A program made the position numbers and the translations under genes. The notes beneath the pieces are model-generated. The model was not told where the DNA came from and did no database searches. It saw only the letters and a list, made by a program, of their open reading frames with translations. From NCBI RefSeq assembly GCF_964355755.1, contig NC_092671.1, forward strand, positions 14,674,501 to 14,738,500: a stretch of 64,000 bases of DNA, written 5' to 3'. This DNA comes from Antedon mediterranea. Its lineage: Eukaryota > Echinodermata > Crinoidea > Comatulida > Antedonidae. Positions 1 through 64,000 of this stretch are shown one piece after another (position 1 is the first letter of the stretch; every line of letters begins with the position of its first letter).

Positions 1-838
1 TCTTGTTTTGTTGCTATGGTCGCTTGGATACGTGTGAATCTCTTTATTCTGCATGCACACAGAGTTGTTGTTAGTTGTCGCTATCTTCTATAGGGAAGTA
101 GGTGCGAGCATACGAAAGTCTACATTTACTTTAATAATAGATACCTTATACATTTGGTGAGTTTACTTCTAAATTCGTCTATTTTGTATGAATGTGTTGT
201 ATTACAGTTGTACGTATTTAATATTATTTAAGTTGTTTTGAACGTTATTAAAAAGTAAAAGTTTCATCATGCTTGACTGCAGCATGTTGTACTGTTTCTG
301 TAATGATGATGGCGCAGCTGGAGTGAGAGACAAGGGAGTAGGCATCTGGTTACACCCGGTCTAGACAACCCGTGTAAAAACGAATCTATTCACTTTCTTA
401 CTGCATAATTCAGTAATCGTTTAAAGTATTGGATTTCCTTCCTATCATTGTATAACACGCTGTATCTGGGCCTAGGAGGCGGGCCTATTCTTTTATTATC
501 CACAGGCTTTAATCCCACAAAACTAGGTTAGTCAGTGTGAGTGACCAAACTTGATCCTACTAAAACTTACTACTACTATAGGCCTAATACTACTTCTAAC
601 TAGACTGGCTACCTTTTTAATAAATTAGGGCTTATAGGCTATTCCTAAATATTAAGAAGATAGAAAATTGTAAAATTCTTTCAAGTCTTTCGTTTTAGCA
701 CACATACATAGGCTAGCACAGCTTTTTAAAATAGAGTGTTATGCGCAATTTAAACAATTTAATTAGTTGTCCATAGGCCTATATTTTTATTTTATTTTTA
801 TTTAATTTTCACATTTCAGCCTAAACTAGCCAATAAAG
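1..838. other. 5' flank of ODF3, no coding exon seen
   Basis: I see no convincing coding exon here. A polypyrimidine tract followed by AG at 818-819 looks like a splice acceptor 19 bp before the ODF3 start codon. At least one non-coding ODF3 exon and the promoter therefore probably lie in this stretch, but I cannot place them. Confidence 0.4.
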
Positions 839-2244
839 ATGAATGGAAACTGGGAGCCATGTCGTCCACGTCAAATGATTGCTGCAAAATTTAACAGCCC
901 CGGGCCAGGAAATTATCTTTTACCAGGGTCTACCGGTATTCAGAACCATGATAGCAGGAAACATAAAGCTGCTGCATTTAGTTTTGGAGTACGCCATCAC
1001 AATTTTAGTGATCATTGCAGCCCAGGGCCAGCATACCTAGTAGATCCCCGATTCAATAATCGGGGTAGGAGCGGAGAGCCTCACTATTCTCTATATGGTC
1101 GACCAAAAGACCAAAAAGCCTTCAGTACTCCAGGACCTGGAACTTATTCACCCGAAAAGGCTGGTAGATCAACACGCTTTTCAGCGCCATGTTATTCTCT
1201 AGCGTCTCGAACAAGAGGTTCTAAATTTGACAAATCACCAGGTAAGATTACTTAAGTATCAAAGTGCAGTTCTTCGGTCATAAACAAATTGGTAATAATA
1301 AATTAGTAATTACATAGATAATAGATTATATTAAACTGCAACAATATCTCTATGGTTTATTAAAATTACATTTCATTATACTTAAAGTGGTGGAGGAGTG
1401 CAATTTTGGAAGCAACCCCACCACTTTTCAATTAATTTGCACAATATGCGAGACAAAATATATCATTATGTTATTGTAAGAATGACGTATTATATTTTAG
1501 GTATATTTAAATCTCAATTTCTTTCCACAGCTCCGAATTCGTACACACTTCCAGCAATTCTTGGAGGACGATCAATCGCAAAGTCTTCAAACCCAGTTTA
1601 TTCAATGACAGGAAGGAGTAAGATCGGTGGCTTTGATGAAGATCTACAAGGAACACCCGGGCCTGGAACATATCGTGTATCTGACCCTAGCATTTATAAA
1701 AACAAGGCTCCTTTATACTCAATGACTGGCCGTAATCAATTGCCTAGTGACTCAACTAGAAAACCTGGACCAGGAGCTCACAGTCCAGAGAAGGTACAGT
1801 ATACGCACTAGTTCTATTTGATTAATTTTAAAAAGTAAAATTTCATTAAAATAAAAAGCCAAAATGTTACAGCTGATCCACATAATTTGTTGCTAGCACA
1901 AACACTACAATAAAAAAAAAGTTGCATACTAAATATTGTACATGTAATGATAAAGTAAATTGAGCTTGGATACAGACATGTTGAGACAAAATTGTAAGTT
2001 AATTAAAGTATCGTCTTTATTATAACATAATAAAATAAGGTAATATTAATACCGTCTTTTTATTATAGATGCTGACAGATTTATGAACACAAATTTCTTT
2101 AAAAATTTATATTATGAACGACAAAAATAAAATTAATTTTCACAGGTACAAAATGGAAGTAAACAAAAGGCTCCTTCATATTCATTTGGTATCAGGCATT
2201 CAGACTATATAGCACCTTTAATTGTGGAATGCTCTGATTATTGA
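839..2244 (+). CDS. ODF3: Outer dense fibre protein 3 / CIMAP1-like (SHIPPO-repeat) protein
   Basis: Exons are 839-1241, 1531-1793 and 2146-2244, with GT-AG introns and matching phases. The product is 254 aa, the length I recall for human ODF3 (CIMAP1A). Six Pro-Gly-Pro SHIPPO motifs are visible, near residues 20, 61, 98, 134 (SPAPNSY, created across the exon 1-2 junction), 180 and 215. The last exon encodes the family-typical ending FGIRHSDY followed by a short hydrophobic/acidic tail. Family knowledge: such proteins associate with sperm tail and ciliary axonemal microtubules, so a sperm or ciliary role is likely. The start at 839 is the first ATG after a probable acceptor at 819 and gives the family N-terminus (NGNWEPCRPR). 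A second, alternative last exon lies at 3778. ODF3L or ODF3B paralogues are possible alternatives. Confidence 0.93.
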
Positions 2245-2790
2245 GGGCTTGGAATTGTTGTATATAAGTTGTAAGTGATTCATTTTAGCAGTTTGATGTT
2301 GGTGTGTCTTCTTATTTCATTTCATCCTAGTGCTGGCTATATATTTCAACAGTTTGTCTTAAATCATTTCTTTGTTTTATTCATCCTACTACATTTTTCA
2401 TTTGTGTGTTATGCTGACTAATAACTTACTAAAAAGAAAAATAACCATGTTTATTTAAAGTTCCGTAGCAATTAATCATTGACAGTACTTACGTATCTTA
2501 TTATGTGTTAATTGCATGTTGATTTATCAGCTAGTGGTTTAATCATTCACATTAAAGATACACTATCCGCTGTACTTCAAAATTGTACCTGTTTTTGTAT
2601 TTTAGGAATGCATTCATAATGTGTATCTATAATTTATTACGTTTTACAAGTTTTAGTGCACTTCACTTCACTTATTGATTGTTGGTTTGTCTATTTCTGT
2701 CAAATGTTGGTACATTAACAATTACTAATTTTAGCTTTTTCATGCACCCCTTAGCATAATGTATTCACTGATCTAATACTTGAAATATAA

Positions 2791-2796
2791 AATAAA
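2791..2796 (+). terminator. Candidate polyadenylation signal for ODF3 with the first last exon
   Basis: This is the first AATAAA hexamer I found downstream of the stop at 2244. It would give a 3' UTR of about 550 bp and end the short isoform before the second terminal exon. Single hexamers are common in AT-rich DNA, so support is modest. Confidence 0.3.
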
Positions 2797-3777
2797 AGTA
2801 TTTTAGACCTAGTTTGTAGTGTACAGTGTAGTAAAGGTTAAATTTTACAGAAAAAAAAACATATTTATTTGCTATCCAACCATGATCTACAAATTTGTAA
2901 ATAATTGTATGGTCAATGACTTGGCACAGAATTATCTAATCCTACACTATATAAAAATTGTATAAAAGATTTCTTAGTACTCTGTTTTGTTTACATTATA
3001 ACCCATTAGCAACCAGTAGCTGCAATGAATAGAGTTTTATTAAATTGGTTTGTCTGTAATCCTTACATGATGACAAAGGAGTATTGTGTTGTAATTGTGC
3101 AGTAGTAATGCTAATGGTTTAGAATATTTTTGACAATGGTGAAATGTGTTGTTGACAGTATTGTCTGTCAGTAATTAATATGTCCCTTAATACTCCAAAC
3201 CACTCATTAAATTATAATAATGCTGAACCATTTATATAGATCTATTTATGGACCGACAGATCCTCTAGGTGATTTTACAAAAACAAATAGTGAAATATTT
3301 GACTACTACTATATAGTCATATAATTTATTCATTACTAACAATTGTGCTTGCTTAAAACAAAAGTGAACTATTTTATTACTACTATATAGTCCATTTACT
3401 TCACAATTATGCATGATACGTCATTTTAAGGTTGTTTAGCATTATAACCACAATGTGGATCAATTGTTTTAATTTGTCATTATAATTTTAATGTTTGGTA
3501 TTATTTGAATGTTATATTATTGTATCTTCTTTTTAAATGGATTATTTTATTAGCTACTAAAAGTTACCAAGTTGGATATATTAAGAGGATATTTTGTTGG
3601 GTCCAGTGTTCCCTTAATAAGTTCTACTAGGTTGAACATACTAATCACTTCCTTAAATGCATAGGGATGATGCAAAATGGTAAAGAATATTTCCATCCAC
3701 ATTTCATGTCTTTTTTTAATGGTTATTACGTCAATGAATTAAATACTAAAGATTTTCTTTCCATTTTTTTTTAATAG

Positions 3778-3873
3778 GTGTATATAAACAAACCTCAACC
3801 ACCGCAATGTTCTTTTGGAATCCGACATACAGAGTATCTGACGCCAATGATCTGCGAACCCATTGATGCCTAA
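3778..3873 (+). CDS. ODF3: Alternative (duplicated) terminal exon of ODF3
   Basis: A T-rich tract and AG at 3776-3777 precede an open stretch in the same phase (0) as the exon at 2146. It encodes 31 residues including CSFGIRHTEYLTPM and a stop at 3871-3873. This parallels the upstream exon (YSFGIRHSDYIAPL), so the two are tandem duplicates that could be alternatively spliced to exon 2 ending at 1793. This choice gives a 253-aa protein. An AATAAA lies at 3887, just after the stop, fitting a true last exon. Both exons keep the conserved FGIRH core, so neither looks decayed. Confidence 0.8.
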   Translation: MYINKPQPPQCSFGIRHTEYLTPMICEPIDA

Positions 3874-3886
3874 AGTTCACCCACAC

Positions 3887-3892
3887 AATAAA
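3887..3892 (+). terminator. Polyadenylation signal after ODF3 second terminal exon
   Basis: AATAAA lies 14 bp after the alternative stop codon. Another AATAAA follows near 4258. The close position supports use of the 3778 exon as a genuine 3' terminal exon. Confidence 0.45.
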
Positions 3893-5793
3893 TCAAAGAT
3901 ATATTTTTATGTGATCCTGAAAATATTATCAATTATTTTAATCTACAATGAATTATGAACAAAAACTATTAATATAAAGCATTTAACTTATTATTGATGT
4001 GACCATTATATATAAAATGTGTATAAAAACCAACTTGATGAATAAGTGGTATTTTCTTGTTTACTGTGAGGATTGTGTTAGAGACTGTAACCAAAATATA
4101 CAGGTATGTACAGAATTGGGTGCGTTTCAATGCAAACTTAGAAATCGTGATTTGAAATTGAAGTTTCCTATTCTGTAGGCATCACATATTTAAGGGACCA
4201 GATGGCCACAAATTGGAGGCATACCTGGGCTATGATAATGGAGCGGCAATTATTCAATAATAAAGTTAAATCGGTGTTTAAAAAATACATTATAATTAAT
4301 AATAAAGACTGGTTGTAAAATTTATGCATTACGAGTGTTTTAATTAATAAATAAATAGCATGTAATTAATGGTATGTTTAAGTATAATACTAATGTGTTA
4401 AGGGGTTTTACTTCCGTCCATTCATCTGTACATAGATATTTTTGATGTGCTACTGTATTGAACAAGAGGGTGAACAAATACTGTATTAAACATTTAACTA
4501 AATATTTTTGTAAAAAATAAAAAAAACATATGTGAATAAAAATTATACAGTCTAAATAATTATAACCAAAGATATGGCAGCAAAATGTTTTATACCAAAT
4601 GTAGTAATATGTAATAGATTATAGAAATAATTCAAGATGAAACAGAATGCTGATATGTCGAAAGAAAATGGACGACTAATAATAAATCACTAAAAGTCTT
4701 GTAATTTGTAGTACGTAGAATATGATCATGAAAAATAAAGGTTTACATATTATTTGATTGAATGGTTTTTTATTTTGCAATAATTCGTTTTTAAAAAGCT
4801 TGTTATTTTGTGTCCGAGTTAGCTACTCTTGACAACATTACTTTATTTAGTTTTTACAAATTTAGGATAGGATTTCCTATATGCATTCTGTAGTCGAACA
4901 AATGTTTTATTACGCGACAAAAATGTGACTTGCACAAACAAGAGTAAAATAATATAACTGCATCATAGTATCTTTAATTTCAGAAACATTGCACTAATAG
5001 TGAACACCCAACAATAACATTTGTTTGCAATGTAAGAAACTTTAAAACTGAAACTATGCATTTTTAAAACTCTGCTGTTAATAAATATTTTTATATAATA
5101 CTCTATCTCAGATACATTCTTAACTTAAATAATGCTTTAGGTTCTTAAATTAAAGGTAATAATTTATAATCATATATTGCTACATACATTTCTATATATT
5201 TAAATATTTCATTGCACAATCCCTATATAATTTTAATGTGATACATTCTCTCTTTGTTTCTCTTCATACAAACTGGCTACATTTTATTTTTACTTCTCCT
5301 TGGTTACCAAGTACAACATAAACCTGTGATTAATGGTGTGGACTCCTCCTCTAAGTTGCCTGGCTATTGTTAAGCTTGTTTCGCTTAATGCAGTACGCTG
5401 TTAATGATTGCAAAGAGAAATAATAGTAGTGTTGACACTTGCAAACAGTCTTATTGATACAAGTTTGTCACTATACATACAAATTCAATAAGATGGCATT
5501 TCTATATTTATATACTCTCTACTCTGTGCATATTTCATTGACATACTTTAATTAAATTTACATACAGTAGTTGCTAATATTAATATTGCTATCATTAATA
5601 TAAACCATCAACCAAAACTTTGAATTTGAACAATAAATATTTGGATATATTAGAATTTTGGTTTACAAATCTTTTATTTTTACTTTTTCTTAAATACCCA
5701 GTATAAAAAACACAAAAACCTCTTCGTCCAGACACAGCTGAATTTTAATTATACTGAATATCATGCATTTGTTATTTAACAACTTAAACAAAT
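3893..5793. other. Convergent intergenic region between ODF3 and SYCP1
   Basis: About 1.9 kb of AT-rich sequence without a recognisable exon or structured repeat. It must contain the 3' ends of both convergent transcripts. Confidence 0.5.
5673..5678 (-). terminator. Candidate SYCP1 polyadenylation signal
   Basis: TTTATT on the plus strand reads AATAAA on the minus strand, about 115 bp after the SYCP1 stop codon. Another AATAAA overlaps the stop codon itself and is less likely to be used. Confidence 0.4.
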
Positions 5794-8700
5794 TTATTCA
5801 TCAAAAAATCCAAAAACAGAATCAGAATCAAACCATGGTATGTCATCGTTTACTGTGTCCACTGTGCTCTTCTTTTTCTTCTTTGCTTTTGGCTTACCAT
5901 CTCCAAAACCTTTAATCACATGACTTTTATTGGGCGCCTTCCTTAGACATCCCTTGCTTGCAGATGCTTTTTTCTGTGTAGTCTTTGTCTAAATGTTATT
6001 TAATTTTTATAACACATGTTATATTAACATAACAAATACTGTTACTTTTCACACCTATTAACAGGTTGTACAATTTTCAATAATACCGTATACTGTTTTG
6101 TCTTACCTCAGTTTCATTCTCATGTAACTCTGGGTAAAGCTTATAAAATTGATTTTCTTCTTCAGTTCCATTTGGTAATTTTACCTAAGAGTGTAAGTGA
6201 AATTATTGATTTGAGAAATTAATTAATTATAAACAGAAATTGGATAGCAACAGGATAATCAATTCAACATTGTATTTAAAGTAAAGTACTAGTAAAACAG
6301 TTATTCAGAAGTAAAACAAAAAAGTAAAGAACTTTAATGTTAACCATTAATTTAACATTAAACACTTGAATGGAAATACAAAATCTTTTTTCATTTAATT
6401 CATCAAGAAAGGATACTTTATTAATACGATGTAGAAACCATAATAATACTATACCCCACTGAATGAAATACATAATTAATGTATTGATCGTTATGGAATA
6501 AAACAACTGTATTGCAGGAACAATAAACTATAAATATATGATTATTGATCCTAACCTTTCTTTGTGGGGTATTTGCTTTACCCCTTGGAACTAGTTTTAG
6601 TACATTTTTCTTCATTTCATCAAAAGCATCATTTGTTGGAGTCTTTGAAGATGGTCTGACTCGCAAAGGTGCAACAATTTGACTTGGTGTTGTTGATTTC
6701 TTTCCTTTAGTATGTTGTGGTACATGATCAATCTATTAAAACAAAAGTTATTTTGAGCTGAAGAATTAATTTCTAAGTTAATAAATCAATTATAACGATT
6801 TTTAATTGTGCAGAAATCCAACCTTAGATTTCAAGTTCCAGCTAGTGGTTAGTGATTGAGAGTTTGTGAGTTCGAATCCCACAAATATTCTACAATTTAC
6901 TGTGGACATTTTTTTCCCTATATTTTAAATAATAATAGTTTACTTCAAGTTCCATAAGTTGAGAGGTTGATGAATCTGAGCAGCTGCTTTCATCATCACT
7001 TTCGGCAAATATTACACGTTTCTTCTTGGTTCTGCTTGATCCTTGTTTCAAGATTCCTTGTGGTAACGTTTCTAAAATAAACTCAAATTACTGTAATTAA
7101 ATTACTTCAAATGCCTTTTTTTTAATTTATATTTTAAGACTTTACAATGCAGGAATGTACACAATAAAAGTTTATGCCGGTTTTCACTAGAAAAAGGCAT
7201 CAGCTTTTACACAGCATATTTTATTTATTTATTTTATTACACCTTATTTATAGAGGGTGACCCTAAACAGCATATTATGCTGACAGTGACAGTGGCTGTG
7301 TGGATACTAGAACACCGGCGTAACCACCTACTCTTCTCGAAAGATGTAGTCGGTTCTTTAACCGTTCATCTTAAAAATCCCTCTCTGCGACAAATTCTAC
7401 CTTATTTCTAATTTTTGCAAAGCAAAAAAAAATCGCAACCCATTCAGGGCTTAAGAAATGCAAATCGAAAAACTTGTGTTAAAATGTAAACTCGATAAAA
7501 ATGGTAGCACGATTTTTTTCCTGTGAAACATTGGATTTGTGCAAACAAATTTGCCTAGTGGGAAACATGCTTTACGCATCTCATTTATATTTTGTTTTTA
7601 TTTACGTGTTATTGGTGTTCTCGGTGTCCTAGGTGTCACAGGTTGTCTAGGATTATATGCTTTAGTTGCCGGTATGTCAGCCATCATTGGACTTTGAGGA
7701 TGTACCCAATTTTGCTTTGGTGTCTTTGGTGTTTCAGAGTGACTGGCTTTAGTTACATCCATCTGGTGTTGAGCTTTCAATTCCAGTTCATTCTTCTGTA
7801 GTAGTAACAATGTTAAGCACAGAAAAAAAGAAGTCAAATGTTGATATTAAGTTTGCAGTACACGACGTATATTAGTTCTGAAAAGAAACTGTTGAGTTTC
7901 TCGACGTTTCGATAAATATGCTTTGATCGTCCTCATGATGAGGATAATATTACGTGGTGTACCGCAAACTTTATATCAACAAGTTTAGTATTTTATTACG
8001 ATAGAAACTATAAAGGAGTTTTCTAAATTAAATGATTCAAATTGTTTTTAACAATGAACTGATTTCTTTTAAAAAATACTTGTTTCTGTAGTTGATTTTC
8101 TAGTTCTTCTATTTTGTTGTTGTCCCTTTTCAATTGTTTTCTAGCATTGCTGAAGTCTTCAGAAACTTTCTCAGATTCCTCTTTTAGTTCTTTTATGTCA
8201 TCTTGCAGGCTTGTGAGCTAACAAAAAAAACACATGTTGTAAATTAAATGAAATTTCATGACATCGTAGACAAACCCCAATCAAAACATAGAATAATCCT
8301 AAGAAAATTTATAAAAACATAAATTAGGATATCACAACATAATTGGCATTTTGAGCAGTATATGTGCTATTCTTCTACTGCCTTTGCAGAACTTAATTGA
8401 TAGTGTAATCAAAATTCCCCGAATTACCTCATCATCTTTTGTCTTCATGAGCGCAATTACTTTCTTTTCAAGTTTTTCTATTTCTCTATGTTTCGACAAA
8501 ATAATCTTGTCATTTTCCATCTAAGTCCAGAAAAAAAATATTACATTCTTGATTAAATCATTATTTTGCAATGGCTGACTATTTATATAGGCGCTATCAA
8601 TTATCATGTTTAATTGTGTAAAAATAAATCATTTGTACAGTATCCATCTGTGATTGAACTACGTGGATAGGTTAATGCTTCTAACATGTGTAATGTCAAC

Positions 8701-11700
8701 AATTATTATATTTTCATAGAGGGAGACAATGCTATCCTACCTTATACACTATCAATGTGTTGCTGACTGCTGCTCTATCACTCTCACACTTTGCCTTTGC
8801 TTCCATATGTTCTTGAATGGCTTGTTCCATCTGTGTCTTTAATTCATTATGCTCATCGTCTTTACATTTTACTATATTTTCCTTTTCTTTGAGTAACTCT
8901 TCTAGTTCCGATAACTGAAATTGTATAAAGGTAAATGGAATGGTACTATTGCTTCAGCTTCAAGTCTACAGCGACATACTATAATTCCAAACTGCCACTT
9001 TAATTGTCTAAAACCTTTCTGTTTTACCTTTTCAAGAAGTTCTTCATTTTCAGTTCTGTATTTTTCACCAACATCCTTTGTAGTGGAAATCTTGAAACAA
9101 AGGTAGAATAAAGGTTTATCTTTAGAGTTTGATTATTTACGCTTTGTGAGAATAATACTGTATACATTTTTGTTGGCCTTCTCTTACCTGAAGGCCCAAT
9201 AATTATTTTGATTAAAAACCTGTAATACACCTACTTCCTTTTCTAAAGAAGCACTTTGTTTTGTGTTAAATGTAACCTTGCTCTTTAGTGATTTTGTCTC
9301 TTGTTGTAAATCTTTCACTTGTTTTGTCTTGGTTTCTAGTTGATTCTCTAATGTTTTCTTTCTGCTTTCTAGTGCCTTCACTTGCTTGTTAGCAGCGTTT
9401 AGCTCTGATTGTAGACCTTTTTTCTATAGTTGTGTTTAATACAAATCTAACTTATCAATTTAAAGACAGTTTGGTAATAATTCATTAGTAACTCCACATA
9501 ATAATAATAAAGACAATTTTGGTTACTCCCTGAACTTAAAATAGAAATTACATTATCTCAACTATACTACAAATATATGGTGATAATACAAATATCTTTC
9601 TTTTACAATTTCTATTATTTATTCATTATTATATTTAATTATATATAAATTCTATGTATGTATGTTTATTTTAATATTGTTAACTGTTATATTTTCGTAT
9701 TATTGTCTTGGCAAATTTTATTGTACTGGAAAGTCCCAAATGATTAGCTTTGGCTAGATAGAGCACCCTCATTAAATATTGTTGATATAAAAAAAAAATA
9801 CTAAGAAATGTTCTAGTCAACAGCCTCTCAACTTTTGTACCTTACCTTATTTACTTCACCTTTCAACTTATCATTTGTTTGTACTTGTTCATGTATACTT
9901 GTATCCAGCTCTGATATGTTCTCTCTCAATTCAGTTGATTTTTTAAGCTCTGCTTCTAGCTTTTCCTCTGTTGTTTCTTTGCTAATTTGAAGTGACTGTG
10001 AATATGAACAAAATGGAAATTTAAGGCATGAGTAGCCAAAACAAAACCCTATGGCTGGCTGCTAAAATGTGTGTGATAGGTTAATGTGGATCAGGATTCT
10101 GAACTATACCTTGACGATCTCTTTTAAATCTGCAACCTCTTGGATTTCTTTATTTAATTGAATCTTCATTTCATTGTTGTCTTCTCTTGATTTTGCAAGT
10201 GATGAAGACAATTCACTCTTATCAATACTAAATTAAGAATTACAAATAATGTTAAAATAAAAATGAAGCAATTTATACTTTCAATTTACATGCTTTGGAA
10301 AATAACATGTTGTGCTATTTGTTGACCAATTTATTGATTAAACTAATAAATGAATTGAGCTGCACTGTGGCCTGATGTTATAACATGCTTGCTTACCAAT
10401 TCCAGGTTCCGTGGATGAATTCCTGGCAGTGTCACAGTACCAGGTGCCACTACTGCAGAACCGTATACAAGACTTTGTTTATAAAGTTTATTTCTCAATG
10501 TACAAATACTTTGATTAGCACAGGTAGAAAATAAATAGATGTTAATTGATGTATATAGATCAAAAACTATTCTTATTACCTGACTTTTCCAAGCTCCTTT
10601 TTCAGAGAATCAATTTTATCATAAGACACTTTTTCTCTTTCTAAAGCATCTTTAAGTTCCTTTGTACTGCTACATAATTCAATCTATAATAATAATAAAT
10701 AATTAATTAATAAATAAATAAACTTAAGCCTAATTTGATAAAATAATAATAATATAGTATTTATATTATATAAAAATAACTACAGTATACCATAATTATA
10801 TATAATAATCCTAATTTAATTCAGATATCTATTGTATATCATATAGTAATATATATGTATTGTAGTTACCTTTCTCATCTCTATGTCCTGCCTGAATTCT
10901 TGTATTTCTAACAGCAGCTTCCCCTTTTCTGTTAACATTTCTTGAAGCTTATCATCTGTATTACATATCTTCTTCTATAAAGTTTGAAACAAAAAAATAA
11001 TACGGTATATTTTAATAAATACACAAAAAATATACACCATGCATATAAACATATATATATATATTATTTGCTGATAAAACATATAAATATTACAATATAC
11101 AGGATTTTTATGAGGATTGGGGTTTGATTTATGATAAAGTGGAAAGTGTAAGGGATCACATGATAAATTGAAAGGCATTGCATGTGATACACTATGCCTA
11201 CTAACCTCAAGACTAGCCTGCTCTTCTTTATACTTTTCAATGGTCATCTTATCCGTTTGTGTTTTACTATTCGCATTCTCAAGTTCTTCTGTAAGCTTAT
11301 TTGTTTCTTCTACATATTTAATCTGTAAAATAGAACCATTTCATAACCAGTGTTGTTTCTATCTAGTATAATTCCAGTCAGTTCATTTATTGTTAAGTTG
11401 ATTCTCTAGAGCATATTTTTATAAATCAAAACAAAATTAATGCTAAATTCATTTAGTAAAATGGAAGGTAGACATACAATTAATTCCTTCAAAGTGTTTA
11501 TGAATTACTGTAATGAAAATATTATTGTTAATAATATACAAGCAATTTGAATACATTTTCTTCATTTATCTCATCCTTTAGAGCAGCATTGTTCTTTTCA
11601 AGCATAACATTTCTTTTTTCTTCTTCTTCCAGACTGCTCCTAAGTGCGGTAATTGTGTTGCCCAAATCCACTACATTCTCCTGCAGCTCTTTGAGATTAT

Positions 11701-14678
11701 CTTCAATTTTAGACTACAGAAACAATGATAAAATAGTAAACATGAGGAAACAATAACAATAAATAGATAATGGTATCATTGTACGAATTCTGAGATTTTC
11801 CAAATTCAAATTAAAAAATAAACATTTATTTTCTTCAATTGAAACATAATAAATAAAACACTGTACACAAACATAAAAATGAAGATTACATTTTTTTTAT
11901 AAATGTAAATTATGTAAAAGCATAATTAAAATTAAGTTTAAATCATGTCTTTTATTTATTTATTAATTAGTAAGAGAATACATTTTTCATTTGTTACTAT
12001 AAACTAATATACATTTTATTTGTTGTTTAAAGCAGGCTGGTCAAAGGCACCCCTGGAAGTTATTGATATTGATATTAGGTGGATGTATGTTGTTACCTTT
12101 AAAGAACTAAGCTTTTCCTTTTCCTTAACAATTTCTTCGATCGTCTCTGTTAACATAGAAATTTCTTGAACTCTATTTTCAAGTTCACATTTAGTTTCTG
12201 CTAAAATCTTTTGGAAAGATTCTGAAAAAGCAAAGTACACTGTTCAATTATTCTTCTTCTATCATGTGAAAAGGACATTACTAATGAATGAATGATAAGT
12301 GGTGGCTTTACCAATTAATAAATAATTAGTTTGACACCTATTGTAATTATATTTCAATTCACTTACCCTTTTCTGCTTGAATATTAATTAGGGCACACTG
12401 ACGCTCATCCATCTTCTTGTTTAGAATATCAAGCATGTTGCTTTTTTCTTGACAGAGATTTGATAGTTCCTCCATCTGTTCAAAAAAAATTACATAATTT
12501 GTTTACCATGTTAAAAAGTATATTGGTTTTATAAATACATTTAACAGAACTTTATGATAAATATATTGATAACTTTATTTCTATACTATTATTAATTTAT
12601 AACTAAGTAGTTTACAATCATTTTAGGACCCTTATTGAAAACTAATTTTAAGACATGTATTTTGATTTATGTATTTGTACTTCACTTGGTTGACTGATAT
12701 AAAATATTTGTATTGATACAAATGTTGGGACATTCAAATAAAAATATAGAAAGATGAGAGGGAATAACTAAAGTGACCAATACCACTCTCTCCCCACCAT
12801 CATTCCTTTAAATCAACTCTATATAGATAATATGTACTTACTTCATTATCTAAATCTTTCAGTTTTGCCTGAAATTGTTCAACAACCTCATTATGATGTT
12901 TGTCATCCGCTTCCACTATTAAAGCAAACATAATAATTTGCCAAAAAACAAAACATATAATTGACATAACATAAGTTTATATATAAACTTATTTCGCAAA
13001 TTCAATGCATATAAAAATAACATGAAGTATCAAAAATAGTAAAAGATTAATGTTAAATGCAAGACCAGCTGGCAAAACTATTTGGAATTAAAAAGTAGTT
13101 TATCACACACAGTTTTCACAATCATACTATTAGAATAGATAAATTAATACGTAACAAAATACCATAAATAGACTTACGCTTAAATTTACCAAAACTATAA
13201 ATACCAAAATTAACAAACATTTCAGAAGCACTACAGAATTTACTCAAGTTCAGTAACATACGCAAATAATTATTGTAACAAACTTTTAAAGAATGAAATG
13301 TTTGCTTAGTGTGATTGAACCAAGACTATTACAATAGAAACTACAGTAAGACTTCAACAAATACACTTTATCACATTTATGTATTCAAGAAAAAAGAAAA
13401 TGAACAACTTACATTTGGTTTTTAAATTATTCACTTGATCAATGTGTTCCAGGCTTAAACTTTTGAATTGCTCTTCTAACTCCTATAAAGACAGCAAAAA
13501 TATTATATAAATAGTTAAAAATTAAGGCCTGAAAAAAAACTTTTAAAGTGTGTTTCATGATAATGAAACATATGTCACGAAATAGTTATTGAAATATTTG
13601 AAACCTTTGTGCTTTATATCTACATTCCTTCCTGTCATATCAATATTAAGTCCATGCCACCAAACAAATTAATTATAAGTATATTATTCATACTTGGCAT
13701 TGTTGCATTTGCTGTTTGTCTTGTAGTTGCAGTTCATCTTTAACGTGTTCATACAGTGCTAACCTTTCTTCAACTTTGTTGCTGTAGTCTTTCAAAATAT
13801 TGCACATACTGCGTGTGGACTCGATTCTACAGAACAAACACATTTGAAGTAATTCTGTATGTCTTCATTGATATCAATAATGATTACTGGAGTTAAAATG
13901 AAGAAACAACTGGCTGACTTACTTTTGACTAATATCATGTTGGTTATCAATTTCAAGCTGTAACTTCTGACTCAGATTTTCATTTTGAAGCTATAGCATA
14001 AATAGAAATATACCTTAAAGTGAGTTGTTATTCTCATGCATTGTCAATATTATAGATGATTAAAAAAACAATCTAAATATTCAATTTATCAAAAAACAAA
14101 CAAAAAGGAATACCTGTAATTCTAATATCGATTTCCTTTGTGATTCAATAGTCTGTTGACACTCACTAAGTTTTCTATCTTTGTACTTCACATCCATTTC
14201 TATGTCTACCTTCCATTTTCGTATCTTGTCAGCTTCTTTATGTAGTTTGGAGTGAAGTGATCTCAGTTTTTCAGATGATTCTTCAGCTGTTACCTTCTGC
14301 TGTTTTGATTGCTGTATGAACTGGGTATTTTGCATATTTGTTTTTAATGTTTCTTGTTGCTGAATATAGGCCTATTCATTATTATTAAAAAAGAAACATG
14401 TTTGTAATACACTAGGCCCTAGCCTAGGCCTAGTAGTAGTAATACATTTGGTTTATACACTGTGGTCTTTATTATTTTTCTTCTTTTTACCTTGGGACCT
14501 AGTAGGCCCTAGGCCTAGATAGCTAGGTCTAGCCTAGGCTACAACTTGAAATACTTACTTTAGGATTATCAATATCAGTTGGTTCTTTTGATTTGAGAGT
14601 AAAAAAATCAGACTGTTGTTTGCCACTCAATTGAGTTTTGAAGAAACTATCTCCAATCATCATATCCATCGTTGCCAT
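5794..14678 (-). CDS. SYCP1: Synaptonemal complex protein 1 (transverse filament)
   Basis: The gene has 24 coding exons in transcript order: 14678-14559, 14371-14114, 13990-13923, 13826-13694, 13482-13413, 12915-12842, 12475-12367, 12221-12097, 11713-11555, 11322-11206, 10974-10870, 10683-10580, 10227-10110, 9995-9846, 9423-9220, 9090-9028, 8914-8741, 8520-8428, 8217-8080, 7795-7606, 7071-6944, 6732-6556, 6184-6107 and 5988-5794. The total is 3150 nt, 1049 aa (human about 976). The diagnostic block LHKEADKIRKWKV (residues 83-95) and QRKSILELQ match vertebrate SYCP1. Residues from about 70 to 800 are heptad-type coiled coil. The tail holds TP sites (TPRTPRTP), a basic patch before an acidic serine run (KKKRVIFAESDDES), and a Lys-rich end. 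Family knowledge: parallel SYCP1 dimers bridge homologous chromosomes in meiosis. A T-rich acceptor ends just before the ATG, so a non-coding first exon lies upstream. Confidence 0.95.
6835..6900 (+). repeat. tRNA-like SINE relic in SYCP1 intron
   Basis: A short stretch resembles a tRNA promoter: an A-box-like GCTAGTGGTTAGTG, then 20-odd bases later the perfect B-box-like GTTCGAATCCC. It does not fold as a complete tRNA that I can recognise, so it is best read as the head of an old SINE between SYCP1 exons 22 and 21. Confidence 0.4.
7840..7980. repeat. Foldback element, family GTTGATATAAAGTTTGC, copy 1
   Basis: The ends are inverted: GTTGATATTAAGTTTGCAGT at the left and the complement of GTTGATATAAAGTTTGCGGT at the right. 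The interior is also partly palindromic (AACTGTTGAGTTTCTCGACG). It lies in the SYCP1 intron between exons 20 and 19. Two further copies are at 42104-42270 and 55487-56488. The size and lack of coding suggest a MITE-type non-autonomous DNA element. Confidence 0.75.
10360..10445 (+). repeat. Degenerate tRNA-like SINE fragment
   Basis: GTGGCCTGATGTTATAACATG followed by CCAGGTTCCGTGGATG and TTCCTGG resembles a worn tRNA-derived SINE head. It sits in the SYCP1 intron between exons 13 and 12. Evidence is similarity to the intact head at 37168 only. Confidence 0.3.
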
Positions 14679-15310
14679 CTAATAAAAAAGTAAATTTAAA
14701 TATGCTAGCAAGACTAGGCCTAGCCTTAAGTCTAATAAAAGTTTTAGTAGGGTAACTATAGCCTAGGGCCTATATAATATAAGCTACCGCGGCCTAGGGC
14801 CGGCCTAGCCTAGTCCTCTTCTAGGCTAGACTCTAGCTAGGTAGGGGCACTTACCTTAAGGCTATCCTAGGTTTAGAGGCCAAGGCTAGGGCCTAGCCTC
14901 TAGCTAGCCTAGCTAGTCTAGGCCTCCTAGCCACCTAGCCTAGGCTAGGCCTAGCCTAGCCCTTAGTACTTAGTTTAGGCCTACTAGGCTAGCCTACTTA
15001 AAAATAGAGCTGAGCCTGATACTCAATGGTGGAGAGGACAGAATCAAAGGACAGGTGCATTTGGAAAGTTCCCAAGAACTCTTTTAACTAGCCTAGGCCT
15101 AGGCTAGGCCTAGCCTAGTGGTGCAAGTAGTAGTCTAGGCTAGCTAGGCTAGTCCACCTAGCCTAGTAGCTAGCTAGGCTAGGCCTAGCTAGGGCTAGCC
15201 TAGCCTAGTAGGCCTAGCCTAGCTCCTACTAGCCTAGCTTGCCTTATTTAGACCTTTAGTGTTAGTAGCTGTAATTGTATGGGCCTACCTCTAGGCCTAG
15301 CCTAGTATGG
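14398..15310. repeat. CTAG/GGCC-rich low-complexity block at SYCP1 5' end
   Basis: The block is dominated by overlapping CTAG, GGCC and CCTAGG words (for example GGCCTAGCCTAGGCTAGG), densest between about 14700 and 15250. The words are self-complementary, so the tract is locally palindromic at every scale but has no fixed repeat period. It covers the first SYCP1 intron and the divergent promoter area. Smaller patches occur near 42600-42790, 43800-43870 and 56200-56260. Confidence 0.75.
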
Positions 15311-15798
15311 GTGGTTACAAAAAGATGTTTAAAAAAAGACCGGCCCTGTTGCTGCCGCCGGTGATCTGATGAAAATTTCGTTTGCGTCTGCTGAATGTGT
15401 GACGTGCGACGTGTCGCCGTGCGCGCGTGGGGCAGACGATTTTACACTGCGCATGTGTATAAACTTTTATCCAATAAAATGTTAGCATTTATTAGCCACG
15501 CCCAAAAGACGATTGAGGCTGTTACGTTTATGTCATGTCAGCACTTCCCTTTTAATTTATAATAATTATATTTAATATTATTACATAGGCCTAGTCCTAT
15601 CGTTGTTTGTTATAGTGTCTCTGACAACAATATTTGTTTGCTGACGCCCTCATCTGTCTTTCAAATAAATTACAATGACACGAGTTTCAGATATCTAGGC
15701 CTATACTGCCACCAGGCAAAAATATGTATAACAAACATACTATATAATAATCTGTGATTACCTACACCACCAGATAAGTTATACTGCGTCGCAGGAAT
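14679..15798. promoter_or_regulatory. Divergent upstream region of SYCP1 and the GPCR
   Basis: 1.1 kb separates the two start codons. Besides the CTAG-rich tract it contains a local CpG-rich patch near 15345-15440 (words such as GACGTGCGACGTGTCGCC and GCGCGC) and a CCAAT box near 15470, features expected of a promoter in otherwise AT-rich DNA. The SYCP1 non-coding first exon must lie here. Exact start sites cannot be seen. Confidence 0.5.
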
Positions 15799-18676
15799 AT
15801 GAGCAACAACACGACTGCTGCAGTCGGCAATGAGCTCGACACTGCTGAGTTGTTTTATGTAGCATGTCTAGTCCTGATACTAGCGTTTGGAACTGTTGGG
15901 AACATTCTAATCATTGCTGCTGTTGTCATCTGTAAATCACTTAGAACAAAATGTAATATCTTTATCGTAAATTTAGCCATTGCAGACTTTTGTGTTGCTA
16001 CTATATGTGGTATTGGTTATATTATTGGATGTTTAACAAAGGGACAATTTTACGTGGAACATCGTACTGTATGTAACTTATTAGGAGCAGTAGTTGTTGT
16101 TAGTTGTGTTTGTTCTTTATGGAATATAATGGCAATAGCTCTCAACAGGTATGTAAAACATAGTATATTGCTGTATGGTTAAACTAAACATTCTGAACTA
16201 TCATTCGCCTGTCAAAAAATGTCACTAAAATCTTTTGAACCTACTAAATCATTGCGTTTCTAGATACATACACTAATAAAAGTCAATGGTCACATATTAA
16301 TTAATAAAACAACTCCATACTAGAGTCAGATACAGATTTAGCTTTAATTTCACCTACTTTTTCTCATTCCGGGTCATCAGTTAGTGACTCCCGATTCACC
16401 GAATGCATATAGATAAATAAATTAAAGAAGCCATGATCCAGTCATGTCTTTAATTTAGAAATACTGGCAGGTGATTCTTAAAAATAGAAATGACATTATA
16501 ACAATCAGTGATTTCTACCTATCAACAACATCGCCAGAACAGACTTCAGATATAATCAAGATTGATGCGCATAACAGAGTGGTATATACATATCCTACAC
16601 ATCTAAACGATTTGAACTGTTTGTCGGCTCTGGTTTCAAATGTAATGGTCCAGATAACAGAAGATAATTGACATGATATGTATAATCTTTCGGAATATGA
16701 TTTAAAAATTAAAGAGACGTTTTATCGAACTATACGGTAGGCATAATAATAAAAGTGGTATAATATGACTTTTGATGCCGGAGGTAATTATTTAACGAGA
16801 GATATACGTAAAACAAAGCATCATTAATATGGACCAACGAAATAACAATCCCAGAATCCTTATCACCACAATATAAATAAAACGTCGTGCTCGTCCACAA
16901 CCTCCCCACCCCACCAACATAATAGGTTAATATTTTCATGACACGCTCTGTATTTTCAATGACAGATAATTATGGTATTTAGTAATGCCAGGTATTTACA
17001 CTTTTTATGTAGAAACTCACTAAATTGATACATGTTACTTATTTGAATTGTCTTTTGTGAAATGAATTATTTTAACTTACCTGGATCTCAGCATATTATC
17101 TTCCTTTAAATCTGAGATCCTCAATATGAGTTGTTTTTGTTTATGATCCCATAGTTGACACGACCGGGGCAGTGGGGGGGGGGGGGGGGGTGGTATACAT
17201 TGATAAACATTGTCTATTAACGATGTTCGTAAAACTATAGAATGAGAATGTTTATACTAAACTCTGATATAGACTGATTTCTTTGGCGCCATCTTAACGA
17301 AGTTTCATTGAAACACTTATTGCTTTAAAAAAAAAACCTTAAACACAGCTAAAGCTTGGTTCCCACTAGGACGTAACGCAGTGACGTAGACGCAACGCAA
17401 GCGAGTTGACCAATCCCACGCGACTGTTCGAATAATCCATCGCTTGAGATTGGTCAAGTCACTTTGCGTTGCGTTACGTCCTTGCGTTGCGTCCTATAGT
17501 GGGAACCAAGCTTGAAGGATGATGCGAAACTCACAAATGTGTAAACTCAGCCAAGTGAGTCTGCTGATAATATTATGCAATTTAAAATACATGATCGCCT
17601 GTTATTCTCATGATTTTAACAAATTGTTTCTCAAATTGTATTTTCCACTTAACTATATAGCTTTCATTTTATAAACTCACCATTACCCAAAGGATATCAA
17701 TCGACCTGTCAACCTTGATTACGTTTAATAATCTGATATAGTATCACGGATGGTTGATATGTTCTCGTTATTTCTTGGTATTATTTAAAAAATGAAATTT
17801 GTTTATCATATATAGTTTTACTTACATGGATTAATGGACTAGTTACACTTTATATATAATTATACATTTTTGTGTAGGCCTATATACTTTCGAAAGGGAA
17901 AATATTATATTGATTTTTAAATTGTTCTATCTTACAGATATTTCTTTATATGCAGACGTCGACAATATTATCAATACTTTACGTGGTGCAACACAGTTTT
18001 AATCGCAATTTCGATCTGGTTCCTGGCAATCTTAGTTGATTTTGCAAATGTCTTTGGATGGGGAGGACATTCTCTACACGAAAAACATTACGGATGTACA
18101 TATGATCAGACTTCGAACTATGGTAGTCTTATATTCCAAGCTATTATAGGATTTACAATACCAACTGTTGGAATAATCGGAGCGTACTCTGGTATTTACT
18201 TACAAGTGCGCTCCAGCACACGCGAACTTATGAATGTAGCAGACAGCGAAAGACGCGACTCAAAGAAACTACCAAGAAACAGACCAAAAGACTGCGAAAT
18301 TTTAAAAACTGTTCTCTTCATATTCATTGTATTTCTCATGTGTTGGATGCCGTTTATGAGCCTTGTTATATTCGATCCGGACATGAAATGTTCTAAGTAC
18401 ATTTATATGTATTTTATCGTATTAGCGGATCTGAATAGTTGTATTAATGGCGTTATTTATGGAGTTATGAATAAACGATTCAGGATTGCATATTGTTATA
18501 TATTGACATGTGGAAGATCCAATACCAAACAAGTGAAATTAAAAGTGTTTTCTACAACGACTGCTTATTCTGTCAAAGCAACTTCGTATAATGTTGGTAA
18601 TGGTATTAGTAAGAAATTACGAGATGCCCTGATTGAGCAGCGACCATCAGTCACAGACATCAGATTAAAAGCGTGA
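15799..18676 (+). CDS. Class A GPCR, melatonin-receptor-like
   Basis: Exons are 15799-16148 and 17938-18676, joined in phase 2 inside the Arg codon of NRY. The product is 362 aa. Visible rhodopsin-family landmarks are N35 in TM1 (GTVGN), D63 in TM2 (NLAIAD), C92 before TM3 and the ECL2 Cys in HYGCTYD, N116-R117-Y118 in place of DRY, a TM5 Pro (FTIP), CWMPF in TM6, and NGVIYG in TM7 in place of NPxxY. NRY followed by FIC, the intron within NRY, and NxxIYG are hallmarks I associate with melatonin receptors. N3 and N4 fit N-glycosylation. The Cys in ILTCGR could be palmitoylated. The ligand is unknown; an orphan receptor of the melatonin-like group is equally possible. Confidence 0.85.
17174..17190 (+). 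repeat. Poly-G tract
   Basis: An uninterrupted run of 17 G in the GPCR intron. Similar homopolymers occur as poly-C near 19283 and poly-G near 44650. Such runs are prone to sequencing-length error. Confidence 0.9.
17352..17513. repeat. Foldback MITE, family AAGCTTGGTTCCCACTA, full copy
   Basis: The 162 bp is almost wholly palindromic. The left end AAGCTTGGTTCCCACTA is mirrored by TAGTGGGAACCAAGCTT at the right. Inside, ACGTAACGCA and TTGCGTTACGT, and GTTGACCAATC and GATTGGTCAA, continue the stem. It sits in the GPCR intron. Degenerate copies are at 19199-19315 and 48629-48740. There is no coding capacity, so it is a non-autonomous element. Confidence 0.85.
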
Positions 18677-18887
18677 CTTATGTCTTTAATTAACATGCAT
18701 GTTATTCCGATTAAAAATGTTTTTCAGCACTCTAGACGCTGTACTTCTCATATGGATTATTATGTGCAATTTAATTTAACTTATGTTTCAAATTACTGTA
18801 TGTTATTCCCATAAGCACATGAAGAAAACGTCAACAACGAATAGATTCTCCAACATTGTTGTTCAGGTTATTCTGATTCAGATTTTA

Positions 18888-18893
18888 AATAAA
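18888..18893 (+). terminator. Candidate GPCR polyadenylation signal
   Basis: AATAAA lies 212 bp after the GPCR stop codon, in a sensible position for a short 3' UTR. Confidence 0.4.
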
Positions 18894-19198
18894 ACTGAAC
18901 ACCTAATTCCGAGAATTGAGATCAGTATAGATTTCAATGTTGATTGTAGAATTGTTTGACTCTTGACAATTTAGACCTGCTACGTTTGACTGACTGACTT
19001 CTGACATTAGTTTAAAGATAGTTCTACTGTACGACTTGACTATGACGACCATTGGTTTGATAGAATACCAGTATATTTCTGCGCATTTAATCTGGCAGTG
19101 CTGGGCGTGTTATATATAACCATTATATCCATATATAATATAGTATTAGTATAATTATACTACTGTATTTGCTTATTTATGTGACGCGCGCTGATTCT

Positions 19199-19315
19199 AA
19201 AGTTGGGTTTCCACTTGGACACAACGCAAGAAAGGATGTAATTATATAAGCGCACCGAATCACGTCGTGTGTTGGTGGATCGTCCCCCCCCCCCCCCTTT
19301 TGTGAGAACCAAGCT
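19199..19315. repeat. Foldback MITE, family AAGCTTGGTTCCCACTA, degenerate copy
   Basis: It begins with AAAGTTGGGTTTCCACTTGG and ends with GAGAACCAAGCTT, the diverged ends of the element at 17352. The middle has been replaced by other sequence including a run of about 16 C. Confidence 0.6.
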
Positions 19316-20126
19316 TCAAAAGGCCCTATTCGTGACTGATGACGTAGTTACATACATACAGGCACTTAAATAAAGAGCTCGTTGTGCATGCCATAAGCTG
19401 CCTCATTTAGTGACTCGAACTGCTGACTGTTACGTCCAACATACCCCATAGCATTTTTTTAAACGAAACTGGACACGACTGCAAAAAAAAATGTATTTTT
19501 CGAACACGAGCTTGATTGTAAATTACATCATTAATGCATGTTACAACCAATTAAAGATTAAAATGTATGTATATTTTTACAAAATATTTTATATGTTAAA
19601 CTACGGCCTACGTGTCAACAGCATGGCATTTCTTTAATTTAGTCTTGCCAACGTGGTGAGTCTCCTGACGTTATTTTAGGCCTAACAAGGTGTGCTTAGA
19701 GACACAGCCTTATTCAATACTGTACATTTATTTTGAATAATGCAAACTCAGTGCTTTACAATTAATTTATAGCGAATAAATTGATATAAAAAACAAATTG
19801 ACTGTGTGTTGTTTTGTTCGATAACTGCGAGTGGAAAATAAATACAGAACTAAACTTTCGTTTTTTTACGTACGGATATTGTAACTTTTGGTACTTTATG
19901 CATATTGCAATATGGGCGTCTGAAGCGCTTGAGGCGACCGTCATGAGTGATTGTTAATTAAACCGCCTGTCACTACAACTAGTTATGAATACTAATGGGT
20001 TTGATATTAAATGACTTCAATATCAATGCACATCATGATGAAAAGACGTCCTCATGGAGAAGTAGTTAATTAATATTAGAATATACAATAATGAATATTA
20101 ACTATACAATAATGAAATATAGGTAA

Positions 20127-22908
20127 TGACGTCAGTCGAGCCAGTTCACAAGGGTCAAGCCAACCTCATGATTTATGAAATAAATATAAGTGAAATAATC
20201 ATAATGTTTTTATTTAAATACAATCGTTTATTTTTGTGCACTGTTTTCAAAACTGGTTTATTGTTGCACCAATATTTTACTGTATTCCTAATTCCTATTA
20301 ATATCACTTGCTAGGACCTTGCTTTTTTATAGTCGGCCGGATACCAATGTGTATAAATAAATGTGAATGTTTCTTGTTACATCAACCGGTACTGTCGCCG
20401 ATGAGGCGAACAACATGCATGTATACATGAGTGATGGTGTTTTACAAGATAGTGATATGATGTATACGTGTTTTTTACAACATTCCGATTGTGAACACTC
20501 CACGGCAGACTGATATTTCAATTCAGGGTATGTCATGCGTTTACCAAGCAAAGTATGCTGACCTTAATAAGGATAGCCTAAAATACAAATGAAGTATAAT
20601 TACATATTAATGATATAGGCTAATGTGTTTGGTAAAAAACCATTACCAAAAGAGGTGGGTGGCTATTATAAAGTATGCTATTTGAATGTTAAGGCAAGGG
20701 ATTTAACTTATCACTCCAATAATTAATTAATTAGGCAAATCACTTTTACCCTTACAAAAATGCTACAAAATGTTGTTTTTCATAAGCATTAAAATCAAAA
20801 TAGTAACAAAAAAGACATACCGTAATCGAAGCGTTCAAAATGTTTATTTCAATATAGATAAGTGTGTATACAATCCATTCCAATAATGTGTCTTCATTGT
20901 CGGTATTATAAAGACGAACCTTGATTGGATTGGATTGGATTAAGTTAATGTTAACATCAATACCGTTAATGTCTAATATCCCTGTCACGTTTCCAATTAA
21001 TTTAATCTTGATATTGAACTAAGGTATAGGGTTTACATCAAAGTTTAAAAACAGAAAGAAAAACAAATGTTGTATAAAATATTCTATACAAACTACTCTA
21101 TTTGATGAACAATACCTTTTAAGAATGTTTTGCAGGTATTATTATTAACATAAACATAATGTACCGTAATAGGTCTAACTATACTGATGTATGAAACAAT
21201 CAATATGATGATCTAAAAAAAAAGATGATTATCATCACAATAACGGTGTGATGATTCTGTTTAACATCCAAGAGTGAATGACAATGATGAGAAATGGTGA
21301 CGAGGTTTATGAAGATGTTGACGATTAATTGTAATGATGATGATAATAATGATGATATTGATTGATTATTCAGATAAACGTTACGTCATGAAAATCATAG
21401 AGTATGTTTACGTGTGTACGTTTGTTAATGTTCTTGTCTTTGACGTGACGTCATCGTTATCGATCAGAGAATTGCCATAGGGAGATATAATTCCAATAAT
21501 ATGGAAACATCGATCAATCTTATCCCACGCTAATACAAGTAGTTTACATGATATGTTTGTAAAAATAATTGTTGTCAGTTGAAAATTCGATTGCCTCGTT
21601 TTAACCAGTTATATAAAGATAAAAGACATTGGACGAATTTTGGATACAAACACGTAAATGAAGTAAGTCAAAAAGCCCTCGTCAATCATATTTGAACCAC
21701 AATAAATGGTTGAAAGGGGTATACAATATTTTTTAAAGTTACATTTTTGTTTTTTCATGAATTATTCAATGGTCCCCACGACCCTATCAATAAGTATATC
21801 TACTTTTTCAACTACGTCTCGATTAAATATTCAGTATTGGTAACGCGGTCATTTTTACAGGAAAAATCCAACCATAGTAAAATATTATGTGACTAGGATG
21901 CCGCAAGTGTGTACGAAGACCACTACCAATACTATAGATTATATAGATTATATACATTTATTATTATGCACTGCCTTGCACACACACAAACGATACTCTC
22001 ATCAGACTCAAGACTTTTCGGCTGTGTTAATAATAATGGCCTCTAAAAATCTATATTATTTACATTACATAGTCGTTTTATACAGCGATACAAATAATAT
22101 TATTATTGCAAAAATTAAAATTTTGATTAATATAAACAATTACTATTATTTTAGTTTCATTCTATATTTGGACTAAGACAAGCTTACATGACGTCATGCA
22201 TAGGCCTAAAGGCTAATACCAACTGGATATCATACATTGTAATATCGTCAATGCTCATTTAAAAATAAAATAAGTGATAATTTGGTGAACTGGTGGCAAA
22301 AATGGATGGGACTCTAAGGACATTTGGAGTATTTGGAATGATCAGGATCTAATATAGATATGTCTCTTTTTAAATGCTCATGGGTTTCATTCTATATATA
22401 TATATCCGTTAATTAAAGACGCAAATATTTCATTTCAAAATGGTTCTTCGAAAATCGTGGTGTTTATATTAATTCTACACACCGTGTGTGATGTGATATA
22501 GATTCCTAGAAGTTTTTATACGAACTTTCAGGAAAATAATGTTTGTTTCATTTACAGCGAAACTAAATATTTGACGCACTTTTGTTAAGATCTATAAGTA
22601 AACAATACATCGTGATTTATATTGTATTATAATTAATAATATCAAACACGCTTTGTTTAACAAGTAGCTGTTTCAACAAATCAATAGTGTCTGCAGATTC
22701 GTTTAATTTGTGTTTTATTCCGACGCCTTTAAAAGTATTCATTCTGTTCTTAGCGAGAAGTCTATAACTTATCCGACAATGGTTAAGAAAAATCTGTCAA
22801 AGGTGAAAAGGCAAAATAATGACGTCACATTTAATTAATATGCGATATATATTAATTGTATAAAACTCTCTTATTGTTATTACAATCCAAATGAGAACTC
22901 TGACGTCA
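20127..22908. promoter_or_regulatory. Cluster of five perfect CRE palindromes
   Basis: TGACGTCA occurs at 20127-20134, 21446-21453, 22189-22196, 22820-22827 and 22901-22908. A given 8-mer is expected about 0.04 times in 2.8 kb of balanced sequence, and less in AT-rich DNA. TGACGTCA is the consensus for CREB/ATF bZIP dimers. The sites are not embedded in an obvious repeat, so a cAMP-responsive enhancer is a reasonable inference. The nearest gene on the left is the GPCR. Confidence 0.5.
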
Positions 22909-24968
22909 TGCATTTATATTAATTATCTAGAAACACCAATATGCATTTCAAAATAACAAAACGGAGAGCATCAACATCAACAAATTTGTCAACCAAACGT
23001 TTGGATTTAATGCATCTATGACATTTAGGCGATATACCGTACTTATCGCACGACACGCCAATTTTAGTCAGAAGTTACGCGTTAATAAGTGATATGTGTG
23101 GAGAAGGGCGGCTTTAAAAGGAATTAACCGTTTAACAGTAAACCAAATAATTGTGGGCCTACTGTCAATAATCAGTTGATATTCGGATAGACTATTTAGT
23201 TGGTTGTTTTTTTCAAAATTCCCAACTTATTATATTTAAATTTTTCATAATAGGCCTAATAACACTAATCGTTTAGTGACTTAACTTGACATCACATTAG
23301 CTATAATATGACGAAGGCCGCTTACCAACTTGTGCGATTTTCAAATGGGTCATCCTCAGAAATTTTAAGAAAAGTCAACTTTTCTTATAAACCTAAAATC
23401 CTGGAAAGATCTAAATTTAGACGATGCCAAGTCATTTCATTTAAAATGTAGGCTAAGCCAGGAAAACCATCTGCGTTAGTAAGATTAGGTCAGCCCAGGG
23501 AATTACGTTACCAATTATAGACCAATTGGATCATGGAGGTATAAACATTATCGGATTAACTAAAGACGCTTTGTTAAAAATGAACTTTATTATATCAAAT
23601 TATTATTAACCTTGTTTATTATAAGGTTATTTATGAGCTGTATGGATTTTGTAACTATTCACGTGAGGTTCCTCCTTCTGTACAGGTACCGGATTATATG
23701 ATTAATACTACAAAATCGAATAGGAATCGCAATCGAATAAATACCCTACCAACTTGACTTATCCAGTGCAGAGGGTGCCTGACTGAAAATGAGGGCTGGT
23801 GACTACTTTTTCCGTCACAAAATTAGTATACTAAACGTTCTAATAATCTTTACGGACGGTAAGATATAGATGCCGCGTCATTCTTTTCTCTGCATCAACA
23901 AGAACTGATAATAAAGCAAGAGATGCCTGCTTATGTTCAGTACTATAATCGATGGAGTACCATTCATTCTACTCTAACAGATTAGTTTACATCTTCATAT
24001 TCACATTTAAAAAAAATCACAATGGGTTATTAGAATTGATTTTTGTTATCATTAAACGACGGTTCACATTTTAAAATAGGCCAAATTTCGATCGTTGTGC
24101 AGTAAATGGAACATCAACGTTTCTATCAGTGACTAAGTGGATAGGAACACAGTTTAGAAATGATGAATGTTTCTAATTTATTGAAACTCAATTAATTTAC
24201 ACCAAACCAACCCAAATACATATTATACACATAGGCCCTACACATACATTCAACTGTAAAAACAAAATGAATTGAAAAAAATGTATAAACTAACGGGTTG
24301 TCACTCTTCTTTCACTTTGTATAAATACGCGCGCGGACTACCAAAACGGTTAAAGAATGAAAATATTGAGGCAGATTAAGATATAAAAGTGAAGAACAAA
24401 CAAAAAAAGGACAGGTATAAGAATATTAGGCTCGAACATATTGTCAATAGTAACGGTAAAACAAGCATACGATATGTCCAAATATACATAAACAGTACTG
24501 TAATCCATAATTGTTTTTATAATTATGCCTATACTAATTGATAAGGGAATTACCCTCATTCGACATCTGGATATTTCAATCGTCTTTCATTGTGTTTCAT
24601 ACAAATATTATAACATTTTCATAGAAATATATACCAGCAAATAATAATATCATATTACTGTATAAACAAGATAAATAATGCATTTTATTGATTAAGTGGA
24701 AAAGTCATTTTAACTTGGAAGTTACTGTATATATATAACGTTTCCTTCCAGACTTAGGAACAATTAATTCCAACCTGGCTGGTATTTACTCTGTTTTTGT
24801 AGAGGGGGTTCCCCAGGTTTATAGCTGCAGTATAGGCCCACCTGTTGACATTCATAAACAAATAAGCGCTGAAATGTATTCTGTATAACATAAATTATGT
24901 TATCATGATTGATATTCGTTACTCAATATAGTCATAACCTACCATGAAACTATAATTAATAACGACAG

Positions 24969-25025
24969 TATTGTTTTTGCAGCAAAAGTACAATGTCACA
25001 TTGTACTTTTGCTGCAAAAACAATA
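24969..25025. repeat. Perfect 57-bp palindrome
   Basis: The two 28-base arms are exactly inverse-complementary around a single central C. The left arm begins TATTGTTTTTGCAGC and the right arm ends GCTGCAAAAACAATA. No mismatch is present. Confidence 0.95.
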
Positions 25026-25371
25026 TGTCTTACATCCCTTTTACCATCCCTGGCAGCATTTTATATTGACAATAACTGGAATAGCGTATTGTTGGCTTGC
25101 ATTAACTAACATCAATATCTGTTCTTCTCAGAAATTCATAACTGACTGCAAATAAACCGTTAGACGATACACTTGTATAATATTAATTACTACAGGGCTT
25201 CACCACAGACAAAAACCGTAGCATAATGCATTATTAATTTTTTTCCAGGATGTTTGATTAATTTCTGATCCAATATTCAGAGACAATATTAAAAGTCAAT
25301 AAAAACAGTACATACAAATGGGCTTCTCGGATAACGAATATAAAACCGTATAGTGTACACATCTACACAGT

Positions 25372-25515
25372 AGCTCATGAAACTTTCGAGACGAGTATGG
25401 GGTTACTCCAGTGTAACACATGTACAAAGCCACTGTCACTCACAGCCACTGATCGTAACTGGGCGGCTCAGGGAGACCAGTCTTTGAGGTCAACCAGTAA
25501 TAAATAATAAATAAA
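25372..25515 (+). repeat. SINE 3' body fragment
   Basis: CGAGTATGGGGTTACTCCAG and the nearby CCACTGTCACTCACAGCC parallel the body of the SINE at 37168 (GAGTAGGGGATTACCCCAG, CCTGTCATTGTGG). It ends in TAATAAATAATAAATAAA, a typical short-repeat SINE or LINE tail. The tRNA head is missing. Confidence 0.5.
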
Positions 25516-28118
25516 TTCGAAAAAATAGTGGTCGGTTGCGTTGAAAGATCTTTGCATGGATGGTGTGTTCAAATTCATGGAGAAAATCATATTTCTCCAT
25601 TCTCAAATGCAGATGAGAGAAGTGATCAGAAGATTGTACTCTTTTGGCCTATGTGATGACACGATGATCTTCTTTATGGTCCATGATGAAACTGCGGAAT
25701 GATATAATGATAATAAAATAACTATTGACTTAACAAAGGAAAGGTAAAAAGGGAGGGAATAACGTTGGCGTTATTGCATCTCTCTTGGTACACAGAAATA
25801 TAAATGATTATTATTATTTGGAAAGTTCTCGTGTTACTGATATTTGTATAGATTGTTTTTGTGTCGTGAATGAAAATGATTGTTTGATATAGAATCGATA
25901 AAGATTATCTGTAGGCATTGAACTTCAGTATTTAAAAATAAGGTCAGTTATAATAATACTATCGTTATATTATTACAATGCCAATTATGCAGCACAGTTT
26001 ATCAGAACGGATATCAATTAATGAATACTGTTTAAAAACTAAAATGAGTCTGTAATACAAAAATGTAGGTCTAAACGTAATCAAATTGTTGAGCATGATA
26101 TTGGCTACGATACGAACGATTATTAGAACAAACGCATAATTAAAACACTAATAATAATAGCCTATACGGTAATGGTAGGCCTACTTGTTTGGTTTTATGT
26201 AAACAAAATATATATATTTTTATTTCTTTTCTTTGATATAATGATCAGAGATATAAATTTATTTATTCAAGGGGGACAATAGCAAATACGTATAGGCCTT
26301 CACTAACATAGTAGAAAATGTAGCCTATAATTCATATATTCTTTTAAAAGATGAACTATTGCCTTCAAAAATATTAATAAATATCGATATAACTTGTTTA
26401 TTGATATAAAGTGTTTATCTCTATGTATTTATCATACGTGCATACTACAAATGGTTGATTTAGTGCCTGGTTTATTAGAACGGTAAACAAAACTAATCAT
26501 GCTTTACCAAAAGCTAGACACGTAGACCTACAAAGCGACTAAAGGTGATCAAACATCGAAATAGTATACTAATGCAGATCACAAGTGTCTAATCATATCC
26601 AATTATTAAAAGAATAAGATGATGTCCGAAATGTTAATTATCGTTATAGTCATTATTTTCTAATTTATCATAAGGAGGTGCATAATAAGAAAAAAAAACA
26701 TCGTATAGGGGACACATTCCCATTGAAAATAATAAGGAATTAAGTGTCCCACATCAAGTTGGGGCTGGGCAGGAAATATCATCAGTAAAGGGGATAAAGA
26801 CCGAATTGAAAATGTGCTGTGTAGAGTGGGGAACGTAATTGGTTCGTCTGTGCAAACGCTTGACTCTTTCTACAGCGAACGTCTTACCGATGTGTTCCAT
26901 GCTATATTGAAAGACACCAATCATCATCTCATAACGACATTATCGGCTCCGTTATCGTTAGAAGTGGTAGGATGACATTAGGCCTATAACAAAGATTTAT
27001 TTAGATAGTTCTTTTTTTCCCCTTATATTTATTTTAGGCAAGCCAAGATAATTTATGAGCACTGTAATTTCCATTTATATTGGACAATAAATGAATCTGT
27101 AAATGCATCTGTAAGTTTAATTAGATTATTCGCAAACTTATCATTTATTGAATAATTTGTGTACGAAATACTACAATAGACTCAATACTCGATCGATAAA
27201 CATATGTTATTTCCTAGACCTGTTTATATCAATTGTACGTGACTTTTAGTCAGAATGGTTTACAAAACACAAGAACAACATTCCACGAATGGCCTACCTA
27301 CGCTAAAGCTCAATTTGTTTTCAATTTAATTGACGTACAGGTAAAATTAAAAAATCAACTTTGTTATTTTAATGGATTTTACGTACGATTGCCAAATATT
27401 AAAATCGATATTAATGTAGTCAATTGTTTTATTATCTGTCTGTGTCTTTCCAAAATATCGATTTGTTTATTCTTAGAGGAATATAAGCATTTTCCTCGCA
27501 TACATAAGAGTTAGAAATTAAACCGGTTCTTTTTATTAGTGTAGGAAATCACAATTAAAATGTATGGTTTTTATTATGTTACCCACTGTCATTTTGTGTA
27601 GAGTGGTATAGGTGTTATTAATTGGCAAAGTTTTAAGTCCGCTTTGAAATTTATCAAGCCAAGTCTCTTTTTAGAAATTAACTGTTATACTAGAACCTCT
27701 TGTTTGGACACTCCTAGATTAATAGGGAGTTTTCAGTGCGAATCAGGAAAGTACAGACAGTTTGAGACCGTAAGAATACCTCGGGAAAACATAAACATAT
27801 CTTTTCAAAATTTTTATTTGAACTTAAACTAGACTACATCAAATTAATCGCTTCTGTACTGTAGTACATTGCTCCTGTGTTTGAAGGCCAGTGAGTTATT
27901 TTTACAAATGATTTACAAAAGAAATACATTAATAAATTTAGGTTTAAAAACATATCCTGCCTATAATGAATGTGAATTGCACAACGGTAGATATACTCTC
28001 AATAGAGTATGACAAAAGAGAAATTGCTACAACATTTATCGTTAAGGCGACTTATATCATGACGTTGTTTGACCTTGACAAAAATTAACATGATGGAGAT
28101 GATTTTGAAAGAAAAAGA

Positions 28119-28662
28119 AAAGACAGATGATGCTTATTGTGAAAAGATGATAATGACGATGACGCTGATAGTGACGAGTAAGAAAAGACAGATGATGCTT
28201 ATTGTGAAAAGATGATAACGACGATGACGCTGATAGTGACGAGTAAGAAAATACAGATGATGCTTATTGTGAAAAGATGATAATGAAGCTGATAGTGACG
28301 AGTAAGAAAAGACAGATGATGCTTATTGTGAAAAGATGATAATGACGATGACGCTGATAGTGACGAGTAAGAAAAGACAGATGATGCTTATTGTGAAAAG
28401 ATGATAATGACGATGACGCTGATAGTGACGAGTAAGAAAACACAGATGATGCTTATAATTGTTAAAATGATGACGATGATAGTGACGAGTAAGAAAAGGC
28501 ATATGATGCTTATAATTTTGAAAAGGATGACGATGATAGTGACGAGAAAGAAGACAGATGATGCTTTGTGAAACTGATAATCATGACGATGATAATGACG
28601 AGAAAGAAAAGACAGATGATTCTTATAATTGTGAAAAGAATAATGATGACGATGATATACGT
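28119..28662 (+). repeat. 65-bp minisatellite, about nine copies
   Basis: Units start at about 28121, 28186, 28251, 28310, 28375, 28440, 28498, 28551 and 28610. The main spacing is exactly 65 bp, with shorter deleted units toward the right. Each contains ACAGATGATGCTTATTGTG and GACGATGACGCTGATAGTG. The left units are nearly identical and the right ones diverged. The unit carries in-frame stops and 65 is not a multiple of three, so it is not coding. Confidence 0.93.
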
Positions 28663-29246
28663 TGTTAAATTGTACAAACAAACATGGACCATAACTCTTT
28701 AACTTATTTCATGTAATTAGTTTATCCTATGATAAACATTTTATATATTATATGCTAAAAAATATCGCTAAAATCATTATTTAGTAGGCTAACTTAATAT
28801 TTCTAAATTGTATAATGTGATAAACGTTTCACTGAAAAGATATGAAAAAAAAGTATATCAATAATGTGATTACAAATGTATTAGGATTTATTTCCAATTT
28901 TGAATACTGTTTCCATTTTGGTCTAATTAATTCGGCTCAATATGACCAGTTTTGACTTGTACAGTATTAATTATGAATAACGATAATGTTGTAAAACGTT
29001 TGTTATAATTGCATTTTACTAGATTATGTTATGATGAAACAAAATCGTTGAAAAATCGATAAACTCATTATTTGTAATCAGATATTATAAAAGGAAACGA
29101 AGTTAAAAAACAACGGAAAAATCTTGGCAATACGAGCAGTTCTCAATCTCACAAATTCACCAATGTTTGAAGCAAAAAATAAATAATACAATTAGTAATA
29201 TTCTTTATTATAGTTCGTTTTGTTGCATAATATTTCACTACCAAAA

Positions 29247-29392
29247 ATGGCAGTGATATGACCAAATATGGTAGTGATATGACCAAAAATTGTAGTGATA
29301 TGACCAAATATGGTATGTAGTACTATGACCAAAAATGGTAGTGATATGACCAAAAATGGTAGTGATATGACCAAATATTGTAGTGATATGAC
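29247..29392. repeat. 21-bp tandem repeat, about seven units
   Basis: Units of the form ATGGTAGTGATATGACCAAA plus one base repeat with small changes, ending in GACATCATCATGTCC and GGGCACATCACATTT. The same core with two units lies inside the foldback element at 30186. This is therefore an expanded version of that element's core, lacking its left terminal repeat. Confidence 0.85.
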
Positions 29393-30185
29393 ATCATCAT
29401 GTCCATGGGCACATCACATTTAATATATATATATATATTGAAGCAAATAAATAAATAAATAATACAATTTGTAATATTCTGTATTATAGTTTTTTTTATA
29501 GCATATTTCCTAAATTTTAAACTCGTTTTTAAATTAGCGCTTTGAATGTTAATGTTTAAAGTCCGTTTGAATTTGTATGAGTTTTTGTGTGCAATTTATT
29601 GATTTCAGAATCCCAATGAGTAAACTTTGAAACTTTTTGGGCTAATTCTTGCTATCATACTTTTGCTATAAGTATTTTTGTCTTTTAATCTGTATCGTTT
29701 GTTTATGTATGTGTAACTGATAGCTAAATAAAGTCAAATCAAAGCAAAATACAAAAAAAAACAAATTATCGGGTATAATATTCAGGGAAGTTCGAGTAAT
29801 ATCTTATTTTTATCGGATACATTTTCAAACTGTTTAATACAATTTTACCCTAAATAATCAACCAATGGCGTATGGAGGTTAAACATGTGTTTATTGCATA
29901 TCATACGTAATAACAAATAAGTAATTAAACAAACAATGAAAATAAAAAATTATAATTATTTACATTATTATATTATTAATACATGAAATTATATAAATTT
30001 ATTTCAATAATTTTAATATCTACAAAAGAAGATTGAAGCAGATGCATGAATCACAATGTATATTGCAGTACGATAAATTATAATTTGTTTTGATTCAGCT
30101 GATACACCAGGAAAGAGTGAAATTATTAATTTTAATGTCACACTTCTCTGGTTATCATACTAGATTTTGCAATGCTATCCTTCAA

Positions 30186-30342
30186 GCTCTATCTACAATA
30201 TCAAACTAGTTTGACAAAAAAAAGTGTGATGTGCCCAAATATGGTAGTGATATGACCAAATATGGTAGTGATATGACATCATCATGTCCATATATGGGCA
30301 CATCACATTTTTTTTGTCACAAAGTTTGATAGTGTAGATAAG
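30186..30342. repeat. Foldback element with 21-bp repeat core
   Basis: The left end AAGCTCTATCTACAATATC is mirrored by the right end GATAGTGTAGATAAGACAG, and the inner stem AAAGTGTGATGTGCCCA is mirrored by GGGCACATCACATTT. Between them lie two copies of the 21-bp unit seen at 29247. A further partial copy is at 35205-35275. It looks like a MITE with a variable-number core. Confidence 0.75.
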
Positions 30343-31710
30343 ACAGAGCTTTATATTGTTTTAAGGTCTCAAGTGGAATTAGCTTTTGACCGTTTTTGGC
30401 ATTCTTTGTAATCAAAGATCACAAATGACCCATTTCAATAGCGCGTAAAATATCAAAATTTGAAATTTTAAAAAAACTAAAAAAATCTGAGCCAGGAAAA
30501 ATTCTATAGGTGGGTAAATAAAATATTAAATAACTAAATCATTTTAATAATCTTTGAATTAATTCTAATTTTCTAATCAATGTTTAAGTTAAATATGCTT
30601 AAAATAAGTAAAATCCAGACCAATTATAATATGTTATATCTTCTGTGTTCTAGAACTGTTTAATTATGTGTTAAATCTTACACGATTATAAGAACATCAC
30701 ATGTGATAATAACATTCATAAAACTGAAATATGTAATCGGTTAATGATTGGAATCAATCTTTTGTGAAATACTTGATCTTATTATTCAACAATTTAAGTG
30801 TTCATCACTTAATATGATAATAAATAATAATAAATACTACCTTTTTGTGTATAATACAAATGTATTATTTATTTAAATCGCAGCATTACACTGTTTTAAA
30901 CCATAAATCAATAAAGTGTACAAATAGGCTATTCAATTTCAAACATTTATGCCTAAGAACATTTGTATCGCAGTAGGGGTGATTTAAAAAAAAGCTATAC
31001 TGTAATATTTCTTTAAAATGCACCAACAAATTACTGTATCTGCAGAAAAAATGTGGATTCGTTAAATTATTTATTGGGGGTGTGTGAGTCACTTTTCTTA
31101 TTTTGTTGTTAAAAAAGCAATTAATTGATCTGAATTTCCCTCTTTGAAGAATAATAATGAAAAAAAACACACTGTTGTTTATTCACATATATGTGTGGGT
31201 GCTTAAGATTTATTGTACTATTTACATTAAAGTAGACTTTGCATAAAATGACTGATACAGGCAATTTAACTTCACTACCTCAAACAATAGCTTCTTTATG
31301 CTGTTGAAACAGAATCATCATACTCATCATATTTCATTCTGCATCCCTAGGCAAAATTATTTACCGACTGTAAAATGCTGGCAAGCGGTATTTTTCAGAG
31401 ATGATGGCAAACAATGCTAAATTTTTTAATGGGTTAGCTGGTTGTTTCAGCTTCATGTCTGTATGAGATAAATTACCTTCCGCAATTGAAGATACCTTTA
31501 TGTTTCATTTTGACATCAAACAATGTTGTTCCTATAAGTTCAGCTCTTCTTAAGGAAGGCGGATTCATAAAACACAACATGTTTTTGCTCACTTCAATAA
31601 CAGAACAGTTTTTACTGGTTCATTTAAAAAGCAGGAACTAATCCAGTTTCCTTAATGGTGCTGAAACACAATGCATAAAAAAAGAGTTATATTTTACCCA
31701 TTCATATCAA

Positions 31711-32030
31711 AGATATATTGTCCCCCTATATTTTTTGTTAATTCTTCTTGTTGAATATGCCTTCTTAATGTCACATAATAATTATCCACTTTTATGAACA
31801 GAAAATTGGATTTGAAAACAATTATTTATCTAAAAAAAACTGTAATTTAAAGCAAAAAAGCCAATGGGATTTTGGTTAAATTTGACCATTTATTTTGTCA
31901 TTTTATATGAGAAAACATGGTAATTTTTTTTTCATGGAAGGGATTAACTTTATGAAAACTACAAAATAACCTATTCAAAGTCTGAATTAATTAATCTTAA
32001 TTGTTCATGGTTTGGGGGTACAATGCATCT
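31711..32030. repeat. TTAA-flanked MITE, copy 1
   Basis: The ends AGATATATTGTCCCCC and GGGGGTACAATGCATCT are imperfect inverted repeats, followed by TTAA at the right end (TCAA at the left). The interior aligns along its length with the element at 34696-35034 (shared GTTGAATATG, AATGTCACATAATA, GTAATTTAAAGCAAAAAA). There is no coding capacity. Confidence 0.75.
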
Positions 32031-32324
32031 TTAATGCTTTAAGTGATTCTTTAAATAATGTAAGAGTAAAACATAATAAAGTATTCATAGCAGGAAGCAT
32101 TAAGTTTATAATGTTATCAAGACACTCTCCTACACATTGTTAATGCTTTTAAAACCATGTAATGTAAGAAGTTCAATGATAAATGCTATAAACATCAGGA
32201 AGTGCAATAACATCATAATGTAGCAGTTACCGTAAATTGACTCTTATTGAAAGTTTGCAACTTTACCATCTGGTATAGCATCGTATCAATAATAGACTAG
32301 ATTTGAACTCGTCACTTTGACGAG

Positions 32325-33462
32325 TTAGTTATCCGCACGACAAACGCCACGTGCACGTCATACGTTGGAATTATAGCACACAGAAAAAGATTATAGCATT
32401 ATGAACTGAACTGAACAATATGATATGTTCAATTTGTTAGTGCTGAATTCTGTCAATTTTGTGTCATATAGTATATACAGTGCAAACGGTATAATCTGTA
32501 TACATATTACATACAGTGTAGAATAGGTGAAATTACGGGAGCCGCCATTTATTCCTATTTTTACCATGGCGACGGCATCAAAATGAAACACTAAAATAGT
32601 AATTTCGGAAGGATATTGTCTCAGCAACAACATATTAACGTGTAGAAGAAATTTGGATACGTAAAATATTGATGCGCGCTCTTTTAAACGTGATGAACTA
32701 TGATGCAAAATATGAAATACGACTTTTTTTATTCATCTGGCCATATGATGACGTCACAACATCCGATTGGCAAAATGTTTACATGAATTCGTATCTATAA
32801 TCCAATAGCTTCCAGAAAACGTTTTAATCATGATTATCACTTTTTATTCTGACGAGCTATAACAGATTGAAATTTACTGTAAAAATGAAAATAATTGACC
32901 CATTTTATTTACATTTTTAGACATGGTGACGTCATAAAAATTGAAATATTTTTAACTCATGCGAAAGATAGTTGATTGACCTAGAAAATATCAAAATCTG
33001 GGTTAAAATGGAAAACGGATAAGTGGAGATGCGCTCTATTAAATGTGATGCACTATAACGAAAGATACAAAAATCCTATATTTTATATTCGCATGGCCAT
33101 ACGATGACGTCACAATGTCCGGTTAGCCATATTGATGCATGATACGATATCTACAACTCATCATCTTCTTTTTCAAAGTTTCAATTTAAAATGTTATTTG
33201 GTTTTTGACCTATGTTAAATATGAGAAAATCGTTAAATCGCGCGTAAATCATGTTGCGCAAATCTAACGTCATTCACAATAGGAGGTGCACTATTTCACG
33301 TAAATGCCCACATGTAGACAAAGTTATAAAATGTTATGTTAGCACGTTTTAGAGATACGCGACACACAAAATTGACACAAAGAAAGAATAATAAAAAAAA
33401 AAAAAAAAAAAAGATGATTTCATACAATTACAAGGAGTTATCCGCTGAATGCGGATAACTAA
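32325..33462. mobile_element. 1.1-kb inverted-repeat element with 178-bp internal repeats
   Basis: Exact 12-bp terminal inverted repeats TTAGTTATCCGC and GCGGATAACTAA bound the element. Inside are about four degenerate repeats of 178 bp. Three carry perfect TGACGTCA at 32749, 32927 and 33105, and a decayed one has GGCGACGGCATC near 32567. I see no open reading frame of note, so it appears non-autonomous. A poly-A run lies near 33391. Confidence 0.6.
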
Positions 33463-34283
33463 TAAATCTTTCTGTGAAAGGTTTTTTTAAATAATACAGA
33501 TGTTATACAATGAATCATTCAAGATTTACCAAAAAAAATGTACAGTGAGTCTGTTAAAAGCATCCATTTAACATATTTACACGATTGGATGTCTCAAAAT
33601 AAGTAGATTTTTAAAATTATTTACAGAGTAGCTAAATTACAGATTATACAACAATTAAGAGAATGTGAAAGTAATGTGTACCTAATAAGTTATCATTAAT
33701 AGTAAAAAATGAAGGGTGTAAAATATAGGGCTTTAGGTTAAAATTAATCTAGCACCTTTATTCACATATGACACTAGGTAGGTTTTCAAACATTGTTCAT
33801 TCATCAAAATAAATAGTTATAGCTTTCAAAAGAACCATTTTATTAAAGATGAGAGGGAGGGGAAGATTTAAATACATTTAAATTGTTGAAAATTGTGAAT
33901 TAGAAATTTTCTATTGTAGTTTTTCTAAGTTTAAACGTACGATACATAAAGATGGTTAGATAATTTTAAGTAATCTAATGTTTTTACTATGATTTTAATT
34001 GTTATATATATATAGGAAAAAATAAAAATGTCTTGTCTGAATCAAAATGTCTCCTAAGATCAAACTTGGGTAAACCTTTACAGTGTAAATGCCTGAGACA
34101 TGAAGTCATTAGTGAAGTGCTATTTACATTTACATTCAATTTGCGTGATTAATGTTAACATATCATGAGTTAAGAGAAACAATAGATATTAGTTTAGTTC
34201 ATTGAACTGTAGGTTGTCTCCCACTATGTACACATCCTTTAAATGAATGCGGTCTAATCTTTGTAAACTAGACTAGATAGACA

Positions 34284-34289
34284 TTTATT
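34284..34289 (-). terminator. Candidate TBC1D15 polyadenylation signal
   Basis: Minus-strand AATAAA lies about 86 bp after the TBC1D15 stop codon. Confidence 0.4.
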
Positions 34290-34374
34290 GATGTCTTCGT
34301 TTTCATTTCCTAATATTAATTTTGATCAATTGAAAACTGCTTAAATGACATACACAGAAACTCACCCAGTAAGA

Positions 34375-37300
34375 TTATGTCGTTGTCGTTGGAGGCGCTG
34401 TTTCAGCAGCAATATCATCTGACAATACTTCATCTAGAATCTCGATACTACTACTGTTAGAATCCCGTAGATTAGTATCTGGGATGACTTCTATTATCTC
34501 TTTGATGGCATGTGGAAGACTCTCACAGGCACTCAATTGCAGGTAAATGCCCTCAGCCTTCTTGAGAGTGTCATCCAGATCAATCTTTGTTGATAGTCCA
34601 TTGATGTGCTATAGAAAAACATAAAACAATTGGATGGTAAAATTGACCTTTGTGCTCATATGAAGTACTCATTCTATTTGAATGGTAAATGTTAAAGATA
34701 TATTGTCCCCCTAAAAAAATATTTTTTTTAAATTTTTTTGTTGAATATGTTATTTTAATGTCACATAATAGTTATTCACTCTCACAAAAAATTGGGTCTG
34801 AAAAAAATTTATTTACCTGAGAAAAATGTAATTTAAAGCAAAAAATTGTCAAATTGTCTGGAAGACAATGAATTTTTGGGTAACTGTTTATTTGTCTTTT
34901 TATAGGTGAAATAATTTTTTCCCCCGTTTTTTTTCTTATGGAAGTGAACAACTTCATTAAAACTGCAAAATGGCCTATTAAAAGTCCGATTTTTAAAATC
35001 TTTATTTTTCATGATTTTGGGGGACAATAAATCTTTAAGTAATGTTAATTAAGCTTGCTTTTACACCAATTACATTAATTTCAAAGCAAAACCAGTTTTT
35101 TTCTGGGGTTACAGCAACACAAAGACACTTTTTTGTATTGTCGTATATTGTAAATATTATTAAATCCAAAGGCAAATTACTGGAAAAAAATGATATATAT
35201 AATAATATCACTACCATATTTGGGCACACTTTTTTGTCAAATTAGTTTGATAATGTAGACAGAGCTTGAAAGAATTCTAATGAAGACTTTGAAGTAAAAA
35301 GATGTTTACCTAGAATAAGGAGTTATTATTAGCTACCAGGATATCATTTCAAGATACAGTAGTCTAATTTATATCATAGCGGAATCGAATTATGCAGAAA
35401 ATGTGCCAAGAGCATTCTGTTTAAACAGCAACTTAATATTTCATTAACTAAAGTAAACAAGCAAAAAATAAATGCTAGGTAACAAGCTGAGGAGATAGTA
35501 CTTAAGTTACCACTAATGAATATTGTTTTTCATTTTATACGACCTCATAAAACAGCATTTAATGTTTGTGCAAGATCAATATTAGATGCCCTGTGTTTTC
35601 CTTCTATTAATAATAACAGATACCCTGGTTGTGTATTATCAATACAGTAATAAATAGAAAGCCACTCCGAGAGTGCATACCTCCGCCTACTGTAAAATTC
35701 TATTTCTCCGGTTAAAAAAAAAAAATATATATATTTGTGTGTGTCTTAATGCTGTTTGTGATTTAGGCTAATTTCACTACAAGCATGTGTATGCGAGTTT
35801 GGTGTAATGGTTATGTAACAAGCCTTTCAATTAACAATAGCTTCAGTTGACTAACAATAGAACAGCAACACGAAAATCAAACGAGTGAATTTGAAAAGAA
35901 AATAGGTTTTTTAAACTACTCGCATCAAAATATGTGCACATTAAATCAAATTATGTTTTAAAATTACAAATCACAAATTATAACTCTTGCCTCTTGTACA
36001 AAAATGAAGTTTTTTGGACAAGTAATTCTCGAGAAAATGCAATTTCAGTATACTTGTTACTTTAAGACTGCTCGCCGGCTTTTGAAAAATTCTGTCCTAT
36101 CTTTTAACACTAGCAGGTCTGAAAAGTATACTAAAAAGTGGTCCAGAATTGGGACAATGGTCCCAAAATTTAATGGAATGGTCCTTGACCACATATCTAT
36201 CTGTATATTCATTTTGGTAAAGATCTTGTAATTACTTTTTGAGTAATGCTGCTAACCAACAAACAAACAAACAAACACACGCTACCGATTACATATACCT
36301 CCTTGGCGGAGGTAAAATATAGCAATATCTAACCATGGAGGTATGAAATTAGAATTTGATACCTCTGATCTAACAGTATTAATTTGAACTAAAAAACCAT
36401 ATCAATAAATACTCTATATAATATACATAAAATATATCCAATGGCAATTACTGTAAAAATGAAAATGCTGTGGTATCTGTGGCTGGCTTTCAAATAAAAT
36501 AAGCAAAAACGGTAAAACAAACCACCAGAAAGAAGTGCAGAGCTTTTAAAAAACATTAAAGCAATTATGCAGATGGTCTTGGTCCATTAGGCACATTTTA
36601 AATGTGTAGTGATAGTACCTTAAGGATTTCATTAAATCCATAGTCGTCTTGAATCATTAAGTCTTTTTCAGTGTCTAAGATGGATAAGCACATAAGTAGG
36701 TGAAAGTTCTTGCAAGGTAAACCAGTCCACATTAGCTAAATCAAAACATAAAAATACATACTGTCAATTACATTACATTGGTTGGGAAACGTTTTTCACT
36801 ATCATTTTATTTTATTGGTTACTGTTTATATATGTCCAAATGTCTATATCATTGATAAAACTGCTGTTGTTTATGTTGTTTCAATTCTCTCTGAGAGTGA
36901 AAGGAGATTACATTTTGTTTTATATACTCTAGCTACTCTTTTACTGAATGAGCTTTTTTCAAGGTTATACTGTAACTACATAAAACATGTTATTCCACCA
37001 AGGATTACCGATATGAGGAAAGAAAGGGGGTGTAGAAAATCTAAATATATCTCTATGGGTTAATTAATTCATGTTCCAAGGTTTTATTACTTTACAAAGC
37101 AGAAATAGAATTATCCCACACTTTTGTTGGATGATAGAAACATTTTTTTTTTATTTAGTCAAGTCAAGTGGCCGAGTAGTTAAGACAGGGGTGTGACAAA
37201 CCATAGCTATACAATCGGCACAGGTTCAAGGCACTCCTCGACAATTGTTCTGTTGGTAGAACAAGTCTTCTCCGATAAGGACTTCAAATTGGAGGTCCAG

Positions 37301-40300
37301 TGTACACATCTAGCTCGTGTGCACTTTAAAGAACCCAGTAAGTCTTTCGGAAGAGTAGGGGATTACCCCAGTGTATTGGTCTATTCAGCCCCTGTCATTG
37401 TGGACAAACAGGCGCCATTTAGGGGAGTAAAAAGTTGTCCGCACCTTCAAGTCAAATTGTTCTCCCCATTAACATTTACAAATTTAATAGTAAAATAAAT
37501 GTTGATATGCTAATCAATCAAGAATAATTTTCTACTAGATGGAAAATTCAAAATTAAACAAAATAGAAATAAAATCAATATTCAATTTATTCTTATTAGA
37601 AAAAGAGATCAAATCATTTTAACAAAGAAAGGTAATACCTCCCAGTATAAACTGATATCTTCAAATGTGAACTCTCGTTTAAAACGTATAAGCAACCAAC
37701 GGAAACAAAAATACATATTACTGCATTCCTTCTTCTCTAAAAAAAACAAAAACAAAGAAACAGTGTTATTGCCTACTAGTGCAGATAATGTATGACATAT
37801 TTCTTTCAGATATAGTTGGATGAGAGATGGATAAATGTTAGGTATTAACAACATATTATTAAGCAATACAAAATATTAAGGACATACCTAAGTAAACAAA
37901 CAATTCTGGATCTAGGAATTGCAACAGTGTATTTAATTGTGTCAGTTGTTTCTTCATACCAGCTTGATCCAAATCAAAGTTACTCATCTAAACACAAAAA
38001 GATATAGATATTTAAACAAAATGTATTACAGTACTTTCTGAATACTAATAATCTAAAAATAATAACTTGTAACAAGTTGTAACCAGGTTTGCATATTGTG
38101 AAGAAAATATTTGTGGAAAAAAAAATTGATGAGAAGCCTGTTTTTTTTGTTCCGAGATGTCCAGCATGTATTGCCCTGGTATTAAACTAATCAATCATAG
38201 TAATATAGCACAACTATGCTTTCTCCTGCGATTTCCCAGTTTGAGTATGCATGTATATGAAAATGTGTAATAAATCGGGAGATCAAACCTTATTACAAAT
38301 TGATACAAGTTGTAACAATTTTTGCAGATGTGAAAAGGGTAAAAGTAGTAGTTCTGATAAAAATTACCATGACTCAAAAAGGAATATTTTGCACCATCAG
38401 AACCTTCTATATGATGCAGTGTAATGATAGATTATACTTATTGTAGTAGTATTATAGTCCATGCTATGTCATGTTAGTTGGATACAGTGCTTTTAATATC
38501 GAAATTTTATGGAAAATTGAATTAATACATGGTGGTGGTAACCCATTAATTAATGTATGGTGCTGGTAACCCATTAATTAATGCATGGTGGTGATGGTAT
38601 TATACAAATTCGAATGTAACAAGTTGCCCACCATTCCTGGTTGGTCCATAAATCCTGAGAAACACCAGAATGCATCAACCTCATCATCCATTATTTCAAG
38701 AATTGGTGACAACATATCACTCATACCTTGAACATATCCTGCAAAAAGAAAAGCATTAAACAGTGCCAACTAATTTAGTATTGGTTTCATTATAGAATAT
38801 GTTCAATTACTGATTGTTGTAGAATGCATGTGGCCAAGTGAATAAGACTTGAAGCATGTAAACTATATGCTTGATTGAATATGCACACATTTCAGTCTAG
38901 GTTCTTGATATGACAAATTCATAAACACTACAAATGCTTTATGTAATTAGTAACAAAAACTTGACCTGTGTTTATTTTTTTTTATCAAAGTTATACTTTG
39001 AACTTTTATGTCAATACCTAGATCAAAGTTGTACTGGGAGTAAGTCATTAGAATGTCGTATAACATCTCTAGATGAGGATTGTTGTCTCCTTTGTAGTAA
39101 GGATGCAGTCTATCTGTACGTAAAACGTCTTTATCTGCAAACAAAATACAATCATTTTATAGACTAAACCAAAATTGTTTTGATTATTTATGTTTTAGAA
39201 TTTTCCAAGGAAACTTCAAAAGGGTGGAGATTAGAGTATTATTTTAAACTAATTTACCAATAACATTCCTCCTTTCTCGTAAAATTCCGAAACGCTTTTC
39301 TTGATCTTCTGATATAGTCTTCCACTGTGCTTTCATACAAAAATACTCATCTCTGAAAAATAAAAATAATAGTAATACTGAATTAATGTAACATACAGTT
39401 AGGTTATCATGTGTTTTCTTAAAGTTTTCTCTCAGGTTGTTTCTCGTAGGTTGTTTATTAACTATTCAAACTGGTTCTTGTAAAACAAAATGACGACTTC
39501 AAATGAATGACTGGCATAAAATAAAAATAACTTTTTAATTCACAAACATATTTTGATTAAAATAATCATCATCTAAACAACTAAAAGAAAGAAACAAGCA
39601 TTGTACACTATATTTACTATGGTGTCATACAATACATACTCTTTCTTTTTTCTTAAAGCTTTCTTTTCTTTGGTTGTTAAATTCCAATCAAAATATCCCA
39701 ATAAGAATTTCCAAGCTTCTTTTCTTACTGAAGCACACAAACCCTGAAAGAAAAAGTACATTAAAAAAAATATGTAGTATAATATATGGCAATGGTTATA
39801 ATTTACTTTTTGAATGTACCAAAATAATGATGATTTGGGAAATGGGTGAAAATGTTTTTTTAGCTTGAAATATAGGAAAAAAATACAAGGACACGTAAGT
39901 AGTAGTTTTTAGTTACTTACACCTCTAAATATTCTTTCTTTCAGGGCATCGACATCTGTTATCCTACCGTTTGAATCCACATGACCAGCCCACTCATTTG
40001 GGGTCACTATGCCCTCTCTCTTCACATCAGGTCTTGGACCAAGCTTTCTCTATAAACAAAGACATTAGTTTATTTAGTTTATTTGGTTATTAGTTCACTG
40101 AAATGCATGAAGAAACATTATCCAGTCGAAAAGATTTATAAAACCAAATTGATCACATTTTTAATACAGGACAATTAGTTACCTCTGCTATCATTTCATA
40201 TGTTGTGTGGTTTGCTAAGGATGGTTCAATAGTCAGTCCTATCATATCTGGCATAAGCTCAGCATAATCATCAAATGGTCGTGTTTTCTGAGCAGGCTGG

Positions 40301-42948
40301 CTGCTAAGGGTGTCTCGGACAAAATTTGTCACTTTGGAGAAACCACCCATTATCGTGGAAGAATCTTTAAAAAAGTTCTGTAAATAAATAAGATTATGTA
40401 CCATTAGGAATACTTTAAAATTTATATTTTTCTGGTGAATTGGCCATAAGTGTTATTCTAACGTAGTATGTGCTGTAATTCATCACTCAGGCATTCAAAT
40501 TAACACATAGCACCAACAATTAGACACTAAACACCAATCTCACAAGCCTACCTGTACATAATTTGCTGAATGTTCACTCAACATTTGTAGTTCATCAATG
40601 GACCTGGTTAAAGCTGCTGAATTGTGAGGCAACACAGTAAATAATCGTATGTCAGTTGGACATCTATAAAAGCAACAAATGGTACCAATTAGACAGTATG
40701 TAGTATATCAACATTAATCATTTGTATATTTTGGAGTTGGCTTATACTAGAGTACAGTATTGTTTATGGCTGCTAACAAATTAAGAAGAGATTATTTAGA
40801 GAGTTACAGTAGGTTCAGTTAGGTTGGTTACCAAGGTAGGTAGGTTTAATAGGCTGATTATCCGACTCAAGATCCTGTATCTTTCAGGGATCCTGCCTTC
40901 TTCCCTTTTCCCCCAGACTCATTGTTATTTGTATATTTCTTATTTATTCAATTATTGTTATTTTGAATTGAATTTGAAGGGTTACGTAGCTGCAATAACC
41001 GCGTAAATTTCAATAAAGAATTTGGTATAAAAATAAAACAATCACTAAAAAACAATGTATGTACCTTGTTAATGTCACATATTTCTCTATCTTTTTCAAC
41101 ATCTCTGAGCTACCACCGTCATGAAAATGTAAAGCAGGCATTGCAACATTATCCTTTAGTGTAAACAGTAAATAAGCCCAGCCAAGTTCAGGTTTAGATC
41201 GTCGTATACTCTTCACATCATGCAGATCAAAAGTCATTGCATGAACATTCTTCTTACGGGCCTGGTGGACCGAGACATTTTCTGTAGAATAAAAAGCTTC
41301 ATGTTGATTTTGATAGTGACTGCCTTATTTTTCCTTAAAGAATTATAAAGAGTTTTAACTTCAAGTGGCTAAACATATAAAAATATAGCTGAATCAGTGG
41401 GGCTAGTCATTCATGATCACATTGCTCATTTCAAAACAAACGTATTTCAAAACAAAGTTTACAAACCACTAAGTTAGTGTCATATCAAGAAGAGAGTGCT
41501 TAATTTCCCTGCATCCATTTTCAAGTATCGCGATCATTACCATTTTTGTTTCCTCCAACCAGTTAACATATCGGCTATTGAAATATACTGGATATGCAGA
41601 AATGCCACAGTGAACTAAAAAGCATTGACATATTTACCTCAAAGAGTAAACACCTACTCTACCTGTTTCGTTCTTTTTGTAGCCAACTGTATTAACTACA
41701 GTCCAATCAGTTTCAGGGTGATCCTCTTCAAAGTCACATTCTGATAAAGGATGCCAATCAACAAATGCACCTTCAATCTATTGCAATTAGAAATCAACCA
41801 TATTTTATAATAGTTTCTATATAGAGTTAAACTTTAAATACATCCTTGCATATATTTCACCGTTACATACTGTATGTTCATACATTATTTGCATTCACCA
41901 TCCATGGCAGCATATATAATATATATTTCAATTACACATTGCACAATTGCCGTCTTTTGTCTTTTCACCCTTTTTATGGCCCTCATTCCATTCTAATACT
42001 TCTAGTCATTCTCCAGAATCAGGTCATTTAATTTAGATATTATCATCATTATCATCAATGTCATATTCATTCTTGTTTGAAGGTTTGCATGGCGAAATCA
42101 AATGTTGATATAAAGTTTGCGATACACCACATATATTAGTTCTAAAAAGAATTGTTGAGTTGACTCAACAGTTCTTTTCAGAACCAAGATACGTGATGTA
42201 CCACAAACTTTAGCTCCACAGTTCTTTTCAGTAACTAATATACGTGGTATACCGCAAACATTATATCAACATTCATCCTTCTTCATCAAGTTGTTGAATT
42301 ATGCTTACTCTTGATATAAGTTGAACTTTTCCTCCTAATAAAACATCATCCTTTTCAGCACCTTGTGTAGTGTGGATAAATACACTTCCTCGTTCAAAAA
42401 CAATCTGTCGTTGCATAAATTACATACAAAATTAAAATTATAAATAAAATTTAAAAATATATACAAATTATTGCGGTTCGGTTGTGTTGTGATAAAAGTT
42501 GTTCATAATAAGGTGCAGCATGACATTCCTACTAACTAGTACAGTAGTAGGTTCCTGTATATACTTAGCCTGCATTTGAGTGAGGCTAGCCGCACCAACG
42601 AGAGGCGAGATCTAGCCTACCTGCTAGCCATTTTAAAAACATTATTTGGCCTACTAGCCTAGTCTAGAAGGCCTAGCTAGCTAGCCTAACTAGGCTAGTT
42701 AGCTAGCCAGACCTTACTAATAGTCCTACCTAGGCCGGATCTCCCCTACCCTGCTAGGCCTAGGGCTAGGCCTAGTAGGGCTAGGCTAGTCATAGTTTAC
42801 TCGACAATCAAAATTGCAATAATACTTATCAAAATCATATTTAATATAACAAATGAATTACCACACTTACCTTATTTAAATCTAATTTAGGATGAGATCG
42901 TGGACTTGAATTAGAAGGTACTTTTTTACTTGAATTTTTCTTCGACAT
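34375..42948 (-). CDS. TBC1D15: TBC1 domain family member 15-type Rab GTPase-activating protein
   Basis: Fifteen coding exons in order: 42948-42871, 42404-42309, 41777-41663, 41281-41065, 40663-40552, 40377-40183, 40049-39921, 39743-39640, 39352-39258, 39134-39018, 38738-38632, 37987-37888, 37736-37639, 36735-36619 and 34608-34375. They give 637 aa (human about 690). The N-terminal domain aligns with human TBC1D15 (ALHFHDGG, GFSKVTNF). The TBC domain runs from about residue 312 to 540, with the IxxDxxR arginine finger near residue 386 (IDKDVLRTDR), the YxQ glutamine finger near 423 (GYVQGMSD), then VDAFWCF and YFCFRWLLIRFKREF. Family knowledge: it acts on Rab7-type GTPases at late endosomes and mitochondria. 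It starts 542 bp from RAB21, head to head. TBC1D17 is its vertebrate paralogue, and an invertebrate gene may represent both. The exon 11 donor (gtgggc) is the least certain junction. Confidence 0.96.
34696..35034. repeat. TTAA-flanked MITE, copy 2
   Basis: A 339-bp element with inverted ends AGATATATTGTCCCC and GGGGACAATAAATCT, flanked on both sides by TTAA (34692-34695 and 35035-35038). TTAA duplication is the signature of piggyBac-like or Kolobok-like transposases; which one cannot be decided here. It sits in the last TBC1D15 intron. Confidence 0.85.
35205..35275. repeat. Fragment of the 30186 foldback element
   Basis: ATATCACTACCATATTTGGG, then a T-run, TTAGTTTGATAATGTAGACA and GAGCTTG match the right half of the element at 30186-30342. 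It lies in the last TBC1D15 intron. Confidence 0.6.
35675..36314. repeat. Repeat bounded by CATACCTCCGCC and GGCGGAGGTA
   Basis: The boundaries are short inverted motifs, and the right end contains CAAACAAACAAACAAACA before CCTCCTTGGCGGAGG. The arrangement is typical of dispersed repeats in marine invertebrates, but only the ends support it. It lies in the last TBC1D15 intron. Confidence 0.45.
37168..37445 (+). repeat. tRNA-derived SINE
   Basis: The head has an A-box-like GTGGCCGAGTAGTTAAGAC and, about 40 bases on, a B-box-like GGTTCAAGGCA, the internal RNA polymerase III promoter of tRNA-derived SINEs. The body includes AAAGAACCCAGTAAGTC and GAGTAGGGGATTACCCCAG. Related heads (GTGGCCAAGTG) occur at 38830 and 52428, and a related body at 25372. 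It lies in a TBC1D15 intron. Confidence 0.7.
42104..42270. repeat. Foldback element, family GTTGATATAAAGTTTGC, copy 2
   Basis: The inverted ends GTTGATATAAAGTTTGCG and the complement at 42240-42270 are clear. The interior has a partial duplication of CAGTTCTTTTCAG and the AAC-TGTTGAG stem. The upstream flank GGTTTGCATGGCGAAATCA also occurs, inverted, beside the copy at 55487, so the true element may be longer. It lies in TBC1D15 intron 2. Confidence 0.75.
42600..42790. repeat. CTAG/GGCC-rich patch in TBC1D15 intron 1
   Basis: Dense CTAG, GGCC and GCTAGC words like those at 14398-15310, placed about 150 bp downstream of the first TBC1D15 coding exon. Confidence 0.65.
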
Positions 42949-43490
42949 TTTGTCAAAAATCGACACGGCTGTTTTTCCAATCCAGAAATCCGTGTGTTGT
43001 TGTTGTTTTCATAGACTGTACCATTCTAAAAGAGGGTGATGACTTATCACGTTGTATGCTGTTGAGTCACAGTCGATCACGCGGCATCATATCATCATTA
43101 ACATTAATTGGATTGATATTTCATAATTTTCTGACGGTAAAATGTATATTCTAGATGAGTTGGTGTAAAGGGATCTTGGAAAGTAAATGAAGTAAAATTA
43201 AATTAAGACAAAAATACATTTTCTCACCCACCCCCCTCCCCCTACCCCATCGCAGCCCAGCCCACACTTTTTATAATTTACTAAAAATTAAAGGGAGCCC
43301 TCATATGACTCATGACGTCACGAAATCGTAGATGTCAGCCATGTTCTGCTGATGAAAAAGAGAGTTTTGGTTTCACACAATAGTAACAATATTTCTATTT
43401 TTATTGAGGTTAATTCTGTGGGAATTCTTGTAGACTGACTTAAGTCAGTAGGACTGTTTTTATCCTTTTATCCAGTGAACAGTTAGTGCC
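42949..43490. promoter_or_regulatory. Bidirectional promoter of TBC1D15 and RAB21
   Basis: The two start codons are 542 bp apart in opposite directions, so one region must serve both. It contains overlapping-range bZIP sites: AP-1 consensus TGACTCA at 43306-43312 directly followed by CRE consensus TGACGTCA at 43313-43320. No TATA box is evident at a fixed distance. The RAB21 start has a good context (GCCATGG). Confidence 0.7.
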
Positions 43491-50008
<6,518 letters not shown>

Positions 50009-53000
50009 AAATAGGACATTTATATATATGACATAAGCCAGATGTGACTCGTTTTAGCATGTTATTGGTGGGTGAAATAGGACACATATGCACCTAGTTT
50101 CAATACTCATCCAGTAAAACAATAGACCTACTTCAGAGTAAGGATAAACTACTGTTAAATATAATTAGGTCTTCACAGAATGTCAATCTATTAAAGTTAA
50201 TAAGTCATTTTTGCCACTTGATTATAGCTAAGACAAATATTTTTTTTGTTGAACAAACTGTTAAATAACTTAAAGATACATAGAGTATGAATTGTACTGT
50301 AGCTGTATTGATAATGGATAATTTTATTTATTAAGTGAAATTCCACACAACATGTTTGTAACAGTTTGATGATTCAACTAATATTTACCCAGATTTGTTA
50401 TTCAGTAATTTTGAATAATTATCTTATTAACTGATATATTGACTATGATGTAATACAAATTATTAATTAAAAAGTCGATAATTAGGATTTTCATTCAACA
50501 ATATGATAGGTTACATGTACATAACAAAGTCAGTTCACTACCAGTGTTAAGTTCAATAAGGTGTGATTTGCATTCAGAGCTACAAATTAAAAGCATTTAA
50601 TATTAAGGAACTATTCCCTCTTGCACGAAAAAGATATAATGCTACTCCAATACACTATTAATGAAATTGTGGAACTCAGTTATTAAAATTTATTAATAAA
50701 TTTATGATGGGAAATAACTACTTGAATTGCATCCGAAACATCGCAATTAAGTGATTTGTTTTCTCAGTACAGTTTACACCTTAAGATTTATATGCTTTTA
50801 GCACACTATAAAATAGTTTCATATCTCCCACGAGTTAACTAGTATGATACTCTATATAAATAATAAGAGTTATTTATTATTTATTCAGTCTGTTTAATAA
50901 GACTTTTGGTGGAAAACATGTTATATGTAAAATTCTTTTGAAAGATTATGGTGCTTGAAAAATTAAGGTGTAATTTGTTTTGGCCATGGATTGTATCATC
51001 ATCCTACTCCTTCCTCTTGTCCCTGTTTCTTTTAAAAACATAAATTAATCCTGGATTTTCGCTGGGACATTCACCATGTAAATTAACTGACAGTATCGTG
51101 CATAAGCCTTTGGTCGCCACAAACACCTTGTATACATCCTCAATTCTCTGCTAGAAAATTTTGTAATTTTTTAAATTTTCTTCTGTAAGTTATGGATACA
51201 TTTGAAATGAAAAGCTAGGTTGTACAACCTCTGCAGTATAATCTGTAAATGATTCATTTTTGTAATTTAGCATTGAATGATGTTATTAACCACATGACTT
51301 CAAAAGTGGAACATGATCTAACATATTTGTTGAGGGTGGGGAATTTTCTGGTTGATGCTGAGTTGAAGAAATTACTTCCTGGTTTAAAATATTTTTAGTT
51401 GCAATTGATTATGATTACAATAATATTGTTGATTTCATTTGGGGTGCCAGTTCATTTGGATGATATTGATTGATTTTTGAAAACTAATATTAACAGCAAT
51501 TGTTTCAAGTGATTCTGATAGATGAGTAATAGTGGCTTTGAATAAATTAATTTAAATATAGTTTTCATTATATAGGGTGGTTACTGTATAAGCATTCAAA
51601 TTAAAGTATATACTATTGATTCCTGTTGTTTATAAGTTGCTATCTAGAATTTACCAAGATCAATTCGTGGTTGTAACACCTATAAACTCTTGGTTTGAAT
51701 AATGTTGTGAATGTTTTGAATTATACACTGTGTAAATCATTCAGGCTAATGTATATCATAAAGAAAATATAAATGATCACTTTATAAACTGCATGTTAAT
51801 GAAATGATGGCCACCTAACATACCCCTCAGTGGCAGATCCAAGAATTTCAATAGGTGAGACTCGCTGTGTAAATAAAGGGCTGAAGTTAACATATGTCCT
51901 ATCTTTTGCATTGACCTTTTTTTAAATCTAGAGGAGCAGCCACCCTCCCTCCTATGTAGATGCCTATGCACCACTGATAATAGTGTGTTGGTAAGTTAAT
52001 GGCCATCATTTGTGTGAATAATCTCTCTTTCTACACAACTCTATTATGCATACTTTTAGAAACTTTATTATCATCATTATTATTATCAATTATTAATTAA
52101 GTGTATGTTGCAATATGCTAATGATAGATTACTAGTTGGAATGTTTATGTTAGTTTTTATAATTTGTAATTGTATATTTTTATTAAGATTTATGTTGTTC
52201 CTTCTAAATTCTATACCGTACCATCAAAAAATACCAAAGTATTTATCTAAAAAAAAAAGAATTAAATGGGTCAAGATTAATAAGGCTGTTGTTAGTTGAT
52301 TGAGCCTCTTTGTATTTTTACGTTGGCCTTCTTGGGATAACATGTATGCGTTTGATTACTGAATTATAAAAAAAGAAATAATTTTTTTAAGGAATATATA
52401 TTTGTTTAGTAGACATATTGTAAAAAAGTGGCCAAGTGAGTAAATATGTACTGTTTGAGCCATGCATTAAAAATGTGTATGTGGGAGTTTATATTGACTT
52501 GTATTAAAATGATAAGGGAGGTAACCAATATCATAAGGAGAATGAGTAGTGGGTATTGCTCCCTAATACTGTGCTCTGCAGTGTGTACTACTGGAGGTAA
52601 TCTTTGTTAATTTAGGCCACAGGGCTCCAGTGTGGTCACCTGCCAAATTCAGAAACTCTTGACACATCAACTACTGTAGTAAACATAATAATCTTTAAGC
52701 ATAGTAAGTTGAATGTTATATAAGTAAAATTGCTTAGATTATTTTTATATAGGTATAATAATACATAGTATCTGAAATTCTTTATATACTCATTTATAGC
52801 ATCTTGCAAAAACAAATTATTAGTTTAATTCTGTATTACTAAAACCTTACTATTACAGTAAATTGTGTGTCCTGAATACTAGCATACACAATTACTGTGA
52901 AGCCCATTAGTATACTATTATTGTATTTTTTGTATGCAAATTTAATTCATACATGCCCCTGAAACAAAAATCACTGCATGTCTGTATCTCATGTAAAATT

Positions 53001-53568
53001 TAAGTTTGTTATATTTTAAGCAAGTATTTAATCAGGAAATATACCACTCATATCTATGAAATGAGGGAAAGGTTAATATAAACTATATATTTGCAATGTT
53101 TTGGTGTGATTATTAAAATTATACACAAATTGTATATAAGATAAGGTTATAAAGATCAACAGCTTACTATTTCTAGCATTTCACTAAATAAATTGCTTTT
53201 GGCTGTGATCAATACATTTGAAGTTGCTTGTGTTTTTCAGCTGCATTAGTACAGACATCACATTTAGAGAAATGTACAGTATTGTGTGTGTAGTGCAGTC
53301 ATGGCTTTAGTGTGGGGAAGGTTACGCACACAATTTGGATTTATCTGTCTCAACAGGATGTCACTCCATCAGAGGTTTTTAAAAAACATAATTACAGTAT
53401 AGTCATTTTCTGCCTTATTCATAATAGGTTACACTAATACAAATGATGTCATGGTAGGTTACACCAATACAGTAAAAATAATAAAAGAATATATTTTTTT
53501 ATGTTGGTACACTCTCAATCTATAATGACATAATTCGTTTCACAACTGTCCATTCGACTTTTTTGAGT
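50009..53568. other. RAB21 3' UTR and convergent intergenic region
   Basis: No coding exon is seen. The first AATAAA after the RAB21 stop is at 50695-50700, giving a 3' UTR of about 700 bp. Further hexamers near 51541 and 53183 would extend it. A SINE head is near 52428. Confidence 0.5.
51828..51976. repeat. hAT-like short element
   Basis: CAGTGGCAGATCCAAG at the left and ATGCACCACTG at the right form short terminal inverted repeats of the CAGTGG type seen in hAT elements. I find no convincing 8-bp target duplication. Confidence 0.4.
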
Positions 53569-53574
53569 TTTATT
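53569..53574 (-). terminator. Candidate MRPS35 polyadenylation signal
   Basis: Minus-strand AATAAA lies about 185 bp after the MRPS35 stop codon. Confidence 0.4.
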
Positions 53575-53757
53575 GAAAATTTGATACATGTTTTATATGG
53601 CAGTAATTTGATTATAAAAATTATCCACCACAAATGTTTAATTGTCTTCCTTCCAATCAAATAAAATATTGCCATCTATATTACTTTGTGTGTGATAAAG
53701 GATAATTATCATGTATAAACCTATCTTCTGAATGTGCCGTTGGGCTATTAAGACGTT

Positions 53758-56700
53758 CTACTTGCTATCATCATCACTATCTGAACTGCTACTACTAGAA
53801 TCTTCGGAGCTCTCACTATTACTAGACAATTCAGAAGTCTCAATGGCATCTCCAGAACTACTAGAATCTTCGGAGCTCTCACTATTACTGGACAATTCAG
53901 AAGTTTCAGTAACAACTCCAGAGCTACTAACATCTTCAGATCTCTCACTATTATTATTACTGGACAATTCAGAAGTCTCAGTAACAACTCCAGAGCTACT
54001 AGAAACTAAACACTCTCCAACATTGTTCAGGTGTTTTGCCACACCACTGAGTTCTGGTGTTAGCTCAATGTTGGAGTGAAGTAACTTCAGAACAGTGTGT
54101 TTATAAGTGTCTATTGCTTCTTCAGTTTCACCTGAATTCATGAGAGTTTCAACTGCTGTTCCGAATTCCTTAACACCATCAGTATTCAATAATTCTTCTT
54201 CTTCTGCTTCTGAAACTTCATGCAACGAATCACCCTAAATGATAAAATTAAATCTTTTTATATTCTTACATAACAGTGACATTTGGTATAAATGTGAATG
54301 TGCAATTGATTATAAAAAGTCTCTGCGTTTCGATTTGGTTGAGGTGATTTGAAACTTGGGTGGTTTTGTGAAACCAATCACCTTAGACTGCCACTTTATA
54401 ATCGCCTTGCCTGGAATTACTACAGAAGACAGTAAAAAAAAAACATCGAAACATTTCTAACTTGTTTTCCTTTTGGAAACATATGGTGTAACTCATTCCA
54501 TAGTGTTTACTGGTGTTTAACATGCAAACTTTTAAAAAAAGAAGAAAAACTATTTTTTCATTTTAAAGCAAATTCTATACCTGTCTTTTGTTTCTAGCCA
54601 GCACCTTTAGCATGTTTGTCTTTGATGGCTGTAGATCCCACATATAATGCTCCATATCATCAGGTGTGATATCATTCTCCCATGGTTCAGTCACCTATCA
54701 AATTAATGTTTTAAAAAGTAATACCGAAATACAATGAAAACATACCTACAGTTGGTGGAGAAGGGCATGTTAGATACATGAGATAATGGGCTTTTTAACA
54801 ATGAAACTTATTAACTAGCTGTAGAATTTTGTCTCGAACCAATGGCTTCTGAATACATTTAAACCACTGAGCTAGTGATTGTTTAGTACAGTATAATATC
54901 TTAGATTCTACTTACCCAAGACTCATGAAATAATACTGTAAGTAAATACAATGCATAGTCATAATTCTGTTTCCTCAGAGGGCATCTGAAATAGAATGAA
55001 AACATTTAATTACTATATGATTATGGCATCTTAACAATCTTTGACACATGTATTGGCTGATCCACTTAGTATAGCACATGTTTAATCTGTAATTACCTAT
55101 CTGTAGTAATTTTAACTGTGTTGGTTGCTTGATCATATCTTTCACCAACTAGCTGAATAAATTTCCACCGAGCATGTTCATCCAAAGGTATTGAGTCTAG
55201 ATTTACCTAAAAATATTTAAAACAAAGTACAGTTAGAACTGTAGCTTTTAAACCTAACGTAGGAACATCATGTAAATTTGTGATATTCATATATTATTGT
55301 TTACTGCTACATGAACTGGTTACCATGATAACCATACCCTGGGTGTTGTATGCCCGGCGTACACTCGTAAATTGTATTACCACCGCTGAAACTCTAGATC
55401 AGGCAGTGAAATGAAGCAGACATATTGAAGTTTAGTCTTGAGTCTTACAGCATGTTTTACATTCATTGATAACTGTTATTAAGTATGTTGATATAAAGTT
55501 TGCGGTACACCATGTACCGTATATTTCGGTGTATAAGTCGCACCTGTGTATAAGACGCACCCCCAACTGAGAGTAAAATATCGGTATTTTTTATATCGTC
55601 GATGTATAAGACGCACCTTATATTTCATCAAAAAAATGTTTTTTTAAATTGTAATCAATATTATTGTAATAATATATTTTGTTATATCTACAACGGCGTC
55701 CTTTATTTAGGTTTTTTCTTACCTAAGCTCGGCCGCGCCCAGCCTCAACAAGTTCTTTCTAACTTGTTATTCATGAGTTTCGCCGCAACATCGAGTGCAT
55801 GACCGTGTGTGTAACACGCACGTGTGTGGGCTAGCCTCGCTCGATCATTTCGAGAGGGCGCACGTTTTCACCGACAATCGTATTCGATTAGTATCTTTGT
55901 ATCCGAGAAGTGTGTACGCTAGGTCCATGCTATAATCACCTGGAGAATATACTAGTCGAATACCGTACACCATGTGCCACCAAAAGAAGGGCTTGCGCTT
56001 GGGGTACGGCGATCGTGCGTATAACTACTGTATAAATAAATACTATTCCAATCGTACGACGTAAACGTTTACAAATGAAATTTTATCGGAGCGCCATAAT
56101 GAACAAATCTTTTCATCATATTTAGTATAACATCATGCTAAAATGACTTGAAAACTAGGCCTAAGCAGAAGCAGGTTGCCGTTACGTTAGTTAGTTACTG
56201 TAGCTAGGCCTAGCCTACTCAGGCCTAGCAAACGAGGTGACGATAGCCTAGGCCTATGTATAATCTGTGTGGTGAGGCATTTATGTTCGGTGTATAAGAC
56301 GCACCCTTAATTTAGAGGTCAAATTTGCGTGTCAAAAGTGCGACTTATACACCGAAATATACGGTATATTAGTTCTGAAAAGAACCTCTCTCCTAAAGAC
56401 GATCGAAGCATATTGATCGAAACGTCGAGAAACTCAACAGTTCTTTTCAGAACTAATATACGTGGTGTACCGCAAACTTTATATCAACAATTGATTTCGC
56501 CATGCAAACCTTCAAACAATATATTATTAAATACTAATACCAAAGTACTACTACAAAATTCATTGTGCGCATGAAGGGACATTGGAACGTGGTAGATTAT
56601 ATGTCCGACCAGTGACACAATATGCTTAGGTTGTACATGTGGTTGCAAATCATCTTGAAGTACCTTAATTGAAACAATCCTGGCATCAGGATGTCTTAGT

Positions 56701-59225
56701 GAAGGTCCTGAGTGAACGTAGTCCGACAACTCAACTTCCAATGGAAACATCCTCTGACATAGTTCACTATCTTCTTTTAACTTCTCTGGCCACTGAGTAC
56801 ACAATTCTGTATAATAAATTTAAATTGATTTATTCAATATGCTCGTAAAAACTAATACGACAAAACAGAAAATGAGGATAACCCTGTAATTGTTAATAAT
56901 ACAATTAAGGTAGAACTCATACATAGAAACATCTGTATTTTTTGGGGTCCTAAATGGGTCCTCTTAATAGAGACACGTAGTAAACAAACCTGTTAAAATG
57001 AACTGAAAGTAAAACTGAAAAGTATGTTAATTTGTTTTGATTATCATATCAATCAACCAACCAATATTTATAAAAAAAAACACAAATAAATCATAGTTAT
57101 TTAAATCAATTAATTAATTTGAGATTACCTTTCAATGCCGCGCATTGCTTCTTGATCGCCGGAGGGGTAAGATGTAGAAAATTTGGAATCTAATATAAAA
57201 ATCAAAAGTTGACTGTACAATAAAGATCACATATAAAATCTACATAGAAAATAACAATGCATGAAAGAGGGACTGGAAATAAATAGAAAAAATGTGCTTA
57301 ATAAATTTGTTTACCTTTATTAGTTCAGCATTGCCATATTTGTGAGGTGGTATACCCCGTTTTACAGGATACCCCATTCTCAGTGGAAGAGGAACGGCTG
57401 ACCACTTGAAAGAGGCTGCAGTAGGGTACACATTTGACCAATCTTGGTCCTCTTGCATCCTTGACTCTCGAGGATCTGGCAACTTAAAATAATAGATTGA
57501 AAAATGAATCTTGCAGTTGATTGGATGTTTACTGCATGGTAACTTTTTATTTTATTGAATTGTTTTTAATATTCTGCTACCACATATTATTAACATAATT
57601 TATTACTTCAGATAAATAACTAAACACAAACTGCTGTCATTATACAGATTACAGTGATTTTAAGAGATTTAAACTTGAGAATATAAAGATCATATTAGAT
57701 ACTTACAGGACTTTTTCTACGCAGTCTCATATTTAATGCCCTCATGGCCTTGCCTCTTTGAGAATGATGCGAGGATCCTACATATAAGTTATAAAAGAAA
57801 CAATATTTTCTACAGGAAAAAATCAAATGTCATTTCATTGAATACAGTGTATTTACAAACAAACAACATTTCAAATATATATAGGCCATTTTATTCTAGG
57901 CATAAAAATCCCTCTATTATTTATAGCCTAGCCTATATAGATAGCCCATACAGGAGACCTAGCCTCCATAAATATCATGCATGTGTTATGCGCGATTTGA
58001 ACGATTTGCGCAATTTGAAATTGCGCAAAAAAAATCCTTGCGCAATTTGAATTGAAACATGTGTTTCAAATTGCGCAAGCAACGTATTAAATTGCGCAAG
58101 TAATCTGCAAATTGCGCAAGGTTTTTCGACAGATTGTGAAATCATGCACACCCATATTTTTATAGTAATTTCTAAGAATGATTCAAAATTAAAGATAAAT
58201 ATCGCATTTCCTTATTTTAGTAGTGCAAATATTGTTATAAGTTAGCATACCGTCGAAGAACGGACGAAGGAAAACGAAGCGGTGGTGTTCCACCAGACGG
58301 GCGCGGCGCGGGCGGCCGGCTATACTACTCTAGCCTAGCTAGGGTCTGGACTACTGATACTGACTAGGTTACATGGCCTAGCTTAAACTAATATTAAAAA
58401 CTTAAAAAGTGAGTATTAAACATTATCTTCATTGAAATGGTCTTATTTATATAATAAAATACTAAATTTTAAACTCCTCTGCCTAGGCCTAGCCTAGCCA
58501 TGTATGGGAAAATTTACAGTTCGTTTTCAAATTGCGCAAAGGTGTCATATTGCGCAAGAACTATCTTGCGCAATTTACAAATTGTGCAGCGCAATTTAAA
58601 ATTGCGCAAAGATTTTCTTGCGCAATTTGAAATTGCGCAAGTTGATTGCGCAATTTGAAATTGCGCAAGAATTCTTTGCGCAATTTCAAATTGCGCAAGG
58701 ATTTTTTTGCGCAATTTCAAATTGCGCAAATCGTTCAAATCGCGCATAACACATGCAGCCCTCACTCAGGCTCTACTACTAAACTATCTATTCTAGTAGG
58801 CCTACTATATAATAATTGCATTTTTTAAAAAAATATTACTGTGCCAAGAAAGTGATGTTTAGATCAGGACATAGATTTTTTAGAAAAATTTAAAGTTAAG
58901 CTTCTATCTAAGTAGTTATTGAAAAGGCTAAACCTAGGCCTACATAATTCATTTGCATGCGGCTGTCGGTTTTGAATCAACCTCCTCTGGCTGGGCCCAC
59001 ACACAATTTCAATGAATAGGCTAGCTCACCCATGCAGGGGAGCCTACAGAATAAAGTTTACTTACGATCAATTTCAGATTGCACATCAGGTAAAGAAGTT
59101 GAAACAAGCGAACCATAATGACATTGCCTTATCTGCTGATGGAAATTTAAAGAGCTTTTTCTACTACAAACATCTAATAAACCAGGATTTAATGACAGTT
59201 TGTAGAAGCAACGTGAAGCCGACAT
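53758..59225 (-). CDS. MRPS35: Small-subunit mitochondrial ribosomal protein mS35
   Basis: Nine coding exons in order: 59225-59066, 57777-57707, 57482-57315, 57189-57129, 56806-56664, 55206-55097, 54985-54916, 54694-54581 and 54234-53758. They give 457 aa (human 323). Conserved blocks are [75 protein letters not shown] and [18 protein letters not shown]. Exon 1 encodes 53 residues rich in Ser, Arg and Leu with no acidic residue in the first 18, as expected of a mitochondrial targeting peptide. From about residue 377 the protein ends in a Ser/Glu/Asp-rich repeated tail absent from the human protein. Family knowledge: mS35 is a structural protein of the mitoribosome small subunit. Intron 1 holds the TTGCGCAA element and intron 5 a nested transposon. 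Confidence 0.95.
53790..54010 (-). repeat. Coding minisatellite in the MRPS35 tail
   Basis: Three to four in-frame units of roughly 63-75 bp encode variants of [19 protein letters not shown] plus SED. TCTTCGGAGCTCTCACTATT recurs on the plus strand. All unit lengths preserve the frame to the final [13 protein letters not shown]. Confidence 0.9.
55487..56488. repeat. Foldback element, family GTTGATATAAAGTTTGC, copy 3 (split by insertion)
   Basis: The left end GTTGATATAAAGTTTGCGGT at 55487 and the right complement ending at 56488 are perfect. The body has been interrupted at 55517-56364 by another element. Removing that insertion restores a copy of about 150 bp matching 7840-7980. It lies in MRPS35 intron 5. 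Confidence 0.85.
55517..56364. mobile_element. 848-bp DNA transposon with TA target duplication
   Basis: Perfect 27-bp terminal inverted repeats begin CCGTATATTTCGGTGTATA. Subterminal copies of GTATAAGACGCACC follow at both ends. TA is present immediately outside each end (55515-55516 and 56365-56366), and uninterrupted family copies carry a single TA there, so this is a real target duplication. No transposase frame is evident, so it is non-autonomous. TA use suggests Tc1/mariner-type or related mobilisation, which is inference. Confidence 0.88.
57978..58757. mobile_element. 780-bp inverted-repeat element with 18 TTGCGCAA sites
   Basis: The left end TGCATGTGTTATGCGCG and about 70 further bases are mirrored at the right end with one A-run difference. 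The left arm (to about 58105) has six TTGCGCAA palindromes and the right arm (from about 58528) twelve, mostly inside AAATTGCGCAA or TTGCGCAATTT. The central 400 bp is unrelated and has a GC-rich patch near 58290-58320. It lies in MRPS35 intron 1. I see no flanking target duplication. Confidence 0.85.
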
Positions 59226-60060
59226 TATTATTAATGCATATGGAAGTGCGCCCTCTCTAAAAATACAACTGAAAAAACTTTGATATAAAATCTGGCAAAG
59301 TGTAAAGAGTAGTTATATAAATAAAAGCTATATTTTATCTTTATCTTTATCACAATAAAGCTATTTCTTGTGTCCCTGTAGTTACGACAGGCTCAGATTA
59401 ATAGCCTAGGTAGGCCTATATTTTATTCAAATTTAAACAATAAAAAATCCAAATCTAAAAACCGTTACAGAAAACTTCTCTCTAGAATTTGATTATCTTT
59501 TATTAGTCTGCTTATATTACTTTCGCACGTCATCATAATGTTTCTTTATTTCAAAATGTGGTGTATGTAATTTTTTTTTATTTTTCATAATATTTCCTCT
59601 GTATTACACATAAAATTGTAATCGCAAATAAATAAATAATTGCTGTAATTAGAATATCGAATTGTTTGTGTCCTAATAAATATCGCAGACATTTTCAGTG
59701 AAAGATGTACATATTGTTTATTATTCTCCTTAATTTGTTTACAATAAATGCTGTGGGTCTTTTAATTGAATAATTCAGAACAATACAATTCACGATTCAT
59801 CAAATTAAAAAGCAAAAGTATTTAGATTACTTATCAGACCTGTTGCAGATTCCATTATATACCCGTCGATCCTGAGAACATAGCAAACAAGTCTAGCGCC
59901 CTCTATTTTTTAAAAGATTCATAATTTTTATCATTGACATTCATTGAGAGCCCCAGCCTGCGGCATTTTATCGCTATAGATATCCCAACATGCTTCATCC
60001 GCAATGCAGACTTTTAACACGTCATCGAGTTGCACCAGGGTTTAGAATACGCGCTAAGAA
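59226..60060. other. Upstream region of MRPS35, no gene seen
   Basis: AT-rich sequence without a supported exon. It should contain the MRPS35 promoter, close to its start codon, and lies between MRPS35 and the probable divergent promoter at about 60078-60170. Confidence 0.4.
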
Positions 60061-60241
60061 AAGTTTTGCTAAATAAACCAATCAACAACTTACAACAACA
60101 CAGCAACAGAAGTTCCAGCCAATCAGAGTAAAGATAAGCCCAATCCCAATATTAAGCTGTTGTTGACGAAGAAGAACTTAGTGTTGCCATTTTGTAAAGT
60201 GCACTGCGGAGAGAAGACAGCTAAAAAAGAGACGATAGTAG
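60061..60241 (+). promoter_or_regulatory. CCAAT promoter and possible 5' exon of an unidentified plus-strand transcript
   Basis: CCAAT boxes at 60078-60082 and 60119-60123 (AGCCAATCAGAG) precede a stretch of balanced composition ending in a good donor, GATAGTAG then gtaggt at 60242. No long frame is present, so this would be an untranslated first exon of a gene to the right or of a non-coding RNA. Possible acceptors are at 60546, 60778 and 60821. The evidence is compositional only. Confidence 0.4.
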
Positions 60242-61080
60242 GTAGGTGTTGCTGAGGCAACTTGAAGCTAATATATCATACCAAATTGTCATAGTTCATA
60301 AAATTCGTAAAATAAATGTATAAAAAGAAAATATTGAGGATATCTGAAATTGAACTTTCTTTTGAATTGTTGTTAATATTGCTAATATGTATCTTCTAGG
60401 CCTAGACCTCTCTCCTATTACAATTATTGATTGACTCATCTATAACTACACACAGGCCCCACTACTGTTTTGTACTATTATTCTTTCTTTAAAAGCTGTA
60501 AGCTGTATAAAGACCAATATTTTAATAGTTTGATGTTTCTTTGCAGGTTTGACTTCAAATTTAAATAATGTTTTTTACTACAAATTTGGTAGTTTTCGTC
60601 TGCCTACTTGAGTATCTTGATGTTGTGCTCTTCATGTGAAAGTTGATGTCCAGAAAAGGCATCCAAAACATAGTAAGATCTAACAAATAAAACCAATTCA
60701 AACTAACATATATATATATAATTGCAAAATGTATATAATTTATATCTATATGTTAGTTTATGGTTTATTATTTTACAGGTATACTAACATATTAGAGTAA
60801 GTTTATTTTTTATTTTTATAGGTCGATGAACCAGAATTTCACCCCTTCACATCATCCACACACAAATACTATATAATATATTATATAATCTATATAATAT
60901 AAAATATGTATTTGTATGTATCCTTATGTTGTATCATGCATTGATATAGGTTTTGAATATGCCATGTTTACCTAATAATTTATTTATACTTCAAGTTGTC
61001 TTATATAATTTTTATATATATATATATTTATGCATTGTTCAATATCATTAAATAAGTAATTCTGAGTATGTATATACCTG

Positions 61081-61272
61081 TTTATATAACATATATTATA
61101 CAAATAATGAATGTTTATGAGTGCAATGGTACAAATAATGGCACGAGGTGAATGATGAAAGGTTATATCAACGAGGCAAAGCCGAGTTGATATAACCTTT
61201 CATCATTCACCAAGTGCCATTATTTGTACCATTACACGAATACAAAACATTCATTATTTGTTTTATATAACA
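61081..61272. repeat. Long-stem foldback element
   Basis: Two arms of about 85 bp are inverted copies with few mismatches (AATGGTACAAATAATGGCAC and GTGCCATTATTTGTACCATT; GGTTATATCAAC and GTTGATATAACC) around a small loop near 61173-61185. The outermost ends TTATATAACAT are also shared. A transcript through it would form a long hairpin. Confidence 0.88.
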
Positions 61273-62089
61273 TCTAGACATTTTTTTTTCGTACACAAAA
61301 ATGTTTCAAAAAGTACTATTTAACGATCGTTGAATAGTGCGTACTATTGCACGCCATGTGACCCACATTCGTCCAATCAAATGACAGGAATTTATATAGG
61401 TGTTATATAAAGTATAATAATATACACATTATGTTATATATAACATTTTATATAATCTAATAAACTTTTTGCACAATAGGATAAATTTTGTTTTAGTTAC
61501 TAACACACACAAGAAGCCAAAAGAGAGAATATTCTTTGATTTTACTGATTATTATGCATGTTCTGATTTCATATACAAACAATATTTTGAATTATTATAA
61601 CTACATGTTGGTTTCACTGTTAAAGATGCTTTGTGGACACTAGCTTCACTCTATCTAGAGCAAACATCAATTGCAACCCACTTAGTGGAACATGCTTATA
61701 ATATTTTAACAGAAGATGAATTATTATTTAAATAATATTTATATTATGTTATTTGATTTTTACTAACTCTTTAGATAATGCATGATACAACACCCAGAGT
61801 GCAATCCCCTATTCCTTGCACACTGGTTTATTTCTAGCCCTATTTTTGTTTAAAGAAAACGGAAGCACAAAGGTAAGTTACTAACGCAGCAAGACATCGC
61901 TTCGAGCACCCAAGCTTCAAAACAAGTAAGATTTAGCTGCTAGGCTTGTTACTTAAGGTTTTGCCATGATGTTTAATGGTATCTTGTGGTATCAATTTGT
62001 AGTCTCTTGTTACTATCGTCCATGTCCTTTCATGTTCATGGTTTGCTCTAGTTGTTTTTTCGCAAGTTCGCTATCATTTTTTGGTAATT

Positions 62090-62144
62090 CACAGTTCATG
62101 TGAGCAGTATAGGTTGACAACCTACACTGCTAATGTGAACTGTG
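62090..62144 (+). repeat. Hairpin in tandem repeat, copy 1
   Basis: CACAGTTCATGTGAGCAGTA and the complementary TACACTGCTAATGTGAACTG form a 27-bp stem with about four mismatches and a very small loop. A second copy is at 62426-62480, and partial copies near 62568 and 63246. Confidence 0.75.
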
Positions 62145-62149
62145 TTGTC

Positions 62150-63910
62150 TATATTATAATGCGCGGTTGTTTACTCGGATTATAAATAAATTTCAATATA
62201 AAAAATAGTCTTTGTGTCATTTTTCTTTCATATCATAACATAATTGGTAATTTTTCTCTATTTTTTGAATAAAATTTCAACAAAATGTTTCTGTGTCTTA
62301 TTTTTGTATTATAGAAAACATTCACAATACATTTAGGGAAAACAAATTTTCAATAAAGGTTGAAGATATTGTCTGTGTCTATTTATTTCGTTTCTTTGCA
62401 AGTACTCTATCATCTTCTGGTAATTCACAGTTCATGTAAACAATATAGGTTGACAACCTACACTGCTAATGTGAATTGTGTTGTCTATATAATGCGTGGT
62501 TGTTTACTCCGTAAACAACCACCACAAAATAAATAAATCGACATTTTTAAAATAGTCTTTATAGTCAACACTGCTCATGTGAACTGTGTTGTCTATATAC
62601 ATTAATGCATGGTTTGTTTACTGTGATCATAAATAAAAACAATTTTTAAAATAGACTTTTTCTCATTTTTTGTTCATATTATAATAACATGCCCTTTTTT
62701 TTCTAGTTTTCAAATAAAATGTCTTCAACACAAAATGTTTCTGTGTTTTATTTTGTATCTACTGAAAACATTCTCAATACATTTAGGAAAAAAGAAAAAA
62801 GGATCATTAAATTAAAATTTTAAAAATAGTCTTTGTCTCATTTTTTTCTTATCATTATAACATGCCCCTTTTTTCTCTAGTTTTCAAATAAAATTTTTAC
62901 ACAAAATGTTTCTGTGTCTTAATTTTGTCTCTTGGGAAAACTTTCACAATACATTTAGGAAAAAAGAATCATAAGTAAATTAACATTTAAAAAAATAGTC
63001 TTTGTCTCATTTTTTTTCATATCATTATAACATGCCATCTTTTTCTCTAGTTTAATAAAATGTCTTCAACACAAAATGTTTCTGTGTCTTATTATTGTCA
63101 CATACATTAAGGCAAAAAAGAAAAAAGTCATTTAAAATAAATATTGTCTATGTGTCTATTTATTTCATTATTTAAACAAAAAATCATAATCTTTTTACTA
63201 TCGTTTGTGTACTTTCATGTTCATGATTTTCAACAATATTAGTTAATTCACTGTTCATGTGAGCAGATAGATTGTATATATAATTCTGATTGAACATTTG
63301 TACATTCCAAGTTTAATTTGATCATAAATAAATTTAATAAAGTGTCCTTTTGTTTCACAACACATACCAATTTTCAAATAAATTTTCAACAAATAAAAAG
63401 TTTCTGTATGTTTTTTTGCATTCACAATACAATTAATAAAATGGTGTCATAGGTCATAGGTCATAGGTCATTTTAAATAAATGTTGAATAAATGTTTTTG
63501 TGTCTATGTGTGGTATAGTTCCCTTTTTTTATAAAGTTATTCAAAGCAGGACATAATTGTGGTTGTTGTTAAATAAAATGGAACTAATTCATGTTTTGCT
63601 GTCTTATTTCGGTAGTAAATAATATAATAGAACAAACAAATTATTAATTCTTTTATTTCAACAATATTTATTGAAGCTGATTGTTGTCGGCAATGACTGC
63701 AAGCTTATTCCTATTCTACTAGATTGGGTCAATTTTGAATGATAATAAATTGAATAAATAAAATGTCTTTGTGTCAATTTATTTCTTGGTTTCAAAATTC
63801 ATTCACAATATCATTGAATTTACATCTTGTTCATAATAGAAAATTCCTGAATAGTTTGTTTCAAAAGAAAATAGAAAAAATATGGTTTTGTGTGTTTATT
63901 TTTAAGTAGA
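62150..63910 (+). repeat. Tandem array of about 83-bp units with AATAAA and GT-rich motifs
   Basis: Motifs of the form TGTTTCTGTGTCTTA or AGTCTTTGTGTCAT recur near 62213, 62292, 62374, 62742, 62831, 62913, 63000, 63083, 63151, 63500 and 63770, with typical spacing 79-89 bp. Many are preceded by AATAAA. At least 16 AATAAA hexamers occur. Two alternating unit types (one with CATTATAACATGCC, one with CACAATACATTTAGG) make a higher-order period of about 165 bp. Units decay to the right. Confidence 0.75.
62426..62480 (+). repeat. Hairpin in tandem repeat, copy 2
   Basis: The same fold as 62090-62144, exactly 336 bp downstream, with three substitutions in the left arm. The flanks (CTATCAT, TTGGTAATTCACAG-like) are also repeated, so a unit of 336 bp was duplicated. 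Confidence 0.7.
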
Positions 63911-64000
63911 GTGAAATATTTCATTTAAATGGTATTAGCTTTTTTATGATTGATTTTTAATTTTCCCAATAAATTGTAAACAAAAACCAACATTTCTGGG

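Follow-up and report, generated by a model that had tools for sequence, protein, structure and literature searches.

A palindrome-packed patch in the first intron of MRPS35 is a copy of a young, high-copy, non-autonomous DNA transposon family in Antedon mediterranea

Why does one short patch of an intron hold almost every copy of a palindrome found in 64 kb, and what might read it there? Across the 64-kb stretch of DNA analysed here (the window), TTGCGCAA occurs 19 times, against an average of 0.64 and no more than 4 in dinucleotide shuffles of the whole window; 18 of these sites lie within 58006-58729, and a lone site lies at 33254. This 8-bp sequence is a reported C/EBP consensus, bound by C/EBP alpha and beta (PMC10941009). 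An earlier interpretation of the same DNA (the sequence-only reading) had described a mobile-type element at 57978-58757 with 18 palindromes in two inverted arms, and had offered two functions for it, a portable enhancer or a set of transposase or structural binding sites. The count of palindromes and their division into arms are borne out, with 6 sites at 58006-58119 and 12 at 58532-58729; the terminal sequences, described as near-identical, are perfectly complementary, and the remark that the sites are mostly ATTGCGCAA is true of all 18, on one or the other strand. The location also stands, but 6 bp too many were included at either end, since the target next to the element is a palindrome too (TGCATG/CATGCA, with CATG as the duplicated part). 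Comparison with other copies fixes the true ends at 57984 and 58751, giving the following parts:

57984-58751, no strand assigned: complete copy of a non-autonomous DNA transposon, 768 bp, identified by its terminal inverted repeats (TIRs), its target-site duplication (TSD) and ~360 homologous copies
57980-57983, no strand assigned: left TSD, CATG
58752-58755, no strand assigned: right TSD, CATG
57984-58033, plus strand: left TIR, 50 bp, beginning TGTTATGCGCGATTTGAACGATTTGCGCAA, 100% complementary to 58702-58751
58702-58751, minus strand: right TIR, 50 bp, perfect complement of the left repeat
57984-58119, plus strand: A arm, 6 TTGCGCAA sites at 58006, 58021, 58038, 58071, 58092 and 58112, a layout common to most copies
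58120-58531, no strand assigned: non-coding interior, G+C-rich near 58250-58320, subfamily-dependent
58532-58751, minus strand: B arm, 12 TTGCGCAA sites at ~15-bp spacing, with a unit number that varies among copies

The TIRs of this copy start TGTTATGCGCGATTTGAACG and are perfect over 50 bp; when the symmetry of the target is included, 57978-58033 and 58702-58757 form a perfect inverted repeat of 56 nt. As a single strand the element would fold back on itself almost completely (-210 kcal/mol, z = -20). Its longest stop-free frame, 78 codons, is built of repeat.

The element lies inside the first coding intron of MRPS35, between 59066 and 57777, flanked by two exons:

59225-59066, minus strand: first coding exon of MRPS35, with consistent splice sites and a protein match
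57777-57707, minus strand: second coding exon of MRPS35, with consistent splice sites and a protein match

Joined to further minus-strand exons, these two match mS35/MRPS35 mitoribosomal chains in a search of PDB sequences (E down to 5e-34), which together with the splice sites confirms the placement in MRPS35 intron 1 given by the sequence-only reading; a Pfam scan of the partial gene model gave no match. Within this intron the element is most likely a neutral passenger.

We searched the genome (354 Mb, 18 contigs) for further copies. The 30-bp end, allowing up to 3 mismatches, matched 722 times (355 forward and 367 reverse), against 0 for a reversed control, and the family therefore comprises ~360 copies; an anchor pattern for the A arm was counted 302 times. 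Forty scored copies were 95-100% identical over nearly the full element. An exact 4-bp TSD flanked 35 of the 42 copies examined, and two more carried a 5-bp TSD (TACCG and TGGCC). Empty sites complete the case for mobility. The insertion of copy L034 has two related sites without the element, one at locus L040 and one in the window itself, and in both the flanks run continuously through a single target:

37244-37377, minus strand: paralogous empty site for copy L034, related sequence without the element

The pair L016 and L036 also covers an insertion junction, with a less clean alignment there. The expansion appears to be recent, since mean pairwise divergence is 0.9% over a 240-bp non-array segment of 28 copies and about half of these are identical to the consensus. 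Each of the five copies translated lacked a substantial reading frame, their longest frames being made of repeat; as the copies seen encode no protein, the element is non-autonomous. Other classes of repeat do not fit: a Helitron is ruled out by the TSD and TIRs, an LTR element by the inverted orientation of the ends, and a satellite by the dispersal of single copies, each with its TSD. The patch is thus a copy of a cut-and-paste DNA transposon that is young, non-autonomous and present in high copy number. The mobile-element interpretation made earlier holds on hundreds of copies, TSDs and empty sites; the locus is far from unique, and the other copies examined have the palindrome array as well.

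Comparison of the fetched copies separates what is constant in this family from what varies. Both ends start with TGTTATGCGCGATTTGAACGATTTGCGCAA, and among 82 ends of these copies the outermost ~20 bp is nearly invariant, with the terminus reading TGTTA in 81 of the 82 and TGTCA in one. Most copies have an A arm of 6 palindromes in a fixed layout. The B-arm array is variable, mostly at 15-16-bp spacing, and includes double units (TTGCGCAATTTNAAATTGCGCAA) that number 1692 genome-wide, while the control gives 0. Copies that have both ends measure 388 to 1516 bp and hold between 4 and 21 palindromes, and their interiors differ among subfamilies, none with a recognisable protein. The shortest of these (L026) has 4 palindromes and is likewise flanked by a TSD; an extended array may therefore help but is not strictly necessary. 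Structurally the family is of the foldback type, its long inverted ends consisting of tandem repeats that vary, a description of form that does not assign a superfamily.

Some further features lie in single copies or elsewhere in the genome. Copy L010 (C1:2620166-2621577) contains a nested foldback insert of ~290 bp (ACGAAAGCCCATTAATGCC...GGCATTAATGGGCTTTCGT) whose interior holds AACGAATTAGTAATCCGTT-type repeats; this too is palindromic and looks like a mobile element. At 737-760 of the window there is an isolated, degenerate family end (TGTTATGCGCAATTTAAACAATTT), possibly a relic; the exon just downstream of it has a PGPG-rich translation that by eye resembles ODF3/CIMAP-type sperm-tail proteins. 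At C1:920068-938511, an 18-kb stretch has a TTGCGCAA site roughly every 1.5 kb, in what looks like an unrelated tandem array with one site per unit.

We then asked which transposase could mobilise the family. Chapaev, Sola and Academ transposons have terminal bases other than those seen here. Ginger2 elements have TGTNR ends, a 4-bp TSD in animals, RTATAY targets and TIRs of about 50-180 bp (PMC2836005), and their TSD has also been given as 4 or 5 bp (PMC10045372). The family shares with Ginger2/TDD and its non-autonomous relatives the TGTNR...ACA ends, TIRs of ~50 bp or more, and a TSD of 4 bp, occasionally 5. Its insertion target is likewise AT-rich and palindromic, with a core that fits RTATAY (PMC2836005) as a preference, not at every site: over 30 sites the target reads T R [Y A T R] Y A, that is, R[YATR]Y inside T...A, with T at position -6 and A at the mirror position each present in 27 of 30. 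The family differs from Ginger2/TDD in that this preference extends one base further on each side (TRYATRYA), and in its dense TTGCGCAA arrays, which we did not find described for Ginger2 (PMC2836005).

On these termini, TSDs and targets we infer that the family is a Ginger2-like non-autonomous element; membership can only be inferred, since the search described below found neither an autonomous partner nor a transposase. The assignment draws on ends, TSD length and target, and it is possible, if less likely, that the family belongs to another superfamily with 4-bp TSDs, be it Ginger1, IS481EU, Chapaev, Sola or Academ. The terminal bases of the last three differ from those of the family. IS481EU also combines TGT...ACA ends with 4-bp TSDs, but it has been reported only from parabasalids and has TSDs of ~15 and ~25 bp as well as ~4 bp (PMC10045372); scored for short duplications, copies of the family show TSDs of 4-5 bp. 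Ginger1 inserts at CCGG or CCGT (PMC2836005), a target unlike the AT-rich site of the family, whose TSDs are AT-rich and varied and lack the CCGG/CCGT duplication. A different superfamily would leave unchanged both the evidence for mobility and the role we propose below for the palindromes.

The search for an autonomous partner covered exact anchors, with full listings for contig C1 and the best-ranked matches elsewhere, and within that scope no autonomous element or transposase with family ends was found. The enzyme expected of a Ginger2 partner is an integrase-type transposase with H2C2 and DDE motifs. Unpaired TIR ends on C1 were inspected together with 5 kb of interior. They belonged to ordinary copies whose second end had mutated, apart from two: L033 is a copy of 1.5 kb that has a CATC TSD and is padded with non-coding filler, and L032 is a truncated end adjoining a tandem repeat. 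Tandem repeats with units of ~1.2 kb that resemble this neighbour of L032 occur at further loci (L071-L080; C6:5.80 Mb, C7:0.97 Mb, C11:10.19 and 13.50 Mb). An anchor placed where the A arm meets the interior, joined to non-family sequence, gave three matches (two ordinary copies and one unrelated gene). Its counterpart for the B arm matched nine times and revealed no new interior, three of the matches being in fetched copies and the rest having the same two variant continuations. A degenerate TIR pattern matched twice, in one short copy and at one isolated position. Matches to the rve domain were Gypsy-type where inspected, and the rve (best 150) and rva_4 matches listed on C1 all lay, as judged by eye, more than 10 kb from the listed family ends. 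The rva_4 integrase core (PF24764) itself has 85 matches, with a best E of 1e-76 and many in open frames (for example C5:18782495-18783052); these look like genes of integrase-type DNA transposons from a different family.

What, then, are the palindromes for? The reading we consider probable is that a Ginger2-like transposase acts in trans on this young non-autonomous transposon and that the TTGCGCAA palindromes serve as its secondary docking sites. Under this proposal the integrase-type transposase would recognise the invariant outermost ~20 bp for cleavage, and the tandem TTGCGCAA sites of both arms would offer multiple secondary docking sites, each for a dimer of its DNA-binding domain. Such arrays could raise the avidity of the element for a transposase in short supply and help its two ends to meet, and the variable number of palindromes would follow from slippage or unequal exchange within the roughly 15/31-bp array. 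A palindromic core repeated every ~15 bp in both arms is what a dimer-binding docking site would be expected to look like. Known elements offer partial parallels. Galileo belongs to the P superfamily and makes longer target duplications. Like the family, Galileo and foldback-type elements have long inverted ends made of internal tandem repeats that vary among copies and can fold back, and the THAP domain of the Galileo transposase binds extra sites in the repetitive TIRs; the Galileo TIRs are far longer, however (1.2 kb in Galileo G), and their sites are not described as palindromes (PMC3688188). The statement in the sequence-only reading that no element of such architecture had been described is therefore too strong, as Galileo-type foldbacks already have long, repetitive, transposase-binding ends. 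In piggyBac there are subterminal palindromes too, and a transposase dimer binds each of them through two DNA-binding domains; where subterminal sites form arrays, the usual explanation is that avidity promotes synapsis (PMC11707139). The piggyBac ends differ in their TTAA targets, their terminal bases and their few repeats, compared with 18 in the window element.

The arrays might instead have a passive origin, as by-products of slippage or unequal exchange in a foldback whose hairpin may aid amplification, with no protein to read them. The strong fold-back of the element, the variable number of units among copies and the TSD of the 4-palindrome copy all speak for such an origin. Nonetheless, the 8-bp core is kept in both arms across subfamilies, with 721 intact cores against ~35 one-base variants, and the mostly regular 15-16-bp spacing shows more order than passive slippage alone would leave, so we regard this origin as unlikely. 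Within the A arm, substitutions are equally rare in palindromes and spacers (0.5% versus 0.4%), with few CpG decay products, and there is thus no sign of selection on individual copies, as fits a young family; since the palindromes are no better conserved than the spacers, their function is unproven by the present copies, for which the family may be too young.

The same data bear on the other function offered earlier, a portable enhancer, in which the palindromes would be sites for host C/EBP or PAR-bZIP factors able to regulate genes such as MRPS35, and would be kept because they let the element be transcribed in the germline or in response to stress, or because they open chromatin to insertion. 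The core is identical to the C/EBP consensus over 8 bp (PMC10941009). In addition, the family appears to supply most of the genome-wide excess of TTGCGCAA: there are 11,438 sites against 3,269 for the reversed word, and ~360 copies with 18 sites each would account for roughly 6,500 of the ~8,200 in excess. The flanks, in contrast, are seldom the ideal A...T on both sides. The full decamer ATTGCGCAAT is present at 32 of 677 family sites (5%) and at 1 of the 18 in the window copy; the usual forms are ATTGCGCAAR or YTTGCGCAAT, with one outer flank commonly off the ideal, and the likeness to a C/EBP site is one of sequence. Moreover, the palindromes show no preferential conservation, and an element with no gene to express has no obvious gain from a promoter. 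An enhancer role therefore seems to us very unlikely. A variant in which the family adopted a host bZIP site (C/EBP/PAR-type) as its end motif, with the host factor as a synapsis co-factor or chromatin opener, strikes us as highly improbable; were it true, the burst would have left dense clusters of bZIP sites at hundreds of places across the genome, near genes that include MRPS35. Of the two functions first suggested, transposase or structural binding thus appears the better supported, by analogy with known elements, and we take the palindromes to be, most likely, sites where a transposase docks rather than a gene switch.

No description of such a family was found in the literature searched. 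As a young non-autonomous family it is ordinary in kind, whereas its layout, with palindromic arms of unusual density, is modestly novel; it also extends the list of Ginger2-like non-autonomous families by one of high copy number. If the docking proposal is true, its copies would form a natural series of 4 to 21 binding palindromes from a very recent burst, useful for learning how many sites an integrase-like transposase needs. Because most of the excess TTGCGCAA in this genome apparently comes from this one transposon family, studies of C/EBP motif enrichment here must mask it.
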